NCBI GenBank assembly: GCA_900469955.1
Contig: UBYX01000016.1
Location: forward strand, 1 to 64,000
Direction: 5' to 3'
From: Hyphomicrobiales bacterium
Lineage (GTDB): Bacteria; Pseudomonadota; Alphaproteobacteria; Rhizobiales; Rhizobiaceae
DNA: 64,000 nucleotides
Shown: in pieces, positions 1 through 64,000 of the stretch
Layout: every line of letters begins with the position of its first letter
How positions within the stretch are numbered: position 1 is the stretch's first letter
Notes under the pieces: model-generated
Databases searched by the model: none
The model's input: only the letters and a program-made list of their open reading frames with translations
Told to the model about the DNA's origin: nothing
Program-made: the position numbers and the translations under genes

Positions 1-300
1 TATGGCTATCGGCGGATCGCCGCGCTCCTCAATCGCGAAAGGAAAGCCGCCGATAAGCCGATCGTCAACGCCAAGCCGTTTCATCGCATCATAGGCAACC
101 ATGCCATGCTGCTGGAGAAGCACACGGCCGTTCGCAAGGGCCACGCCACGGCGGCAAGGTCATGCGTTCGAACCTGCCTTGGTGCTCAGACGGTTTGGAA
201 ATCAGTTGCTGGCATGGCGAGGTCATTTCCCGCCTTAACTATCGAGGTCCTCGACCGCGAGATCATAGCCTGGACCATTCCGCAAGGCTCGATGGATTAG
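1..300 (+). pseudogene. IS3-family (IS2-like) transposase relic
   Basis: The window opens inside a degraded OrfB-type transposase. One frame reads YGYRRIAALLNRERKAA and then NHAMLLEKHTAVRKG; a second frame continues with RSNLPWCSDGLEISCWHGEV; the first frame returns with LDREIIAWT. These are familiar stretches of IS2-like integrase-core transposases, split by frameshifts. The catalytic aspartate and glutamate context is incomplete, so no active protein is expected. The 5' part lies outside the window. Confidence 0.75.
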
Positions 301-620
301 CTATTTACAAACGAACGAGAAGCTCTGAGCTGCTTAGGAAAATGCGCTATTAGCTGTAGTCGCTGCTCATGTGGGGCGTCGTTTCCTCAAGCCCACACCG
401 TGGCCGTGGCTCAGTAGCGAATTGTTTCGAACGGCGGCGGTTGAAGCGTATCGGCAAGGAGACACCGCCGCTAGATTGACTGTTTCGATCAAGTACGCGG
501 TAAGCTGTCTCTACCTGTGGCGTGGGCCTGGTCTACGGTAGACATCCAGGCACGTCTCGCTGCATCTCGCAACGCACTGGCCCACCGCTATAGTTGCAGA
601 TGGGCACCTATTATCCTATC
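301..620. other. Intergenic region without a recognised gene
   Basis: This stretch lies between the transposase relic and the response-regulator gene, which ends here. No convincing reading frame, RNA gene or repeat was seen. It may hold more insertion-sequence debris too degraded to name. Confidence 0.4.
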
Positions 621-1556
621 CTAACTCACCTCGGTGAACCGGCTCAAGCTTTTTACAAAGCTGTCATAGATCGCGTCGGTACCACCAGTTTCGCGTGTGG
701 CCTCGCGTTGCATCCGCATTCTTACCACTCGCGGATCTGCAAGTCGCCGGTGGTGCTCGCGCATCGCAGCGTTGACGGCAAGACGAAACAGATTTGGGCT
801 TAGCGGCTGGATGGCAAAGCGATAGATTCTTCCGCTATTGATCAGCTTGATAATCGTATCACTTTGGGGGGAGGAGGTCATGACGACGACTGTTATGGCA
901 GGATCGATACGTGCAATCTCGGCTAGCATCTCCGTCATATCCACGCCATCCACCTCGGCATTAGTGACAATAACGCCGATTTGCTCCTGGATGATTATAT
1001 CAGTGGCTTCCCTCATTGTTGAGGCCGCGTGCACGCGATAGTCGTATGTGAACATCTCCACGACCTCCTGCCGGTCGCTGTCGCAACCTTCGATAGCGAG
1101 AAGCTGAGAGGCAATGCTGAACTGGGGGTCCGCTCTATTGTCCTGCCAAACGGGGACGATGTGTTCCCGTGCTGTGCGGGCACTCTGAGCGGTTTCAACG
1201 GCCTCGGCGATCACTGCACGAAGTTCGGCTTGATCCCAGGGCTTGTTGAGAAAGCGATACACTTCGCCCTCATTGACCGCGCCGATGATAGCAACCAGAT
1301 CACTGTACCCCGTCAACAGGATCCGGACTGTTTCCGGCCAACGCTCACGGACTTGCGACAGGAGTTGGATGCCGGTGGTATCTGGCATGCGTTGATCGCT
1401 CGCGATGACGTCGACCGGGATAGTCTCTAGAATTGCCAAAGCTTCACGAGCGCTGAGCGCGGTGTGCACTTCATAATCGCCGCGGAACATAATCTTGAGC
1501 AGCCGCACGATACGCTCTTCATCGTCAACGAAAAGAAGCACAGGCTTGTTGTTCAT
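621..1556 (-). CDS. Dual receiver-domain response regulator
   Basis: Protein of about 311 residues with two CheY-like receiver domains in tandem and no recognisable DNA-binding or output domain. The first receiver (about residues 5-120) has the acidic pair VDDEE, the phospho-acceptor Asp in IASDQRMP, the Thr in LLTGYSD and the Lys in FLNKPWD, the pattern of HupR/RpfG-like regulators. The second (about 155-275) is degenerate: the acceptor position reads VTNAEVDG, so phosphorylation there is doubtful. Start chosen at MNNKPVLLF, with AAGG nine bases upstream; ATGs at 1565 and 1562 are alternatives. It lies just downstream of the histidine-kinase gene on the same strand and is probably its partner. 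Confidence 0.8.
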   Translation of the reverse strand: MNNKPVLLFVDDEERIVRLLKIMFRGDYEVHTALSAREALAILETIPVDVIASDQRMPDTTGIQLLSQVRERWPETVRILLTGYSDLVAIIGAVNEGEVYRFLNKPWDQAELRAVIAEAVETAQSARTAREHIVPVWQDNRADPQFSIASQLLAIEGCDSDRQEVVEMFTYDYRVHAASTMREATDIIIQEQIGVIVTNAEVDGVDMTEMLAEIARIDPAITVVVMTSSPQSDTIIKLINSGRIYRFAIQPLSPNLFRLAVNAAMREHHRRLADPRVVRMRMQREATRETGGTDAIYDSFVKSLSRFTEVS

Positions 1557-1622
1557 CCTCATCATCCTTGCTTGAATGGTTGTAATGCGATGCAATCCAA
1601 AGTTCATAGGGACGGGTGGCGG

Positions 1623-3374
1623 TTAAGCCACCTGTGCGGCTCCGCGATTGTCATGCTCTAAGTCAGCACGGAAACTGGGTATGAACTTCTCGTCTTGGCG
1701 GGGGAGCGTGATAGTGAACACTGCTCCTCTACCTGGCTTAGAATTGACTGTTATAGTGCCGCCGTGATTCTCAATAATACGGTAGCAAATTGAGAGGCCC
1801 ATTCCTGATCCCTTGCCGACGGCTTTCGTAGTGTAGAAGGGGTCAAAAATCTTACCGAGTTGTTCTTCAGGAATGCCTGGGCCATTGTCGCAGACGTCTA
1901 TTTCGACTGTATCGGAGGAGGTGATGCGGGTCCTGAGGGTGAGGACTCCGCGCCGTCCCATATCTGCCATTGCGTCTGCTGCGTTGACGATTAGGTTGAG
2001 AAGAACCTGCCGAAGTTGTGAGGGGGAGCCCATGATCTCTGGCACTGAGTCAAATTCGCGCCTGACATCCGCTACGTATTTGAGCTGAGGCCGAGCGATC
2101 AAAAGCGCGCTTTCGATGCCTTCCTCAACGGAAAAGAGTTCGATATGGCCTTTGTCCATGCGGCTAAAATTCTTCATTGTTCGCACCAATGTTGTCATCT
2201 CGTCCAGACCGTGCAGGCCGTCCTCAAGAAGCAACCTCATCTCCTCTCGGCGCTCACGTAGTGCTTCTTCTTCCTCGGTGACGTCTTGAACCGACAAGGT
2301 GAAGCTCGGGTCAGCTAGTACCCGCTCCTTGATCAGTTCGAAGACAGCCTTCACATACGCAAGCGGCGTGTTGATTTCGTGAGTGATGCCGGCCACCATC
2401 TGCCCGAGTGCTGAAAGCTTAGACGATTGTAGAAGCCTTTCCTCCACGTCTTCATTGACCTGCTGAAGCATACGGTTGTCCTTGTCGAGTTTCGCGAACC
2501 GATAGCGGAGAAAGACCACAAAACTGACAAACGAGATGACAAGTAGCCCACAGATGGCAATGGTGAGATACCATAAGGCTGCATAGCGGTCGGCGGCTTT
2601 TTCTTCTAGCAGCTGTAGGTCACCCTCGACTTTCGCGGCAGCGGCATCAGTAGGAACCGACGTCAACGCGAGCATCAGCTCATTGCCGCGGTTCCGTTCC
2701 CTTATCGCGACTTCGACTTGTACGAGAAACCGTTCTAAAGACTGCCGAAGCTCCGGCGACAGCGGCGCAGCGGCCGCGCGAGCAACATTAATTCTGGTCT
2801 GCACTGTATCGCGTAAAAGCGGAGTTGGCGAGGTGGTGAAGCTCACCATCCCGGTAATGACTTCGGTTATCAAATCCGAGACGCGTTTGTTCATGCCAGG
2901 CGCTGGCTGCAGAACGTCCGGCTGACCGAAAGCATCAGAAATTGTCGTTGGCAGGACGCTAACGGAATTGCGTAACATAGCATAGCTAGCCTTGACTTGC
3001 TCGGCGAGCCAATCCTTTCTCCCGATCTTTGCTGAAAAGTCTTCAAACCCGGCGCGAAGGAGAGCAAGGGCTTCTTCTGATTCCAGCGGTTCGCGCATCT
3101 CTTTAATCGCGACCTTTATGTCGCGCGCTGCTCGTGTAACGGCGTCATAGTTCGGTGCGATGCCGAGTTGAAGTGAGAGAATTTCATTGTCCCACTGTTT
3201 CTCCAAGGTACGGAGCACCTCGAAGCGCCGGCGGAAATCAGGAAGTGCAGTATCGGGGCTGCGCAACATCCAGACCAGAGAGGCCAGTATTAGGGACATC
3301 ACGGTGATCAGAGCAAGACAGGTGATCCATGCCCTGTGAGACGTCACGAAATCCTTGATCAAGATCGTCTTCAA
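1623..3374 (-). CDS. Membrane sensor histidine kinase
   Basis: About 583 residues. There are two membrane helices (near residues 14-36 and 258-282) flanking a mostly helical extracytoplasmic region of about 220 residues, resembling all-helical ligand-binding sensors. A coiled-coil linker leads to a HisKA domain with the phospho-acceptor His in THEINTPLAYV (about residue 335) and a HATPase_c domain with N (LNLIVNAADAM), G1 (DNGPGIPEE) and G2 (GKGSGMGLSI) boxes. It probably phosphorylates the receiver protein encoded immediately downstream. The start appears to be TTG, preceded by AGAGGTAGGA. The signal sensed is unknown; the adjacent cytochrome c peroxidase-like and Fe-S genes make a redox cue possible. 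Confidence 0.85.
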   Translation of the reverse strand: MKTILIKDFVTSHRAWITCLALITVMSLILASLVWMLRSPDTALPDFRRRFEVLRTLEKQWDNEILSLQLGIAPNYDAVTRAARDIKVAIKEMREPLESEEALALLRAGFEDFSAKIGRKDWLAEQVKASYAMLRNSVSVLPTTISDAFGQPDVLQPAPGMNKRVSDLITEVITGMVSFTTSPTPLLRDTVQTRINVARAAAAPLSPELRQSLERFLVQVEVAIRERNRGNELMLALTSVPTDAAAAKVEGDLQLLEEKAADRYAALWYLTIAICGLLVISFVSFVVFLRYRFAKLDKDNRMLQQVNEDVEERLLQSSKLSALGQMVAGITHEINTPLAYVKAVFELIKERVLADPSFTLSVQDVTEEEEALRERREEMRLLLEDGLHGLDEMTTLVRTMKNFSRMDKGHIELFSVEEGIESALLIARPQLKYVADVRREFDSVPEIMGSPSQLRQVLLNLIVNAADAMADMGRRGVLTLRTRITSSDTVEIDVCDNGPGIPEEQLGKIFDPFYTTKAVGKGSGMGLSICYRIIENHGGTITVNSKPGRGAVFTITLPRQDEKFIPSFRADLEHDNRGAAQVA

Positions 3375-3427
3375 GTCCTACCTCTTTTCATCTTGTTTCG
3401 AGGGTACGTAGGATTATCGCGTGGGAT

Positions 3428-4519
3428 CTACATCTTGTCGAGGGAAACGCCCTCGTACTCGCCCGTCAGCGAGCGGAGAAAGGCCTCAAGTTTCGCCACA
3501 TCATCCTCTGCGAGATTCCGGCCGAGCTGTACCACAGCCATTGTGTCAATCGCTTGGCGTAACGTAGTGGCTGAGCCGTTGTGAAAATAAGGTGCCGTGT
3601 GCGCTACGTTACGCAGAGATGGCACGCGAAACACAGGGCGATCACCGGCAATGCCCGAGTCGGCGGCAGAGCCGGGAACAGATATGCCTTCCGAAGAACC
3701 GTCCGGAGCTTTGAAGATCCCGAACACTTGCAACATGTTGCCGCCGACGTTGATGCCCTGATGGCATGACACGCATCCGTAATCTTTAAAGAGGCGATAC
3801 CCTGCTTCCGCCTGGGGGCTGATCGCAGCCTTATCACCGCGCAGGTATCGATCGAAGGGCGCATTGGGGGTATTCAAAGACATTTCAAGCAAAACTATTG
3901 CATCAATTACGTTACGGCGTTGAATACCGTCAGGATAGAGCGCCTCGAAAGCCGCGACCATGCTGGGATCACCGCGCAGAGTCTCGAGGACATCATCCCA
4001 GCGCCCACCCATAGTGAGCTTGTTCTCAATGACTCGATCCGTATGGTCTTCTAGAGTCGTTATCCCGCCCGCCCAGGAGAATTTCGCGTTCAGGCCGACG
4101 TTGAACAGGCCTAGGGTATTGGTGATACCTGGGTAGCCCGGAAGGCCACGGGACAACTTCAGATGATCCGTCATTCCCTGGTTAATAGCGTGGCAGCTCG
4201 TGCACGAGACACCATTTCCTCCAGATAGCCTGCTGTCATTGAAGAGCCGCCGACCTAAGGCCACTTTGTTTTGATCGAGATCATTCGAAAGCGGTACGGG
4301 TTCGATCGGTTCCCGACTCGTTTGCTGAAGTGCAGCGGGCAAGTTTGGGGCTTGATCCTGCGTTTTAGCAGGGACTAACCAAGAAAAAAAAGCAAGAGTT
4401 GAGGCAAGCACCAGGACCACGCGTCTCGCCATCGTTGTTGCATCCACTGGTAGCTCGCTAACCGCATCGACTCCATGTGAAAGAGCGCCTTGCCCTAACC
4501 TGGTACAAGTCTCTGTCAT
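3428..4519 (-). CDS. Di-heme cytochrome c peroxidase / MauG-family protein
   Basis: About 363 residues with two CxxCH c-type heme motifs (CTSCH and CVSCH) spaced as in bacterial di-heme peroxidases. A hydrophobic signal-like segment (RRVVLVLASTLAFFSWL) around residues 32-50 suggests periplasmic export; the true start could be the ATG at 4432 rather than 4519. Family members reduce hydrogen peroxide using electrons from small cytochromes or, as in MauG, oxidise protein residues. It is followed on the same strand by the sensor kinase. The divergent Fe-S membrane gene begins about 290 bp away, so the gap at 4520-4807 probably holds promoters for both directions. Confidence 0.85.
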   Translation of the reverse strand: MTETCTRLGQGALSHGVDAVSELPVDATTMARRVVLVLASTLAFFSWLVPAKTQDQAPNLPAALQQTSREPIEPVPLSNDLDQNKVALGRRLFNDSRLSGGNGVSCTSCHAINQGMTDHLKLSRGLPGYPGITNTLGLFNVGLNAKFSWAGGITTLEDHTDRVIENKLTMGGRWDDVLETLRGDPSMVAAFEALYPDGIQRRNVIDAIVLLEMSLNTPNAPFDRYLRGDKAAISPQAEAGYRLFKDYGCVSCHQGINVGGNMLQVFGIFKAPDGSSEGISVPGSAADSGIAGDRPVFRVPSLRNVAHTAPYFHNGSATTLRQAIDTMAVVQLGRNLAEDDVAKLEAFLRSLTGEYEGVSLDKM

Positions 4520-4807
4520 AGTGGCAATGCCTTTCTGTTGAGTCCTTCCCTCTGGAAGAGGCTGAGCATCTTCCCCGCATCCTTATGCATGAAAAGCGAC
4601 GCAATGCCACCATGCATTGATGCTATACCAACATGTCAAAGACGATGATTTGCACGCAGATGATCCGCCTTATGCTGTAGCCGAACCGAGGAGAAGCGGC
4701 TCAACAGCAAGAATTTCGGTACCCACCAAAAGGGGGTGATGTACCGGCTGCTACGGCCCGCTGCCATACTCTGGTTACCGTTCGTGGCCGTTCAACGGGG
4801 ATCACCT

Positions 4808-7800
4808 ATGTTTTCTAGGGTTTCAGAACGCAAGATGCTTAGCGTGCGCGGGTTTTTGCTCGTCGCATGGCTCATCCTAATTGGATCTCTCTTCTGGGAT
4901 CCCTTTTCGGAGGCGCTAACGCATCCCGACAATCTTCTAAGCCCTTTTAGGGTCACCGATCATGCGGTTGTGGTTCAAGATCATGTCCTCACGGCATCGC
5001 CTTATTCTTTAGGGGCCCGGATCTTCTGGACAATGGCAGTACCGATCGTCCCGCTATTTTTGATGGTATTTGGACACGAGGCTTGGCGGCGTGTCTGCCC
5101 GCTGTCGCTTGCCTCTCAGATTCCGGGCTATGCGGGAATACGACGTTTCCGGAGCAAGTTGGAACGCCGCACCGGAATGGTTAGTCGTAAAATTCCTTTG
5201 ATAACTCCCAACAGCTGGCTGGCGCGCCACAGCTGGTACGTGCAGTTCGGAATTTTATTCACTGGTGTGACTGTACGCCTGCTCATCATCAACACCGACC
5301 GCCAGGCTATGGGAATTGCACTGTTGACGGTGATCTTTGCAGCAATCCTGACCGGCTTCCTGTGGGGAGGAAAGACCTGGTGCAATTATTTCTGCCCCGC
5401 AAACATCGTTCAGAAGATTTACACCGAACCCGGCGGAATATTGGAAAGCTCGCCTCATTTCACAAGGCCGTCGCTCCCGCAGTCAATGTGCCGTAAACCA
5501 ACACCTAAAGGTGACGTAAGCGCATGCGTCGCCTGCACAGCAAACTGTGGTGATATTGACCTGCAGCGATCGTATTGGAGCGGGATACTAGATCCCCAGC
5601 GCCGCAACGTCTATTACATGTTTTTTGGCTTGATCCTTGGTTTCTATGGGTTCTATTTCCTCTACTCAGGGAACTGGGAGTACTATTTTTCTGGCATCTG
5701 GACCCATGAGGATGGCGTTGCTCAGAAGATCCTCGCACCTGGGCTCTTCATACTGGGCGAGGTTGTGAATGTTCCTAAAATCATAGTGGCTCCGAGTACA
5801 CTTGCTGTCTGCTGCATCCTGTCACTCGGCCTTGGTCGCGGCTTGGAGACGCTGTATCGCCGATATCGTTTTCAAAGGGACAGCTTGTCTGAAAAGATAA
5901 TCGTGCACCATTGCCTGAGCATTAGTGCTTGGGCATCGATCAACGCCTTCTATCTTTTCGGCGGGCGGCCAAATATTCTACTGTTGCCAGCCTTGGGCGG
6001 GCGCGTTCTGGACATAGCGATCGTTGCGCTCACCACGATTTGGTTGCGTCAGGCGCTGCACCAAAGCCCCACCCGTTACCAACAGGAAAGTATGGCATCT
6101 GGACTTCTTACTGAACTGAAGAAGTTGAAGGTCAACGTCGGTAAGTTCCTAGAGGGTCGGAAGCTCGAAAGCCTGCGTGCGGATGAGATCTATCTCCTCA
6201 CGAAAGTTCTGCCTGGCTTTTCTCAGCAGCAGAAGCTCGAGGCTTATCGCAAAATCCTAGAAGAGGCTGTGACAACCGGCACCACCGCCAGTTCCGCCTC
6301 GCTAAAGTTGCTCCAGGAATTCCGGCTGCAGATGAACATTACGGAAGAGGAGCACTTCAAATTACTTGAAGAGTTAGGTCTCTCCCACATCGCGGAAGTC
6401 GATGTCGTGGCAATGAGTGATGAGGAGAAAGCTGAAACGCTCGCTCACTACCGAGGGATCCTTAGCAGTTCACTTGCCACTAGGATGGATGGCGGCATGT
6501 CGATAACTGACATCCTTATCGATCCAGGTTTTCTTTCAACCGTCAACATACTCCGGCAGAGCCTGCAGATCGGAGATGCGGAACATGAGGCGGTCTTGTC
6601 TGAACTGTCGTCTCAAAATGGCCTCGTCAGTGCCAAGATGGATGATGTTCTTGAACTTCTTGTGCGGCAGAAGTCGATGCGTCTGTGCATGGAGGCCGCG
6701 GTTATATCGGATCCTCTCGGTCAGTCGCTGCTAGATCTTCTCCACGACGCACTTGATGCTCACGAACAGGCGATCAGGATCGAGGCGCTGTCGATTCTAC
6801 GCAACTTCGGTCCAGAACCCCAGTTTCAACGCTACGCTGAGGAACTCGCGTCGTTGTGTGGTCGTAATCTCGACCTCCTCTTGCGCCAGGCCGTACCATC
6901 GCGTCCGACTGTTCGCTGGCGTGATACGCTACATCCGTCCATCCTCGCAATCTTGCTTGGCAGCCCGGCTGAGGCGAATAAAGCCACGGGACAACCAGAC
7001 ACAGTTTCGGGGAACGGGAGCCGCCGCAGTCGTCGCACACATCGGGCAGCTCTGATAGGCAGCTTGGCTGTTGAAGATAATCTCCTCCAGCTCCTTGCTT
7101 TCGACGATTCCTTGGTGCGAGCGATCGGGTTGATGGTGTTTGGTTACATAGATGCTGAGATCGCGGCCAAAGCCGCGCACGGCTTAGTTGATGATCTCTC
7201 TGATAGTGACCATCCGATGCTCGTTGCAGTGGTCAATTATATGGCTGGAAGATCTGTTCCAGTGGAAGAAAAGGATAATATCAGCCTTCGTGCGACGCTT
7301 CGGATACCCGGACAGCCGGACCGGCGATTTGACCGAGACAAACACCGGATCACGATCGGACGAGCGCCCGATAATGACATCGCTGTACCACATTCGCTCG
7401 CCTGGACTTATCACGTGGCCATAGGTGCCGTTCATGGCGAGATGCGATTGATGCGGCTCGACGAAGGGGTCGTCTATGTTAACGGCCGGCAAGTGCTGGA
7501 AGAATCTGTGGCTCTGAGGAAGATGAGCGTTGTCCATCTTGGCTCAAGCAGCAGTGACGCTCCCTCTATTGAGGTAGATTGGGACATGGCCGGTGAGCGG
7601 GCAAGCCAAATGACTGTGCACCCCATGTTGCGTCTAGCAATGCTTGCACGCAACGCCAGACTTGGTCATCTACCGCTTGCCGTTTTGGCTGACCTTTCAT
7701 TCCAATCACGCGTAGAAAGATACATCCGAGGCGCCAAGCTCGAAAGTTCCGATGGACAGTCGCATCTACTTGTTCAGCAGGGCCAGGTCCGGCTTTTCAA

Positions 7801-8158
7801 TCCGGCCGGCATGGATTTCGTCGCAGACACGGTGTTTGCTCCCGGGGACCTCATCGGACCAGACTTAGCGAGCCGCGATGCCCTGGTTCTGCCAGAAGTG
7901 ATAAGTGAATTTGCGGTGGTAGTTCAGGTCCCACCCACACCAGATGTGATCGCGGCAACACCCGTATTTGACATCGCCGCTCGTCTCTTTGCACACCCTA
8001 GTGCCCGCACTCACTCAACCGCCCATCCAGGGGCTTCTTCCGACCCTTGGCCGGGGGGCGGGAGCGCGACGTCGAGTGCGAACAAGCCACGGCCCCCCGA
8101 TGTAGTGCGTAGCAGACAGCGTCCCAATGACATCGTTATCGATCAAACGCCAGCTTGA
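4808..8158 (+). CDS. Membrane 4Fe-4S protein with FHA and cyclic-nucleotide-binding-like domains
   Basis: About 1116 residues of unusual composition. The N-terminal third is membrane-embedded with several helices and NapH/NosR-like cysteine clusters (RRVCPLS, KTWCNYFCP, CVACTANCGD), which should bind iron-sulfur clusters and move electrons at the membrane. A long helical, HEAT-like region follows. An FHA domain comes next (HRITIGRAPDNDIAVPHSL, then VVYVNGRQV), which in this family binds phosphothreonine. A beta-rich segment resembling a cyclic-nucleotide-binding fold comes last (GDLIGPD). The start at 4808 has GGGGA seven bases upstream; a longer frame opens with GTG at 4736. Its stop is 11 bp before the next gene's start. 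The exact domain set is not one I can match to a characterised protein. Confidence 0.75.
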   Translation: MFSRVSERKMLSVRGFLLVAWLILIGSLFWDPFSEALTHPDNLLSPFRVTDHAVVVQDHVLTASPYSLGARIFWTMAVPIVPLFLMVFGHEAWRRVCPLSLASQIPGYAGIRRFRSKLERRTGMVSRKIPLITPNSWLARHSWYVQFGILFTGVTVRLLIINTDRQAMGIALLTVIFAAILTGFLWGGKTWCNYFCPANIVQKIYTEPGGILESSPHFTRPSLPQSMCRKPTPKGDVSACVACTANCGDIDLQRSYWSGILDPQRRNVYYMFFGLILGFYGFYFLYSGNWEYYFSGIWTHEDGVAQKILAPGLFILGEVVNVPKIIVAPSTLAVCCILSLGLGRGLETLYRRYRFQRDSLSEKIIVHHCLSISAWASINAFYLFGGRPNILLLPALGGRVLDIAIVALTTIWLRQALHQSPTRYQQESMASGLLTELKKLKVNVGKFLEGRKLESLRADEIYLLTKVLPGFSQQQKLEAYRKILEEAVTTGTTASSASLKLLQEFRLQMNITEEEHFKLLEELGLSHIAEVDVVAMSDEEKAETLAHYRGILSSSLATRMDGGMSITDILIDPGFLSTVNILRQSLQIGDAEHEAVLSELSSQNGLVSAKMDDVLELLVRQKSMRLCMEAAVISDPLGQSLLDLLHDALDAHEQAIRIEALSILRNFGPEPQFQRYAEELASLCGRNLDLLLRQAVPSRPTVRWRDTLHPSILAILLGSPAEANKATGQPDTVSGNGSRRSRRTHRAALIGSLAVEDNLLQLLAFDDSLVRAIGLMVFGYIDAEIAAKAAHGLVDDLSDSDHPMLVAVVNYMAGRSVPVEEKDNISLRATLRIPGQPDRRFDRDKHRITIGRAPDNDIAVPHSLAWTYHVAIGAVHGEMRLMRLDEGVVYVNGRQVLEESVALRKMSVVHLGSSSSDAPSIEVDWDMAGERASQMTVHPMLRLAMLARNARLGHLPLAVLADLSFQSRVERYIRGAKLESSDGQSHLLVQQGQVRLFNPAGMDFVADTVFAPGDLIGPDLASRDALVLPEVISEFAVVVQVPPTPDVIAATPVFDIAARLFAHPSARTHSTAHPGASSDPWPGGGSATSSANKPRPPDVVRSRQRPNDIVIDQTPA

Positions 8159-8169
8159 GAGAAGCCGTA

Positions 8170-10203
8170 ATGAATGCCAACGTCCAGATCACCGTGCCGC
8201 AAACATCTTCGAACATTGCGCGCATTGCTTTCTCTATGTTTATTCACATCGCAGACGTGGATAAAAACATCACCGCGCAGGAAGTCCGCAGGTTTCAGAC
8301 GCTCATTCGTGAGACATCATGGATGGATAACGAGGATCTGCGCCAAGCCCTAAATGAACTGCAGCAACATTATTCCACGTTCTGGGCGAACTATGAGGAT
8401 GGGCTCTTACCAGTCAACATCGTGGCAATCGCGGAGGCCGTTCAGCGAGCCGATGAGGACATAGGGGCCGAGCGGGCGATGAAACTACGCCGCGCCTTTG
8501 GACAATTTTTGGAGAGGCTTGATGGTGGGACGTATGGCATCAAGTTGGCCAACAGTAGCGACTATAAAGCGCGCCAGCAGGCTCGTAAGGACATCGCATC
8601 CGTCCTAATCCGGCCGCTAGTGCAAGCAAAAAAATCGGAACCAGCGAACATCCCCGTACACGTTCAAATGCAGGTTCCGATTCCGACCGTCATCACTACG
8701 CAGGATGTGGCTGCCGTAGGTAGCACAACGGCTCCATCTTCAGGGATGAGACCGGCTGTAGCCTCCGTGGCAGCTCCAGTAGCTATTCCCGCCAACTCGA
8801 CAAATCCGCCGTCATTGCCAGCGCTCACCCCACCTCAGCACGCCCATCTGTGGCCTGCCGTAGGGCTTTCTCCAGGCAATACCCCGGTGTGGAACGGCGG
8901 CAAAATCAAAGTCAGGTGTGTCTCCGTTTTATGGGAGACGGAAGACACGAAAACCTATAATTTTGTAGCCGAACCACGAATGCTTTTTCACTACAAACCA
9001 GGGCAATTTCTCACGATTGAGGTCCCTCTCCCGGGGTCAGTGCTGCGGCGGACATATACGATATCTTCCTCACCGTCGCGCCCTTACGTACTCTCCATCA
9101 CCGTGAAGAAAGTTCCCATGGGATGGATGTCGAACTGGTTGTTCGATAATATGGTGGAAGGTTTAGAATGTGCCGTAACCGGCCCAGCCGGAAAATTTAC
9201 TTGTTTCGACCATGCTTCCGAAAAGCTGCTTTTCCTTGCTGCTGGTAGCGGCATCACTCCAACTATGTCAATGCTGCGTTGGCTGGCAGATACGGCATCA
9301 ACCGCTAGTGTAGTTTTCATCAACAGCGTGCGGACACCTGACGATATCATCTTTCATCAAGAGTTGCTTCACATGAGCACACGCTTGGGACGACAAATGC
9401 GACTGGCAATTGTGCCGGCCGCTGTGCCGCCATCACGCCCGTGGCACGGTCCGAGTGGTAAGCTCGACGAGTTATTGATACGTGCGTATGCCCCGGACTA
9501 TGCAGATCGCGAGACCTTTGTCTGTGGACCGCCCGGCTATATGGCTATGGTGAAAGGTATGTTAGCTGGAATGGGTTTGCCAGCCCAACGTTATCACGAA
9601 GAGAGCTTTGGCGGCGCGCCTGTGCAGCCAGCACCTGCGCCCGTTCAAGCAGTAAACGTCATTTCAAAACCAGTAGCTCCCGTTGCACTTGCCCCAGCTG
9701 CTTCTGCTGCCACTGCGCCTGTCGCACCCGCGCGACCTGCTCCGGCGGTCACAACGCGACCAACAGCTCCCACCGCCCCGCCACCTCGCCCGGCCGGCCC
9801 CAGTGGACCAGCTGTTTCCGTATCTAAAGCGCCGGTGCAGCAACCGACTGTCCGGGGCCAGGTGTCGAGTTCACCTGTTCCTGTTGGGGTGGCGGCTCAG
9901 ACTCCGGCTCCAGTAGTCGCAAAGATGGTGCCTGATACAAAAGAGGCGAGGGTTTTCATCGAGGGTAGTTCGGAAGGCTTTATCGTCGAGCCTGGCCAGA
10001 CCATTCTTGAAGCAGCCGATAGGGCTGGTATAAATATACCCCATTCCTGCCGGTCAGGCATATGCGGAGCTTGTAAGATGCAAAAGGTGTCGGGCAAAGT
10101 CGAAATGGATGACCAGAGCGTGCTATCACAGCCCGACATCGATGCGGGTTATGTGCTGACATGCGTGGGTAGGGCTGTAGGCAGTGTAAAACTCGCACCT
10201 TAG
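8170..10203 (+). CDS. TerB-like / ferredoxin reductase / 2Fe-2S ferredoxin fusion
   Basis: About 677 residues. The N-terminal region (about 10-150) is helical and TerB-like. An Ala/Pro-rich linker follows. A ferredoxin-NADP-reductase-type module shows the FAD motif RRTYTISSS, the nucleotide motif GSGITPTMS and CGPPGYM. A second long Ala/Pro/Val linker leads to a plant-type 2Fe-2S domain with CRSGICGAC and a fourth Cys near LTCVG. It should pass electrons from NAD(P)H through flavin to an iron-sulfur cluster. The likely acceptor is the membrane Fe-S protein encoded just upstream in the same operon. The flexible linkers suggest the ferredoxin swings between partners. Start at ATG 8170, a few bases after the preceding stop. 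Confidence 0.8.
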   Translation: MNANVQITVPQTSSNIARIAFSMFIHIADVDKNITAQEVRRFQTLIRETSWMDNEDLRQALNELQQHYSTFWANYEDGLLPVNIVAIAEAVQRADEDIGAERAMKLRRAFGQFLERLDGGTYGIKLANSSDYKARQQARKDIASVLIRPLVQAKKSEPANIPVHVQMQVPIPTVITTQDVAAVGSTTAPSSGMRPAVASVAAPVAIPANSTNPPSLPALTPPQHAHLWPAVGLSPGNTPVWNGGKIKVRCVSVLWETEDTKTYNFVAEPRMLFHYKPGQFLTIEVPLPGSVLRRTYTISSSPSRPYVLSITVKKVPMGWMSNWLFDNMVEGLECAVTGPAGKFTCFDHASEKLLFLAAGSGITPTMSMLRWLADTASTASVVFINSVRTPDDIIFHQELLHMSTRLGRQMRLAIVPAAVPPSRPWHGPSGKLDELLIRAYAPDYADRETFVCGPPGYMAMVKGMLAGMGLPAQRYHEESFGGAPVQPAPAPVQAVNVISKPVAPVALAPAASAATAPVAPARPAPAVTTRPTAPTAPPPRPAGPSGPAVSVSKAPVQQPTVRGQVSSSPVPVGVAAQTPAPVVAKMVPDTKEARVFIEGSSEGFIVEPGQTILEAADRAGINIPHSCRSGICGACKMQKVSGKVEMDDQSVLSQPDIDAGYVLTCVGRAVGSVKLAP

Positions 10204-10489
10204 GGGCGCTGCTTGATCGGATTTGGATGCCTCTATGCGATCTTGCGCGTCAGCTTGCTATTGATGCACCCATCGAAGAAGCCGACGCTATATTGCAAGG
10301 TATGTCGGTTAAACGAAAATAATAAAATAACAGTCTTCCAGGCGGGGCCTCCATCGACTAACTTCTTGAAGAGCGGGTTTAATTTTCGTACTCAGAGCAG
10401 GGTTTCATCTGTCGGACTAAGTGCTGAGTTATCATTACCGTGTTAGAAGATGGTAAGCTACGCAAAGTTGGAGCTTAGCAGGAGTAGGC

Positions 10490-11518
10490 ATGGAGCAAAA
10501 ACAGGCATCGGGAATAGGACCGGGATCAAGAGCTGAGAATGCAGCGAAGCCGGTCGAACAAGCCGTACCTCTTGATGCCAAGCTCGCAGGCGTAGATCTC
10601 AACTTGCTCGTGGTTCTCGAAGCACTTCTCCTCTGTCGTAACGTAACGCATGCTGCTCGAAGATTAGGACAAACGCAGCCCGCAGTAAGCCGGGCCCTGG
10701 CTCGGTTGCGCGAGCTTCTGGGGGATGATCTTCTGGTTCGCTCTTCCACCGGTCTGAAGCTGACAAGCCGAGGGGAGCAATTGGCGAACATTGTCCCAAT
10801 GACTATGGCACACGTCCGTGAAGTCATTTCGTCGCGACAGATCGATCAGGGTGTTCGCCTCAGCATGAACGCAAGCCTCACACCTGCACTTCTCCCGCAC
10901 CTCCTCAAATCGTCAGCTCGGAAGAATGAGCAATTCCGTATCAACACGCATAAATGTCCGGATGAGGGGTTGTTACAGCTGCGTGCGCGAGCAGTAGACT
11001 ACCTCCTTGGGACTTGCAATGAAGATGAACCGGATCTGGAAAGTGAACTCGTCTTTGCGGAGGATTTTGTCACGCTTGTGGCGTTCGAACGCCATCAGTT
11101 CGGCGGAATTCGCCCGAGCAAAAATAGTTTCCTTGAACTAACTCACATTCATTTAGTGGAGAATGGTGCCGAAGCTTATCCGCAGTTCATAGATACGCTG
11201 ATGACCTACGGCAGGCGCCGAGGGCAATTATTCGAGGTTCAAGACATCACTTCTGCGGCACTCATGGTATCGGAGAGCTCACTTGCGCTGACTGTACCCC
11301 GTTCAATCGCAGGGTGGCTCGTAAGAACGCTGCGTCTTTCGGCTCTTCTGCCTCCGATAGCTATCCCCCAGCAGAAGGTATCTATGTACTGGTTATCCGG
11401 AGCGCCAGGAGGTACTCGGCGCCACGTGATCGACGAGATAGGCGCTGCCGCCCGTACCGTCGTAGCTCAAGACCAAGCGCACCTTCGTATATTGCGCTCT
11501 ATCGACGGCGGCGAGTAG
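10490..11518 (+). CDS. LysR-family transcriptional regulator
   Basis: About 342 residues, with a winged helix-turn-helix at residues 35-95 (DLNLLVVLEALLLCRN, QTQPAVSRALARL, GDDLLVRSS) of the NodD/SyrM-like DLNLL subgroup, followed by a substrate-binding-like effector domain. AGGAG lies six bases before the ATG. It sits four bases ahead of a second LysR gene of the same subgroup, an unusual tandem. The target is unknown; the 286-bp stretch upstream (10204-10489) probably contains its own promoter. Confidence 0.85.
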   Translation: MEQKQASGIGPGSRAENAAKPVEQAVPLDAKLAGVDLNLLVVLEALLLCRNVTHAARRLGQTQPAVSRALARLRELLGDDLLVRSSTGLKLTSRGEQLANIVPMTMAHVREVISSRQIDQGVRLSMNASLTPALLPHLLKSSARKNEQFRINTHKCPDEGLLQLRARAVDYLLGTCNEDEPDLESELVFAEDFVTLVAFERHQFGGIRPSKNSFLELTHIHLVENGAEAYPQFIDTLMTYGRRRGQLFEVQDITSAALMVSESSLALTVPRSIAGWLVRTLRLSALLPPIAIPQQKVSMYWLSGAPGGTRRHVIDEIGAAARTVVAQDQAHLRILRSIDGGE

Positions 11519-11521
11519 CCT

Positions 11522-12466
11522 ATGGCTTCAACCTTATTGGTCGAAAGCGAGGAAGCAGAAGACGCTTTTGATCTCGGCGGCTTCGACCTCAATCTTCTCA
11601 TTGTTCTCCACGCGCTTCTTAGACTGCGCAATCTTACTCATGCAGGCAATGAACTTAAACTGAGTCAGCCAGCCACTAGCCGTGCACTAGGGCGGCTGAG
11701 GCAGATGTTCAACGATGAGCTTCTGACGCGCACCAGCCGATCATTTGAACTTACGCCGCTCGCACAGATGCTGGCTCCCAAAGTTGAGGCGGCTCTTGGG
11801 AACATAAGTACGATCTTCTCGGAGCGAGTTTTAGCGCCAGAACGTTTCAGTGTTGCTATGCCAGATCACCTCGCTTTGCTTCTCGTTTCCAGCCTCAGCG
11901 GCTATTTTAGGGAGGTATCGCCTACTACGGTGTTTATGCCCTTGATAGGCCTGTCAAACGTGATTTCGCAATTGGAGGACGGGCGAATCGACATGGCTCT
12001 TGGGATAACTGATGATACCCCAAGCGGCTTCTTTTGCAGAGCGCTGCCACCTATCTCGACGCTTTGTGTTAGCCGGCAAGGGCATGTTGCCGCCAGAGGA
12101 AAGGTGCCTTACGCGGACCTTGGGCAGTTTCTATCTCTGCGAATTGGTTCGACCTATAATACTGGGTTTGGCGAGGCGTATGACGCGCTTGAGGCGATCC
12201 GCCCTCGGGGACGGCAGACGTTGACAGTGCCGGATATACATACCGCAGCTCGACTTGTTCAAGAGACGGATGCGATATTGGTACTTCCAATGTCTTCGGC
12301 TCGGCTTTTGGCATCGCGATATGGGCTGGTAAGTTTCGTCCCGCAAAAGGGGCCGACTCCGCCTAGCTATCAGGTTTCCTTAATTTGGCATGAGCGGTGG
12401 CATCGCAGTAGCATTCATACGGGCGTACGCAGTATGATTGCATCGTATGTTTTAGAAGGCGTCTGA
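11522..12466 (+). CDS. LysR-family transcriptional regulator (second of tandem pair)
   Basis: About 314 residues, with N-terminal LysR helix-turn-helix (DLNLLIVLHALLRLRN, LSQPATSRALGRL, DELLTRTSR) and a C-terminal effector-binding region. It is closely similar in design to the preceding gene and probably co-transcribed with it, with three bases between stop and start. The two may be ancient duplicates. The inducing ligand and operator cannot be read from sequence. Confidence 0.85.
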   Translation: MASTLLVESEEAEDAFDLGGFDLNLLIVLHALLRLRNLTHAGNELKLSQPATSRALGRLRQMFNDELLTRTSRSFELTPLAQMLAPKVEAALGNISTIFSERVLAPERFSVAMPDHLALLLVSSLSGYFREVSPTTVFMPLIGLSNVISQLEDGRIDMALGITDDTPSGFFCRALPPISTLCVSRQGHVAARGKVPYADLGQFLSLRIGSTYNTGFGEAYDALEAIRPRGRQTLTVPDIHTAARLVQETDAILVLPMSSARLLASRYGLVSFVPQKGPTPPSYQVSLIWHERWHRSSIHTGVRSMIASYVLEGV

Positions 12467-12626
12467 TGTGCGGACCGCTAAGGTCGAAGCGGCACCTAAA
12501 TCCGCCGACCTTATACAAATGTAACGAAACACTTTCGACGCCGTGAAGACTCTGCTTGTCGCCAAACCTTGGTTCGATGAAGATGTAATAGCCAAACAGG
12601 TGCCAAAGTGTCGAAAGGATACCAGG

Positions 12627-13073
12627 ATGCAGCCAGTGTACCAACGGCAGGTCAAGATCTCACAGCAGGATCAAGCGGCGCTCGCTGGTCAAATCGCAGA
12701 TGATCCGCCGGCGAGAGATGAAAGTTTTCACGGGACCTACGTAGAGGCGGAGCGAACCAACGAAGCAGATGCTGCCGCCGTCCTGCATTACACTTTAAAG
12801 CTTCTGACCGGGCAGTGGAAGTGCTCTATCCTGCATCAACTAATGCCCGGGCCGGCTCGTTTCACAGCACTTCGCCGTAGTCTCCATGGGATTACCTCAA
12901 AAGCACTAACATCTCAGCTGCGAGAACTCGAAGCAGAACGCTTTGTCGAGCGACGAGTCTATGCGGAGGTGCCTGTAAAGGTAGAGTATGCGATCACCCC
13001 CCGCGGGCAGAGTATCGAACCGGTTCTGCGTACTTTATTGACCTGGGGCCGTTCTCAATACTTACAATCCTAA
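12627..13073 (+). CDS. HxlR-family winged-helix regulator
   Basis: About 148 residues. The C-terminal 100 match the HxlR/MarR-like winged helix: LKLLTGQWKCSILHQLMPGP, RFTALRRSLHGITSKALTSQLRELE and VEYAITPRGQ. Members sense small molecules or redox state and control nearby genes. The start at ATG 12627 is preceded by AAAGGA about nine bases upstream; the frame stays open to a GTG at 12543. It sits just upstream of repC but is not a known partner of replication genes. Confidence 0.8.
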   Translation: MQPVYQRQVKISQQDQAALAGQIADDPPARDESFHGTYVEAERTNEADAAAVLHYTLKLLTGQWKCSILHQLMPGPARFTALRRSLHGITSKALTSQLRELEAERFVERRVYAEVPVKVEYAITPRGQSIEPVLRTLLTWGRSQYLQS

Positions 13074-13149
13074 AGCCCGCCTTCCTCACTGAATCGTTCA
13101 GCTCATTCGCCTAACGGTGCTCTACGCGAGCAATGGGCTTTATAATTGC

Positions 13150-13318
13150 TGACTGGAGATCAATTTCAACCGCAAAAGAAAAGGCCTCCCGACGACCGAA
13201 CGTGAAAGACCTGATCTCACTCTGTAGCTGGAATGAGAATCTCGCTTTCCTGCAACATTGTCAAGTTGTTTTGCGCTTTCGGGTGATCGATTTCCTTTGC
13301 CTCATTGAAAGCCGAATT
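13150..13318 (-). ncRNA. Probable repC-leader antisense RNA region
   Basis: In repABC plasmids the stretch just before repC encodes a small antisense RNA on the opposite strand that limits repC translation and sets incompatibility. This leader retains the typical opening CCGCAAAAGAAAAGGCC, followed by partially self-complementary segments that could form the terminator and target hairpins. Exact ends cannot be set from sequence alone. Position and leader resemblance support the call; no conserved promoter was established. Confidence 0.4.
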
Positions 13319-14704
13319 ATGAATTTAGATGATGTCACGACGCCTTTTGGGCGGCGGCCTGCGAAGCTTGCTCAGATTCAAGCTCATTCCAAGGTAAGGG
13401 CTTCGCGAGAGCCAAACTTCAAGGTGAATAAATGGAAAGTGCTTCGAGACATTTGCGACGCACGCGCACAGCTCAAGCTGCGAGATCGATCGCTCGCTGT
13501 GTTGAAGGCGTTAGTTTCTTTCCATCCTGAATTAGAGCTTTCAGTCGACCAAAACTTAGTTGTTTTTCCTTCTAATACCGAACTCGCCTCAAGGGCGAAC
13601 GGAATTGCCGAAACGACGTTGCGAGATAATCTTGCACTCTTAGTGGACGCAGGCCTTGTCCAACGGCGAGACAGTCCAAATGGGAAGCGGTACGCCCGGA
13701 AAAATTCTTCTGGCAAGATAGTGGTGGCTTTTGGTCTATCCTTGCTGCCGCTTGTCACGAGGGCAGAAGAACTTGCGCTGCTTGCAGAGGAGGTCCGGGC
13801 GGAACGTCGGCGTCTCTGCATAACCCGGGAACGGATTACACTTCTGCGGCGTGACATCCGAAAACTAATAGATGCCTCGCTGGCTGATGGTGTGCCGGGG
13901 GATTGGCTTCCGCTACAAGTCCGGTTTACGTCCCTGATAAGAGGAGGAGGACGCGGAGCAGGAGTAGCTGAATTAGACGCCTTGGAGGCCGAGCTTAGTT
14001 CTCTTAAACAGACAGTGCTCAACCTGCTGCAGCTGCAATGGAATTTTAATATTTATGGCGGCAATGACACCGGTTTTCGCCCTCACATACAGAAACAAAT
14101 TACAGATAGTGTTTTTGAAGTTGAAGCAGGGAAGGACGAAGAGCAAGGCGACAAGAATCGGGTCCGGTCCGAGGAGCGCACGTTAGGGGCCACGGGAGTA
14201 GATCTCTTGAAAAGGGGCTCACAAACGCCATCGGATGGGTCGACAGGTGAGGGGAACTTGGAACGAGACGCCGCTCCGGCTGCCCGGCCAAGTGGGCCGG
14301 GCAATGCCCGAAGTCTGCGCTATCCTGGCGCTACAACAAACGGTAACCCTGCTGGTGTTACCCCTTATGTCTCTCGGCCAACAGAGATGCTCCCGCTAGG
14401 GATGGTATTGCGGGCCTGCCGCGAAATTTCAGCTTATGGCCGGGATGGCCGTATCAACAGCTGGCGTGACTTAATAGCGGCAGCGGTCGTGGTGCGCTCC
14501 ATGCTTGGTATAAGCCCGTCTGCTTATCAGGCAGCTTGTGACACGATGGGAGTCGAGGCGGCAGCAGCTACAGTAGCCTGCATCCTGCAACGAGCCGAGC
14601 ATATCAACTCGCCCGGTGGCTATTTGCGCCATCTCACAGAGAAGGCTGAAAACAAGGACTTCTCGTTAGTTGCAATGGTGACGGCGCTAGCGAAAACTAA
14701 ATAG
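13319..14704 (+). CDS. repC: Plasmid replication initiator RepC
   Basis: About 461 residues, typical RepC. The N-terminal domain carries RPAKLAQIQAH and the helix-turn-helix-like segment ASRANGIAETTLRDNLALL. A charged coiled-coil middle follows, then a low-complexity linker and a conserved C-terminal part (EISAYGRDGRINSWRDLIAAA, SPSAYQAACDTMG, SPGGYLRHLTEKAE). RepC starts replication of repABC plasmids, with the origin usually inside repC itself. The start at ATG 13319 matches the normal N terminus (MNLDDVTTPFGRRP). No repA or repB precedes it: the neighbours upstream are HxlR and LysR genes. It is therefore a solitary repC, either a secondary replicon module or a relic of plasmid fusion. Confidence 0.9.
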   Translation: MNLDDVTTPFGRRPAKLAQIQAHSKVRASREPNFKVNKWKVLRDICDARAQLKLRDRSLAVLKALVSFHPELELSVDQNLVVFPSNTELASRANGIAETTLRDNLALLVDAGLVQRRDSPNGKRYARKNSSGKIVVAFGLSLLPLVTRAEELALLAEEVRAERRRLCITRERITLLRRDIRKLIDASLADGVPGDWLPLQVRFTSLIRGGGRGAGVAELDALEAELSSLKQTVLNLLQLQWNFNIYGGNDTGFRPHIQKQITDSVFEVEAGKDEEQGDKNRVRSEERTLGATGVDLLKRGSQTPSDGSTGEGNLERDAAPAARPSGPGNARSLRYPGATTNGNPAGVTPYVSRPTEMLPLGMVLRACREISAYGRDGRINSWRDLIAAAVVVRSMLGISPSAYQAACDTMGVEAAAATVACILQRAEHINSPGGYLRHLTEKAENKDFSLVAMVTALAKTK

Positions 14705-14757
14705 GTCGCGGCTGCTGTGCCCCCGACACTCATCCATTCGCGGCTGGAGTTCGATCG

Positions 14758-15617
14758 TTAGATATGCGCGTTTGCGCGGGTGAAGCAATGGGGGGTGCGC
14801 AGCGTTTCCGTTGTGAGGAGCGTTTCGCCCATTGTGGTGGGGTGGGCGGCATCGGCCGTCGCTGTTTGGTAGCCCATGGCTGAGTGTGGGCGGACCGCAT
14901 TATGGTCGGCAACCCAACGGGACACGGCGGACCGCGCGTGATCGACGCCGAAGAACTGTGTCTCATTCAGGAGTTCGTCCCTCATCTTCGGATTAGAGGC
15001 TTAAAAGATGCCGTTTTGCATCCGCTTGCTAGGTGCGATGAAGTGCCAGGCGATGCCCGTCTCTTCGCTCCAGGCCAGCATGGCGTTCGAGGTGAACTCC
15101 TTGCCATGGTCGCTGACGATCAGGTCAGGTTTGCCGCGCCGGGCGATGACCAAGGTTAGTTCTCGCGCTATTCTGCGACCCGAGGTCGAGGTATAGGCGA
15201 CCGCGGCCAGGCATTCCTTGGTAACATCGTCGAGCACGTTGAAGACGCGGAACCGGCGGCCATGCGCAATCGGTCGTGAACAAAATCGACCGACCAGCGT
15301 GCATTCGGCCGGGCGATCGTTAGCAGCGGGGCACGGGGGCCCGTTGCCTTCTTGCGTCCCTTGCGCTTGCGAACGCAAAGGCCCTCCTCGCGATAGAGGT
15401 GCTGTGTCTTTCTACGATTGAGCACGTACCCTCCCGCCGGAGCAGGACGTGCAGCCTCCGATATCTAAACCGACGCCGTTCGCCGGCAACCGTGCGAAGA
15501 CGCACCCGCAACTCCGCATAGTCCCGGCGCCGGTGTGGATACCGAACCGATGACGGATCCGCTCCGATGATCTTGCACGCCCGCCGCTCGCTCATCTCAT
15601 GGACATTCATGAGAAGT
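14758..15617 (-). pseudogene. Decayed IS3-family OrfB transposase
   Basis: Pieces of an IS3-type transposase are spread over three frames on the minus strand. Near 15600 there is [16 protein letters not shown], then [17 protein letters not shown]. Around 15400 comes MLNRRKTQHLYREEGL. In 15001-15300 there is VSDHGKEFTSNAMLAW with the integrase-core aspartate. Finally [20 protein letters not shown] lies near 14960. Stops and frameshifts interrupt the IES glutamate region. It resembles the intact element near 52 kb but is clearly diverged. Its 5' side abuts the end of the FAD-oxidase gene, whose last residues may be altered by this insertion. Confidence 0.8.
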
Positions 15618-16973
15618 TTAGGCGCCAGTGTCTGCCGCGAACCACATACGTTCGGCAAACTTGTCACGCGCCTGCATCCACCAATATGTTGCCTGAACCG
15701 CCGCTCTGCCAAACGGACCGCCGTTCCAGTCCAGACCAAACGGCTTGAACATCTGAAGACGATCGCTCTTGTGCAATATCGCTTCTGCCAGGACTGTTCC
15801 ACCAATCGCGGTCGTATTGATACCGTGACCACCAAAAGATGTGCAACTCCAGACGTTCTTTTCAATCTGACGAATTTGAGGCATCAGGTGCCGAGCATAT
15901 CCCATGAGCCCAGACCAGGCATAATCCACCTTCAGCGCTTCCAGCTGTGGAAAAGTATCGCTCATGGTCCGGTGCAAGATTTTTGCCAGTTGTCTCGGTT
16001 CGCTGATACGCGTCGTGATCCGGCCACCCCACAAAATGCGGGTTCCACCATCGACTAGCCGATAATAATCTCCCGCACGTCGCTGATCGCCTATTCCAAA
16101 GGGCGTCGCAATTGCTTTGCCGATAAGTTCAGGCCGGGCCTCCGTCAGCATGATATAAGTCGATATGGGTATAAAGGAGCGTTGAAGCCCCTTAATCAAA
16201 CCATCGGTGTAGCCACCCGTAGCAATAACAAGTTGACTTGTGGTGACGCTTCCGGACTCTGTGTTAAGTTTGAGATGGTTACGTTCCCGATCAATACGTT
16301 TGACGCGGGAGCGTTCGAAAATCTTCCCACCCATTTGCTCTAGAGTCATCGCAAGACCTCTGGCGTACGCGAGAGGGTTGATCTGAAAATCATCAGGATA
16401 ATAGAGTGCCTGGAAATAGCGAGACGTTTTGAGGACGGCCCGAACCTGTTCAGTATCCCATACCTCGACGTTTTGACCGAACTCATTTCGAAGCCGATCC
16501 CGTCTCCGCAGGAATGCATCCCGCGAGGGCGTGCGTGCCACCGACAGTTTTCCTCTCGTCAACTCCAGTTGGGGTATTTCGAGTTGCTTTATATTCCGGG
16601 AGACAATTTCAACGCCTTCCAGCGACAGTCGGTAGAGCTTAGCCGCGTGATCTTCTCCCACTGTCTGGCTCAGGTTATCTAGACGTTGGGACCATGCAGG
16701 CCCGACAAAACCACCGTTACGTCCTGATGCGCCGAATCCCACATGCGCCGCTTCCAGAATAACGACATCAAGTCCGGCGCGCGCCAGTTCTAAGGCAGTT
16801 GCAAGACCCGCTAGACCCGCTCCAATTATGCAGGCATCGGCTGTGATGTTGCCATCGATCATAGCGCGCTGATGCCCAACGCCGAGGCGAGCACCGTAAT
16901 ACGTATGCGAGTTATGCATCCGGATAACCTCACGGTCCAATGGAAGTGTAATCGGAGATCCCGCGTTATCCAT
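15618..16973 (-). CDS. FAD-dependent oxidase, L-pipecolate oxidase-like (DAO family)
   Basis: About 451 residues. The dinucleotide-binding motif is CIIGAGLAGLATALELARAG with the downstream acidic EAAHVGFGASGRNGGF, typical of the AmaA/PuuB-like amine oxidases. AmaA of Pseudomonas oxidises L-pipecolate to piperideine-6-carboxylate, in equilibrium with 2-aminoadipate semialdehyde. That would feed directly into the dehydrogenase encoded at 29.4-31.0 kb. The start at 16973 overlaps the ABC-ATPase stop (ATGGATAA), showing translational coupling at the end of the transporter operon. An IS relic begins right at its stop, so the C terminus may be non-native. Oxidation of another secondary amine, such as an opine, is equally possible. 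Confidence 0.75.
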   Translation of the reverse strand: MDNAGSPITLPLDREVIRMHNSHTYYGARLGVGHQRAMIDGNITADACIIGAGLAGLATALELARAGLDVVILEAAHVGFGASGRNGGFVGPAWSQRLDNLSQTVGEDHAAKLYRLSLEGVEIVSRNIKQLEIPQLELTRGKLSVARTPSRDAFLRRRDRLRNEFGQNVEVWDTEQVRAVLKTSRYFQALYYPDDFQINPLAYARGLAMTLEQMGGKIFERSRVKRIDRERNHLKLNTESGSVTTSQLVIATGGYTDGLIKGLQRSFIPISTYIMLTEARPELIGKAIATPFGIGDQRRAGDYYRLVDGGTRILWGGRITTRISEPRQLAKILHRTMSDTFPQLEALKVDYAWSGLMGYARHLMPQIRQIEKNVWSCTSFGGHGINTTAIGGTVLAEAILHKSDRLQMFKPFGLDWNGGPFGRAAVQATYWWMQARDKFAERMWFAADTGA

Positions 16974-18813
16974 CGGACATCTCCATGACCAAATGCCCCT
17001 CGCCAAGCTGCCTGTACTTACGAACAGGAGGCGAATAGTCGGCAGGACGTATGGCGTTGGCCAGCTCATCGTTTAACAACGGCCGCCTCTCCCTCCGTCT
17101 TGTTGGATCCGGGACAGGCACGGCTGACAGCAGCTTTTGGGTATAGGGATGTTGCGGGTTGCCAAAAACGCTGGCACGTGGGCCGATCTCTACGATCTCA
17201 CCGAGATACATCACTGCGACCCGATGGCTGATCCGCTCCACCACGGCCATGTCGTGGCTGATGAAGAGATAGGCGAGGCCGAGGCTTTCTTGGAGCTCAA
17301 GCATCAGATTTACGATCTGTGCCTTGATAGAGACATCTAACGCCGAAACCGCTTCGTCTGCCACGATCAGTTTCGGCTCCATCGCCAATGCGCGCGCAAT
17401 GCAGATCCGCTGTCGCTGCCCCCCTGAGAATTCGTGCGGGTACCGCGTTGCAACGGCCGCACTGAGTCCAACGCGCACCAATAATGAGGCGACCTTTTCC
17501 TGCGCTTCGAGTTTAGTCGCCAGGCCATGGACAAGAAGCGGCTCGGTGATTGCGGCACCAACCGTTTGCCTGGGGTCTAAACTCGCGAACGGGTCCTGAA
17601 AGATCATCTGCATGCGACCCCGATACTGCTGCAGGCCTGATCGCGACAGCTTGAAGAGATCTTCGCCTCCAAGTTCGACTTTGCCGGCTGTGGCTTGGAT
17701 CAGACGCATCACGGCACGACCTGTGGAAGACTTCCCACATCCGCTTTCGCCTACAAGCGATAGTGTTTCGCCTGCTTGTAGATCGAATGAAACACCTTCG
17801 ACGGCATGGACCCTGCCGCGGACGGTGCGAAATATGCCGCCCGTGATCTCGAAACGCGCTGTCAGGCCATCGACCCGCAGCAACGGTGTGTCGGTTGTGG
17901 CAAGTGACTTGCCGTCATAGGCCGGTGCCGGTATTTCCTCGCCCGCATCGTTCATCATGGGGAAAGGCTGGGGCTTGCTGCTTTGGCCCATCGCACCAAG
18001 CCTTGGCACGGCAAACAAGAGTGTCCGCGTATAGGGATGTTGTGGCCTTGAAAATACTCCGATACAATCGCCGCTTTCCACGATGTTGCCGTGCCGCATG
18101 ACTACCGCACGGTCAGCCACTTCCGCGACTACTCCCATGTCATGGGTGATGAACAGGACGCCCATCTGCTCTTCGTCCTGCAATTCCTTGATCAGTTCCA
18201 GAATTTGAGCCTGGATAGTCACATCCAAAGCGGTGGTGGGTTCGTCGGCGATTAACAGCTTCGGACGGCAGGCCAATGCCATGGCTATCATGACGCGCTG
18301 CCGCATACCTCCTGAGAACTGATGCGGATATTCGTCAAGTCGGCGTGAGGCCGCCGGAATTCGGACGCGCTCCAGCAATGCATGAGCCTTTTTACGTGCT
18401 TCGTCGCCCGAGGCGCCTTGATGAATGAGCAGGGCTTCGCTGATCTGTTCCCCAACCGTCATGGTTGGATTGAGGGAGGTCATGGGCTCCTGAAAAATCA
18501 TGGCAATACGGTTGCCGCGAATTTTCGCCATCTGCGCTTCGGTTAAATCAAGAAGATTTCGGCCCTCGAAAATGATCCTGCCGGCGGCGACACGGGCAAC
18601 CTTTTTGGGCAGGAGACGTAAAATCGACAGGGCGGTTACGCTTTTGCCCGACCCGGATTCGCCAACGACCGCGACCGTCTCATTGGCGCGAATTTTTAAC
18701 GAAAGATCGCTGACGGCTGCGCTCCATCTGTCGCCTATGAGAAATTCTGTCCGCAGACCCTGAACCTCAAGGATGGTGTCTGCACTTTCGGAAGGCATCT
18801 TGTCGTGTTGCAT
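16966..18813 (-). CDS. Fused peptide/opine-type ABC transporter ATPase (DppD-DppF fusion)
   Basis: About 615 residues containing two complete ABC ATPase domains. The first has Walker A GESGSGKS, signature FSGGMRQR and Walker [10 protein letters not shown]. The second has [16 protein letters not shown] and LIVADEAVS. Each is followed by an oligopeptide-transporter C-terminal region ([10 protein letters not shown] and [10 protein letters not shown]). Such double ATPases energise dipeptide, glutathione or opine importers. It lies 12 bp after the permease gene in a minus-strand operon that also encodes the binding protein, two permeases and two oxidases. Its job is therefore probably import of the compound those oxidases degrade. 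Confidence 0.92.
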
Positions 18814-18825
18814 GGATGTCTGCCT

Positions 18826-19689
18826 TTATTCCGCTTGTGTTTTCGGATCGATCGCGTCGCGTATAGAATCGCCGACGAAGTTCAGTGCGAGCACAGTGAG
18901 CAGAATTGCGAGGCTGGGAAATACTGACAGCCACCATGCGTCAAGAATATTGTCAAAGCCGTCACGTATCATGGCGCCCCACGTGGAAGTCGGAGGAGGC
19001 ACGCCCAGTCCGATGAAGCTGAGCGATGCCTCGGTGCGGATCGCGCTCGCCATCCACATCGAGCCTACAACGACTACTTCCGACGCCATGTTCGGAAAGA
19101 TATGCAAGCCCATCAGCCGCACGCGACCAAAGCCCATGGCTCGCCCTGCTTCTATGAATTCGCGCTGCTTCAATGCCATTGTCGGCGCACGAGCAACGCG
19201 CGCAAAAGGCGCAATTTCCGTGATCGCTATCGCGATAATCAGGTTCTCGAGGCTGGCGCCCAGCATGGCGGCAATCATCAAACCGAGAAGCAGGGTAGGA
19301 AAAGAGAGCATCACATCGAGAACGCTCATCACCACACGATCGAATATACCCCCAACATAGCCTGATATGATGCCGATCGTCGATCCCACCACCATCGCGA
19401 CGAGGATCGCTAGAAATCCGACCATCAGAGAAACACGTGAACCATATATCACTCGCGACAGAATATCCCTTCCATAGGCGTCAGTGCCGAACCAGAAATC
19501 CGCTGATGGCGGTTCCAGCCTGCGCAAGATGTTCTGTTCTGCGGGGTCGCAAGGCGCGACGACTGGTGCAAAGATTGCCGCGAAGACTATGAGGGACAGC
19601 AGAAGGAGTCCAACCCACGCAAGCCGGTTAGTTCGAAACGCGGTCCATAGTCTGTTCTTTCGATGAGAAACGGTTTCCGAAATCGACAT
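18826..19689 (-). CDS. ABC transporter permease, DppC type
   Basis: About 287 residues. Members have an N-terminal cytoplasmic stretch, six predicted membrane helices, and the inner-membrane coupling motif EAGRAMGFGRVRLMGLHIFPN near residues 195-215. FWFGTDAYGRDILSRVIYGSR near the N terminus is diagnostic of DppC-like proteins. It pairs with the DppB-type permease encoded just upstream, whose stop overlaps this start. Confidence 0.92.
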   Translation of the reverse strand: MSISETVSHRKNRLWTAFRTNRLAWVGLLLLSLIVFAAIFAPVVAPCDPAEQNILRRLEPPSADFWFGTDAYGRDILSRVIYGSRVSLMVGFLAILVAMVVGSTIGIISGYVGGIFDRVVMSVLDVMLSFPTLLLGLMIAAMLGASLENLIIAIAITEIAPFARVARAPTMALKQREFIEAGRAMGFGRVRLMGLHIFPNMASEVVVVGSMWMASAIRTEASLSFIGLGVPPPTSTWGAMIRDGFDNILDAWWLSVFPSLAILLTVLALNFVGDSIRDAIDPKTQAE

Positions 19690-20627
19690 CAGCTCAATTT
19701 CACCCTGGGATCTACGAAGCCATAAGCAATGTCCGTGATCACGTTGACAGCGATAACAAAAGCGGCGAACACGACCATCAAGCCCTGCAGCATGGTATAG
19801 TCTCGGGAGTTAAGCGCGCCTACAATTAGCTTCCCAAGCCCAGGTCGTGAGAAAACAATCTCCGTTAGAACAGAGTTTCCGATCAGCGTCCCAAAATAAA
19901 GACCAATAACCGTGACGACCGGAATCATAGCGTTTCGCAAGGCATGCTTGCGTATGAGCCTTGCGGACCTGACGCCCTTTGCCTTTGCAGTTCTGATGTA
20001 ATCCTCGTTCAGAACTGTCAGCATTGAAGATCTTGCGACGCGGGCGATCAGGGCCATCATCGTGATCCCTAGTGTCAGCGTCGGCAGAATGAGACTCAAC
20101 AGGTGGCCAGCTAAGCTGCCGGTGCTTTTTGATATGACCGGGAGCCACCCCAGATTGACCGCGAATGCGAGAAGCAACAGAATTCCGGTCACGAATGAAG
20201 GAAGCGACAGGCCGATCATGGATACGACCCGGCTCATGTAGTCAGGCCACAAATTGCGATAGAGCGCAGCTACGATACCAAGCGGAAGGCCCAGAAGCGC
20301 TGCGAGAAGCACGGAGGCCGCAGCAAGCTCCAGCGTGTAAGGCAATACCAGCAATACTTCTTCGAATACAGTGCGGCCTGTAAATAGCGACCGGCCAAAA
20401 TCACCGGTAACGGCTTTTATCACAAAATCGAGGTACTGGACGTAGATCGGTTGATCGAGGCCGAGTTCGATTCTCAGATTGCTAAGGGCCTGTTCGGTGG
20501 CTTGATCGCCCAGAATCGTGATGGCCGGATCGCCCGGAACAAGACGCACTAGCACGAAGATCAGCGTCAACATCATCAAAAGTGTCGGGATAGCAAGCAG
20601 CAACCGGCGAATGACATAGGCCGTCAT
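19689..20627 (-). CDS. ABC transporter permease, DppB type
   Basis: About 312 residues. The N terminus YVIRRLLLAIPTLLMMLTL and the following VRLVPGDPA are typical of DppB. Six membrane helices are predicted, with the coupling motif YIRTAKAKGVRSARLIRKHA near residues 205-225. It forms the channel of the opine/peptide-type importer together with the neighbouring DppC-type protein. GGCAGGAGGTCGC lies upstream of the ATG and includes a strong ribosome-binding site. Confidence 0.92.
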   Translation of the reverse strand: MTAYVIRRLLLAIPTLLMMLTLIFVLVRLVPGDPAITILGDQATEQALSNLRIELGLDQPIYVQYLDFVIKAVTGDFGRSLFTGRTVFEEVLLVLPYTLELAAASVLLAALLGLPLGIVAALYRNLWPDYMSRVVSMIGLSLPSFVTGILLLLAFAVNLGWLPVISKSTGSLAGHLLSLILPTLTLGITMMALIARVARSSMLTVLNEDYIRTAKAKGVRSARLIRKHALRNAMIPVVTVIGLYFGTLIGNSVLTEIVFSRPGLGKLIVGALNSRDYTMLQGLMVVFAAFVIAVNVITDIAYGFVDPRVKLS

Positions 20628-20747
20628 GGCGCGACCTCCTGCCGGTAGAAAGGCGCCGTGACAGGCTTCCTGTGATAAAAGCTCTGGATGTGACCTCTGG
20701 ATTTGATGGGGCAGGGAAGGCGAGTAGCCCTTGGCGTTGCGGAGGGA

Positions 20748-21887
20748 TTAGGCTGCAGCATTGACATGAAAACGCCTGTGACTGAATGGACCGGTGTCGG
20801 ATGAAAACGTGCCGCGAACAATGCTTGCGGCGATAACGTGAGCATGGACCGCCGCAAGGGTTACACCCGAGTGGCACGTAACAACGAAGGCTCCCGGAAA
20901 TTCTTCCGATTCCGTGTAGATCGGAAAACCGTCAGGAGACATAATTCTCAGGCCGGACCAATGCCGTACAAGTCTCAGTTGAGCGAGATCCGGCGCAATC
21001 CTCACCGCCTTGGCCGCAAGCGAAATCGAGGCCTCGGTGGTTGTCGACGAATCCTCGCCGACATCCTCGTGCGTTGCACCGATCATGATGGTGCCTTCTG
21101 TAGTCTGCCTCAGCCCGCTGCACGGCAGGGGAAGTAGAGGCTGAACTCTTTCAGTTACAAGAATCTGGCCGCGCTGCGGCCTGATTGGAGCCTCCAGGCC
21201 AACCTGTTTTGCAAGTTTTCCGCTCGAAATACCAGCTGCGATGACGACACGAGATGCCCGAAAATGTCGCTGCTCCGTTTCGACAACAAAGCTACCGTCA
21301 TTCCGGCGAATCGTTTCAACACGATGCTCGCTCAGCAGCTCACCGCCCAGGCGCCTCACGGCCGCATGCAGAGCCGCCAGCAGGTAGAGAGGATTTGCGT
21401 GTCCGTCACTCGAACAGTAGCTGGCACCCACAATCTCGGAACCGAGCCGGAGGTTCGGCATCAGGCTCTGCAACTGCCGGCGATCCAGCATTTCGGTAGC
21501 TAGATCCTGGTCAAGATTGTCAGAATTGCGCAGTTGTTCCGCAAGTTGGGCGTTTAGTGCTCTCCGTTCTTCAAAAGCCTTTTCGCCTAGGCAGAGCACA
21601 AGCCCACCCTTGCGATCGTAATTCACGTTTACGCTTCCCGAATGATCGTACAGCTCCGCCATAAATTCTGGCCAAAGATCGATGCTCTGCCGCGTAAGAC
21701 GCTGGTAGGCAGGCATTCCTCGACCCTTGCCCTGTCCCCAAACGAGACCAAAGTTCGCGCGGGCGGCGCGAAAATCACTTTTCGCGCCGTCGAGAAGCAG
21801 AACTTTCTGCCCAAGACGAGCTAGCCCATAAGCGATAGCTGCGCCTACCGTGCCTGCGCCTATTATGATCGTATCATCGTCTGCCAA
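20748..21887 (-). CDS. FAD-dependent oxidase, opine-oxidase subunit B / HcnC-like
   Basis: About 379 residues. The Rossmann motif IIIGAGTVGAAIAYGLARLG lies at the very N terminus. Further DAO-family features are PQRGQILVTERV and, near the C terminus, LVRHWSGLRIMSPDGFPI followed by CHSGVTLAAVHAHVIA. Closest in type are the beta subunits of octopine/nopaline oxidase (OoxB, NoxB) and HcnC, which oxidise imino-acid or glycine substrates. Those enzymes normally need an alpha and a small 2Fe-2S subunit. Such partners are encoded on the other side of T-DNA1, at 39.8-41.5 kb. It lies inside the transporter operon, between the binding protein and permease genes. Confidence 0.75.
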   Translation of the reverse strand: MADDDTIIIGAGTVGAAIAYGLARLGQKVLLLDGAKSDFRAARANFGLVWGQGKGRGMPAYQRLTRQSIDLWPEFMAELYDHSGSVNVNYDRKGGLVLCLGEKAFEERRALNAQLAEQLRNSDNLDQDLATEMLDRRQLQSLMPNLRLGSEIVGASYCSSDGHANPLYLLAALHAAVRRLGGELLSEHRVETIRRNDGSFVVETEQRHFRASRVVIAAGISSGKLAKQVGLEAPIRPQRGQILVTERVQPLLPLPCSGLRQTTEGTIMIGATHEDVGEDSSTTTEASISLAAKAVRIAPDLAQLRLVRHWSGLRIMSPDGFPIYTESEEFPGAFVVTCHSGVTLAAVHAHVIAASIVRGTFSSDTGPFSHRRFHVNAAA

Positions 21888-21970
21888 AATGGTTCACCCG
21901 GCATATTGAAAGCCTGCGGCCAAGCGGAGAGTTGCGACACCGCGAACTGGCGGTGTCGCTCTAGACGCCC

Positions 21971-23527
21971 TTATTTTTTCAATTCGGTCCGCTCGGTGAT
22001 CGGAGGAACGAGATTGAGTGCGCCTGTCAGCTTGTACCCGTAGTCGAGCTTGTCGCTGCGCAGGAAAACCTGCATTAGGTTGAAGAGGGGAACAGCACAA
22101 ACCTCCTGATGAATCAGGCGTTGGGCATCCGCCCACGATGCGAGCTGCTTTTTGGGATCGCCTTCGGATCGGGCGGCTTCGATCTGCTTGTCGGCGACTG
22201 CGCAATGCGAGAAGTTCGTGATAGCCGTTGATGTTCCAACGATCGCCGACGAATGGAAGAATTCACTTAGAAACGTATCGGCAACAGGGAAGCGGGCTGC
22301 ACCATAGAAGACCATGCCGCTCGCATCCTTGCGTGAAAGCTCCTGATATGTCGGGTGATCGACCACCTGCATATCGAGCTTAATCCCTGCCTTGGCCAAT
22401 TGACCTTGGATGACCTGCATGATGGGAAGTTGGGCGTTTGAATTCGACACGACGGATTTGATCGTGACGCCGTTCGGAAAGCCTGCTTCGGTCAAAAGCG
22501 ACTTTGCTTTTTTGAGATCATAGTCGTATGTCCCTGCGCTGCAGTCTTCCCCGAGATATCCCGATGGCACGACTGAGCATCCCTTGGGACCTACGTCAGC
22601 TCCAACGAAAGCGACGATCTCGTTGACGTTAATCGCATGGGCGACGGCTTCTCTCACCCGGCGATCAGTGAGAGGCGCCATTGTCGTATTGAGATGGACT
22701 GTACGATATTCCCCAGGTTGGAACACGTCGACCACCGATCCTTCCTGTTTACTCCAGCGCTGGATCCACCTCTGTTCGCGCCTTCCCCAGGAGAGATCGA
22801 GCTCTCCCGACGAGAAGGCAAGCTCGCGGCTGGCTTCCGATGGTATGAAGCGGTATTCGATACGATCTATCTTGGGAGCGCCACGAAAGTATCCCTCATG
22901 CTTTTCGAAAATCGCGTGCTGCTGTGTTACGTATTCGACAAACCTAAAAGGTCCTGTGCCGATCGGCGCCTTCCCGAAATCCGCGCCCTTGGCTTCGGCA
23001 GCTTTTTTGCTAACGATGTTTCCGCCATGGTAGTTGGCGACCAGACCGAGAAAGCCGGGAACGGGATGTTCTAGTTCGATACTGACCGTCAGCGGGTCAA
23101 CCGCTTCGATCTTCATGAAAGCTGAATAGGCCGCAGAAAAGGTCGAACGCTTTGGATCCTTAGCGCGAGTGAGAGAGTAAACAACATCGTCAGCCGTTAC
23201 GACTCCCCAGTCTCCATGAAATTTCACGTCCTTGCGGAGCTTGAAGACCCACTTAGTACCGTTGTCGGAACTCGTCCAGCTTTCAGCAAGGTCAGGCTCA
23301 ATTTCGTCCGGATTGGCGCTTCCTGGAGGGAAACGCACAAGGCCGTTGAACATCCAGCCGACCGGACCCTTGTCAGTGGTCAAAGAAGCCCGATGGGGAT
23401 CGAGACCGGAAATGTCCGCTCCCATACCCACGCGAAGGACTTTTTGCTGGGCCCATGCTGGCGTGGTTAATGCCGTCGTGATCGCAATGGCGCTTCCGAG
23501 AAGCACTCTCCGCCACCTCAAAATCAT
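21971..23527 (-). CDS. ABC transporter substrate-binding protein, peptide/opine family 5
   Basis: About 518 residues with a Sec signal peptide ending near TPAWAQQ (about residue 26). Family-5 motifs follow, including LDPHRA near residue 40, the segment DLAESWTSSDNGTKWVFKLR, and KFHGDWGVVTADDVVYSL. It should capture the substrate in the periplasm for the DppBC-type permeases. First gene of the minus-strand operon running to 15.6 kb. The 560-bp divergent region upstream also precedes the opine-dehydrogenase-like gene. Confidence 0.92.
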   Translation of the reverse strand: MILRWRRVLLGSAIAITTALTTPAWAQQKVLRVGMGADISGLDPHRASLTTDKGPVGWMFNGLVRFPPGSANPDEIEPDLAESWTSSDNGTKWVFKLRKDVKFHGDWGVVTADDVVYSLTRAKDPKRSTFSAAYSAFMKIEAVDPLTVSIELEHPVPGFLGLVANYHGGNIVSKKAAEAKGADFGKAPIGTGPFRFVEYVTQQHAIFEKHEGYFRGAPKIDRIEYRFIPSEASRELAFSSGELDLSWGRREQRWIQRWSKQEGSVVDVFQPGEYRTVHLNTTMAPLTDRRVREAVAHAINVNEIVAFVGADVGPKGCSVVPSGYLGEDCSAGTYDYDLKKAKSLLTEAGFPNGVTIKSVVSNSNAQLPIMQVIQGQLAKAGIKLDMQVVDHPTYQELSRKDASGMVFYGAARFPVADTFLSEFFHSSAIVGTSTAITNFSHCAVADKQIEAARSEGDPKKQLASWADAQRLIHQEVCAVPLFNLMQVFLRSDKLDYGYKLTGALNLVPPITERTELKK

Positions 23528-24087
23528 AGCTTCAGTTCCCTCTTGTTTGTTTTTTAATTACGCAAAAACCGCCAGATTAGGCCGGAATGCATCGATATGC
23601 GGACTTGAAGCGTACTCCCATACACAAGTCTAAGTGCGCGTCCCCAACCTGAGCACTGACGCGACCCGCGTAACGAACATTCAGCGACCTTAGATGAGCA
23701 AATCAGATAGCGCCAATAGGGAATATTGTGATGAGTTATTCACCTAGGCTATGCGACCGAAAGCTGTGTCCTCCACACTCTTAGCTCTTGTTAGAGCAAA
23801 AGGATGGCGGGAATCCACCGTAACGTTTTATCTCGATTATTCATTGACATCATAACGGCCTTGAAATTAGAGCCATTATGGGAATGAGGCGTGCCTGTAT
23901 TGTGATGCCAGATCAATATAAATTTGATGCTGAGGTCAATCCTACCAAAGTCATCTGGTAGGTCGAGCACTATAAAAGGGCATGACTCTGTCAGGATCAT
24001 TTGAGATTACGCTGGATCACACTTAAGCTGTAGCCAGGGTCATGTACGGCTTCCGGCTGCAAATTCAAAACTCATGGGAAGACAAGT
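23528..24087. promoter_or_regulatory. Divergent promoter region with an inverted repeat
   Basis: About 560 bp separate the transporter operon (minus) from the opine-dehydrogenase-like gene (plus). There is no regulator gene here. A perfect 7-bp inverted repeat, CCTACCA at 23941-23947 and TGGTAGG at 23956-23962, lies about 125 bp before the plus-strand start. It could be an operator or an attenuator hairpin. No other gene was seen. Confidence 0.4.
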
Positions 24088-25140
24088 ATGGATGTCGGAA
24101 TAATAGGCGCTGGGGCTATTGCGATGGGATATGCCGGGTTGCTCCGGCTCAAAGGTCGTGAGGCACGGGTATGGTCGCCTTCCGGTGTCGGTGTAGCGCC
24201 TTTTGCTGATGGCGCATTGCTCGAACTATCGGGGGCGATAGAAACCAAGTTTGAACCTGACATTTCCAGTAGCCTCGAACACCTGTCGCGTTCTTCCACC
24301 GTGGTACTGGCTTTACCCGCCAACGGGCATAAGGCCGCCCTCGATCGACTCGCTCCGCTAATCAGGCCCGACCACACAATCATCATCAGCGGCCACCTTT
24401 CGTTTGCAGCGTTGTATATGTCCAAGGTACTGGCAGCGCGAGGGATCACTGTACCGGTTATTGCCTGGAACACGACCGCATTGACCTGCAAGCAGCAATC
24501 GGCGACGCATTTCAAGATTGGCGCGCTACGAAAAAAGATAAGCATGTCGGTGGTTCCGTCCCGGTTCCAGGAGGTGGCGATTGCCAGATGCACGGATATT
24601 TTCGGCGATTGCTTCGAAATCCACGAGGGCCTCCTCAATATCATGCTCAGCAACCTCAATCCTCAGAGCCATCTAGCAATAGCGCTTTGCAATCTGACGC
24701 GTATTGAACGAGGTGAGATCTGGGGGCAGAATACAAACACGACCGCGTCGGTCCATCGCTTGCTGGACGCTTTGGATAGCGAACGACTCCAAGTCGCCGC
24801 CGCCTTGGGAATCTCAGTCAGATCAAGGTCGGAACAACGCAAGTTGTCACAGGGGACAGGAGCCGCAAATTCGGCCCCCGGCGGGCCCCCAGTTGAGCCA
24901 ATCGGGCCGAAACATATCGATACACGCTATGTTCTGGAAGATGTGCCTTTTGGCCTTTTTCCGCTCGTTCATCTCGCGAAGATACTGAGAATTACCCTTC
25001 CATTGCATGAAAGCGGTATCAGGATCCTTAGCGCATGCTACGGTCGCGATCTTGCGGCTGATAACGATATGCTCATGCACCTTGATCTTGATTCGGTGGA
25101 CAATATCAAGGCTTTGGCGAAAGATGGTTATTCTTCTTGA
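24088..25140 (+). CDS. Octopine/nopaline dehydrogenase-family protein (bacterially expressed)
   Basis: About 350 residues. The N-terminal Rossmann fold shows GIIGAGAIAMGYAGLLRLKG. The C-terminal opine dehydrogenase domain shows MLSNLNPQSHLAIALCNLTRIERGE and RYVLEDVPFGLFPLVHLAKIL, the hallmark of octopine, nopaline and related N-(carboxyalkyl)amino-acid dehydrogenases. The reaction joins or splits an amino acid and a 2-oxo acid with NAD(P)H. Unlike the T-DNA homologues in this window, it has a bacterial ribosome-binding site (GGAAG) and lies beside uptake and oxidation genes, so opine breakdown is the likely direction. It is convergent with the D-2-hydroxyglutarate dehydrogenase-like gene, three bases away. 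Confidence 0.85.
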   Translation: MDVGIIGAGAIAMGYAGLLRLKGREARVWSPSGVGVAPFADGALLELSGAIETKFEPDISSSLEHLSRSSTVVLALPANGHKAALDRLAPLIRPDHTIIISGHLSFAALYMSKVLAARGITVPVIAWNTTALTCKQQSATHFKIGALRKKISMSVVPSRFQEVAIARCTDIFGDCFEIHEGLLNIMLSNLNPQSHLAIALCNLTRIERGEIWGQNTNTTASVHRLLDALDSERLQVAAALGISVRSRSEQRKLSQGTGAANSAPGGPPVEPIGPKHIDTRYVLEDVPFGLFPLVHLAKILRITLPLHESGIRILSACYGRDLAADNDMLMHLDLDSVDNIKALAKDGYSS

Positions 25141-25143
25141 AGC

Positions 25144-28100
25144 TCACTGGATCAAGCCGTCAAGTACCTCCACTGGGTGAGGAACGCGAACTGAATCCAA
25201 AGCTTTGATCTGCGATCTACACGAAAAGCCGGTTGCCATCAGAGCAGATGCGCCCAATCGGGCATTGGCAACCGGCTCGGCCCAACTCATCGCATAAAGG
25301 CGCTCAGCCGTCGGCCGATTACGTTTTTCGTGGCCGAAGGTACCTGCCATTCCACAACAGCCCACGGATTTTGAATCGAGATCAAATCCTAGATGAGCGA
25401 AGACAGCTTTCCATTGCCCAAGTGACTTTGGAGCGTTCGCCCTCTCTGAGCAATGCTGGAGTATCTCAAATCGGCTTTTGTCTCGAGATCGGGCACCCGG
25501 CTTTATCCGGGCGAGATTTGACGACAGCCATTCCTGCGGCATAAGCACGGTTGCTTTCGAAGCATGCGGCACTTCTTTGTATTCACTCCGGAATGTCAGG
25601 GTCATGGATGGGTCAATCCCGACGAGGGTAATGCCCTTGTCGGCAATGCCCTGGAGATACGCGTCGGTCTTTTCCGCGACGGCTTCAAACCGCTTCAAAT
25701 AGCCGTGGACATGTAGCGCCTTGCCATTGACATGGGGAACGGCAAGCAGCGGAGACAAACCCATTTTTTGAGCGAGACGTATGGCTGCAATGACTGTACC
25801 GGGTTCGAAGCAAGCGGTGAATGCATCCGGAACGAACACCACAGTACGCTCCCGCTCCGCGAGGGGAAGTTCTGATAATACTTGCAGGTCAGCAAGACCG
25901 ATACCGAGACGTCGAACCATCTTTTTCAGCGATGTTCGAGGCAGTAGGGGCAGCGCTGTCAGGCCAAACACGCCAGCCAGCCTCAAGCGCACAACCAGAT
26001 TGTACAGGGGCCGGATGTGAAGCATCAGCGGCAAGATAGTTTCGATGGCCGCGACAAGCGGGTCCTTCAGCGGCCGCAGATAGCGGCCATAATAAAGCTC
26101 CAGAAACTTTGCACGGAAAGCCGGTACATTCACCTTCACCGGGCACTGGCCGGCACAGGCCTTGCAACCAAGACAAGTGTCCATTGCGTCACGTACTTCG
26201 TGAGAGAAGTCGCTCGTATTCCTTGGATCGAGACTGTTGATGAAGCGCGACGCGAAGCGTTTCAATGGGTTCGAGCGGCGCAACCGTCTTGCCGCCTCAG
26301 GAGGGTCAATGACTTTATCGGCCAGGAGGCGCAGCCATTCGCGCATCAGCATGGCACGGCCTTTGGGCGAATACCGCCGATCGCGCGTTGCCTTGTAGGA
26401 GGGACACATCGGGCTCGTTTCGTCGAAATCGAAGCACGCTCCATTGCCATTGCAATACGTCGCGTTGTTGTAGGCAGCGCGGATTTCGTTGCCGATGACG
26501 CGGTCTGTCTCTCCGCGCATTGGAACCGCATCGATTTTCAGAAAAGACGATGAAGAGGGTACGGCGATCTTGCCGGGGTTCAGACGATTATCCGGATCAA
26601 AGGCCTGTTTGATATCCTGTAGGCATGGATACAGATCTCCAAAGAAATCAGGAACGTATTCAGAGCGCACCCCTTTGCCGTGTTCGCCCCAAAGCACGCC
26701 ACCGTGCTTTCGGGTAAGAGCGACCACTGCATCACTGATCTCTCGCACCATGAGGACATGATCGTCTCGGGTTAGATCCAGTGCGGGCCGGACATGCAGG
26801 ACACCGGCATCCACATGACCGAACATTCCGTAGGAGAGACCGGCCTCGTCGAGCAATGCCCGAAACTCACGAATGTAAGCGGCGAGATTTTCCGGAGGAA
26901 CGGCCGTGTCCTCTACAAATGCTACGGGGCGTAAAGGACCGTCGACACTCCCAAGCAAGCCGACCGCCCGTTTGCGCATGGCCCATATTGCCTCGACATC
27001 GTCATGACCGCGAGCGATCGTATAACCGAGGCAACCCGTAGCTATGTCGTCCAGTTGCGAAGTCACTGCTAAAAGCTTGTCCGCAAGCGCAGTCTCGCTG
27101 TCGGCCAAAATCTCGACGATATTAATGCCTTTACCTGCAGCAGGCCCTTCTTCCGGGAAGAAGCGGGCGATCTCGTTCCAGACGATGTCCTTTTTTGCGA
27201 GATCCAGAACAACTTCATCGACAGTTTCTACCGATGCCACATTGAGAGCGGTCAGCATGCGCGCATCGGCCAGAGCTGCATCGAAGTCGCGATAACGAAT
27301 GTTAATCAGCGCCGCACAGGATGGAATCGGCATGAGATTGAGTTCGGCTTCGGCGATCATCGCCAGTGTGCCCTCCGACCCGCACAGAACGCTGTTCAGA
27401 TCGAAGCGCCCGTCGTTGCGATAGATATGCGCCAAGTCGTAACCGGTCATGTAGCGGTTGATCTTGGGAAACACCTTGGCGATGCGTTCCTTCTTTTCCC
27501 GGGCGATTCCATCTACCGTCCGATATATCTTGCCGACGCTGTCCTGACGCGTCATGAGATCGGCAAGCGTCGCCTCATCCGCCGGACGTGACCACCAGTC
27601 GGTGCCGTCCATCAAAACGATTCGCAGGCCCAGCAAATGATCGGATGTCTTGCCGTAAAGACAGGAGCCCTGACCGCACGCATCTGTCGATATCATCCCG
27701 CCGATAGTCGCCCGGTTCGACGTGGAGAGCTCAGGCGCAAAGAACAGGCCGTAGGGTTTCAAGGCGCGGTTCAACTGGTCCTTGACCACACCCGCCTCAA
27801 CCCGCGCCACCCGGCGCACTGGGTCTATCTCGAGAATCCGGTTCATGTGGCGCGAACAATCGACAACAATGCCCGAGGTCAGCGATTGACCGTTGGTGCC
27901 GGTGCCTCCACCGCGTGGTGCAACCGAAATTCCGCGATAAGGCGCCTGCGAAACAACCGCCGCGATCGCCTGTAGATCCTTTATCCCGCGCGGAAACAGA
28001 ACGCACGCCGGCTGGAGCTGATAGATCGAGTTATCGGTCGAATAGACCACTTGAGACGAGGCCCGTATTTCCACGTCGCCTTGGAAACACGCTTCAACGA

Positions 28101-28164
28101 GACTTTCATATAGCTCGGGCGGGGGAGGCGATCTCTCGGTATCGAACTTTAAATACGGTATCAT
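25144..28164 (-). CDS. FAD/4Fe-4S D-2-hydroxyglutarate dehydrogenase-like protein (YdiJ type)
   Basis: About 1006 residues. The N-terminal half is an FAD-binding type-4 oxidase (PRGGGTGTNGQSLTSGIVVD). It is followed by an FAD-linked oxidase C-terminal domain with HVDAGVLHVRP and GEHGKGVRSEYVP. The C-terminal half carries an iron-sulfur region (CLGCKACAGQCPVKVNVP) and a CCG-like domain (VGCCGMAGTFGHEK). Proteins of this length and order oxidise D-2-hydroxyglutarate to 2-oxoglutarate. That is the last step of bacterial lysine degradation after HglS. It is the final gene of the four-gene minus-strand operon led by the hglS-type gene. Confidence 0.85.
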   Translation of the reverse strand: MIPYLKFDTERSPPPPELYESLVEACFQGDVEIRASSQVVYSTDNSIYQLQPACVLFPRGIKDLQAIAAVVSQAPYRGISVAPRGGGTGTNGQSLTSGIVVDCSRHMNRILEIDPVRRVARVEAGVVKDQLNRALKPYGLFFAPELSTSNRATIGGMISTDACGQGSCLYGKTSDHLLGLRIVLMDGTDWWSRPADEATLADLMTRQDSVGKIYRTVDGIAREKKERIAKVFPKINRYMTGYDLAHIYRNDGRFDLNSVLCGSEGTLAMIAEAELNLMPIPSCAALINIRYRDFDAALADARMLTALNVASVETVDEVVLDLAKKDIVWNEIARFFPEEGPAAGKGINIVEILADSETALADKLLAVTSQLDDIATGCLGYTIARGHDDVEAIWAMRKRAVGLLGSVDGPLRPVAFVEDTAVPPENLAAYIREFRALLDEAGLSYGMFGHVDAGVLHVRPALDLTRDDHVLMVREISDAVVALTRKHGGVLWGEHGKGVRSEYVPDFFGDLYPCLQDIKQAFDPDNRLNPGKIAVPSSSSFLKIDAVPMRGETDRVIGNEIRAAYNNATYCNGNGACFDFDETSPMCPSYKATRDRRYSPKGRAMLMREWLRLLADKVIDPPEAARRLRRSNPLKRFASRFINSLDPRNTSDFSHEVRDAMDTCLGCKACAGQCPVKVNVPAFRAKFLELYYGRYLRPLKDPLVAAIETILPLMLHIRPLYNLVVRLRLAGVFGLTALPLLPRTSLKKMVRRLGIGLADLQVLSELPLAERERTVVFVPDAFTACFEPGTVIAAIRLAQKMGLSPLLAVPHVNGKALHVHGYLKRFEAVAEKTDAYLQGIADKGITLVGIDPSMTLTFRSEYKEVPHASKATVLMPQEWLSSNLARIKPGARSRDKSRFEILQHCSERANAPKSLGQWKAVFAHLGFDLDSKSVGCCGMAGTFGHEKRNRPTAERLYAMSWAEPVANARLGASALMATGFSCRSQIKALDSVRVPHPVEVLDGLIQ

Positions 28165-28197
28165 GACACGAGCCCACACGGGACCTGAGACACCCGC

Positions 28198-29430
28198 TCA
28201 GTCTTGCAGCGCATCGCAGGCCCGGTGTATGCGATCGAGTGCTTCGCCTAGTTGTGCCTCCGATGTGGCATAGGAAATCCGGAAGAAGGGCGACAAACCG
28301 AAGGCCGATCCTGGAACAACCGCCACATGTGCCTCTTCCAGCAGATAATCGGTGAAATCGAGATCCTCTTTTATCTTTCGGCCGCTGGGAGACGTTTTCC
28401 CGAGGATGCCACCGCAGCCGGAAAAGGTGTAGAATGCGCCCTCAGGTGTTCGGCAGTCCAGTCCACGGATTTCATTGAGACGCTTGACGACAAGATTGCG
28501 ACGTTTGCGGAAGCTCTCGCGTCGCGTTGCAAGAAAATTCTGGGACCCGTTCAGTGCCTCCACGGAGGCTGCTTGGCTGACAGATGAAGGGCAGGACGTC
28601 GCTTGGCTCTGGATCACGGACATGGCCCCGATCAAATCTTTCGGCCCTCCTGCATAGCCGATGCGCCAGCCCGTCATTGCATACGCCTTTGATACGCCGT
28701 TTACCGTAAGAATTCTATCTTTCAGCCGAGGTTCCAATGAAGCGGGCGTCACGAATTTGAAATCGTCGTAGACGATGTGCTCATACATGTCGTCCACCAT
28801 CAGCCATACGTGGGGATAACGCAAAAGGACATCGAGCAGCGGACGATAGTGCTGAGCGCTGTAGGCTGCACCTGAGGGGTTTGACGGCGAGTTCAACAGA
28901 ACCCATCGAGTTTTCGAGGTAATGGCCCTTTCGAGCTGCTCGGCTTGCAAGCGGAAGCCCGCTTGCGCGGAGCAGGGGATCAGGACCGAGCGGCCACCGC
29001 ACAGTTCAACGATGTCCGAGTAGGAGGTCCAGTAGGGGGCCGGAATGATTACTTCATCGCCGGCATCCATGGTTGCCATGAAAGCGTTAAACAGGATCTG
29101 CTTGGCTCCGGTCGCGACGGTGACCTCGTCCAGTGCGTAATTCACCGCGTTTTCCCGTCGGAACTTTTCGATAATCGCTTCTTTAAGGGCAGGCGTACCG
29201 TCGAGAGCGGTGTATTTCGTATCGCCTGCATCGATTGCGATCTTCGCTGCATCCTTGACGTTTTGCGGGGTATCGAAATCCGGTTCGCCCGCGCCCAGAA
29301 TGATAACAGGCATCCCGTCGCGTTTCATTGCAGCTGCCCGTGCTCCGATTTGGAGTATCTTCGATACTCCCACCGATGCAATCCGCGACGCGGGCCTGAA
29401 TTGCGTACCTTTGGTTGGCGATACGTTCAT
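28198..29430 (-). CDS. Class I PLP aminotransferase (probable 2-aminoadipate aminotransferase)
   Basis: About 410 residues of the AspC/AAT-I fold. The PLP lysine lies in VNGVSKAYAMTGWRIGYAGG (about residue 255). Other marks are NSPSNPSGAAYS and PEGAFYTFSG. By itself the sequence says aspartate/aromatic/2-aminoadipate aminotransferase. The operon, between a 2-aminoadipate semialdehyde dehydrogenase-like gene and a D-2-hydroxyglutarate dehydrogenase gene, argues for conversion of 2-aminoadipate to 2-oxoadipate. The gap to the upstream gene is 12 bp. Confidence 0.8.
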   Translation of the reverse strand: MNVSPTKGTQFRPASRIASVGVSKILQIGARAAAMKRDGMPVIILGAGEPDFDTPQNVKDAAKIAIDAGDTKYTALDGTPALKEAIIEKFRRENAVNYALDEVTVATGAKQILFNAFMATMDAGDEVIIPAPYWTSYSDIVELCGGRSVLIPCSAQAGFRLQAEQLERAITSKTRWVLLNSPSNPSGAAYSAQHYRPLLDVLLRYPHVWLMVDDMYEHIVYDDFKFVTPASLEPRLKDRILTVNGVSKAYAMTGWRIGYAGGPKDLIGAMSVIQSQATSCPSSVSQAASVEALNGSQNFLATRRESFRKRRNLVVKRLNEIRGLDCRTPEGAFYTFSGCGGILGKTSPSGRKIKEDLDFTDYLLEEAHVAVVPGSAFGLSPFFRISYATSEAQLGEALDRIHRACDALQD

Positions 29431-29442
29431 AATCCGGGAGCC

Positions 29443-30975
29443 TTATTCGATCTCGAAGGAAATGCCCTGCGCAAGGGGCAGCGACTTTGAATAGTTCACG
29501 GTGTTCGTTGCGCGTCGCATATAGGCTTTCCAGGCGTCCGAACCCGATTCGCGACCGCCACCGGTTTCCTTCTCACCTCCGAATGCGCCTCCGATTTCGG
29601 CTCCCGAGGTTCCTATGTTGACGTTGGCAATACCGCAATCAGAACCATCGACCGAAACAAAGCGCTCGGCCTCGCGCATGTCGAGGGTGAAAACCGAGGA
29701 TGACAGGCCCGCACCCACCGCATTGTGTTCCTCGAGGACCGCATCGAAATCGCTGTACTTCATGACGTATAGGATAGGTGCGAATGTTTCTTCCAATACA
29801 GGGCCCTCATGCTTCGGCATTTCGACCAGCGCAGGTTTGACATAATAGGCATGCTCCCCCAAGCAATTGACCCGTTCGCCGCCATGTACCCGACCTCCAT
29901 GCTTTATCGCTTCGGCCAAGGCTTTCTGCATCCCGTCAAAAGCGAGTTTGTCGATAAGCGGCCCGACAAGGGTGGAGCTTTCGAGAGGACTGCCGACGGG
30001 CACGCTTTCATAGGCCTTCTTGAGACGCGTCACGAGATGGTCGTAGGTGCTTTCATGCACGAAAAGACGTCGCAAGGTCGTGCAACGTTGTCCGGCAGTC
30101 CCCATCGCACCGAAAGCGATTGCACGCAAAGCCATGTCCAGATCGGCGGATGGGCAGACGATACCGCCATTGTTGCCGCCGAGCTCGAGTATGGCGCGTG
30201 CAAATCTCCTCGCAAGCCGGGGGGCCACATCGCGACCCATATGGGTGGATCCAGTGGCGGAAACAACGGGAACCTTGGGGTGATCGACAAGAACCTCACC
30301 GACTTTTCTGTCTCCAATCAGGATCACCGACAGATCGCCGGGAGCATCGCCGAAGCGTTGAAGGGCGCGTTCCAGTATTGCCCGCGTAGCCAGCGCCGTG
30401 AGCGGTGTCTTTTCAGATGGCTTCCACACGACGCTGTTACCGCAAACCAGAGCCAGCGCCGCATTCCAGGCCCAGACCGCGACGGGAAAGTTGAACGCGG
30501 AAATGACTCCCACTACGCCGATCGGATGCCATGTCTCCGTCATCCTGTGGCCCGCCCGCTCGGTTGCGATCGTCAAGCCGTATAGCTGGCGGGAAAGTCC
30601 AACTGCAAAATCGCAGATGTCGATCATTTCCTGAACTTCCCCGAGACCTTCAGAAAGTATTTTGCCGACTTCAAGGGACACCAGATGTCCGAGATCTTCT
30701 TTTGCGGAACGGAGTTCTTCACCCAGCAGCCGAACGAGCTCCCCGCGGCGAGGGGCGGGAACGAGGCGCCACTTCTTGAAGGCCCTATCGGCGCGATCGA
30801 TATGCGCCGCAACATCTGTTGGAGAGACGGTCTTCAACGTGGCAATCTTCTCACCCGTAACCGGGGAGAAGGATGGCATCTCTCCTTCAGCATAAAGGGA
30901 ACGATCAACGCCCAGCCGTTCGAGGATCGCCGCGGCTTCCTCAGCTACGGAAGTCGTTCGTACAGAATTGTTCAT
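29443..30975 (-). CDS. ALDH7-type aldehyde dehydrogenase, probable 2-aminoadipate semialdehyde dehydrogenase
   Basis: About 510 residues. The catalytic Cys lies in GTAGQRCTTLRRLFVHE, the general-base Glu in ILELGGNNGGIV, and the NAD-binding lysine region in VVWKPSEKTPLTA. The TAGQRCTTLRRLFVHE block is characteristic of ALDH7/antiquitin and bacterial AmaB, which oxidise 2-aminoadipate semialdehyde to 2-aminoadipate. Start chosen at MNNSVRTTS with AAAGGGAAA just upstream. It is co-transcribed with hglS-, aminotransferase- and D-2-hydroxyglutarate dehydrogenase-type genes. Confidence 0.88.
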   Translation of the reverse strand: MNNSVRTTSVAEEAAAILERLGVDRSLYAEGEMPSFSPVTGEKIATLKTVSPTDVAAHIDRADRAFKKWRLVPAPRRGELVRLLGEELRSAKEDLGHLVSLEVGKILSEGLGEVQEMIDICDFAVGLSRQLYGLTIATERAGHRMTETWHPIGVVGVISAFNFPVAVWAWNAALALVCGNSVVWKPSEKTPLTALATRAILERALQRFGDAPGDLSVILIGDRKVGEVLVDHPKVPVVSATGSTHMGRDVAPRLARRFARAILELGGNNGGIVCPSADLDMALRAIAFGAMGTAGQRCTTLRRLFVHESTYDHLVTRLKKAYESVPVGSPLESSTLVGPLIDKLAFDGMQKALAEAIKHGGRVHGGERVNCLGEHAYYVKPALVEMPKHEGPVLEETFAPILYVMKYSDFDAVLEEHNAVGAGLSSSVFTLDMREAERFVSVDGSDCGIANVNIGTSGAEIGGAFGGEKETGGGRESGSDAWKAYMRRATNTVNYSKSLPLAQGISFEIE

Positions 30976-31012
30976 CTTTTTCCCTTTCAAAGCAACGCGC
31001 AATTTTATTCCG

Positions 31013-32398
31013 TCAGGCAACTGACTTCAGCCAGCGCAAGCACGCGTTCCAGGAGGATCGCTCGATCTGGGCATAATGTTCAAACTCATCGAGAGTGGCC
31101 GCGCCCAGATCCGCTTCAAAACGCTGCTGGTTGGGGCTGACCTGAAAATCCTGACGGGCGCTATCGCCAAGGTTGGAGTGAAATATACCTGCCGCACTGA
31201 CAGGAAGAAAATCTTCGTATGTGATCGGATCGAATTGAACGAAACCATCAGCAACCAAACTATCGACATCGGTCTCGACAACGGTACCTGCCGTATTTAC
31301 CTTATCGGTGAGGGAATAGGAAAAATAGCCGAGACCTTGGACGCGGATTTCCTCCCATGTATCCGGGAAAGCCTCGAAGACCTTGGAAAGTTCCGCTTCG
31401 TAGGCTTTGGCATTTGAACCGTCTGCCGCGGGACGCACGATTCTCCGGGACTGATCAAGGAGCCTGTCGTAAAGCTCACGTCCTTTCGGCGTAAGGGCGA
31501 TGCCGCGCTGTTCTATTTCGCCAAACCGGGCGGTGTGCCACCCTGTTTTCCAGCCGTGGTCGGCGTCTCTGAAGGCAACGGGTTCTTCGAGCGCCTTGAA
31601 CGATGTCTGACGCAGGAGAATCGGGCATTTGCGAGGCGGCGGCCCTTCGATAACCGCCTTCGGAGCGATTCCATATGTGGGCATCAGGGCCTGTACCTGA
31701 TCGATGTCCAGCGTGCGAGGCGTCAGGTGATTGATGTGCGGCCCTTGGAATGAAACCACGTCCGCAATGAGGCGGTGTGCGTCATGTAGCCGCCGGTACA
31801 TGTCGCCGCTGATATTGGCCTTGTTGTGCCAGCGAAAGGTTTCGAGGACCTCTATGACGAAGCGATCGGCATCGCACCTTTCAAGGCCGCCTTGCTTCTC
31901 AGCCTTCTCCGTCAACGAGGTCGCACCCTCCGTAAAGATCTTCCTGTCCGTCAGTATGCGCTCAGCCTCCAAGCGGAGATCCTCATCAGAAATCAGTTCC
32001 AAGCGAAGCAAAGAGGTGAAGACGCGAAATGGATTTTGTTTCAAAGCATCGCCCTCAACCGGCCTGAAAGCCGTCGAATGGACGGGAACGCCGGCCTCAG
32101 ATAAATCATAGTAGCCGACCGGGAACATGCCCATGATGGCGAAAACTCGGCGCATCATCGAAAGCTCTTCAGCCTTACCCAGGCGAATTGCGCCATGGCG
32201 TTCTTCAGAGATGCGATCGAGGCCATCAGTGGCCTCGAGACGCGCCCGCAGCTCGGCCTGGCTCGATAGTGTTTGGTCGTTTACGCGTGAAACAAGATCC
32301 ATCAACGCCCCGTAGGCGGGCACTTCCTCGCGATACATGAGCGACATTGCCCGAGAGAAAGCGGCGCGAATGTCGCTCGACGGTACGTAGGAATTCAT
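31013..32398 (-). CDS. hglS: 2-oxoadipate dioxygenase/decarboxylase, HglS (DUF1338) family
   Basis: About 461 residues beginning MNSYVPSSDIRAAFSRAMS, preceded by AGGGAG. The DUF1338 marks include RHGAIRLGKAEELSMM with the first metal-binding His and the substrate Arg, and GYYDLSEAGVPVHSTAFRPV. Family members use Fe(II) to convert 2-oxoadipate to D-2-hydroxyglutarate with loss of CO2. First gene of a four-gene operon whose other products fit the steps before and after. The LysR gene diverges from it with about 110 bp between. Confidence 0.88.
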   Translation of the reverse strand: MNSYVPSSDIRAAFSRAMSLMYREEVPAYGALMDLVSRVNDQTLSSQAELRARLEATDGLDRISEERHGAIRLGKAEELSMMRRVFAIMGMFPVGYYDLSEAGVPVHSTAFRPVEGDALKQNPFRVFTSLLRLELISDEDLRLEAERILTDRKIFTEGATSLTEKAEKQGGLERCDADRFVIEVLETFRWHNKANISGDMYRRLHDAHRLIADVVSFQGPHINHLTPRTLDIDQVQALMPTYGIAPKAVIEGPPPRKCPILLRQTSFKALEEPVAFRDADHGWKTGWHTARFGEIEQRGIALTPKGRELYDRLLDQSRRIVRPAADGSNAKAYEAELSKVFEAFPDTWEEIRVQGLGYFSYSLTDKVNTAGTVVETDVDSLVADGFVQFDPITYEDFLPVSAAGIFHSNLGDSARQDFQVSPNQQRFEADLGAATLDEFEHYAQIERSSWNACLRWLKSVA

Positions 32399-32510
32399 GA
32401 TCGCCAGCTCCCTTAAAATTGCGATACAATTTCTATCCGGCACAATAGGATATATCGACCGAGGAAGTTTGTGAGATTTCATGCTGAGTTCATGCAAGAA
32501 GGGAATGCAT

Positions 32511-33413
32511 ATGCGCAGACGCCTTGTTCCTGACATCATCAATCTACAGGCGTTCGAATGCGCAGCGCGCTACCAGAACTTTTCCCGGGCGGCCGAGGAG
32601 CTCAATCTAACGCAGAGCGCAGTGAGCCGTAAGATTGCGGATCTCGAGCGCCAGACGGGACTCAAGCTGTTCGAGCGGGTCCGCAAGAGAGTGGTGCTTT
32701 CCGAGGCGGGACAGAGGTTTCTCCCTGACGTGAAAGAGCTTCTTCTTCGTTCCGAACGGCTGATGATTGATGCCGTCGCCAAAGGCGAAATGGAGTACTC
32801 GCTGAAGATCGCGACCTTACCAACGTTCGGCACAAAATGGCTTGTGCCCCGTTTGAAGGATTTTCTGAGCCATCATCCCGGTGTTGCCGTTACAGTAGAG
32901 TCCCGTTCCACCGCGTTCAGCTTCACAGACGAGAATTTCGACCTGGCATTTCATTTCGGACAGCCGAGTTGGGCAGGCGGTGTCTCTACTTTCCTTTGTC
33001 ATGAAACCGTAGTGCCGGTCGCTGGGAAGGAACTTCGCATGGCGGCAGAGGCTGACCCCGAGCGTTTTTGGGCAAACGCGCGACTTTTACATCTGACAAC
33101 GAGACCGGAGCTCTGGGCGCAATGGAGCCACCATCATAATATTCCTCTTGGAAATCCTTTTTCAGGGCCGAGATTCGATCAGTTCTCGATGATCACCTCG
33201 GCGGCCACATCGGCGCTCGGAGTTGCACTTCTTCCAACATACCTTATCGAGAGCGAACTTAAGTCCGGCGAACTCGCAACGGTGGATGAACTGTCCATGT
33301 TGACGGAAAACAACTACTACATCGTTCGGCCTGAAACGCGCCAGAAGCAATTTCTGACGGACCAATTTGAGACATGGGTCCTGGAGCAGGTGGGAGGACA
33401 ACTGGCAACCTGA
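32511..33413 (+). CDS. LysR-family regulator, GcvA-like, of the lysine-type operon
   Basis: About 300 residues. The helix-turn-helix region reads FECAARYQNFSRAAEELNLT and QSAVSRKIADLERQTGLKLF, typical of GcvA-like LysR proteins. The effector domain contains FGTKWLVPRLKDF and DEN(F)DLAFHFGQPSW. It is divergent from the hglS-type operon and probably controls it, perhaps sensing 2-aminoadipate, 2-oxoadipate or a related pathway compound. The start at ATG 32511 has AAGAAGGGA nine bases upstream. Its stop is only 31 bp from the left border of T-DNA1. Confidence 0.85.
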   Translation: MRRRLVPDIINLQAFECAARYQNFSRAAEELNLTQSAVSRKIADLERQTGLKLFERVRKRVVLSEAGQRFLPDVKELLLRSERLMIDAVAKGEMEYSLKIATLPTFGTKWLVPRLKDFLSHHPGVAVTVESRSTAFSFTDENFDLAFHFGQPSWAGGVSTFLCHETVVPVAGKELRMAAEADPERFWANARLLHLTTRPELWAQWSHHHNIPLGNPFSGPRFDQFSMITSAATSALGVALLPTYLIESELKSGELATVDELSMLTENNYYIVRPETRQKQFLTDQFETWVLEQVGGQLAT

Positions 33414-33443
33414 ATCCTCAATCCACGAGTAGTTCGGCTGTGA

Positions 33444-33468
33444 TGGCAGGATATATCCAAACGTAAAC
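33444..33468 (+). repeat. T-DNA left border (LB1)
   Basis: A 25-bp sequence starting TGGCAGGATATAT and ending ACGTAAAC, matching the T-DNA border consensus, including the cleavage region after TGG and the GTAAAC tail. By orientation this is the left border of T-DNA1. It is 21/25 or better identical to LB2 at 54103. Confidence 0.92.
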
Positions 33469-33472
33469 TCTC

Positions 33473-33502
33473 TAACCCTAACCCTAACCCTAACCCTAAC
33501 CC
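33473..33502 (+). repeat. Telomere-like TAACCC repeat inside LB1
   Basis: Five perfect tandem TAACCC units start four bases inside LB1. On the plus strand the C-rich strand reads 5' to 3' away from the border, as at the left end of a linear chromosome. The complementary G-strand would lie near the 3' end of the transferred single strand. Confidence 0.95.
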
Positions 33503-33733
33503 TCATCGTGGCATTTGCAGGATCGGTGAAGTGCCATCTCCATCGGGTACGGGCTTTGCTTTCACACGAAGTTGTTGCAGTCACTTGTAGCTGGTGGAGG
33601 ATAAATTGAGGAGCGTGGGGATTTATATTCAGACGTCATATCATTGCGAGGAGATCGATTGCATTGCCTAACTGAAATCTACTCTGACGAAAGAGAAGAT
33701 CGAAATCGACAGTTCCTACATACGCGCCGCCAC

Positions 33734-34960
33734 TCACTCGATAGAACCCGCGCCACGGTACTTCTCGATGAACTGTACTGCGGTCATATCTGCAATTCCG
33801 AGCTTTTCAGCGTTCATTCCATCGCTCATGAAATCCCTGTCATAGACCATGCTGGCGTATACGATGAAGCCCTCGTAGCGTTTGCGGTACTTGATGGGGA
33901 AATCAGCGACGACCATCATCGCGTAGAGGGGCACCATATGGTATAGTATTTCGTCCACGACATAGGGGCCGAGAGGCTCAGGCAGATATCCGGCTCCGGG
34001 GGGTCTGCCCCTGCCATCCGCGTAAACCTTCAGATCCGCATGAGGGTTGCCAGTGTTGAGTTTCCGGCCCGTGTCGTTCTCGCACGCCTTGACGATATTG
34101 TGGGCGTTCCAGTTCATCCACTTAGGGCCTCCGAATTCAACACGCGCTTCATCCAGTTTCAGAATGACATTTCTGGCGAATGTGTTACCGACGTGATCCT
34201 TGTAGTAATCCAGTACACCGCGGCATTTATCATGGCTCAGCCCGATCAGCCCGAGCAAAGTCGGTGCCGCATGAAGTTCATAAGCGGAAGATTTACCGTA
34301 GGCTGCAAAGGGGACGGTATTCCAGATCGCGTTTGGAGACGGAAAAAGAATGCGGGTCATGATGCGATCGTCTTCGGACACGATATCAAACGGGTCCTTG
34401 GAGGCGTTTTCCTCATCGGTTCGTCTGGCATATAGGGTGAGGTTTGCCTTAGAGGCGCCGATATGGACCCTGCCGATTTCTTCGCCATCCTTCTGGACCC
34501 TGGAGCCCTGGAAAGCGGTGTTGACATCGACAAGCAGATGCGGCGACTTCTCATCGGTCTTGACCCAGCCGGCGTGTCCTAGTCCATGGATCATGTAATA
34601 GACCTGCTTCCTGTTGGTGTGCTTAAACAATTCCCGCACGGCTTCGGCTTGACCTGTCGGTAGAACGGTGTTGATGATGGCGTCTACCTTTGGCATCACC
34701 TCCGCGAGATTGCGTACGACATTAGGGCGATAGTTGCCATTGAAGTAGTCACCATAAGCCTGAAGTCCGTCTTTCTCCACATGGTTGATGAGGTCTTGCG
34801 AACGCTTGGGGTCGGTGTGGACGTAAACCTTATGTCCATCTTCGATCAAGCGGACGCTGTCAGCCGCACCGGTGTTTCCCAAGGCGTAGACGAGGACATT
34901 GTAAGCACGATTTTTTTCCTGGATCGTTACCAGATTGAAGGTGTCTTGACGTTCGGACAT
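33734..34960 (-). CDS. T-DNA opine-dehydrogenase-like protein 1 (putative opine synthase)
   Basis: About 408 residues. The N-terminal nucleotide-binding fold is variant (YALGNTGAADSVRLIEDGHK in place of the usual GxGNxA). Further marks are MIHGLGHAGW, NAIWNTVPFAAYGKSSAYE in the position of the opine-domain NPxxHP segment, and a C-terminal YLPEPLGPYVVDEILYHMVP resembling the DVPFGLVPL block of opine dehydrogenases. Such T-DNA enzymes condense an amino acid and a 2-oxo acid or sugar in the host cell. Strong divergence from Nos and Ocs means the opine cannot be named. Start context TTCACCATG is eukaryote-like. Assignment to the family is by motif pattern, not by close identity. Confidence 0.65.
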   Translation of the reverse strand: MSERQDTFNLVTIQEKNRAYNVLVYALGNTGAADSVRLIEDGHKVYVHTDPKRSQDLINHVEKDGLQAYGDYFNGNYRPNVVRNLAEVMPKVDAIINTVLPTGQAEAVRELFKHTNRKQVYYMIHGLGHAGWVKTDEKSPHLLVDVNTAFQGSRVQKDGEEIGRVHIGASKANLTLYARRTDEENASKDPFDIVSEDDRIMTRILFPSPNAIWNTVPFAAYGKSSAYELHAAPTLLGLIGLSHDKCRGVLDYYKDHVGNTFARNVILKLDEARVEFGGPKWMNWNAHNIVKACENDTGRKLNTGNPHADLKVYADGRGRPPGAGYLPEPLGPYVVDEILYHMVPLYAMMVVADFPIKYRKRYEGFIVYASMVYDRDFMSDGMNAEKLGIADMTAVQFIEKYRGAGSIE

Positions 34961-34973
34961 GGTGAATTTCGAA

Positions 34974-35143
34974 AGATGAAGATGAAGATGAAGATGAAGA
35001 GTTCAGTGGTTGTGTTGCTGGTGGATGAGGTTCTGAACCGATGTTTTTATACTCATGCTTCGGAAAGGCCGCTACACCGTTTCCGGTGAGCTGACGTGTC
35101 CGGTGAGATGCCACGTCACACTGTTCAGACGATGCCACGTCAC
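34974..35143 (-). promoter_or_regulatory. Eukaryote-type promoter and leader of the T-DNA1 opine gene
   Basis: Reading on the minus strand, three ACGT boxes lie first (35131-35143, 35109-35120, 35091-35100; core TGACGTGGCA or GACACGTCA), then a TATA box TATAAAAA at 35044-35051. The leader contains a run of four to five CTTCAT units (34974-35000). The ATG at 34960 follows about 84 bp after the TATA box. TGACG/ACGTGGC elements bind plant bZIP factors; ocs-type elements of known T-DNA promoters are of this class. Confidence 0.75.
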
Positions 35144-35524
35144 CTCGGTTGTGGGCAAATCCTGTCACGCTTTACCTTCACCCCTGGAGCGAAGTCAGGC
35201 ATCGCATCCCCGTGATTTGGCCGATTAGTGGGCACAACGCGGGCGTCCGGCATCGTAGTAATCCAACTGAAATTCGTTGCGCTGAGACCTGTATCGCAAT
35301 GATAGCTGCAGACGTTTTTTGCGTTGCTCGCCATGGCAGCTGATCAAGCTTGTTGCCGTTTCACGCTAACGGGGTTTGCACAGTAATGCGATATGTTTGC
35401 ATAGGTCATAAGGACAAGGATCAAGGTAAAATTCTATAGCCCGGATTTGATAATTGGATAAGGAAGCAAGAGCGCCTAAACTCCTGAAATCTACAAGGGA
35501 GCTATGAACCATTCCCCGCTTCAG
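35144..35524. other. 3' flank of the 582-codon T-DNA gene
   Basis: About 380 bp between the promoter of the opine gene and the stop of the 582-codon gene. No reading frame of interest was seen and no clear AATAAA signal on the minus strand. It presumably contains the end of the upstream transcript. Confidence 0.4.
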
Positions 35525-37273
35525 CTACATGACCGTGACAATGTGCCTGTAGAAATTATCCACCGTTGGGTTCCTGAAGACCTCAATCATGATTGAGCGG
35601 ATACGACGCCTGGTTTCTTCCACGGCTTCGGTATCCTCCGTCTCGTCCCCAATTTGAGCTTCGGGGTCCGGGTCGCGATCGAAAAGATCAAGAACCTCAT
35701 CGTCGAGTTTGTCATCTTCCCATTCAGCCTCCCATTCAGCGGCCTGTATCCATGCATCATCGGCAGCGGCAGCGCCGACATTTGGTGGTGGAGCGCCTGT
35801 CCCGCCCACCTGCAGCTCGATATGGTTCGGGTTCTGCGCGTTATCCTCGTCATCCTCTTCAGCGAAGCATGCAAAGCATTGGGCGATTCCACCTTTGGCG
35901 CCTTTAAGTTTTCTAGCAATGGCGCGGAGGAGTTTTGCCAGCGCAACGGCGACAGGTTTCATGACAGGCTTGAACAAAGGTCCTACGCGGTGTCCGAAAG
36001 CGCAGTTCAAGTCCGAATTCAATTTGATCATCGCCTTGCGCAATTTCGGATCGTTGAAGGCTTTCGGTCCCTTCACCAGAAGTGGGATGTAAACGGTTGG
36101 GAAGGAGAACACGACAGTGGTACCACCTTCAGAAAGGACACCCAATGTATCGTCCAAGCCGTGGCCTGGGTTTTCGGCACTGTCGATCAGCCTGTAAAGG
36201 TAATATGCTGCCCAAGTGGCATTTCCGTAGAGATTTACCGGGTTTCGGAATGTCGGACCGATAGCCATCGCCACGATCACCACGCCCAACAGGACGGCGC
36301 TCCATTTATCGAGCCGTTCAGGATTATCGTCATCGACGTCCTGTTCTCCAATGATCTTTTGCATGATGGCGATCAGTTGGCTCAGTTCGCTGGTAATGTC
36401 CGTGATCGTGGCCGCCTCTGCTTTTCCTGCGCGATACTTACTCTTCAGCGATTTGATGAACGCCCTCATATCTTCGAACGAGCGTTTCGATAGCTGTAAG
36501 CGCTGCCTGAGTGCTTCGGGATCCACGCGGCTTTCGTCATCGATATCCATCAAGCTTTCGATGGTTTTTTTAACAGCATGCCTGTTTTGCCATTTCGCAA
36601 ATTCCCTCCGGCCGATGAGAGCCGCGACAACGGCTGCACCGGCGCCGCCGCTGATGTAGTTGTACTCACTGGTTCCATAGAATTCCGGATGGATAAGTGC
36701 ATAGTGATAAACGGCCATTCCCGGAGCCGATCGAGCAAGCCTGTCCAAGGCTTTTTCGCGAACTTGACGGTGGTTGGCGGATCCCTGGAACAGCTGGTTG
36801 AGGAAGATGGAAATGCTGCGTTCAATTGTTGGAGCCACAGCGGGCGCGAGCGAGGTGTCGGGGCCTTTGAGACAGAGATAAGCATGCCATCCGAGTTGCG
36901 GGTAGATGATGGATCCCCAGAAAACCCTTCCAGCAATGGAAAGGCCGTTTCCTTCGATGGCCGATAGGTCTCCCATGATGATGTTGCCGTGCTTCGTCAG
37001 AGCCTCTTGGAGACCTTTGGGGTTACGTTCTTGGCGTGTCTCTTCGAGAAGGCTCTTAAGCTGGTCGGCTAGGCGGTGGTGTGCGTAGACTTCGGATTTG
37101 TCGGCATTGATGAGCGTCCCTTTGAAGCTGATCAGCGCCTTGTGCAAGTCGCCGCCGTTGCGAGAAAAGGCGTCATCGAAGATGGTCAGGAACCCTAACA
37201 ATTCTTTGATGATTGATACCGGGGACAAAGCGTCGGGGAGGGCTGCGAAATTTCCTGAAAAATCTAACTCCAT
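35525..37273 (-). CDS. T-DNA1 protein of unknown function (582 aa)
   Basis: About 582 residues from MELDFSGNFAAL. I do not recognise a family. The N-terminal half is mixed helical. There are two hydrophobic stretches, GGAGAAVVAALIG near residue 225 and KWSAVLLGVVIVAMAIG near residue 330, and a basic segment LAKLLRAIARKLKGAKGG near 460. The last 110 residues are strongly acidic (EWEAEWEDDKLDDEVLDLFD). The coding frame also stays open upstream to 37420, but the ATG at 37273 follows the eukaryote-style promoter. It shares a bidirectional promoter with the 105-codon gene. Size and composition suggest an effector-like protein, but this is only inference. Confidence 0.7.
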   Translation of the reverse strand: MELDFSGNFAALPDALSPVSIIKELLGFLTIFDDAFSRNGGDLHKALISFKGTLINADKSEVYAHHRLADQLKSLLEETRQERNPKGLQEALTKHGNIIMGDLSAIEGNGLSIAGRVFWGSIIYPQLGWHAYLCLKGPDTSLAPAVAPTIERSISIFLNQLFQGSANHRQVREKALDRLARSAPGMAVYHYALIHPEFYGTSEYNYISGGAGAAVVAALIGRREFAKWQNRHAVKKTIESLMDIDDESRVDPEALRQRLQLSKRSFEDMRAFIKSLKSKYRAGKAEAATITDITSELSQLIAIMQKIIGEQDVDDDNPERLDKWSAVLLGVVIVAMAIGPTFRNPVNLYGNATWAAYYLYRLIDSAENPGHGLDDTLGVLSEGGTTVVFSFPTVYIPLLVKGPKAFNDPKLRKAMIKLNSDLNCAFGHRVGPLFKPVMKPVAVALAKLLRAIARKLKGAKGGIAQCFACFAEEDDEDNAQNPNHIELQVGGTGAPPPNVGAAAADDAWIQAAEWEAEWEDDKLDDEVLDLFDRDPDPEAQIGDETEDTEAVEETRRRIRSIMIEVFRNPTVDNFYRHIVTVM

Positions 37274-37426
37274 GATGGCGGTTCTGTGTCGAGTGCAATT
37301 GAAGTCCAAGTTCAGAAGTTGGTTTGGATGATTGAATGATCTGGAATTGAGGAAGCTATTTGTACTGGCAAGTTCGGTGTGCCGGATAAGTTGGCATGGA
37401 CCAGGTCTATTGTTTGTCATGCAGAC

Positions 37427-37662
37427 ATTTTATGACGCGACGCCGAGGACGCCGAAAGGAGCGGTAATATCCACATCTTGCGCCTGGCGATGACGTGGCA
37501 GCTGAAAAGTGGTCCGGTTCCGGGCGCGGGAGATGAGGCATTAATTCGTCGTATCGCATCCGGTAATGATATCCGTGCGATGACGTGGCAGAACCGATGA
37601 CGTGTCGTGATGACGTGGCAGCTGAAAAGATTTAAACGAGTTTCCCGAGGTGAGGTATAAAA
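37427..37662. promoter_or_regulatory. Bidirectional ACGT-box promoter of T-DNA1
   Basis: Four ACGT boxes lie between two divergent genes: TGACGTGGCA at 37491-37500, 37581-37590 and 37611-37620, and TGACGTGTCG at 37598-37607. Two of them are part of a longer exact repeat beginning GATGACGTGGCAGCT. A TATA box TATAAAA at 37656-37662 serves the plus-strand gene. A weaker minus-strand CATAAAAT at 37427-37434 may serve the 582-codon gene. Confidence 0.75.
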
Positions 37663-37745
37663 TCCTCATTTCCCTCTATCCTCGGGTCAGTACTGCACCT
37701 CACTTTTCAAATTCAACAAAAACAATCATCGTCTTCCCAAGCAAC

Positions 37746-38063
37746 ATGGCTGCATTTTTCAAACCCGAGATCATCGAGATCGGCGACGGTTATCGTGTTC
37801 TCAACATCCTTGACCACGATCTTCCCCGCGCTGGCGAAATTCAGCAGAAGGTTGTTGGCTACAACGAGGGAGCCGTTGTCATCATTCACCCCTTTTCGAC
37901 CCAGCAGCAGTTGTCGGACAAAACCCAGCTTGTCGACGCGGGACAGAAGTTCCTGATCTCCGACAACAATACCAAGATCCTTTACCGGGGAACTACGACA
38001 ATCATGCCTGCTGGAACGACTGCCACGCAGGCTTGCGACAAGGTCAAGGAGCTGGCCGGCTAG
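37746..38063 (+). CDS. T-DNA1 small protein of unknown function (105 aa)
   Basis: About 105 residues from MAAFFKPEIIEIGDGY. I recognise no family. It is predicted to be alpha/beta with a hydrophobic core, no signal peptide or membrane helix, and it ends KVKELAG. The start context AACATGGC is close to the plant optimum, and a TATA box lies 84-90 bp upstream. The leader is rich in CAA (TTCAACAAAAACAATCATCG). It shares its promoter region with the divergent 582-codon gene. Confidence 0.75.
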   Translation: MAAFFKPEIIEIGDGYRVLNILDHDLPRAGEIQQKVVGYNEGAVVIIHPFSTQQQLSDKTQLVDAGQKFLISDNNTKILYRGTTTIMPAGTTATQACDKVKELAG

Positions 38064-38464
38064 ACTTCCTTCGCGAAGACCTGAAGTATGCGAAGCGCCG
38101 CCATTTGATCTTGTTACGGCGCAGATGTGGATTTCTAAAGATGATATAGTCGGAGGAAATACCTCATGCCAATATGATACCGCTCTTCCGGTGCATGGAG
38201 GAATTCGATGTGCTGGTCCATTGGAGCTGCAAGGGCGGAGGAGCTCCAGCAGGCTTAGAACATTCGATCTGGTAGGATGGGCGGTCTGATTTTCTTCAGG
38301 GGAGGCAGAAGCGGTAGCGGTCCATACACTCATTTAAATCGTCAGGGTCCAAATTTGGCCCCTGCTTAAATCCCGCATTTGTTGTCGCATAACGATTGTG
38401 ATTGGTGAACTTGTAATGGCCAACGTCTGTGGGTGCCTTCGTAGGAGGTCTCGCGGACAATCAA
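38064..38464. other. 3' flank of the 105-codon gene
   Basis: About 400 bp between the small gene and the telomere-like repeat at the right border. No further gene was seen. The longest frames here are antisense to the 105-codon gene and lack eukaryotic or bacterial start signals. Confidence 0.4.
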
Positions 38465-38490
38465 GGGTTAGGGTTAGGTTAGGGTTAGGT
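38465..38490 (+). repeat. Telomere-like GGGTTA repeat inside RB1
   Basis: Four GGGTTA-type units, one shortened to GGTTA, end one base before RB1. They are in the orientation opposite to the repeat at LB1. T-DNA1 thus reads 5'-(TAACCC)n ... (GGGTTA)n-3', like a chromosome with telomeres. Confidence 0.93.
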
Positions 38491-38491
38491 T

Positions 38492-38516
38492 TGTCAGGAT
38501 ATATGGAGGAGTGTTA
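38492..38516 (+). repeat. T-DNA right border (RB1)
   Basis: A 25-bp direct repeat of LB1 starting TGTCAGGATATAT. The 12 bases CAGGATATATGG keep the core, but the tail is GTGTTA rather than GTAAAC. By orientation this is the right border, where VirD1/D2 processing starts. An overdrive-like stretch follows it outside the T-DNA. Confidence 0.85.
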
Positions 38517-38545
38517 TAAGTGTGTGAATAAATTCATGTATCTGT

Positions 38546-38568
38546 TAAATTGTCTATATGTTTGTTAG
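38546..38568 (+). promoter_or_regulatory. Overdrive-like element beside RB1
   Basis: The sequence TAAATTGTCTATATGTTTGT continuing TAG lies 30 bp outside RB1. It resembles the overdrive consensus (TAARTYNCTGTRT then TGTTTGTTTG) with a short gap and a few mismatches. Overdrive binds VirC1 and boosts T-strand formation at right borders. Its position on the outer side supports naming this end the right border. Confidence 0.5.
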
Positions 38569-38691
38569 ATTGTTTATATGTTCGAAAGTTAGTGAGAAAA
38601 TCATTCCTCTTCCTGCGGGTTAAGCCGCGACATGATATTCTTCGCAAGGCATCCCCAACTTCGCCTTGTTTTAAAAGGTTGCGTCGGATAT

Positions 38692-39609
38692 CTAGGCGCT
38701 CATAACGATCGCTTTGGCCATTTGATCCCCAACGATCTTAATTTGGTTCGCGAACCCTGCGATCAGTTCTTCCTTCCTGGTATTACGCGCAAAACACAGA
38801 AGCAGCCCTATGGACGTTTGCGGCTCGAACGGTCGCACGACCACGCGGTCCTCTACCCCTACCACGAACAATGGGTGCAGTAGCGAAACACCATATCCGG
38901 CGGCAACGAATTGCCGGACAGTGTGACTTGTTTCCGTCGAAACGACGACTTGAGGCTTTACGTGATACTTGTCGAATATCTTTGTCGCTCGGTGACCGAA
39001 ATAAACGTTGCTATCAAGAGCGACGTAAGGAATTCCGTCGAGATCGTCTGGACGGATCACATCCCGATCCGCCAAGGCATGCCCGATCGGCATCACACAC
39101 ACCAAAGGATTTTCGAAAACAGGCTCGGCGGCAAGGAGCGGATCATCGACCTGCGCATTGATCAGTCCAATATCCAGCTTACGGCTGAGAACATGTTCCG
39201 AAACCCACCGCGATCCGCCGCACCGGATCGAGAACGTCAGGGCGGGATGCTGCACCCTAAATACTGTCGTCACCCTTTCTACGAAAGCATTGGCCAGAGC
39301 AGGAAGCACACCAATGGACAGCACTCCTTGATCGCCTCTCCGAACGGAAGCAATCGCATTTTCCACCTGCCGTATTCCCGCGAATATACGATCGATTTCT
39401 GCGTATAAGCGCATCGCTTCAGGTGTGGGCAGCAAGCGTCCTTTCTTTCGCTCGAAAAGCCGCAAGTCGCAGTCGGCTTCAAAATATGTCAGAGCCTTGC
39501 TGGCTGAGGGCTGCGAGATATTGAGAATTTCTGAAGCGCGGCTAACGGTACCATGTTCTATAAACGCCTTAAAAATCTCGATCTGGCGAAGGGTGATTGG
39601 ACGTCCCAC
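38692..39609 (-). CDS. LysR-family regulator (OccR/NocR-like context)
   Basis: About 305 residues from a GTG start (VGRPITLRQIEIFKAFIEH). Helix-turn-helix TVSRASEILNISQPSASKAL and a LysR effector domain with LDIGLINAQVDDPLLAAEPVFENPL in segments. It diverges from the 2Fe-2S and FAD subunit genes of an opine-oxidase-like enzyme, the position of OccR and NocR in Ti plasmids. It probably activates those genes in response to an opine. The frame continues upstream to 39684, but that would extend into the divergent promoter. Confidence 0.82.
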   Translation of the reverse strand: MGRPITLRQIEIFKAFIEHGTVSRASEILNISQPSASKALTYFEADCDLRLFERKKGRLLPTPEAMRLYAEIDRIFAGIRQVENAIASVRRGDQGVLSIGVLPALANAFVERVTTVFRVQHPALTFSIRCGGSRWVSEHVLSRKLDIGLINAQVDDPLLAAEPVFENPLVCVMPIGHALADRDVIRPDDLDGIPYVALDSNVYFGHRATKIFDKYHVKPQVVVSTETSHTVRQFVAAGYGVSLLHPLFVVGVEDRVVVRPFEPQTSIGLLLCFARNTRKEELIAGFANQIKIVGDQMAKAIVMSA

Positions 39610-39791
39610 GGTATAGCTTCCCGATATAATCTGTAAGAAAAAATCGTATTGGACGTCATACCGGGAGAATTTTACTCTGGTCAATGATTAGCGCGATAAG
39701 TTTTCGTCAGCGATCCGTCAATAATCGCTATTTCATGAGGCGACAACCAGATCCATTGCCCGACCTGGTGCGTGGCCTGCAGGGAACCCCA

Positions 39792-40097
39792 ATGTTGAAA
39801 AGCCTATTTGATGCGTCCGATCGGCCACCCGATATGACAGTTTTCGTAAATGGCGTGGAAATTCCGGCGTGGGAAGGCGAGACGGTGGCGGGCGTGATGC
39901 TGAGGTTACCAGAATCCTGCCGTGCTTCCACGGTCGGGGGTGTCCCACGACTTCCTTACTGCCAGATGGGTGTCTGCTTCGAGTGTCTCGTCATTGTTGA
40001 TGGAGTAGCTTCGAGCCAAGGTTGCCTGGTGCAGGTGAGCCCAAGCATGCGTATCAACAGTCAGCATGGGCGGAGAGAAATTTCATATGATCTATGA
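39792..40097 (+). CDS. Small 2Fe-2S subunit of opine oxidase-like enzyme (HcnA type)
   Basis: About 101 residues. A ferredoxin-like fold with MTVFVNGVEIPAWEGETVAG and the cysteine set PYCQMGVCFECLVIVDG then QGCLVQV. It matches the small subunit of hydrogen cyanide synthase and octopine/nopaline oxidase-like complexes. AGGGA lies six bases before ATG 39792; earlier ATGs at 39684 and 39735 are less well placed. Its last codons overlap the start of the alpha-subunit gene, so the two are translationally coupled. Confidence 0.85.
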   Translation: MLKSLFDASDRPPDMTVFVNGVEIPAWEGETVAGVMLRLPESCRASTVGGVPRLPYCQMGVCFECLVIVDGVASSQGCLVQVSPSMRINSQHGRREISYDL

Positions 40098-41475
40098 TGT
40101 TGCGGTTGTCGGTTGCGGTCCATCCGGCATGGCGGCTGCAGTTAAACTCAAGAACTTCGGGCTATCTGTTTTGCTCGTTGATGAGCAGCCGGCGCCAGGC
40201 GGCCAAATTTGGCGCGGAATTGAACGCAATGCATCCATAATGTCGAGTGCTTCCCTGTCGGCTCTTGGCGCGGATTATCAGGCGGGCATGTCTTCAGTTC
40301 GGGAATTTCGGGCGGCCAATGTCGACTATCTTCCGTCTACGCAGGTTTGGCAGATAGAAGGCGACTGGACGTTGTTCCTTACGAGTGCGGGCCGAGCAAG
40401 GCGAATTTCGGCACGTGCTGTTCTTCTTGCTACAGGGGCTCAGGAAAGACCTGCGCCATTTGCGGGATGGACTTTGCCCGGCGTCATGACGGTCGGCGCG
40501 GCACAGATCCTTATGAAGTCCGGGGACATGCTACCGAAGGGGCGTATATGGATTGCAGGGTCAGGGCCGCTTCCACTTCTTTATGCCACGCAACTTCTCA
40601 AACGAGGCAAATCGATCTCAGGTTATCTCGATACTTCTCCAGGCCTTGATTTCTCGGCTATCGGAAAGCTTGTCGGCGGATGGAGAAACGTCCCGCAATT
40701 GATCAAGGGCATCGGGTGGCAATGGGGAATGCGTCGCAAAAACCTGCTTCATTGGAAGGTTCAGGGGCTAGCGGCGCAGGGTAACGAACGGCTTGAACAC
40801 ATATCATGGATGGAAAACAGCGAACTCAAATCAGCAGCTGCGGACGTGTTATTGGTTCATGAGGGCGTGGTGCCACGTATTCACGAAACCTTAGCATTGG
40901 GCTGCGAGCACCGATGGAACGACGCGCAGCGATATCTCGCCCCGGCTCTTAGCAAGATGAGGGAAACCAGCCGCATCGGTTTATTTGTTGCCGGCGATGC
41001 CGGCGGGATCGGTGGCTGGGTTGCCGCGGAAGCTTCCGGGGAGATTGCCGCGATCGGAATAGCCGCTCGACTAGGGGCCATAAGCGACGTCGACGGAATA
41101 ATACGCCAGGCGCATCTGCGTCAGCGTCAGGCACGGGCCCTTGCGCTGCGTCCTTTTCTGGACGCCGTCTACCCGCCTCCACGACACGACATTGAAGGTG
41201 ACGTAATGGTGTGTCGATGCGAGGAGGTGACGGCATCTACGGTGAAGACTGCAGCAGATTATTCAGGACCGGACATGAATGCAGTGAAGGCGGCGACCCG
41301 TTGCGGCATGGGACCCTGCCAAGGCAGGCAATGTGGCTATACCGTGCAGTCAATCATATCTAAGGCATCAGGTCAGTCACCTGAGAAATTGGGATTTTAT
41401 AACATCAGACCGCCTTTCAAACCGGTAACTCTAGGGGAGCTTGCTTTGATGGAAGCAGGCAACATGCCTAATTGA
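40087..41475 (+). CDS. Opine oxidase subunit A / HcnB-like FAD protein
   Basis: About 462 residues. The N-terminal FAD motif DVAVVGCGPSGMAAAVKLKN is followed by a second nucleotide site (GRIWIAGSGPLPLLYATQLL). The C-terminal BFD-like 2Fe-2S domain has VMVCRCEEVTAST and TRCGMGPCQGRQCG. This is the alpha subunit of octopine/nopaline oxidases and of HcnB. The normally adjacent beta subunit gene is missing here; the best candidate is at 20748-21887, on the other side of T-DNA1. Start at ATG 40087, after GGAGAG. Confidence 0.85.
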   Translation: MIYDVAVVGCGPSGMAAAVKLKNFGLSVLLVDEQPAPGGQIWRGIERNASIMSSASLSALGADYQAGMSSVREFRAANVDYLPSTQVWQIEGDWTLFLTSAGRARRISARAVLLATGAQERPAPFAGWTLPGVMTVGAAQILMKSGDMLPKGRIWIAGSGPLPLLYATQLLKRGKSISGYLDTSPGLDFSAIGKLVGGWRNVPQLIKGIGWQWGMRRKNLLHWKVQGLAAQGNERLEHISWMENSELKSAAADVLLVHEGVVPRIHETLALGCEHRWNDAQRYLAPALSKMRETSRIGLFVAGDAGGIGGWVAAEASGEIAAIGIAARLGAISDVDGIIRQAHLRQRQARALALRPFLDAVYPPPRHDIEGDVMVCRCEEVTASTVKTAADYSGPDMNAVKAATRCGMGPCQGRQCGYTVQSIISKASGQSPEKLGFYNIRPPFKPVTLGELALMEAGNMPN

Positions 41476-41532
41476 CATTACCGTTCCCGCGAGCCTCAGG
41501 AGGCGGCATTTCACATGTTGCCGTCCTTGACT

Positions 41533-42540
41533 TCAATATCCAAGTGTAGGGTCGACCTTATTGCGTAGGCTTTCGCCTGCGCGCGCACGTTTCAAATTTT
41601 CGGCAAGGATCGCGAGGCAGCGTTCGATGTAGTCGTCTGGAGCATCGGCTGATACATGCGGAAACACCATCAGGTTTGGTGCATCCCAAAGCGGAGAGTC
41701 ATCTGGTAGCGGTTCCTCATCGAAAACATCGAGGATCGCTCCGGAGAGGTGCCCGCTCGCGAGACAAGACACGTGGGCCGAATGGTCCATGATGCCGCCG
41801 CGACCTACATTCACGACGCCTGCGCCACGAGGTAGAGCTGACAACTCGCGCAGCCCAATTACGCGCTGCGTCTCCGGAGTGAGAGGGCAGGCTAAGATTA
41901 GGACGTCGACGTTTGGAAGCTCCTGAAGGACCCTATCCGGTGTAATCATGAGCTTTCCCCCTTCGATGGACTTGCCAGCGCGACGAACGCCGGTGACAAA
42001 GAAGCCCGCGCGGTGCAGACTCCGCGCGATAGCGCCGCCCAACGCTCCAACACCGTAAATCATAACCCGCAGGCCAGCGGCCGTACCGCGGAGCTGGCGC
42101 GACCATTCATGGTTACGTTGACGTGTCGCAATTGCCGGAACTCGGTTATGCAACATAAGGGTCGCCATCAAGCCGAATTCGCTGACTTTTTTGGTGTGAA
42201 CGCCGCTCGCGTTTGTCAACATTGTAGATTGAGCCAGCCACGTAAAAGGTGCGTATTTTTCAACACCTGCGCTCGTGCATTGGATGAGTTTCAGTGTTCT
42301 TCCTTCAGACGCTATGAATGCTGTGTCCAGTCGGCTGGCAATGAGGATATCAGCGGCTTTGAATGCCTCAATATCTCGTTCATCCGAAAATCGACACGTT
42401 AGCGCAGCAGGACTGGAAACTGAAATTAGGCTTTTGAGAACTGCTTCCTCAGAAATATGATACGCAGCGTCGCCATTCCGGACATTTTCGACATAAATTT
42501 TCGGGGCAGCGGACCATTCCGCAGAAGTGGTATCAGCCAT
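41533..42540 (-). CDS. D-2-hydroxyacid dehydrogenase-like protein
   Basis: About 335 residues. The NAD-binding motif is MIYGVGALGGAIARSLHRAG; the catalytic triad context includes NVGRGGIMD with Arg, FDEEPLPDDSPLWDAPNLMVFPHVSAD with Glu and His. These features define the formate/glycerate dehydrogenase family. Start at ATG 42540, after GGAGAGGAAG. It lies on the opposite side of the LacI-type operators from the lacI-type gene. It probably reduces or oxidises a hydroxy acid derived from the imported compound. Confidence 0.85.
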   Translation of the reverse strand: MADTTSAEWSAAPKIYVENVRNGDAAYHISEEAVLKSLISVSSPAALTCRFSDERDIEAFKAADILIASRLDTAFIASEGRTLKLIQCTSAGVEKYAPFTWLAQSTMLTNASGVHTKKVSEFGLMATLMLHNRVPAIATRQRNHEWSRQLRGTAAGLRVMIYGVGALGGAIARSLHRAGFFVTGVRRAGKSIEGGKLMITPDRVLQELPNVDVLILACPLTPETQRVIGLRELSALPRGAGVVNVGRGGIMDHSAHVSCLASGHLSGAILDVFDEEPLPDDSPLWDAPNLMVFPHVSADAPDDYIERCLAILAENLKRARAGESLRNKVDPTLGY

Positions 42541-42589
42541 CTTATTCCGCTTCCTCTCCAATCATTTCACCGTCCGCGACGGGTCGATG

Positions 42590-42625
42590 CAATCGGTTGG
42601 AGCGATAATGCAATCGGTTGGATTG
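42590..42625. promoter_or_regulatory. Putative LacI-type operator pair
   Basis: Two copies of CAATCGGTTGGA lie 21 bp apart (starts at 42590 and 42611). The second completes a palindrome, CAATCGGTTGGATTG, with CAATC and GATTG arms. The same palindrome is found inverted before the M24 gene at 43965. They lie between the divergent hydroxyacid dehydrogenase and LacI-family genes. Confidence 0.7.
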
Positions 42626-42742
42626 TCAAGAAAACTTGTTCAGAACGATCTGATGAGCATTGTACCTTTCTGATCCGACTGTTACCTTCGCCGGAAAGGC
42701 GCGAGTGGCGCTTTTTTCCGATGCACTCGTTCTGGAACAGAT

Positions 42743-43798
42743 ATGCCGCCTTCCTCAATCGACCACAACATTGATTTGCCAGCAGCTGGGCGCCGGCCGA
42801 CTATGGCCGAGATTGCACGGATTGCCGGCGTCGATACTTCGACGGTGAGCCGGGCGCTGGCAGGCAGCCCACGTGTTACGAAAGAGACGAGGGCACTAAT
42901 CGACAAGATCGTCAAGGAGACGGGCTACGTTGTAAATGAGACGGCGAGGCATCTTCGGGGCGGCCGAGCAAACCAGATTCTTGTAATCGTTTCAGATATC
43001 GCCGCTCCATTCTATTCTGACGTTGTCCAGGGCATTGTCGAAACGCTGGCTGAACGTGGGATCAACGTTCTTCTCGGCGTCACCCTACGGCAGCCTAAAC
43101 GAGAGACGCAGCTCGCTAAACAATTACTGACTGGAGTGGTAGATGGAATTATTACCGTCACCGGCAGTATACCAAAACCAATTCTCAATATGCCAGGCTT
43201 CGAGCGGAAGGTCGTCGCAATATCGCGGGCAGTCCCCCACGAAGGTGTGACGTGCGTTACCATCGACAATTACTCTGCCGCCAAACAGGTGATGCAACAT
43301 CTCCGCCAGATGGGACATCAGCATATTGTTTACATTGGTGGCCCGAGTTACTCTGAGACCTACCGCGATCGAAGCGCAGCCTACGCCGATTTTATGCGTG
43401 AGAACGGCCTCAACGATTTCACGAATATGCGCTCGACCGACACCTTTAACAATGATGCAGAATCCGGTCTCGAGATTATGAGATCCATCCTTAACGATGG
43501 AGTTTGTCCAACTGCGGTCTTCTGTGCGACTGACGAACTTGCAATTGGCGCGATGGCCGCTGCTCGGCAAGCTAATAAAGCCATACCAGATGACATGTCA
43601 TTCTTTGGCTTCGATGACTTGAAGCTGACCCCGCTGATGTCGCCCCCATTGTCAACAGTGGCAGTTCCACGGTTTGAGATGGGCCATAATGGCGCGGAGG
43701 CGCTGTTTCGACAGGTATACAATGACGCCCCAGTTTCAACGAAGGTCGTGCTCGAACACCGGCTGGTGCTTAGAGAAAGCGTCGCCAGAATCGCCTAA
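42743..43798 (+). CDS. LacI-family transcriptional repressor
   Basis: About 351 residues. The LacI helix-turn-helix (TMAEIARIAGVDTSTVSRAL, then AGSPRVTKETR) lies at residues 20-65. The periplasmic-binding-protein-like effector domain contains ILVIVSDIAAPFYSDVVQGI and AVFCATDELAIGAMAAARQ. It probably binds the CAATC-N5-GATTG sites on both sides and is released by a compound linked to the imported substrate. Confidence 0.9.
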   Translation: MPPSSIDHNIDLPAAGRRPTMAEIARIAGVDTSTVSRALAGSPRVTKETRALIDKIVKETGYVVNETARHLRGGRANQILVIVSDIAAPFYSDVVQGIVETLAERGINVLLGVTLRQPKRETQLAKQLLTGVVDGIITVTGSIPKPILNMPGFERKVVAISRAVPHEGVTCVTIDNYSAAKQVMQHLRQMGHQHIVYIGGPSYSETYRDRSAAYADFMRENGLNDFTNMRSTDTFNNDAESGLEIMRSILNDGVCPTAVFCATDELAIGAMAAARQANKAIPDDMSFFGFDDLKLTPLMSPPLSTVAVPRFEMGHNGAEALFRQVYNDAPVSTKVVLEHRLVLRESVARIA

Positions 43799-43964
43799 AT
43801 TGATCAACGATCAAAGACCAAAGACCTTAGCGGACGCGATAAGCCTCTATTTCTGAATTTCTCGCTCAGTTGACGCCTGCTGCGCTCTGGGGCCGTACTT
43901 CCGACAGAGAGAATCTTCGACATCTAAATCACATAAAAGTCCCGCAACGACGATTCAATATTGA

Positions 43965-44000
43965 CAATCCAACCGATTGCATGAGTAATACAAACGATTG
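43965..44000. promoter_or_regulatory. Putative LacI-type operator before the M24 gene
   Basis: The palindrome CAATCCAACCGATTG (43965-43979) is the exact inverse complement of the site at 42611. A second GATTG-ending half-site (CAAACGATTG at 43991-44000) follows 21 bp downstream, mirroring the arrangement at the other operator. It lies 18-50 bp before the ATG of the M24 gene. Confidence 0.72.
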
Positions 44001-44017
44001 GACAACTGGGAAATGCC

Positions 44018-45262
44018 ATGATTGAGAATTCAGCAACCACGAATATCAAACTTGCTGCGTATGCTGACCACGCTGTTCGTGCTTCGGCGTCAGAAATAGC
44101 GCAGTCGCGCCATGAGGCTCCACATCTGCCTCACCGAGCCGACCAGAAGAGCAGGGTCGCCGCGCTCGCTGAAGTCCTGCGACGCAGGCAAATCGACGCC
44201 GCAATCATCGATGCGTCTGAACACCTGCGCTATCTGTTTGGGTACGCCCCAAGCGCGTCCATGTACCAATGCTGCATTGTCACGGCTGACGGCAACGTAC
44301 ACGGCGTCGTACGCAAGTTGGACGAGGCGCTTTTCGCGTCTGTTTCGTGGGTCGAAGATCGGGTTACATACCTCGACTGGGAAAGCCCGTTCGACGTGTT
44401 GGTCGCCGAGATTCGCAGACTCAAGCTCGCAAACGCAACGATCGCGCAGGAGCTCGACTCCCATTTCCTTACTGTACGTGATCAGCGACGCATCGAAGCC
44501 GCGCTTCCGGATGCGCAGTTTGCTGATATTTCAGGCGTCATCCTGACAATGCGTGCTAGAAAGTCGCCGGCTGAGATCGAGGAGCATCGTCGTGCTGCCG
44601 CGATTGCCGACTGGGGCGTAGCTGCTATTGTTGATGCGATCAAAGAGGGCGTAAACGAACGTGAGCTTGTTGCAGCTGGGTATTCCGCAGCACTTGCGGC
44701 TGGCGCTGACAACAACGCTCCACGCATCGTCCTGCTCGGCATGGGCTCCGCGACCCAGCACATGCATGGAAGTGTCGGCGACCGGCGTCTTGAGCCCGGT
44801 CAGCCCGTTCATATTGAACTGCTTCCGCAGTCAAATGGCTATTCGTCGCGTATAATGCGACCCGCTGTACTCGGTGCAGCACCCACAGACCTTCAAGCCA
44901 GCTTCGACCAGTTGGTGGCGATCCAAGATTGCCAATTTGCAGCAATCCGGCCGGGGGTTGCAGCGAAGGAGATTGACAGGATCGCACGAGATGGTCTGGC
45001 CACAGCCGGTCTTCGGGCAAGCTTTCCGCACAACACCGGGTACGGGATTGGGATTATCACGGCACCGAAGCTGATGGATTCCGCGCACTTGTATACGCCG
45101 GAAGCGGAGTGGGAACTCCAGCAGGGCATGGTGTTCCACATGTATCTTTCGGCCGGCGGGATACAGACCAGCGAAACGATCTGCGTCACCGACGAAGGCG
45201 TCGAGATCCTGACGCGCTCGCCTCGCCACCTGCAAATTCGACAGCTCGGAAGGAATGCCTGA
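44018..45262 (+). CDS. M24-family (creatinase / X-Pro peptidase-like) hydrolase
   Basis: About 414 residues. The creatinase-type N-terminal domain is followed by a pita-bread C-terminal domain with HNTGYGIGI. Metal ligands usual in metallopeptidases are not all obvious (GSATQHMHGSVGDRR, LPQSNGYSSRIMRP), as in creatinase-like members that hydrolyse C-N bonds without metal. It could open a ring or amide in the imported compound. It has LacI-type operators just upstream, and its stop overlaps the start of the ABC ATPase gene. Confidence 0.78.
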   Translation: MIENSATTNIKLAAYADHAVRASASEIAQSRHEAPHLPHRADQKSRVAALAEVLRRRQIDAAIIDASEHLRYLFGYAPSASMYQCCIVTADGNVHGVVRKLDEALFASVSWVEDRVTYLDWESPFDVLVAEIRRLKLANATIAQELDSHFLTVRDQRRIEAALPDAQFADISGVILTMRARKSPAEIEEHRRAAAIADWGVAAIVDAIKEGVNERELVAAGYSAALAAGADNNAPRIVLLGMGSATQHMHGSVGDRRLEPGQPVHIELLPQSNGYSSRIMRPAVLGAAPTDLQASFDQLVAIQDCQFAAIRPGVAAKEIDRIARDGLATAGLRASFPHNTGYGIGIITAPKLMDSAHLYTPEAEWELQQGMVFHMYLSAGGIQTSETICVTDEGVEILTRSPRHLQIRQLGRNA

Positions 45263-46344
45263 TGAAAGATCGACTCCTCCCTGCGGTTTCCTTCCAGGGC
45301 GTCACACGGCGATATGGAGCCGTCGCCGCAGTAAACGATGTCAGCCTTGATATTGCTCAGGGCGAATTTTTTGCTCTTCTTGGATCGAGCGGCTCAGGCA
45401 AGACCACGCTCCTGATGCTCCTCGCAGGTTTCGACAAGCCGACAGAAGGCCGCGTCCTCATGTCGGGCACATCGGTGACCGAGGTGCCACCGCATAGGCG
45501 TCAGATCGGGGTTGTGTTTCAGAACTATGCGCTCTTTCCGCATCTAACTGCTGCAGAAAACGTTGCCTATCCGCTGAAAATGCGTGGCATCGGGCGTGCA
45601 GAGCGTGAGGATAGGGTTAAGGCAGCACTGAGTCTCGTCAACCTCACTGAACGTGGTGCATCCTATCCTTCGCAGATGTCTGGCGGACAGCAACAGCGCG
45701 TGGCTTTGGCCCGTGCGCTCGTCTTCGGACCGAGCCTGCTGCTCATGGACGAACCGCTCGGCGCGCTCGACCGACGGCTTCGAGACCAAATGCAGCTTGA
45801 GCTGAAACGGATCCAGGGTGAGCTGGGGATTACGGTGATCTACGTCACGCACGATCAATCCGAAGCCATGGCGATGGCAAATCAAATCGGTATCATGGCT
45901 CACGGACAACTGCTGCAGGTGGCCGACCCGGAAACCATCTACGCATCACCCTCCGATCACTTCGTCGCCAGGTTCTTGGGAGAGTGTTCGATCCTGAAAG
46001 TGACATCGATCGATGGTGGCCGCGGTTATGAGATTGCTGGTGCACGGCAATCTTTGCCGTCGATTACGTCGGGGCCGTTCGACCTAGTTGTGCGTCCGGA
46101 GAATGTCTCGGTCCATTCTACGGCGGGGCAGGCGAGCGGAAATGTTTTTGAAGTTCCGGCGACTATCCGCGACATCACTTACCTTGGCGCCGGCTGGCGC
46201 GTGACACTCACACTTCCCGATGGACAGTCATTGCTCGCAACTATCGTGCGTGGAGACGACGTTGCCGGCTATCTTGGCCCTGGCAAACCGGTCTTCGCCC
46301 GATGGGCACCGATGTCCGTCGCTGTACTTCCGGCCGAAGGATAG
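45262..46344 (+). CDS. ABC transporter ATPase, polyamine/opine type
   Basis: About 360 residues. Walker A GSSGSGKTTLL, signature MSGGQQQRVALARAL, Walker B LLLMDEPLGALDRRL, and a C-terminal TOBE region (LVVRPENVSV). This is the PotA/FbpC type, used for polyamines, iron, phosphonates and some opines. Start at ATG 45262, overlapping the preceding stop (TGATG). The binding protein and permease genes follow. Confidence 0.92.
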   Translation: MKDRLLPAVSFQGVTRRYGAVAAVNDVSLDIAQGEFFALLGSSGSGKTTLLMLLAGFDKPTEGRVLMSGTSVTEVPPHRRQIGVVFQNYALFPHLTAAENVAYPLKMRGIGRAEREDRVKAALSLVNLTERGASYPSQMSGGQQQRVALARALVFGPSLLLMDEPLGALDRRLRDQMQLELKRIQGELGITVIYVTHDQSEAMAMANQIGIMAHGQLLQVADPETIYASPSDHFVARFLGECSILKVTSIDGGRGYEIAGARQSLPSITSGPFDLVVRPENVSVHSTAGQASGNVFEVPATIRDITYLGAGWRVTLTLPDGQSLLATIVRGDDVAGYLGPGKPVFARWAPMSVAVLPAEG

Positions 46345-46376
46345 TCCCGAGGCGGTTTCACTGAGAGGCTAAAAAC

Positions 46377-47432
46377 ATGACAAAAAGAGGGGTAAACACT
46401 ATGAGACGTAATCTCTGCACCGGCATCTCACTTGCATTTGCCGCGGCAATCAGCGTTACCTTCGCCACCACGGTGTATGCTGCCGATCCCGGCAAGGTCG
46501 TCGTGGCATCCTATGGTGGTTCTTTCCAGGACGCTCAAACCAAGGCTTTCTTCGAGCCATATGCCAAGGCTACTGGAGCTACGGTCACTGGGACGACCGG
46601 CACGGGATACGCCAAAGTCAAGGCCATGGTCACCAGCGGAAACGTTACGTGGGACGTGATCTCCGCTGATGCGGCAGCCTATGAAAGCGAAGTCAAAGAC
46701 GATCTACTTCAGCCGATTGACTATTCTGTCGTGAAGGCGGACGGGATCCCGGCCGAACTCCGAACGAAGTACGGTGTCGGCTACATGAAGTTCGCCCAGA
46801 ACCTTGCTTGGAATAAAGAAAAGTTCCCGAAGGGTCTGACGCCTGCGCAGTTCTTCGATCCGTCGGTCAAAGCGCGCCGAGTGATGTTGGCGCTGCCCTA
46901 TTACAATCTGGAGTTTGCACTCCTGGCCGACGGGGTGAAGCCGGCCAATCTTTATCCTCTTGATGTGGATCGCGGCCTGAAGGTCATCGATCGCATCAAA
47001 GATCAGATTGTTGGCTTCAAACCGCCGTCGGATGTCCAAGCTTTGATCCAGCAGGGCGAAGTGGACGCAGCCTTCGGCCCGGGCGGCCGGCTCAACAACG
47101 CGATCAAGGCAGGGGCGAACTGGGCTTACACCTACGACGGTTCGGTTACGGTCGTTGAATACTGGGCCGTTCTTAAGGGTGCTCCGAATGCGGCAGAAGC
47201 GATGAAATTCATCAATTTCGCCGTCCAGCCGCAGCCACAGGCGGAATTGCCCAAGCAAATCTTCTACGGCCCGACCAACGTCGAGGGCCTGAAGCTCCTC
47301 GAGCCGGCGCTTGCCAAGGATCTGCCAGGCAATCCGGAGAACGAAAAACTCGGCGGAGTTCTCAATTCGAAATGGTGGAACGATAACCTCGCGTCAGTGT
47401 CGACGCGTTGGTCCACCTATATCATGCAGTAA
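46377..47432 (+). CDS. ABC transporter periplasmic binding protein, polyamine/opine type
   Basis: About 351 residues. Signal peptide from about MRRNLCTGISLAFAAAISVT to TVYAADP; the ATG at 46401 is a good alternative start. The mature part begins GKVVVASYGGSFQDAQTKAF, as in the spermidine/putrescine (PotD/PotF) and related opine-binding proteins. It is expected to deliver the substrate to the fused permease encoded next. Confidence 0.9.
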   Translation: MTKRGVNTMRRNLCTGISLAFAAAISVTFATTVYAADPGKVVVASYGGSFQDAQTKAFFEPYAKATGATVTGTTGTGYAKVKAMVTSGNVTWDVISADAAAYESEVKDDLLQPIDYSVVKADGIPAELRTKYGVGYMKFAQNLAWNKEKFPKGLTPAQFFDPSVKARRVMLALPYYNLEFALLADGVKPANLYPLDVDRGLKVIDRIKDQIVGFKPPSDVQALIQQGEVDAAFGPGGRLNNAIKAGANWAYTYDGSVTVVEYWAVLKGAPNAAEAMKFINFAVQPQPQAELPKQIFYGPTNVEGLKLLEPALAKDLPGNPENEKLGGVLNSKWWNDNLASVSTRWSTYIMQ

Positions 47433-47463
47433 CACATAATATTCAAACGGGGAGGCGGCGAGA

Positions 47464-49233
47464 ATGAAGCAGAGCAGTAGGTTCGGAGGTTGGGGAGTAA
47501 ACTGGGGACAGCTGATGATGCTGTTACCAGTAACCCTCTTGCTTATCTTCGCTTTCGCCTTGCCGTTGCTGACGATTGTACCAACGGCGTTCGGCGGCGA
47601 TGCCGCCGAACGCTTCGTCCAAATTTTCGGTAGTCCGGTATTTCGGACAGTGATCCTTACTACGGTTCGAATCGGCTTTGAAGCGACTGCGATTACACTT
47701 GTCGTGGCGTTTCCGCTGGCATGGATCTTGAGCCGGGCCTCCGGAGTAAAAATGCTCCTGCTCGGTCTTCTCGTTCTGATCCCCTTTTTGACGAGCGTGC
47801 TGGTACGGACGTTCGCTTGGCTAGCCATTCTGGGACAGCGTGGCCTCGTCAACGCAGCGCTCTTGAAATTGGGCCTGATCGTGGATCCCCTGCCGCTGCT
47901 TTTTAGTGAGCCTGCGGTTATCCTGGCACTGGTCCACTCTTCCATTCCAATGATGGTCTTTTCGCTCGTCACCGTCCTTCGCCGAATAGATGGACGCACG
48001 CTGCTGGCGGCCCACACGCTCGGTGCACCCCCACTTCGCGCCTGGATGGGGATCGTCATTCCGCTTGCAATACGCGGCATCCAATCCGGCGTAACCATCG
48101 TGTTTCTGTTCACAATGGCAAGCTTCATTGCCCCGGCATTGCTTGGCAATCAGCGTCAGCAAATGTTGGCGCAGGTAATTCAATCAGAGCTCGAAAATGG
48201 CGCAGATTGGCCGCTTGCGGCGGCGCTCGGCATAACGCTTGCCGCCACGGCAACGATAATCGTCTTCGTGCTATCGATGGTCGCGAGCTTATTTTCGCGA
48301 TGGCAAAATCCAGGTGCATTGCCGTTGGCTGCATCTCAGCAGGCGAAGCCTGCCGACACAGCCATTCTCCGCAAATCGGTGGTGATGCCAAAGCCATTCA
48401 TCAGCTTACCTGGGGTATCTCGTGCTCTCTGGTTGATTGCAGAACCGGCTTATCTCCTGGTCATCTCTATTTACGTGCTTCTTCCACTGCTCGTACTGTT
48501 TCCAGTTTCGTTCAGCTCGGCCGATGTGCTCATTTTCCCGCCACCGGGCTATTCGCTGCGTTGGTTTGAAAAGATCCTCGGTAGCCCCGAATGGGTTTCT
48601 GCCGGTCTAACCAGTCTTCGCATTGGTGCTGCCACCTGTTTGCTCAGCTTCATTTTGGCGACGCTTACCGTTCTTGGTCTCGGCCGCCGCTCGCGTTTCC
48701 AGGGTGTTGCCGAGGCTTTGGTACAGTCGCCACTGACGGTGCCGTCGGTCGTTTTTGCGCTGGGCGCTTATCTGATGTTCGCCCGCGTCGGGCTCGTCGA
48801 TACGGAAATGGGGATCGTCATTGCCCATACGGTTTTGATTTTTCCAGTCGTTTATCTGATCGCGTCAGCTACATTTAGCTCCATCGATCCTTGGCTGTCT
48901 TTCGCGGCGGCAACTCTCGGGGCCAATCCGTGGAGAATATTCAAGACAGTCGTTTTCCCACTGCTCCTGCCGGGACTGGCGATCGGCGCGCTTCTAGCAA
49001 TGCTTCTTTCATTCGATGAATCGGTCGCTTCAATCTTTCTCAGCAATCTGTCGGTCAAAACACTTCCGAGAAAGCTGTGGGAAGGGATCCGCTTCAACAC
49101 AAGCCCTGAGTCGGCCGCCGTTTCAGCGATGCTGCTGTGCATCACATGCCTGGTTATCGCGATTGGTATTGCCGCAGTCTTCGGCCGTCGTCGAGGTGTA
49201 AGGCTGGTACAAACAGCGCCTAGCCAAGCCTGA
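47464..49233 (+). CDS. Fused ABC permease (two permease domains, PotB-PotC like)
   Basis: About 589 residues. Two homologous permease halves, each with about six membrane helices and a coupling motif: AHTLGAPPLRAWMGIVIPLA in the first (about residue 180) and AATLGANPWRIFKTVVFPLL in the second (about residue 480). Fusion of the two halves occurs in iron and some polyamine-type importers. Gene order ATPase, binding protein, permease fits one transporter operon. Confidence 0.9.
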   Translation: MKQSSRFGGWGVNWGQLMMLLPVTLLLIFAFALPLLTIVPTAFGGDAAERFVQIFGSPVFRTVILTTVRIGFEATAITLVVAFPLAWILSRASGVKMLLLGLLVLIPFLTSVLVRTFAWLAILGQRGLVNAALLKLGLIVDPLPLLFSEPAVILALVHSSIPMMVFSLVTVLRRIDGRTLLAAHTLGAPPLRAWMGIVIPLAIRGIQSGVTIVFLFTMASFIAPALLGNQRQQMLAQVIQSELENGADWPLAAALGITLAATATIIVFVLSMVASLFSRWQNPGALPLAASQQAKPADTAILRKSVVMPKPFISLPGVSRALWLIAEPAYLLVISIYVLLPLLVLFPVSFSSADVLIFPPPGYSLRWFEKILGSPEWVSAGLTSLRIGAATCLLSFILATLTVLGLGRRSRFQGVAEALVQSPLTVPSVVFALGAYLMFARVGLVDTEMGIVIAHTVLIFPVVYLIASATFSSIDPWLSFAAATLGANPWRIFKTVVFPLLLPGLAIGALLAMLLSFDESVASIFLSNLSVKTLPRKLWEGIRFNTSPESAAVSAMLLCITCLVIAIGIAAVFGRRRGVRLVQTAPSQA

Positions 49234-49253
49234 CGTCTTCAAAGGGAATGGAA

Positions 49254-50423
49254 ATGCATATCATTGAGAACATGAGGGTGTTCAACATCCGAGGTGGCGG
49301 ACTGCATCCTGTGATCGTCGAGCTTACCACCAAGGACGGTATCGTTGGCTACGGCGAGGCAGCGGTAGCATACGGTTTGGGTGCAGACGCAGCTGCCGGC
49401 ATGCTGTCGGACCTTTCGCCGCGGGTCATCGGAGCTGACGCGACCTATCCGCGTCACGTGTGGCAAGAGATCTATGACAACTCCTTTTGGACAAAGGGAG
49501 GTGGCGCAATCGAGTTCGCTGCGCTCAGCGCGATCGATCAAGCACTCTGGGACATAAAAGCCAAGTCGCTAGGGGTGCCGGTTTATGAGCTCTTTGGCGC
49601 CAAGTTCGATAGCACGATTGAAGTCTACGCGAACGGTTGGAGCACTCTGCATGATGACGTGACCGGTTGGGCGAATTCGGCAGAGCGTCCGCTCAAGGAC
49701 GGCTTTCGGATTCTGAAATGCTATCCTCTTGCGACGCGACAGAAGGGCGCAACCCTTCGGCATGTTCAGAGACGGCAACTCGACGACGCTGCCTTCCGAC
49801 GCGCACTCGATCGCGTGAAGATGTTGCGAAAGGTTGTTGGGCCAGATATCGGCCTGATGTTTGATCTTTCCGGGGGGCTGAACAACGATCAGCTGATCCG
49901 GTTCATGGACGTCTGTGCCGACCTGGATGTAATATGGGTAGAGGAGCCGCTCGATCCCTTCAATTTTCAGGGACTGAAGAACTTGGCAGGTCGCTGGTCC
50001 GTACCGATCGCGGCCGGCGAGCGTATCTACACACGCCAAGGCTTTCGAAACCTTCTTGATACAGGGGGTGTCGATATCGTCATGCCAGACGTCGGCAATT
50101 GTGGTGGCGTCTTCGAACTTGTCCAAATCGCCGCGATGGCCGAAGCATACAACGCGAGACTTTCGATCCACAATTGTGCGAGCTCGCTGTTAACTGCTGC
50201 CTCAGTCCAAGTTGCCGCTGCATCAGCAATGGCCATGCCGCTCGAAACCTACCCATATTACTCTGAGAAAAACGATTACGTTCAGGTTCTCAAAAATCCT
50301 CCTGAGAAATCGATCGTAAACGGAAAGCTCGCCGTACCATCTTCACCGGGACTCGGCGCGGAGATTGATCTCGGAGCGATCGAACCCTTCTGCAGTTTTG
50401 ATCATCTGCACGACGCGGCTTGA
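49254..50423 (+). CDS. Mandelate racemase/muconate-lactonizing (enolase superfamily) enzyme
   Basis: About 389 residues. The alpha/beta barrel has metal ligands in GLMFDLSGG, WVEEPLDP and AAGERIYT, and the His-Asp pair of the MR subgroup in VMPDVGNCGG and LSIHNCASS. Members dehydrate or epimerise sugar acids and related hydroxy acids. Placement after an opine-type transporter and before an amidase suggests processing of an acid-sugar or hydroxy-acid moiety. Start at ATG 49254, with AAAGGGA eight bases upstream. Confidence 0.82.
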   Translation: MHIIENMRVFNIRGGGLHPVIVELTTKDGIVGYGEAAVAYGLGADAAAGMLSDLSPRVIGADATYPRHVWQEIYDNSFWTKGGGAIEFAALSAIDQALWDIKAKSLGVPVYELFGAKFDSTIEVYANGWSTLHDDVTGWANSAERPLKDGFRILKCYPLATRQKGATLRHVQRRQLDDAAFRRALDRVKMLRKVVGPDIGLMFDLSGGLNNDQLIRFMDVCADLDVIWVEEPLDPFNFQGLKNLAGRWSVPIAAGERIYTRQGFRNLLDTGGVDIVMPDVGNCGGVFELVQIAAMAEAYNARLSIHNCASSLLTAASVQVAAASAMAMPLETYPYYSEKNDYVQVLKNPPEKSIVNGKLAVPSSPGLGAEIDLGAIEPFCSFDHLHDAA

Positions 50424-50594
50424 CTTCAAACTGCCTGATTTACGAGGAGCGGTGTTGAATAGTACGGAAAAATCTGGATTTCACTTCGATCCCGCATGCT
50501 GCCAGTGGGGTGTGCATAGCAATACCCCACTGTGCGCAAGCCACATTTGGTTGGAAGTTATGAGCATGGACAACTGCGCACGAGGGTGTGGAAC

Positions 50595-51983
50595 ATGAAC
50601 CAAGCATTTAATTCAGCTGCGCAACTCGGTCGGGCCTTGGCCCAGGGGGATATAACGTCGGAAGCGCTGGTGACCGCGACGCTGGCGCGTATCCGGAGGT
50701 ATGACGGGCAACTCAACGCATTTGTTGAAGTTTATGAACAGAGCGCGCTCCTTGCTGCTCGCGAGTCGGACGGTCGAAGGTCCAGAGACCAGAGCAGGGG
50801 TCCTCTGGACGGTGTGCCATTTGCAGCAAAAGACCTTTTCGATGTGGAAGGCCATGCGACTCTTGCCGGTTCAAAAGCCACTTCCGGAACCACAGCTACG
50901 CGGACGGCTAACGCTATTAAGCGCTTGCTCAATCAAGGCATGGTTCTGATCGGCAAAACACATACCGTTGAGTTTGCCTACGGCAGTTGGGGCACCAATC
51001 CCAGCAGTAAAACTCCGGTCAACCCTCGAGATGCGGCAATCCCGCGAGTTCCGGGCGGCTCATCCAGCGGGTCTGGTGTAGCCGTTGCGGCCGGACTGGT
51101 TCCTGTAGCACTGGGCACCGATACGGGGGGATCGGTTCGAACACCTGCGGCATTGTGTGGAGTTGTAGGGATGAAAACCTCACCCGGTCTTGTCGGAAGA
51201 GGTGGTGTGCAGCCGCTCGCATTCCTATTCGACGTCGTGGGGCCGATGACACGCAGCGTCGAAGATGCGGCATTGGTTCTTGCGAGCCTACAGGGCGAGG
51301 ATGCCAATGACCCGACGACATTTGGCTTGCCACAGCAAGACCTGATTAGCGACCTCGATAAAGGGGTATCGGGACTTGTCCTGCGTCACCCGCCAATGGG
51401 CGAGCTAGCCGCGGCGGAGGCCGGCATCTTGATCAGGTTCGAGCAAGCACTCGACGATCTGAAGGCTATCGGTGCGCAAATTGACGAGAAGCCGCTGCCT
51501 CGCTCGCTCGACGTCTACGCAAGCCTCACCGCCAACATGACCACGGTGGAAGCTTGGGGTCGCTATCGTACGCTGGTCGAGAAGAAAAACAGCCTTGTTG
51601 ATCCTGAAATCGCAAAGCGCATGTCTCGTGGCGTAACGATGACCGTTGGAGACTATCTTGACTATCTCGAGCAACGCCGCGTCATGCAAATCGAATTTGA
51701 AGGCTATTTTACTGGCGCAGACGCTTTCCTACTTCCTTCCTCGCCAATAACAGCTAAGCCACTAGAAGGAATACACTACAGCCCTGCTCCGTTCGGAACG
51801 TTCACCCGTTTGGCCAATCTTATGGATCTTGCATCTATAAGTATCCCAATGGGGGACGTTGACAATCTGCCCTCAGGACTTCAGGTCGTGGTTCGCCGTT
51901 TTGACGACGCGATGGCCCTTCGCGTCGCTCGGGCGCTTGAAGTCCATCGTGGCGGGCTCTTCGTTGCGCCACCACAATACTGA
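50595..51983 (+). CDS. Amidase (GatA-like amidase signature family)
   Basis: About 462 residues. The Ser-cisSer-Lys triad is seen in FAAKDLFDVEG (Lys), GGSSSGSGVAVAAG (cis-Ser) and GTDTGGSVRTPAA (Ser). It should cleave an amide bond, releasing ammonia or an amine. Last gene of the LacI-controlled set. It may split an amide-type opine or intermediate. Start at ATG 50595; the frame extends upstream without a better site. Confidence 0.85.
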   Translation: MNQAFNSAAQLGRALAQGDITSEALVTATLARIRRYDGQLNAFVEVYEQSALLAARESDGRRSRDQSRGPLDGVPFAAKDLFDVEGHATLAGSKATSGTTATRTANAIKRLLNQGMVLIGKTHTVEFAYGSWGTNPSSKTPVNPRDAAIPRVPGGSSSGSGVAVAAGLVPVALGTDTGGSVRTPAALCGVVGMKTSPGLVGRGGVQPLAFLFDVVGPMTRSVEDAALVLASLQGEDANDPTTFGLPQQDLISDLDKGVSGLVLRHPPMGELAAAEAGILIRFEQALDDLKAIGAQIDEKPLPRSLDVYASLTANMTTVEAWGRYRTLVEKKNSLVDPEIAKRMSRGVTMTVGDYLDYLEQRRVMQIEFEGYFTGADAFLLPSSPITAKPLEGIHYSPAPFGTFTRLANLMDLASISIPMGDVDNLPSGLQVVVRRFDDAMALRVARALEVHRGGLFVAPPQY

Positions 51984-52113
51984 AGTGTCCGGCGTAGGAC
52001 CCATCCTGACGCGCGCCGATCTCGTTGCGGTCTTTGAGGTGGGTCCAAGTGACCTTGCCCCGTTGAAATAATCCATTTTGAAGTAAGCTCTGGCCCATCG
52101 AGAGGACCAGAGA

Positions 52114-52380
52114 ATGAAGCGCAACCGTTTCACAGACGACCAGATCATCGGGATTCTGAAGGAGCACGAGGCTGGCATGCCGATCTCCGAGCTTTGCCGC
52201 AAGCACGGCGTCAGCGATGCCAGCATCTATAAATGGAAGGCCAAATTCGGCGGCATGGATATATCCGAAGCCAAGCGGCTGAAGACGCTGGAGGACGAGA
52301 ACACGAAGCTGAAACGGCTCCTGGCAGACGCCATGCTCGACAATGCCGCTTTGAAAGACCTTTTGGGAAAGAAGTGGTGA
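52114..52380 (+). CDS. IS3-family transposase OrfA
   Basis: About 88 residues: [20 protein letters not shown] and [20 protein letters not shown] form the helix-turn-helix, followed by a leucine-zipper-like stretch ([20 protein letters not shown]). It binds the element ends and may be fused to OrfB by programmed frameshifting at the overlap. Confidence 0.9.
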
Positions 52381-53303
52381 CGCCCGCAACAAGGCGGAAA
52401 GCTGTCGCTCATCTGATGGATCACCACCAGATGAGCGAACGGCGGGCGTGTAAAGCCATGGGCTTTTGCCGAATGACGACCCGCTACGAAACCAGACGCA
52501 GCGATGACCAAGACCTTCGCGAGCGGATGAAGGCGCTGGCGCATGAGCGCCGTCGCTTCGGATATCGACGCCTTCATGTGCTGCTCAGGCGCGAGTGTCA
52601 CCTTGTGAACCACAAGCGGCTCTTCCGGCTCTACCGGGAGGAGAAGCTGACAGTGCGCAAACGTGGCGGTCGGAAACGAGCGATAGGCACACGAGCACCG
52701 ATGCTGATCCCGATGGCAGCCAATGATCGTTGGTCGCTGGACTTCGTGTCGGATCAACTCACCGATGGTCGCAGGTTCCGAGTGCTTACAGTCGTCGACG
52801 ATTGCACCAGGGAATGCCTGGGCCTTGTCGCCGATACGTCCCTTTCCGGCCTGCGGGTTGCCCGTGAGCTGGACCGGATCATCGAGGGACGAGGCAAGCC
52901 GAAGATGATCGTCAGCGACAATGGCAGCGAGTTTACCAGCAACGCGATCCTGCAATGGACAGATCGGGCCAAGGTGGACTGGCACTACATCGCGCCGGGC
53001 AAGCCGATCCAGAACGCCTTCATTGAAAGCTTCAATGGCCGGCTGCGAGACGAGCTCCTGAATGAAACTCTCTTCTCGTCACTGACCCATGCTCGATCAG
53101 CGCTTTCAAACTGGCGCAGCGATTACAACGATCATCGACCGCATTCTGGCCTCGGCTGGCTGACACCTGCCGAGTTCGCTCAGACAATCAACCCGCGACG
53201 TGATGCGGTGCTGCGCAGCCGGAATGGCGCCGCACCGCAACCCGCCGCTACCGCCCCAAATACAGCAACCCAAAACCGCTGGAGCGAACTCAAAACTGGA
53301 TAA
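52374..53303 (+). CDS. IS3-family transposase OrfB
   Basis: About 309 residues of integrase-core transposase. HTH_21-like [15 protein letters not shown], then the DDE residues in [26 protein letters not shown] and [16 protein letters not shown]. Normally made as an OrfAB fusion by minus-one frameshifting; the GTG codons at 52374 and 52377 mark the start of the separate frame. It appears intact. Confidence 0.88.
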
Positions 53304-53499
53304 AACTTCGGGGCAAGGTCACGATCCCAGGAAAATTGGTCTGAAACGAATCTCTCGTAAGCCTACAGTGAGGACTTCACCGTAAGCTTACAATCTCCCT
53401 AGACTTGTGAAAAGATTGCGCCATCAAAAAAAATCCGGGATCAAACATCTAACGGAGGCGAGCGGGGCATGCCGAAAGGGTCAACGCATTACAAATGAT

Positions 53500-53845
53500 C
53501 GAGCCGCGCGCTGACTGACCGACCGCGGGCACTCACGCTGGGTGCCGACAAGGCTTACGACACCCACGACTTCGTCAACGAGTTGCGTTCGATGAGGGTG
53601 ACGCCGCATGTGGCGCAGAATGTCGACGGTCGCCGCTCGGCCTTCGACGGGCGCACAACGCGCTACTCAGTTTATGGCATCAGTTTACGCATCCGCAAGT
53701 GGATCGGGGAGGCCTTCGACTGGATCAAGATCGCAGCCGTGCAGGAGAAGACGAAGTTGCGCGGCCGCGACCGCGTCGGTTGAGCGTTCACCTTCGCGGC
53801 CACCTATAGTTTCGTACGGTTGCCGAAACTGATTGCGGTGCCATC
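53500..53845 (+). pseudogene. IS5-family transposase C-terminal relic
   Basis: A fragment reading LGADKAYDTHDFVNELRSM, VTPHVAQNVDGRRSAFDGRT and FDWIKIAAVQEKTKLRGRDR, as in IS5-like transposases common in rhizobia. A stop replaces the Trp in the usual VGWAFTFA, and the N-terminal half is missing. Confidence 0.8.
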
Positions 53846-54060
53846 ATGAGCGCGGGCTCGAACTGCCGTTTGATTGGCCGCTGGCGGATAGTCCAGGCCG
53901 ACCTATGGGATTGCGAATATCTCGACCTCCGCAGGCCCGCCATGATGATCATCGGGTCCAATGGACATGGCAAATTGCCTTCGGGGCAATGCAAGCGGCG
54001 CAGGACCTTGGCTACGGCCCATCCATAGTCTCGCTCACACGGTCAGGATGAGACGAGGGG
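53846..54060 (+). pseudogene. Remnant of a conserved rhizobial hypothetical protein
   Basis: One frame reads CRLIGRWRIVQADLWDCEYL and DLRRPAMMIIGSNGHGKLPS; a second frame continues AFGAMQAAQDLGYGPSIVSL. This pattern recalls a small conserved protein often seen on rhizobial plasmids. A frameshift near 53985 breaks it, and its 3' end is lost just before the left border of T-DNA2. Confidence 0.55.
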
Positions 54061-54102
54061 TCAAGACCCTTGGAAAGATTAAGCGCTGGCTGAAGCAAAT
54101 TT

Positions 54103-54127
54103 TGGCAGGATATATTGAAACGTAAAC
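54103..54127 (+). repeat. T-DNA left border (LB2)
   Basis: A 25-bp repeat starting TGGCAGGATATAT and ending ACGTAAAC. It differs from LB1 only in the short variable middle segment. Same orientation as LB1, RB1 and LB3. Confidence 0.92.
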
Positions 54128-54128
54128 T

Positions 54129-54176
54129 CCCTAACCCTAACCCTAACCCTAACCCTAACCCTAACCCTAACTCTAA
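54129..54176 (+). repeat. Telomere-like CCCTAA repeat inside LB2
   Basis: Seven perfect CCCTAA units plus one degenerate (CTCTAA) begin one base after LB2. Same repeat and same orientation as at LB1. It is the longest such tract in the window. Confidence 0.95.
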
Positions 54177-54195
54177 CTACCAGTTGAAAAACAGC

Positions 54196-54490
54196 TCATC
54201 GCCAAGAGAGCAAATCTTCCTCGTAATCTCGAGCAGCCTTATCAATGATGACCCTGTTGACGATACGAACAGCCGAGCGCTCCCCTAAAGTAACAGCCAT
54301 AGCTTGCTGCCAAGTATGCCCGTGAGTTGAACGACCGTGCCAGACTGGTAATTGTAGATCTTACGTTGGCGCGGTGCATCGCGTGATTGATGGCACGAAG
54401 AGTGTCGACAATCGCAATAGGCTCATCAGAGCCCTCGGTAAGGAGGCCGAAGTACGGGTGAGACCATAGACCTAAGAGTCAACCTTTTCG
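54196..54490 (-). pseudogene. Decayed unidentified T-DNA2 gene
   Basis: On the minus strand a coding-like run reads HPYFGLLTEGSDEPIAIVDT, LRAINHAMHRANV. A frameshift follows; the next frame reads VWHGRSTHGHTWQQAMAVTL, GERSAVRIVNRVIIDKAARD and YEEDLLSWR, then stop. I do not recognise the family. The 5' part is missing or unrecognisable. It suggests T-DNA2 once held another gene. Confidence 0.45.
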
Positions 54491-54575
54491 ACAAGTCATA
54501 TTGTCGAGGCTTATGTGGGTTATTCTTTTTCAGCGGGGTTAAATCGTGATCAGATTATTTTCGAGTGAAAGTTGA

Positions 54576-54740
54576 TGACGTGTCAGTCCCTCTTTGACTG
54601 AATGAGGTCGGCATTGTACGAGTTGTTGACGTGGCGCGCAGCTATTGCACCGCACCGCTTGCTAGTCGAGAGCCTTGTAACGTGTCAGCTACGCTTTGAC
54701 CCGAAGGGGGTCAGCGCCATACGAGTTTGTTGACGTGTCA
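54576..54740 (+). promoter_or_regulatory. Tandem ACGT-box promoter region of the MmgE/PrpD gene
   Basis: Four ACGT boxes at 54576 (TGACGTGTCA), 54627 (TGACGTGGCG), 54678 (TAACGTGTCA) and 54731 (TGACGTGTCA), spaced 51, 51 and 53 bp. They belong to an imperfect tandem duplication of about 102 bp, with a partial third copy near 54783. A TATAAATA at 55052-55059 is only 20 bp from the ATG, too close for a normal leader, so the functional TATA element remains uncertain. Confidence 0.65.
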
Positions 54741-55077
54741 CCTGGCCAATGCACCCAACCAGTTCAAATGCAGAAACTTATGACGGTGAGTCACGCTTTT
54801 ACCAAAATGGCTAAGATCGGCCGAGATTGATGAGGTGGCCAATATCGAAACACGGCGTTACTTCCTGATGTGGAAGCCCGCGACACTGTTGTTACATCTC
54901 GTTGCTAAGATTATATGACTATTGTCTAAAAAAGGAAACAAAATATGTGTGTGAACAGCATATAGAGCGTCCGTCCCCACGATTTTGTGAGTCCCCTAGA
55001 TCAGACATCAATATTAAAATACATTTCACCCTTGCTGAAGTTACTTCATACTATAAATACAACTACCTTTCTAACCA

Positions 55078-56448
55078 ATGGCGCCCTTTTCTACCGCGGA
55101 GCTTGCAAATTGGGTCGCAAAATACCCGCGCATCCGTACTATTGAAGCCAAGACCCTCGCTATAAATGGGCTTCGCGACGTAATTGGCTGCATGCTAGCC
55201 GGTGCAAACGAACGTGTCGTCCTTTCAGCTATCGAGGTATCAGAGATGCTTGGCAGGGGAAATACAAGCGCCGTTGGTCAGACTGCTACCTTTCAACTGG
55301 ACTGGGCCGCATGTTTGAACGCCGTTGCCGGTCACGCACACGATTTCGATGATAGCTTCGACCCACTCACTGGGCATCCATCGGTCACGATCGCTTCGGC
55401 ACTCATACCTCTCTCGGTGACATTAGACGAGACGGGCGAGGACATGATTGATGCTTACGTCGTTGGCTTGCAGGTCGCAGCCTGCTTAGGAAAAATTTCC
55501 AACCCTAGTCATGTCATGCGAGGTTGGCACGCTACCATGACTATTGGAACTATAGCTACAGCGGCAGCCTGTGCACGACTTTTAAGGCTTGATCCGAAAG
55601 CGGTTGCAACCGCGATAAGTTACGCGGTCAGCAAGAGTTCTGGTACCTGCATGCAAATCGGATGGGACGCAAAGGCGATGCAAGCGGGCTTTGCGGCACA
55701 GCACGGTTTACAGTCTGCAGTGATGGCTAACGCGGGACTTGAAGCGAATACTGAGCCGTTGCTGGGCGATCGAGGTTTTTTTTCATTGTATACCTCTCAC
55801 GACGGCTCCACAAAGGAGGTAAATCTTCCGCAGCACGACTCGTCCTTGGCGATCAACGAGCCTGGGCTCACGTTCAAGCCTTACCCTACCTCCGGTAGCT
55901 CACACCGCAGCATTGCAGCTATGCTAGAGCTCCGTCGGAGACACAATATCAGAGCAGACGAGGTCGCCGACGTTCAGATCACCGTGCCTCAGCTAAATGT
56001 CAACAATCTTAAATACACAAGACCAAAGACAGGCACCGAGGGGAAGTTCAGCATGCACTATACCTGCGCAGTTGCGCTTGTCTATGGTTCAGTTAGTCTT
56101 GCTGACTTCGAGAAGGGAGCTGTTTTTCGGCCAGAGGTGCAAGCAATAATGGAGCGTATCAGGATGGGGGCATCACCGGGCTCGGACAAGGAAGAATATC
56201 TTGCGCAGCCTGCAAGGGCTCGAATTACGCTTAAGGATGGAAAGAAGTATGAAGACATCCGATTTCACAGGGATGGCTCGCGTTCCGCGCCGATGACGGC
56301 TCAGGCCGCTGAGAATAAATTCTTTGCCTGTGCCGAACGACAGTTTACGCGCGAACATTGTGTGAAAATCTTAGGTCTCATAAATGGATTAGGCAGCGGT
56401 TCTAAAGTTAAACGCTTGAGTGCCGCACTAGCTGGCGCTGATGATTAG
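55078..56448 (+). CDS. MmgE/PrpD-family enzyme in T-DNA2
   Basis: About 456 residues of complete MmgE/PrpD fold. Family marks: GHAHDFDDSFDPLTGHPSVT (acid cluster and His), GWHATMTIGTIATAAACARL, SYAVSKSSGTCMQIGWDAKA (substrate Lys/His region) and TFKPYPTSGSSHRSIAAML. Relatives include 2-methylcitrate dehydratase, cis-aconitate decarboxylase (itaconate forming) and iminodisuccinate epimerase, so the reaction could be a dehydration, decarboxylation or epimerisation of a carboxylic acid. The start context CCAATGGCG is typical of plants, and there is no bacterial ribosome-binding site. It is unusual cargo for a T-DNA. Confidence 0.85.
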   Translation: MAPFSTAELANWVAKYPRIRTIEAKTLAINGLRDVIGCMLAGANERVVLSAIEVSEMLGRGNTSAVGQTATFQLDWAACLNAVAGHAHDFDDSFDPLTGHPSVTIASALIPLSVTLDETGEDMIDAYVVGLQVAACLGKISNPSHVMRGWHATMTIGTIATAAACARLLRLDPKAVATAISYAVSKSSGTCMQIGWDAKAMQAGFAAQHGLQSAVMANAGLEANTEPLLGDRGFFSLYTSHDGSTKEVNLPQHDSSLAINEPGLTFKPYPTSGSSHRSIAAMLELRRRHNIRADEVADVQITVPQLNVNNLKYTRPKTGTEGKFSMHYTCAVALVYGSVSLADFEKGAVFRPEVQAIMERIRMGASPGSDKEEYLAQPARARITLKDGKKYEDIRFHRDGSRSAPMTAQAAENKFFACAERQFTREHCVKILGLINGLGSGSKVKRLSAALAGADD

Positions 56449-56622
56449 ATAAATAGGTGGCTCGGATTATCGCATCCTTTTTTATGACAAGTACCTTGTG
56501 ATCAGTGCCTCCTTCGTCGCTCAGCAGTCCATTTCATTGGTCTTTGAAAACCCATCGCAAATCGGTGGATAGAGGGTGCGAGTTGACATATAGCCAGACG
56601 CGAAGGGCCTGAGCATTTTTTA

Positions 56623-56647
56623 TTCCAGGATCTATGCTGATGTAATC
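56623..56647 (+). repeat. Candidate degenerate right border (RB2)
   Basis: Starts TTCCAGGATCTATGC and ends TGTAATC. It matches LB3 at 21 of 25 positions by direct comparison and has the right orientation. It lies 175 bp after the MmgE/PrpD stop, and the sequence beyond is bacterial IS debris. A TAATCTCTGTGTTA stretch overlapping its end resembles the first half of overdrive. One core mismatch (C for A in GATATAT) lowers certainty. Confidence 0.6.
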
Positions 56648-56739
56648 TCTGTGTTAACGCCTTCGAGTGTTCGAAAATCAATAAAATTGAAAATAAATTT
56701 CTATATTAATTCGTGCATTCGCGCGTGTTGCGCGGCGGC

Positions 56740-57140
56740 TTGGTGGGCGCGTCTCCAGCATTGACGTTGGGCGAGTCTGTGTGCACGGCTTTCACCCCTG
56801 GCCGGGACTGGTCTGACGACGAAATGCTTTCGATACTGCAAGAGGCGGCCAACCCGGATGCCAGGATTGCCGACGTCACTCGCCGGCACGATTCCAAATC
56901 CACGCAGTTGATAGTTTAGGCAATGCAGTGCTGAAGCGCAAAATCTCGCGAGGCGGCTTCCTGGAACTTCTTGCGAGGCTTCCATCTTGTCTCGTCGGGC
57001 TTGAAACGGGATCCGGAGCTCGTCATTTGGCTCGGGAAATCGCGCAGCTTAAGCATGATGTTCGATCAATGCCGCCTCAGTTCGTTCTTCCGTATGTAAG
57101 ACCAATAAGAACGATGCCGCAGATGCTGAAGGGCCTACTG
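56740..57140 (+). pseudogene. IS66- and IS110-like transposase fragments
   Basis: First, RDWSDDEMLSILQEAANPDA and DVTRRHDSKSTQL resemble the IS66 accessory protein. Then KISRGGFLELLARLPSCLVG, LAREIAQLKHDVRSMPPQFV and, after a frameshift, KTNKNDAADAEG match the start of IS110/IS1111 transposases. Both are broken. Confidence 0.65.
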
Positions 57141-57736
57141 TGCCACCTTTGTGAACGGCGTACGTCGCTCTTTGCGGCCCTTGCCGACGCATTGGACATG
57201 CGCACCTCGGCCGAGCACTGCCGAGTCCCGGTCAAGGTAGATGATCTCCGAGACCCGCAATCCGGTTTGCCCAGCCAACAATAGCAGGATGTAATCGCGG
57301 CGCCCCAGCCACGGTCTTCGATCCGTGCAGTCCAGGATCGCTTCAATCTCGGGCCTGGTTAGAAACTGAAGCTGCCGCCTGTCACATCGCTTGCTGGGGA
57401 GCGCGAGCACACGCTGAGTATGGGCGCTACGTGCCGGCTCCTCGAACGCTGCATACCGGATGAAGGATCGGATGGCTGTGAGGCGGAGATTCCGGTCCTC
57501 ACCGAGGCGGCCCTCTTCGTCTCAAGATCCTCCAGGAATCGCCGATGAAGGGAGCGTCCAAATCCCGCAGCGCCAACTCCGATGGGGATCTCCCAAGGCG
57601 CCTGTGCGAACGCAAACAGGAGCCTGAAGGTGCAGCGATAGGAGGCGATGGTGTTGGAACTTAGACCTAGATGCTTCATAAGCCGATCTGTGAACCACCG
57701 CTCGATCAGCACAGCCAGGTCGTTCGAGCGTCTCAT
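57130..57736 (-). pseudogene. Tyrosine recombinase (integrase) relic
   Basis: The N-terminal part reads RRSNDLAVLIERWFTDRLMK and SSNTIASYRCTFRLLFAFAQ. After a frameshift the core reads QFLTRPEIEAILDCTDRRPW and LLLAGQTGLRVSEIIYLDRD with the first catalytic Arg. The gene stops after VGKGRKERRTPFTKV and lacks the final HxxR...Y block. It matches the phage-type integrases often carried by rhizobial plasmid transposons. Confidence 0.75.
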
Positions 57737-58077
57737 GACCGAGCCTCCCAACGTTATCCAATCGCCTCCAAGAGTGCTCGAGGGCGACATTGCCTCGAAG
57801 TTTCTCCACGCAGTCCTTTCGTAGCGCCACACAAAGCGGTCGTTGTCCACGGATGACTTCATCCGGCGGCCCGAGCTCGCACCGTCCATACTGGCTGGCG
57901 GCTTTGTTTTGCCGCGAAAGAAGCCGAACACATGCCCGCACCAAACTACGACGCCACCCAAAACATACGTCTTGCGCACCCGGAAACGTCGGAACATGTT
58001 CTCAAGCCTGTCCTTGAACCTTCTGCTTATGCTCTTTCCAAATCGGAATGAAGTGCGCTTCAGTGAATCGAAATTTG

Positions 58078-58102
58078 TTGCAGGATATATGCAGATGTAA
58101 AC
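58078..58102 (+). repeat. T-DNA left border (LB3)
   Basis: Starts TTGCAGGATATATGC and ends TGTAAAC. The border core and GTAAAC tail are intact. Genes with eukaryotic signals start right after it. A weak stretch of CTAACCTACGCC type follows, perhaps a decayed telomere-like repeat. Confidence 0.88.
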
Positions 58103-58162
58103 ATTGTAGCGCCTAGCTAAGTCTAACCTACGCCTCACCTAATTACACCCATAATCTCAAAG

Positions 58163-58549
58163 TTAACCCAACGGTTCAGCTTGGAGAGATCGCAGTCGAA
58201 CGTAACCTTTACCCATGTCGAAAATATATTCGTTGTCGGACAGGGATGAATAGATCCCTCCGACCAGATCTTTATCTTCTTCAGGGAGGTTGCGAACATA
58301 CGTCGTGATGCTAGGGAGGTCGTCGGCCTGAAGAGTTATTTCGAATTTTGCCGCCAGCGGTAGACTTTCCAATAGAGAAACTATGACGTGAACAACTTTT
58401 CGGCGGTCGGCAGGTGTAAGGTTTGCGTCGAGAACGGCTTTGATATCGTCCGGCTGCACTTCATGATCCTCCATCTGCCGGATCTGATTTTCCGTAAAGC
58501 CGTTTTGAAGCAAGTGCTGCTGTGGCTCGGTGTAGATGGTCGAGGGCAT
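58163..58549 (-). CDS. T-DNA3 protein of unknown function (128 aa)
   Basis: About 128 residues from MPSTIYTEPQQHLLQNGFTE. I recognise no family. Predicted helical N-terminal half, with GFTENQIRQMEDHEVQPDDI like a small helical binding module, then a beta-rich end (YIFDMGKGYVRLRSLQAE). Start chosen at ATG 58549 with TTCACCATG context, identical to that of the T-DNA1 opine gene; the longer frame would need a TTG codon. TATA and ACGT boxes lie upstream. Confidence 0.7.
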   Translation of the reverse strand: MPSTIYTEPQQHLLQNGFTENQIRQMEDHEVQPDDIKAVLDANLTPADRRKVVHVIVSLLESLPLAAKFEITLQADDLPSITTYVRNLPEEDKDLVGGIYSSLSDNEYIFDMGKGYVRLRSLQAEPLG

Positions 58550-58623
58550 GGTGAACGGAAATGTGAGGAAGGTTGGATATGGCAAGTTGATCTTTGGAGA
58601 TTTCGAGGTGCAGTGAACACTGC

Positions 58624-58680
58624 TATTTATGCTTTGAGACTTAGCCGCTAGTCCGCTTCACAGCCCTGAGGCCACGTCAT
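58624..58680 (-). promoter_or_regulatory. ACGT box and TATA of the 128-codon gene
   Basis: Minus strand: ATGACGTGGC at 58671-58680, then ATAAATA at 58624-58630, about 75 bp before the ATG. The order and spacing repeat those of the other T-DNA genes in this window. Confidence 0.65.
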
Positions 58681-59137
58681 CTAATTGAACCGACATCCTC
58701 AACTGGCTTAACACATGTGCGCGAATTAATTTGCCAAGCCACAGTCGACCGTAGCCCTGTTTGGATTGTGCGTGACGTCCAATAGTCCTCCGCCGAGATG
58801 CAAGCGTGATTAGCGATGATGCCTTGGCCAATTCGCTGGCAGGCGCGTGACCGATGCGCGTGTTACGTGGCGTGAGATGACTGGTCCATCTGCGCGAGGT
58901 CGGCGAAGTGAGGACGTCAGATAGAAAATGGCAATCTCGTGAGCCAACCGACGTGCCTCTCGTAGCCGTTCTCTTTCGGAAACTCTGTACCCGGCCGGAA
59001 GTGGCGCAAGCCGGGCGGCAAGCATGAGCATCCAAACGGTCTGCTTCATTTGGTGTGTTCTGACAACACGTTATAATCACCTGCGCTGCCACAATTAACA
59101 TTTGCCAGACATCTTTCTTTCTTCAATATCTGCAATC
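58681..59137 (+). promoter_or_regulatory. Upstream region of the zinc-knuckle gene
   Basis: No gene. Several ACGT motifs occur (TGACGTCC near 58771, TTACGTGGCG at 58863, GGACGTCAG at 58912). TATAAT lies at 59072-59077, about 60 bp before the ATG at 59138. The leader is pyrimidine-rich (CATCTTTCTTTCTTC). Confidence 0.5.
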
Positions 59138-59701
59138 ATGTCTCGATATATCGAAGATGAATGGAATGATCCTGCCTATGTTCTCTTCAAAAATCGCCCA
59201 GGGGTTCAGCAGGAACAGGCTAAGCACGCCGAGCATTCTAGCAATCCGTTCCGTAATAGAGGCCTTAAGACCAAACCCGCTGTAGCTTTCGACGATGACG
59301 CATGGCAGAACCAGACCCACTGCCTGCGCTGCCAGAACCCGCTCCACCGCGGAAAGTGTCCCGCAAGCTTCTACGTGGGGAACGGACAGCCCCTTTCGAA
59401 TACCGACGGTCATCCGGATATCGAAGTATACTCGGGTTTCAACTCGGACGGAGAGGCCACTGTAACCATTAGGTTCGAACCGAACGAGCAACAGCAACTC
59501 GATTACAATCACAGAAGTGCAAAACGCCGAACACGCTCAACAAAGGTGGAGAATAAGGATGGGAAACCACGTGATCAAAGCGATCTGTATTTTGGGATCG
59601 AAGCTTGTGGCAGGATGAACTTATGGGAGGGGCAGGATGAAGAGGATAGGGCCTGGCTGGGCGACGAGGAGGATTGGGCTTTGGCGCGCAAATTAATCTA
59701 G
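59138..59701 (+). CDS. T-DNA3 putative zinc-knuckle protein (187 aa)
   Basis: About 187 residues from MSRYIEDEWNDPAYVL. A compact Cys/His motif, CLRCQNPLHRGKCP (C-x2-C-x4-H-x3-C), resembles a zinc knuckle of the nucleic-acid-binding kind, one residue short of the retroviral spacing. A basic stretch HRSAKRRTRSTKVENKDGK is a possible nuclear localisation signal. The C terminus is acidic and Trp-rich (EGQDEEDRAWLGDEEDWAL). I recognise no family. The features suggest a nuclear role in the host, as inference only. AATAAA follows 110 bp after the stop. Confidence 0.7.
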   Translation: MSRYIEDEWNDPAYVLFKNRPGVQQEQAKHAEHSSNPFRNRGLKTKPAVAFDDDAWQNQTHCLRCQNPLHRGKCPASFYVGNGQPLSNTDGHPDIEVYSGFNSDGEATVTIRFEPNEQQQLDYNHRSAKRRTRSTKVENKDGKPRDQSDLYFGIEACGRMNLWEGQDEEDRAWLGDEEDWALARKLI

Positions 59702-60018
59702 TCTAAAATTGTTAGACATAGGCTCTCTGGCTCGTTTGTCTTCAGGCTGATGATTAAGTTGAATTTCAATGAATTGTAACCTTAGTTCAAGTTCTAGCGT
59801 AAGAATCCTTCAAATAAAAATTATGCAGGCATGAAAGAGTAAAAACAAGGGTGGCCTTTCATTAATCAAATGATCTGCTTCTATATAAGGAGATTGGTGC
59901 GGACGAATTGCTTGAAGATAGGACCTGCCGGATCTTTTCCGGGAATATCATCGAGCTGAATGAAACAAGAGCTAACAGAAAACCCTATTTACGATACCGC
60001 GGTATCCGAGATAATACG
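59702..60018. other. Convergent 3' flanks with AATAAA signal
   Basis: About 317 bp between two convergent T-DNA genes. AATAAA at 59813-59818 is a likely polyadenylation signal for the plus-strand zinc-knuckle gene. A TATATAAGG at 59883 is followed only by a 65-codon frame beginning with TTG, which is not convincing. Confidence 0.5.
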
Positions 60019-61071
60019 TTAACCCTTAAGCCCCCTCTTAGTCTTATTCCAATTTGTATCCTCCAATGCCCTACTTGCCTTTGCAGAATAACGTTTTATT
60101 ACTGAGTTGTCTCGGGCTTTTGGCTTGGTATGATCGCGCTGCCGTTTCAGTTGAAGCAGAGCCTCGGATCCCACTGGCGGGCCGAAGCTCTCCTCCAGTG
60201 ACTTGAGAGTGGCGGGTGACTGATCACCAAAAAAGATCGAGCAGCCCGTTGGTGCGTTGAAGATCCCGCCTAATTTTTTGACCTCCTCCTTCTGCTTGAA
60301 GCGGGTGAGGAACGCCAGACGTGGAATTGGTGGCCCCAACTTCGAAATCAAGTCTTTCAGTATGGCGACAGGAATTTCTCCAGGGAAATAGGCGATTTCC
60401 TTCTTTGGTTCATTCAGAGTAGTGATGGTTCCCCCACGGAGAATGACGTAGACACGCTGCTCCGGGTTCATGTTGAACGCACGACAGATCCGGTCCTCGT
60501 CCTCCTTCGGAACAGGAGCGCCGAGCCTGTTGGATACCACGAAAAAGGCTGCCTTCGTTAGCTCGCCGGGAAAACGGGCCTTTTTGTTTTCGCTGTCGTA
60601 GATGCCGTTGTGGGTGGTGATAAAGTGCTGCTGATCCGGGCTGGCGAGAAAGGTGAGGTTGGTTCTTCCTTTCTTGTCCGGAATGGCAGGGGGCTTAACC
60701 GGCTCCCCCCATTTACGGCAATAGGCGGCAAACTGCTTCTTACTGATATGTTCGGTAAATACCGCGCTGTGGGATGCGGTGTCGTACCATGCACCTTTAT
60801 TGATGGCCTCCTTCTTGTGGAGGGGCTCGACCTTGAAGCAGCAGTTGACCTTGTTGTTCTGGTACGAGGTCTCCTGCTCCTGCGAGAGCTTGAAGGCTGC
60901 CTTCTTGGTCTTCTTGGTCTTCTTCCCAGAACCTTCCCTATCCGCGATCTCCCTGCTCGTAGATGGCGCCAAAGGATCAGACGAATTTGCCGCTTTGGCG
61001 GTGGCGACTGACGCCTTACGCTTGGCTACGGCCGCTGAAGGAGAAGCTGTCTTAGTCTCGGCGTCGGACAT
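60019..61071 (-). CDS. T-DNA3 protein with four DUF5710-like repeats (350 aa)
   Basis: About 350 residues. The first 65 are low complexity, with the strongly basic GSGKKTKKTKKAAFK that resembles a nuclear localisation signal. Four repeats of about 50-58 residues follow (about 68-126, 132-190, 200-250, 252-302). Each has a pattern like KKEAINKGAWYDTASHSAVF or KEEVKKLGGIFNAPTGCSIF and ends in a short GxPV motif (WGEPVKPP, LGAPVPKE, LGPPIPRL, FGPPVGSE). They recall DUF5710-type modules found in plasmid primase and toxin-like proteins. The tail is again basic. Function unknown; nucleic-acid contact is an inference. Confidence 0.7.
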   Translation of the reverse strand: MSDAETKTASPSAAVAKRKASVATAKAANSSDPLAPSTSREIADREGSGKKTKKTKKAAFKLSQEQETSYQNNKVNCCFKVEPLHKKEAINKGAWYDTASHSAVFTEHISKKQFAAYCRKWGEPVKPPAIPDKKGRTNLTFLASPDQQHFITTHNGIYDSENKKARFPGELTKAAFFVVSNRLGAPVPKEDEDRICRAFNMNPEQRVYVILRGGTITTLNEPKKEIAYFPGEIPVAILKDLISKLGPPIPRLAFLTRFKQKEEVKKLGGIFNAPTGCSIFFGDQSPATLKSLEESFGPPVGSEALLQLKRQRDHTKPKARDNSVIKRYSAKASRALEDTNWNKTKRGLKG

Positions 61072-61139
61072 GGTTGTTTTGGTTTCTAGATTTTGGTGTT
61101 TCTCGTTTTGTTGTTCACTCTGCGTTGCGGTTTGGGCGG

Positions 61140-61359
61140 TTTATATGCTTCCCGCCGGCGTGCCACGTCAGCAAGATGTGGCAATCTGCTGACGAAAGCA
61201 TGGACCGCGTTTCGAGCCGTGTGATGCAGATGATTGGTGTTGCCGACGCCACGTCACTCTCCACAAACCCTGTTAAGGTGCTTATCTTCTTGGCTCGCGT
61301 TGCGGATTGGATCGGCTTCAAACTCAAAAAATGCACTGCCTCCACTTGATGACGTGGCA
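61140..61359 (-). promoter_or_regulatory. ACGT/TATA promoter of the repeat-protein gene
   Basis: Minus strand: TGACGTGGCA motifs at 61350-61359 (written on plus), 61248-61257 and 61161-61170; TATAAA at 61140-61145; then a leader of about 70 bases rich in CAA and CCAAAA, ending ACAACCATG. The box-to-TATA distance is about 15 bp for the nearest copy. Confidence 0.72.
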
Positions 61360-61723
61360 GCTCCCAATGGTCGTGTGAAATTCTGAAGCGTTAACCGAGC
61401 ACATCATCCCGACAGAGGTGCTTCAAGTTTTTTTGGTCCGCGTGCACAAGTAGCCGCCGAGGCTCGACTTAAACACTACCCTGTCACGGTCGATTTGAAG
61501 GAGTAATTCTTCTTACGGTGGGGCAGCATTCACATGGTTTCACATCGTGTCACAGTGGGCACTGTTACTTGAAACGTTGTCACGGGCAAGATGGCACAGG
61601 AGGTTTTTGTGTCCGAGCACTCGAGGTCGCCCTCGGATACCCGGACAATTTTTTTATTTTTATAGATTTAGCTACTCAAAGTCAGGCACACACCAGTTAT
61701 CTTGAACTCCGGCAAGCCAATTC
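61360..61723. other. 3' flank of the opine-dehydrogenase-like gene 2
   Basis: About 360 bp without a gene. On the minus strand AATAAA (61653-61658) lies about 66 bp after the stop of the gene at 61724 and fits a polyadenylation signal. Confidence 0.5.
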
Positions 61724-62953
61724 CTAACAACGCCTTCCGGGGAGGCTCGGGGGCAAGACACGAATGACCGAAAACTTTTGGCCAAGTTTCGGCGCACCGA
61801 AGTACTCTCGGATCTCTTCCACCGTCGCTTTCTCGGAAAGGCCATAGAAGGCTAGAGTGCGCCCCGTCTTGAAGTAGTCCTCGCCATTCATCAGGGAACA
61901 ATCTCGAATGATGCGCTCGATGACGGTCGTATCATAGTCGATCGCCTTGGCGATCGACCACTCGAGAACGTTGACGATCTTGCAATCTTGCGTGACCATC
62001 CTGTTTTTGGTGGAGGGGGGGAGTTGAGGTTTGCGGTTCAGCGGCTCGTTTCCGATCGCGGTCTCCCGGAAATTAGGAAACTTGGTTCCATAATCGCCGT
62101 TCAACGTGTCGTTCAGATCTTCAACGATGACGACGCCAAGCTTGGCGTAGAGGCCACGCCTCCAACCGTCAACCTCAAGGATACGATTGGAGGTGAGCGG
62201 GTCGCCCATGACATCGCGATAAAGGAACGCTGGAACCTGCTTGTTGATCAGGTGACGCGCATCTCGGACAGCCGAAGGGTGGAGACTGCCATGGTTGTTG
62301 ACATGCAGCACGTTGAGGACGTTGCCATAGTATTCGTAGCGAACCCCGTGGCAGAGGGCCATCAAACGAAGCTGTTCTCCATCGGCATCTGGGTAGCTGG
62401 CGCCAACGACACGCTCCTTCCGCCCGTTCAAACGGACCTTGATGCCATCCTCCTTGACCTCGATGCGGCAGGTGTTGCGCGCGCGCGAAGTCTCAAAGGT
62501 GATGAGAGGCTGCAAGATCCGATGGGCCTTGGGAGCGATACCATTGCCGCTGACCCATTCCATGATGAGGTTTCCGAACAGATGTTTGTACGGCTCGAGA
62601 TATGCGAGGATTTCCTCATCCGCGTCGGAGCCTGCCGGAATGACCATCACATCGCAATGGCGGCAGAAGGCTTCCACGTCATCTTCGATATCCACCTTGA
62701 ACAGGGTGTCGAAGTCAGAGTTCGGGGTGTAAATCCCGATCTCCTTCTGCGTACCTGCCTTGGCGGAATATCCCGGATGATTAGGGAGAGCATGGATCTT
62801 CACGATCTCGTCCGTGCGGACGTTCCACTGTCCAGCTTCCGTGAAGGAAACATGTCCGGCGGTCAAGTATCCGATCTTCGGCAGTTTGCCCGTCCACAGA
62901 GTGGGTGGAGTAACCGGCGTCAGATTGAGTGGATTGACTACGTGGGAAGACAT
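61724..62953 (-). CDS. T-DNA3 opine-dehydrogenase-like protein 2 (putative opine synthase)
   Basis: About 409 residues. The N-terminal fold is divergent (LPKIGYLTAGHVSFTEAGQW). Family-like elements are VMVIPAGSDADEEILAYL, the segment ITFETSRARNTCRIEVKEDG, which resembles the ETxxxPYACR region of Nos and Ocs, VVGASYPDADG and NVLHVNNHGSLHPSAVRDAR, corresponding to the NPxxHP segment. The usual GxGNxA is not evident, so cofactor use may differ. It is distinct from the T-DNA1 protein, suggesting a second opine. The start context is CACGAAAATG. Confidence 0.6.
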   Translation of the reverse strand: MSSHVVNPLNLTPVTPPTLWTGKLPKIGYLTAGHVSFTEAGQWNVRTDEIVKIHALPNHPGYSAKAGTQKEIGIYTPNSDFDTLFKVDIEDDVEAFCRHCDVMVIPAGSDADEEILAYLEPYKHLFGNLIMEWVSGNGIAPKAHRILQPLITFETSRARNTCRIEVKEDGIKVRLNGRKERVVGASYPDADGEQLRLMALCHGVRYEYYGNVLNVLHVNNHGSLHPSAVRDARHLINKQVPAFLYRDVMGDPLTSNRILEVDGWRRGLYAKLGVVIVEDLNDTLNGDYGTKFPNFRETAIGNEPLNRKPQLPPSTKNRMVTQDCKIVNVLEWSIAKAIDYDTTVIERIIRDCSLMNGEDYFKTGRTLAFYGLSEKATVEEIREYFGAPKLGQKFSVIRVLPPSLPGRRC

Positions 62954-63629
62954 TTTCGTGGATGCTCTAATTGATCAGCAGTTGAAGCAAGCTGGCAGGG
63001 GCGGAGACTTACGGAAGTGGCTCGTTGTTGGGTACTGGTTGTTTTGTTTTGGTTTTGGTTTTGGTTTTGGTTTTGGTGACGAGCATTTCAGGAAGGCCGG
63101 TGATCTGGTTTAAATATATCATCGAACCGCTGCCTTTCCCGGATCTGCCGAAGGAGGCGTACTGCCACGTCACCGACGAGACGTGGCGCATTGCCATTGA
63201 TTGCGGCGATATCATCCTGATACGAGCGATGTAGAGCTTCGGTGTCAGGCAGCCTGTCGGAGTGGCGCTTTTGGAGGTCGGCGACCTCGGTTGCGAAACG
63301 AGGCTTCAGCTGACACGTCAGCATTCCGCTGATTGGATCCGAACAGCTCGTGGCGCGAAGGATATACATCCGCAGCTGTTGTATCGCCGATATGAGCGGG
63401 GGTGCCACGTCACCACCATCTTTCTTGCCGCCGAGGCGTGATGACCCACTGCCGTATCTGGATAATATATCCAGTCAGCATGAGGGAGGAAGGTTCTCCT
63501 TGCGCTACGGCGTGCTCCCATGAGCTATAAGATTGGAGAGTTCCGCTCACATTCACTCTCCACCCAAACCAACCAAACCAATACCAAAACCAACACCAAC
63601 AATCTGCAAAAACCGTTGCAACTTCTCCG
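62954..63629. promoter_or_regulatory. Bidirectional promoter of T-DNA3 with CCAAAA-rich leaders
   Basis: Minus side: TGACGTGGCA at 63163-63172, a TATATTTA element at 63110-63119, and a leader that starts with five CCAAAA units (63047-63076). Plus side: TGCCACGTCA at 63403-63412 and TGACACGTCA at 63311-63320, TATAAGA at 63536-63542, then a leader from about 63562 rich in CCAAAC and CCAAC. A CTGGATA-ATA-TATCCAG inverted repeat lies near 63468. Confidence 0.7.
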
Positions 63630-64000
63630 ATGGATATCGAGATCCAAGGTCGCTCGCCCTTCGGCCGAAGCTGGCTTCACAAGCCATGGTTCCGCTTCTG
63701 GAGGGCGGTGCACCACCACTGGCTCCTGTCCTTCCTGGCAGGCCCCATGTGGTACAGCGTTTTGGAACTCGATCCCAAGGAGGAGAAGGAATGCCTTTCT
63801 TCGTTCCAAGGTGATGCAACGATCGGTACCGGGTCCGCTGTTCTCAGACAGGCACTGCGCCTGGATGCGGACGCGACCCTTCCCGCTACCTTCGAAGCTG
63901 CTCTTGGGGCCCTCATCAACGTTTTTCCGCTTTCGGACGACCGCCGCCGCAAAACGGCGCAGGAAATCCGTGCCCTTCGGGAAACAACCTTCCGAGGCAA
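63630..64000 (+). CDS. T-DNA3 unknown protein, partial (3' end outside window)
   Basis: An open frame of at least 123 codons starts MDIEIQGRSPFGRSWLHKPW at ATG 63630 and runs off the window with no stop. No family is recognised. It has an aromatic, basic N terminus (WFRFWRAVHHHWLLSF) and then an Ala-rich helical region (DADATLPATFEAALGALINV). The plant-style promoter and CAA-rich leader just upstream, and the clean frame, make it a real gene. Confidence 0.65.
   Translation, partial: MDIEIQGRSPFGRSWLHKPWFRFWRAVHHHWLLSFLAGPMWYSVLELDPKEEKECLSSFQGDATIGTGSAVLRQALRLDADATLPATFEAALGALINVFPLSDDRRRKTAQEIRALRETTFRG

Follow-up and report, generated by a model that had tools for sequence, protein, structure and literature searches.

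Why would a bacterial T-DNA carry telomere-like repeats at its ends? In a 64,000-nucleotide stretch of a Hyphomicrobiales genome (hereafter the window), a first-pass annotation had described such repeats at both ends of one element, T-DNA1, laid out as in a linear eukaryotic chromosome. Both observations hold, and the layout extends to three T-DNAs of this genome and to six other records, three of which have it at the left end only. In our reading, these elements form a previously unrecognised T-DNA class that targets fungi, and their arrays are predicted to serve as telomere seeds, capping either a linear molecule or a terminal insertion.

Telomere-like arrays in the source genome

The genome contains three T-DNAs, two of which lie wholly or partly within the window (Table 1), and all six T-DNA ends (6/6) bear TTAGGG arrays with chromosome-end polarity. 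The first-pass annotation lacked T-DNA2 (at 54103) with its left array, its right border with array, which lies outside the window (C61:65662-65684), and the third T-DNA (T3), which is located on contig C65, has arrays at both ends and has CAGGATGTAT and CGGGATATAT as its border sequences. A 14-base telomere pattern, GGGTTAGGGTTAGG, has 15 matches in the 5,789,460-base genome, every one of them inside the six end arrays, and the reversed-pattern control gave 0 matches in the whole genome. Within the window, TTAGGGTTAGGG with at most one mismatch occurs 14 times, always at borders (14/14), against a shuffling expectation of 0.04 and a maximum of 1 in any of 100 shuffles. The G-rich strand of the T-DNA1 left array is directed to the left border, with 25 nt between the predicted nick and the array; the corresponding distances are about 5 nt for the T-DNA1 right array and 23 nt for the T-DNA2 left array. 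The internal border-like site of T-DNA2 is homologous to the left end of T-DNA3 of AFS068226.

Table 1. Features of T-DNA1, T-DNA2 and the adjoining DNA in the window
Feature	Positions	Strand	Remarks
Left border of T-DNA1 (LB1), TGGCAGGATATATCCAAACGTAAA	33444..33467	+	0 mismatches to border consensus
Left telomere array of T-DNA1, (CTAACC)5.3	33472..33503	-	begins four bases inside LB1
T-DNA1 gene, 408 aa, weakly opine-dehydrogenase-like	33734..34960	-	hhalign
T-DNA1 gene, 581 aa, putative membrane protein	35525..37270	-	membrane nature judged by eye
T-DNA1 gene, 105 aa, AGCAACATGGCT start context	37746..38063	+	no Pfam match
GGGTTA-type telomere array at the right end of T-DNA1, with one unit shortened	38464..38491	+	abuts RB1
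Right border of T-DNA1 (RB1)	38492..38515	+	3 mismatches to consensus; equivalent place in AFS068226
2Fe-2S protein and FAD oxidoreductase, opine-oxidase-like pair, outside T-DNA	39684..41475	+	role inferred
Left border of T-DNA2	54103..54126	+	0 mismatches to consensus
Left telomere array of T-DNA2, (CCCTAA)8.2	54129..54177	-	just inside left border
T-DNA2 gene, MmgE/PrpD family, AACCAATGGC start context	55078..56448	+	PF03972 4.7e-46
Internal border-like site in T-DNA2, then degenerate repeats only	58078..58101	+	1 mismatch
T-DNA2 gene, 350 aa, without assigned family	60019..61071	-	
T-DNA2 gene, octopine/nopaline dehydrogenase family	61724..62953	-	PF02317 5e-9
T-DNA2 gene start, 599 aa, continues to C61:65429	63630..64000	+	kin of pTiC58 T-DNA ORF

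Recurrence of the border-array unit

The unit of border plus array is present in six further records, namely AFS068226, Rhizobium terrae, R. etli, Mesorhizobium GbtcB19 and two finished Agrobacterium fabrum plasmids, which makes seven carrier records from at least three named genera (Rhizobium, Mesorhizobium and Agrobacterium), including three finished plasmids. An assembly artefact, which the first-pass annotation had named as a possible refutation, can be ruled out because the left-end arrangement is seen in these three finished circular plasmids of other strains. Free variation of the repeats between isolates, named there as well, applies to copy number, which differs among ends and isolates, and not to position and polarity, which are constant. 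Arrays are absent from all 12 vir plasmids used as controls, which together have 40 border matches.

Across the carriers, left ends are tipped in 8 of 9 cases and right ends in 6 of 9, with arrays of 18-108 bp. Outward arrays at both ends are found in source T1, T2 and T3 and in GbtcB19, where the right array was joined across two contigs by inference; R. etli and both A. fabrum plasmids have an array at the left end and none at the right, the T1 right array of AFS068226 is degenerate, and the T3 left end of AFS068226 has no array. The distance between the repeats and the predicted nick is 0-6 nt where right ends are tipped; left ends have 17-27 nt, made up of border and spacer, on the outer side of the repeats. 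Borders are paired in direct orientation and match the consensus in the T-DNAs examined (RB1 with 3 mismatches); the two borders of R. terrae are on separate contigs, and a stricter border pattern was not matched there. Source T1 and AFS068226 T1 agree at 96% over 4.8 kb and have unlike left parts, and the unit of left border and array has been retained at the left end despite exchange of the neighbouring DNA, while an internally placed copy has decayed.

Chance was rejected as the source of such units; a pattern search returned 60 stretches, of which only 3 have CAGGATATAT followed by at least four tandem units, and a further stretch, L042 from Peptostreptococcus, shows two units after CAGGATATAT. 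Matches were found in 4 of 57 members of the source genus, one of them (G026) chance-like with two units, in 2 of 394 members of a family sample without G023 and G076 (the source genome and G026), and in 1 of 119 members of the genus of GbtcB19, which was GbtcB19 itself. When the whole of T-DNA1 was compared with plasmids, the only match was 60 bases of left border and array in R. etli; by BLAST, the GbtcB19 left end had no match in plasmids and the A. fabrum left end matched the two A. fabrum plasmids only. Plant-type TTTAGGG arrays at borders, which the patterns permitted, do not occur among the matches listed. Two sequenced A. fabrum strains have an array-bearing vir plasmid, and one of the two, 1D132, has a separate Ti plasmid on record.

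Transfer machinery and gene content

The tipped T-DNAs share their genome or plasmid with vir genes. Specifically, VirD2-type relaxase genes are present in 7/7 carriers, and in the carriers tested VirC1 (E 7.5e-119 or better) and the relaxase were each found in 5/5; R. etli has virB-type genes as annotated, and A. fabrum has VirD4 and a relaxase by tblastn. The source VirD2 falls under the NCBIfam cut-off, its match being confined to residues 3-177, and a Pfam search for VirE2 gave no match, with its controls likewise silent. Opine-synthase-like T-DNA genes occur in 4 of 6 distinct carriers (source, AFS068226, R. terrae and GbtcB19), with homology reaching 55%; no such gene was recognisable in the T-DNAs of R. 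etli and A. fabrum. Across 10 T-DNA stretches, some of them incomplete, ipt and iaaH had no match and rolB a single weak one of 39 aa in A. fabrum (E 0.006). A gene resembling tryptophan 2-monooxygenase occurs in R. etli.

In T-DNA1, the gene for the 408-aa protein has a CT-rich leader, a TATA-like box and an TTCACCATG start, and hhalign of its product with the octopine/nopaline dehydrogenase profile gave E 5e-4, probability 31.5 and 15% identity. This protein is 97% identical to the AFS068226 copy, the only homologue that a search retrieved, with no fungal protein; tblastn in plasmids gave no match, and its AlphaFold model (pLDDT 31.5) was left unused. The 581-aa protein retrieved solely its own cluster of 2 members from a 5.77-billion-protein database (7,998 scored candidates, none fungal) and matches an A. 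fabrum T-DNA protein at 22% (E 4e-18); profile comparison did not join the differing membrane-like proteins of the T-DNAs into one family. In T-DNA2, the MmgE/PrpD-family protein has IDS-epimerase as its best PDB match (8.3e-45), the octopine/nopaline dehydrogenase-family product matches octopine synthase at 21% (E 5e-11), and the 599-aa protein matches a pTiC58 T-DNA ORF at 36% over 365 aa (E 2e-66). Oxidase-like and transport genes adjoin T1 and T2 of the source genome, and the putative opine-oxidase-like pair matches PF13510 (5.7e-18), PF07992 (6.5e-18) and PF04324 (1.2e-7).

Like the T-DNAs of Ti and Ri plasmids (Agrobacterium, Rhizobium rhizogenes), these systems have 25-bp-type borders as direct repeats, VirD2-type relaxase, VirC1, VirD4 and VirB genes, and opine-synthase homologues of the mas1', mas2', ags, acs and ocs types. 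They differ from them in their TTAGGG end arrays, in lacking matches to ipt and iaaH, with rolB matched just once, over 39 residues, and in their C-richer start contexts and the bolete homologues of one gene.

Pointers to the host

For one T-DNA gene of GbtcB19, the protein sets of two Boletaceae contain close homologues, at 65% and 57%, compared with at most 29% among the 12 top-ranked of 128 plasmid records, and the bolete homologues form one group with T-DNA proteins. The two boletes are Boletus reticuloceps (JVT61DRAFT_9925, on a contig of 391,557 bases) and Butyriboletus roseoflavus (J3R82DRAFT_11606, on a contig of 2,576,528 bases). Fungal matches were obtained for only 1 of 3 T-DNA proteins searched, and the bolete homologues, known as proteins, may reflect contamination, the other direction of transfer or a deeper history. 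Judged from their sequences, the T-DNA start-codon contexts appear partly fungus-like: they are C-rich at -2 (16/23 vs 9/32, p 0.003) and at -4 (13/23 vs 7/32, p 0.012, which fails correction for six tests), with no significant difference for A at -3 or for C at -1, -5 or +5, and start contexts of Neurospora and Cryptococcus are reported as C-enriched at -1, -2 and -5 (PMC7049704). GC3 is 0.62 in the T-DNA genes here and 0.51 in Ti T-DNA genes, but ten bacterial genes here have nearby values (0.53-0.64), which makes it a poor guide to the host. The first-pass annotation had listed animals, fungi and Asparagales plants as users of this repeat; the bolete homologues of one T-DNA gene and the partly fungus-like start contexts narrow the candidate hosts towards fungi.

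Proposed telomere seeding and its alternatives

Our preferred reading, which we hold to be fairly probable, is that these T-DNAs, mostly with opine-synthase-like genes, are sent by VirD2 and VirB-D4 into fungi, with arrays predicted to be capping telomere seeds. VirD2 nicks the bottom strand, and the T-strand would therefore read 5'-VirD2-(CCCTAA)n...(TTAGGG)n-border remnant-3'. Trimming of a few 3' bases and synthesis of the second strand would allow telomerase and telomere proteins of the host to recognise the array ends, and a two-array T-DNA would persist as a linear minichromosome. If only the left array is present, the VirD2 end may join a host break, and the left border would become the new chromosome end. 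The fungus would then make opines usable by the bacterium. Counted against capping are the shortness of the arrays, the border bases outside the left array, and the several ends that are untipped or degenerate.

Among engineered systems, plasmids that carry paired telomeres replicate in filamentous fungi in the form of minichromosomes and disappear without selection, as described in PMC7451986. The two-array T-DNAs resemble these pTEL laboratory vectors in their pair of telomere arrays, and the linear state in which pTEL DNA ends up in the fungal nucleus (PMC7451986) is predicted here; unlike pTEL, which is man-made and put into protoplasts, they are natural, bordered and short in their arrays, and the R. 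etli and A. fabrum T-DNAs further differ in not being arrayed at both ends. Plant truncation T-DNAs likewise bear telomere repeats and, delivered by Agrobacterium, are described as forming new telomeres (PMC8521072), but theirs are engineered, Arabidopsis-type and 0.35 kb long, whereas the arrays here are evolved, of TTAGGG type, 18-108 bp long and at one or both ends.

It is rather unlikely that the arrays instead steer the T-DNA by homology into host telomeres or telomere-like DNA, in the manner of herpesviruses. HHV-6 (PMC4887096), HHV-7 and Marek's disease virus also have TTAGGG arrays at the ends of mobile DNA, efficient HHV-6A integration is described as needing them (PMC4887096), and the single G-rich 3' end of the R. 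etli and A. fabrum elements could anneal to a host telomere. However, the HHV-6 arrays that serve host-telomere insertion sit in direct repeats, an arrangement that lets one array join the chromosome while its partner forms the new terminus (PMC4887096), whereas the arrays of these bacterial T-DNAs are inverted, without the shared orientation of herpesvirus-type integrators. With both arrays pointing outward, an exchange at the host telomere would trade one tip for another and leave the T-DNA uninserted. Of the roles that the first-pass annotation had offered, end stabilisation or telomere seeding fits best, and telomere steering fits worse because of this outward polarity.

TTAGGG also occurs in Asparagales plants, invertebrates and protists, and capping as proposed could have these as its main hosts, which we regard as unlikely. 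Some carriers were isolated from walnut, Prunus or bean, and TGACGTGKC, which we take to be a bZIP-type motif, is dense in source T1 and T2 (17 in 16.6 kb, compared with a single occurrence in bacterial DNA of about 122 kb). Nevertheless, among 8 T-DNA stretches this motif is found only in source T1, source T2 and AFS068226 T1 and is missing from source T3 and the R. etli, A. fabrum, R. terrae and GbtcB19 T-DNAs; the bolete homologues, the fungus-like C at -2 and -4, and the oncogene search with its lone rolB match likewise argue against such hosts. It is very unlikely that the arrays have no telomere role and guard the T-strand physically, with at least four G runs at its 3' end forming a G-quadruplex, or help the bacterium to process the borders: the left arrays, at the T-strand 3' end, are the more constant ones and have at least four G runs where present, but this leaves unexplained both the exact TTAGGG units and the C-rich 5' arrays that stop at or near the nick at right ends, and the 12 control plasmids manage without arrays. 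Least of all do we credit a passenger sequence, copied once from a host and carried without function, since for all the variation in copy number and the untipped right ends and one left end, most ends, across three or more genera, carry an outward-pointing array at the border, and the arrays are kept when flanks change and decayed when internal.

Implications

Agrobacterium transforms fungi in vitro (PMC4818910), and we found no natural T-DNA system fitted to fungi in the open-licence PMC literature. Given the chromosome-like ends and the bolete homologues, these bacteria likely pass to fungi DNA that is predicted to act as a small chromosome. More tentatively, and with rather less confidence than we place in our preferred reading, rhizobia may have evolved a bacterium-to-fungus transfer in which the T-DNA is a ready-made, two-telomere linear minichromosome, the natural counterpart of pTEL, with fungi becoming opine producers and a fossil T-DNA left in boletes. 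If true, fungi in soils and mycorrhizal settings would be subject to genetic colonisation by bacteria, T-DNA could exist as an artificial-chromosome-like molecule, and natural T-DNA fossils would be expected in fungal genomes. The arrays would also offer a compact natural test of minimum telomere seed length, and a design hint for fungal vectors.

Telomere-like arrays at the T-DNA ends

The first-pass annotation had proposed that the T-DNA T1 carries telomere-like repeats just inside both of its borders, laid out as at chromosome ends, and these are indeed present, with a 4-base gap at the left border and none at the right. The borders of T2 also carry arrays, and contig C65 of the same genome holds a third T-DNA, T3, with arrays at both ends. 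Each of the three T-DNAs, followed from left to right border, runs (CCCTAA)n ... (GGGTTA)n. The pattern GGGTTAGGGTTAGG occurs 15 times in the whole genome, every time inside one of the six T-DNA end arrays, and its reversed-pattern control does not occur anywhere in that genome. Border-like sites without arrays exist as well, and short tandem repeats just outside right borders may be overdrive-like enhancers.

Coordinates of borders, associated repeats and genes (C61, contig continuing past the window end; L099, vir locus of this genome; L107, left-end record of GbtcB19; L111 and L112, A. fabrum plasmid stretches)
Feature	Location	Strand	Remarks
T1 left border	window 33444-33467		after the gap, (CTAACC)5.3
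T1 right border	window 38492-38515		GGGTTA-type array directly on inner side
T2 left border	window 54103		(CCCTAA)8.2
T2 right border	C61:65684		about four repeat units
Border-like site	window 58078		no array
Border-like site, A. fabrum	L111:10612 (= L112:2628)		no array
Short repeats outside right border	window 38543-38582
Short repeats outside right border	L111 after 24669
TGACGTGKC motifs, T1 and T2	window 33467-38491; window 54126 to C61:65685		17 occurrences
599-aa protein of T2	C61:63630-65429		36% identity to uncharacterised pTiC58 T-DNA ORF
498-aa protein	L099:313-1806	-	beside virD4/virD2
339-aa protein	L099:2267-3283	-	beside virD4/virD2
Further telomere blocks, GbtcB19	L107:6340-6500		inside left array, short spacers between
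CAGGATATATCCTGATGTAA, pRL7	NC_008382 44856, 47698, 53243
CAGGATATATCCTGATGTAA, pRRI128_4	NZ_CP088117		five sites

Recurrence and conservation

In a pattern scan covering 84,980 species genomes, 60 stretches matched, and three of these, in Mesorhizobium sp. GbtcB19, Rhizobiales bacterium AFS068226 and Rhizobium terrae NAU-18, combine a border core with at least 4 tandem units; plasmid BLAST added R. etli 8C-3 pRsp8C3a and the Agrobacterium fabrum plasmids pAt3 (Kin001) and pAt1D132b. AFS068226 and R. terrae belong to the same genus group as the genome studied here. In this genome, AFS068226, R. terrae, GbtcB19 and R. etli (plasmid only), every listed GGGTTAGGGTTAG match is either no more than about 150 bases from a border or at a contig end next to one, as GbtcB19 C68:1 presumably is. 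Contigs of the AFS068226 and GbtcB19 draft assemblies break at arrays, as would be expected of such repeats; the additional blocks in the GbtcB19 left array are subtelomere-like. The vir plasmids of A. fabrum 1D132 (pAt1D132b, NZ_CP033025) and Kin001 (pAt3, NZ_CP048563) each bear a left-tipped T-DNA of their own, and 1D132 has a Ti plasmid as well.

With A. fabrum entered once, 9 left and 9 right ends could be compared. An array is present at 8 of the left ends, AFS068226 T3 being the exception, and the distance between predicted nick and array start is 17 to 27 nt. Six right ends have arrays of at least 3 units, shortened units included (our T1, T2 and T3, R. terrae, and AFS068226 T3 and GbtcB19, the last two each as a presumed join of two contigs); that of AFS068226 T1 is degenerate, and those of R. 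etli and A. fabrum lack an array. The R. terrae ends lie on separate contigs and are assumed to belong to one T-DNA. Judged by eye, 0 to 6 nt separate tipped right arrays from the predicted nick. In our T3 the repeat continues up to the nick itself.

Our T1 and AFS068226 T1 share 96% identity across 4.8 kb and differ in their left parts (~0.2 kb vs 3.85 kb), and the left end of both consists of border and array (90% over 59 bp). In AFS068226 T3, an array lying 1.8 kb inward of the left border is decayed. The array is kept at the border, and the copy away from it has decayed.

Telomere-like triplets (TTAGG to TTAGGGN types) were absent throughout 12 control vir plasmids (pTiC58, pTi1D132, pTiS4, pRi1724, pRi2659, pTiBo542, pTiCFBP4996, pTi1D1609, pRL7, octopine Ti, pTiQ15/94 and pRRI128_4) and were found by the same test in all three positive plasmids. 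The controls have 40 border matches, by a pattern that was absent from pRi2659 and also from R. terrae, where the border sequences depart from it. On the ordinary rhizobial plasmids pRL7 and pRRI128_4, one identical border-like sequence, CAGGATATATCCTGATGTAA, is repeated without telomere arrays, and these plasmids possibly represent a further unrecognised T-DNA group.

Cargo and vir machinery

T2 encodes octopine-dehydrogenase family and MmgE/PrpD proteins, agrocinopine-synthase-like GDPD proteins occur in our T3, AFS068226 and GbtcB19, and R. terrae has SIS and SDR types. GbtcB19 also has homologues, at 41, 52 and 55%, of what we take to be mas2', mas1' and ags (the control record carries domain names). 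The nearest PDB entry to the R. etli T-DNA amine oxidase is tryptophan 2-monooxygenase, and no opine-type gene was recognised in the A. fabrum T-DNA. Searches of the T-DNAs for ipt and iaaH gave no match, and that for rolB a single 39-residue match in A. fabrum (E 0.006). T1 and T2 are flanked by opine-oxidase-like and transport genes, which we infer use the opines of these T-DNAs. The motif TGACGTGKC, present 17 times in our T1 and T2 together, occurs 7 times in AFS068226 T1 but once in ~122 kb of bacterial DNA.

In all five genomes or records tested, a VirD2-type relaxase gene lies at most 2 kb from VirC1 (E 7.5e-119 or better). Annotated genes of the R. etli plasmid include VirB, VirC, VirD and regulator types, tblastn of A. 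fabrum recovered VirD4 (75%) and a relaxase (50%, query coverage 28%), and one pAt3 gene is annotated as VirE2 family. The VirD2 of our genome matches the VirD2 model over residues 3-177 only. The 498-aa and 339-aa proteins beside it, which have no match in Pfam or NCBIfam, are possible transferred effectors or a VirE2 stand-in.

Evidence on the host

TTAGGG is the telomere repeat of many fungi. A search with the GbtcB19 GDPD protein, scoring the 7,998 candidates with most words in common, found 11 proteins, two of them from Boletaceae: Boletus reticuloceps (65%, query coverage 83%) and Butyriboletus roseoflavus (57%, query coverage 80%), known here from protein sequences alone. Among plasmids, the best-ranked 12 of 128 records reach 29%. 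The bolete pair forms one clade (100/100) within a group containing T-DNA proteins and separate from two pTiC58 proteins. The Boletus model (655 residues) aligns over residues 95-423 and the Butyriboletus model is short, as expected if copies decay. P0004-P0007, P0012 and P0013 fall in the same group, P0004 being 77% identical to the Boletus protein, and their sequences suggest more such T-DNAs. Searches with two further T-DNA proteins, those of 581 aa (7,998 candidates scored) and 408 aa from our T1, yielded no fungal match.

We also compared start contexts at 23 ATG starts (of 28 genes) of tipped T-DNAs with 32 (of 34) of Ti/Ri T-DNAs, with six uncorrected tests. C is more frequent at −2 (16/23 vs 9/32, p 0.003) and −4 (13/23 vs 7/32, p 0.012); in Neurospora and Cryptococcus, C enrichment is described at −1, −2 and −5 (PMC7049704). 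The remaining positions did not differ significantly.

Proposed mechanism

Given general T-DNA biology, C-rich repeats would lie at the VirD2 end of the T-strand and G-rich repeats near its 3′ end, which is how a natural chromosome is polarised. In filamentous fungi, plasmids of the pTEL type, which have a telomere pair, are maintained as linear minichromosomes and disappear in the absence of selection (PMC7451986). Linear telomere plasmids are functional in Histoplasma and Emergomyces (PMC13410962), and engineered telomere-repeat T-DNAs truncate plant chromosomes via new telomere formation (PMC8521072). Insertion of the herpesvirus type is believed to work through arrays in direct repeats (PMC4887096), whereas the arrays here are not so arranged. 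We therefore favour end capping, in which the arrays would seed telomeres at the T-DNA ends; all steps that follow bacterial export are inferred.

In the openly licensed literature we found no description of a natural T-DNA with telomere repeats. The available text of a Ti plasmid survey that includes strain 1D132 gives only pTi1D132 for that strain and contains no telomer- words (PMC8756689). By its borders and vir genes the system, whose cargo is mostly of opine type, is T-DNA, and a new form of it.
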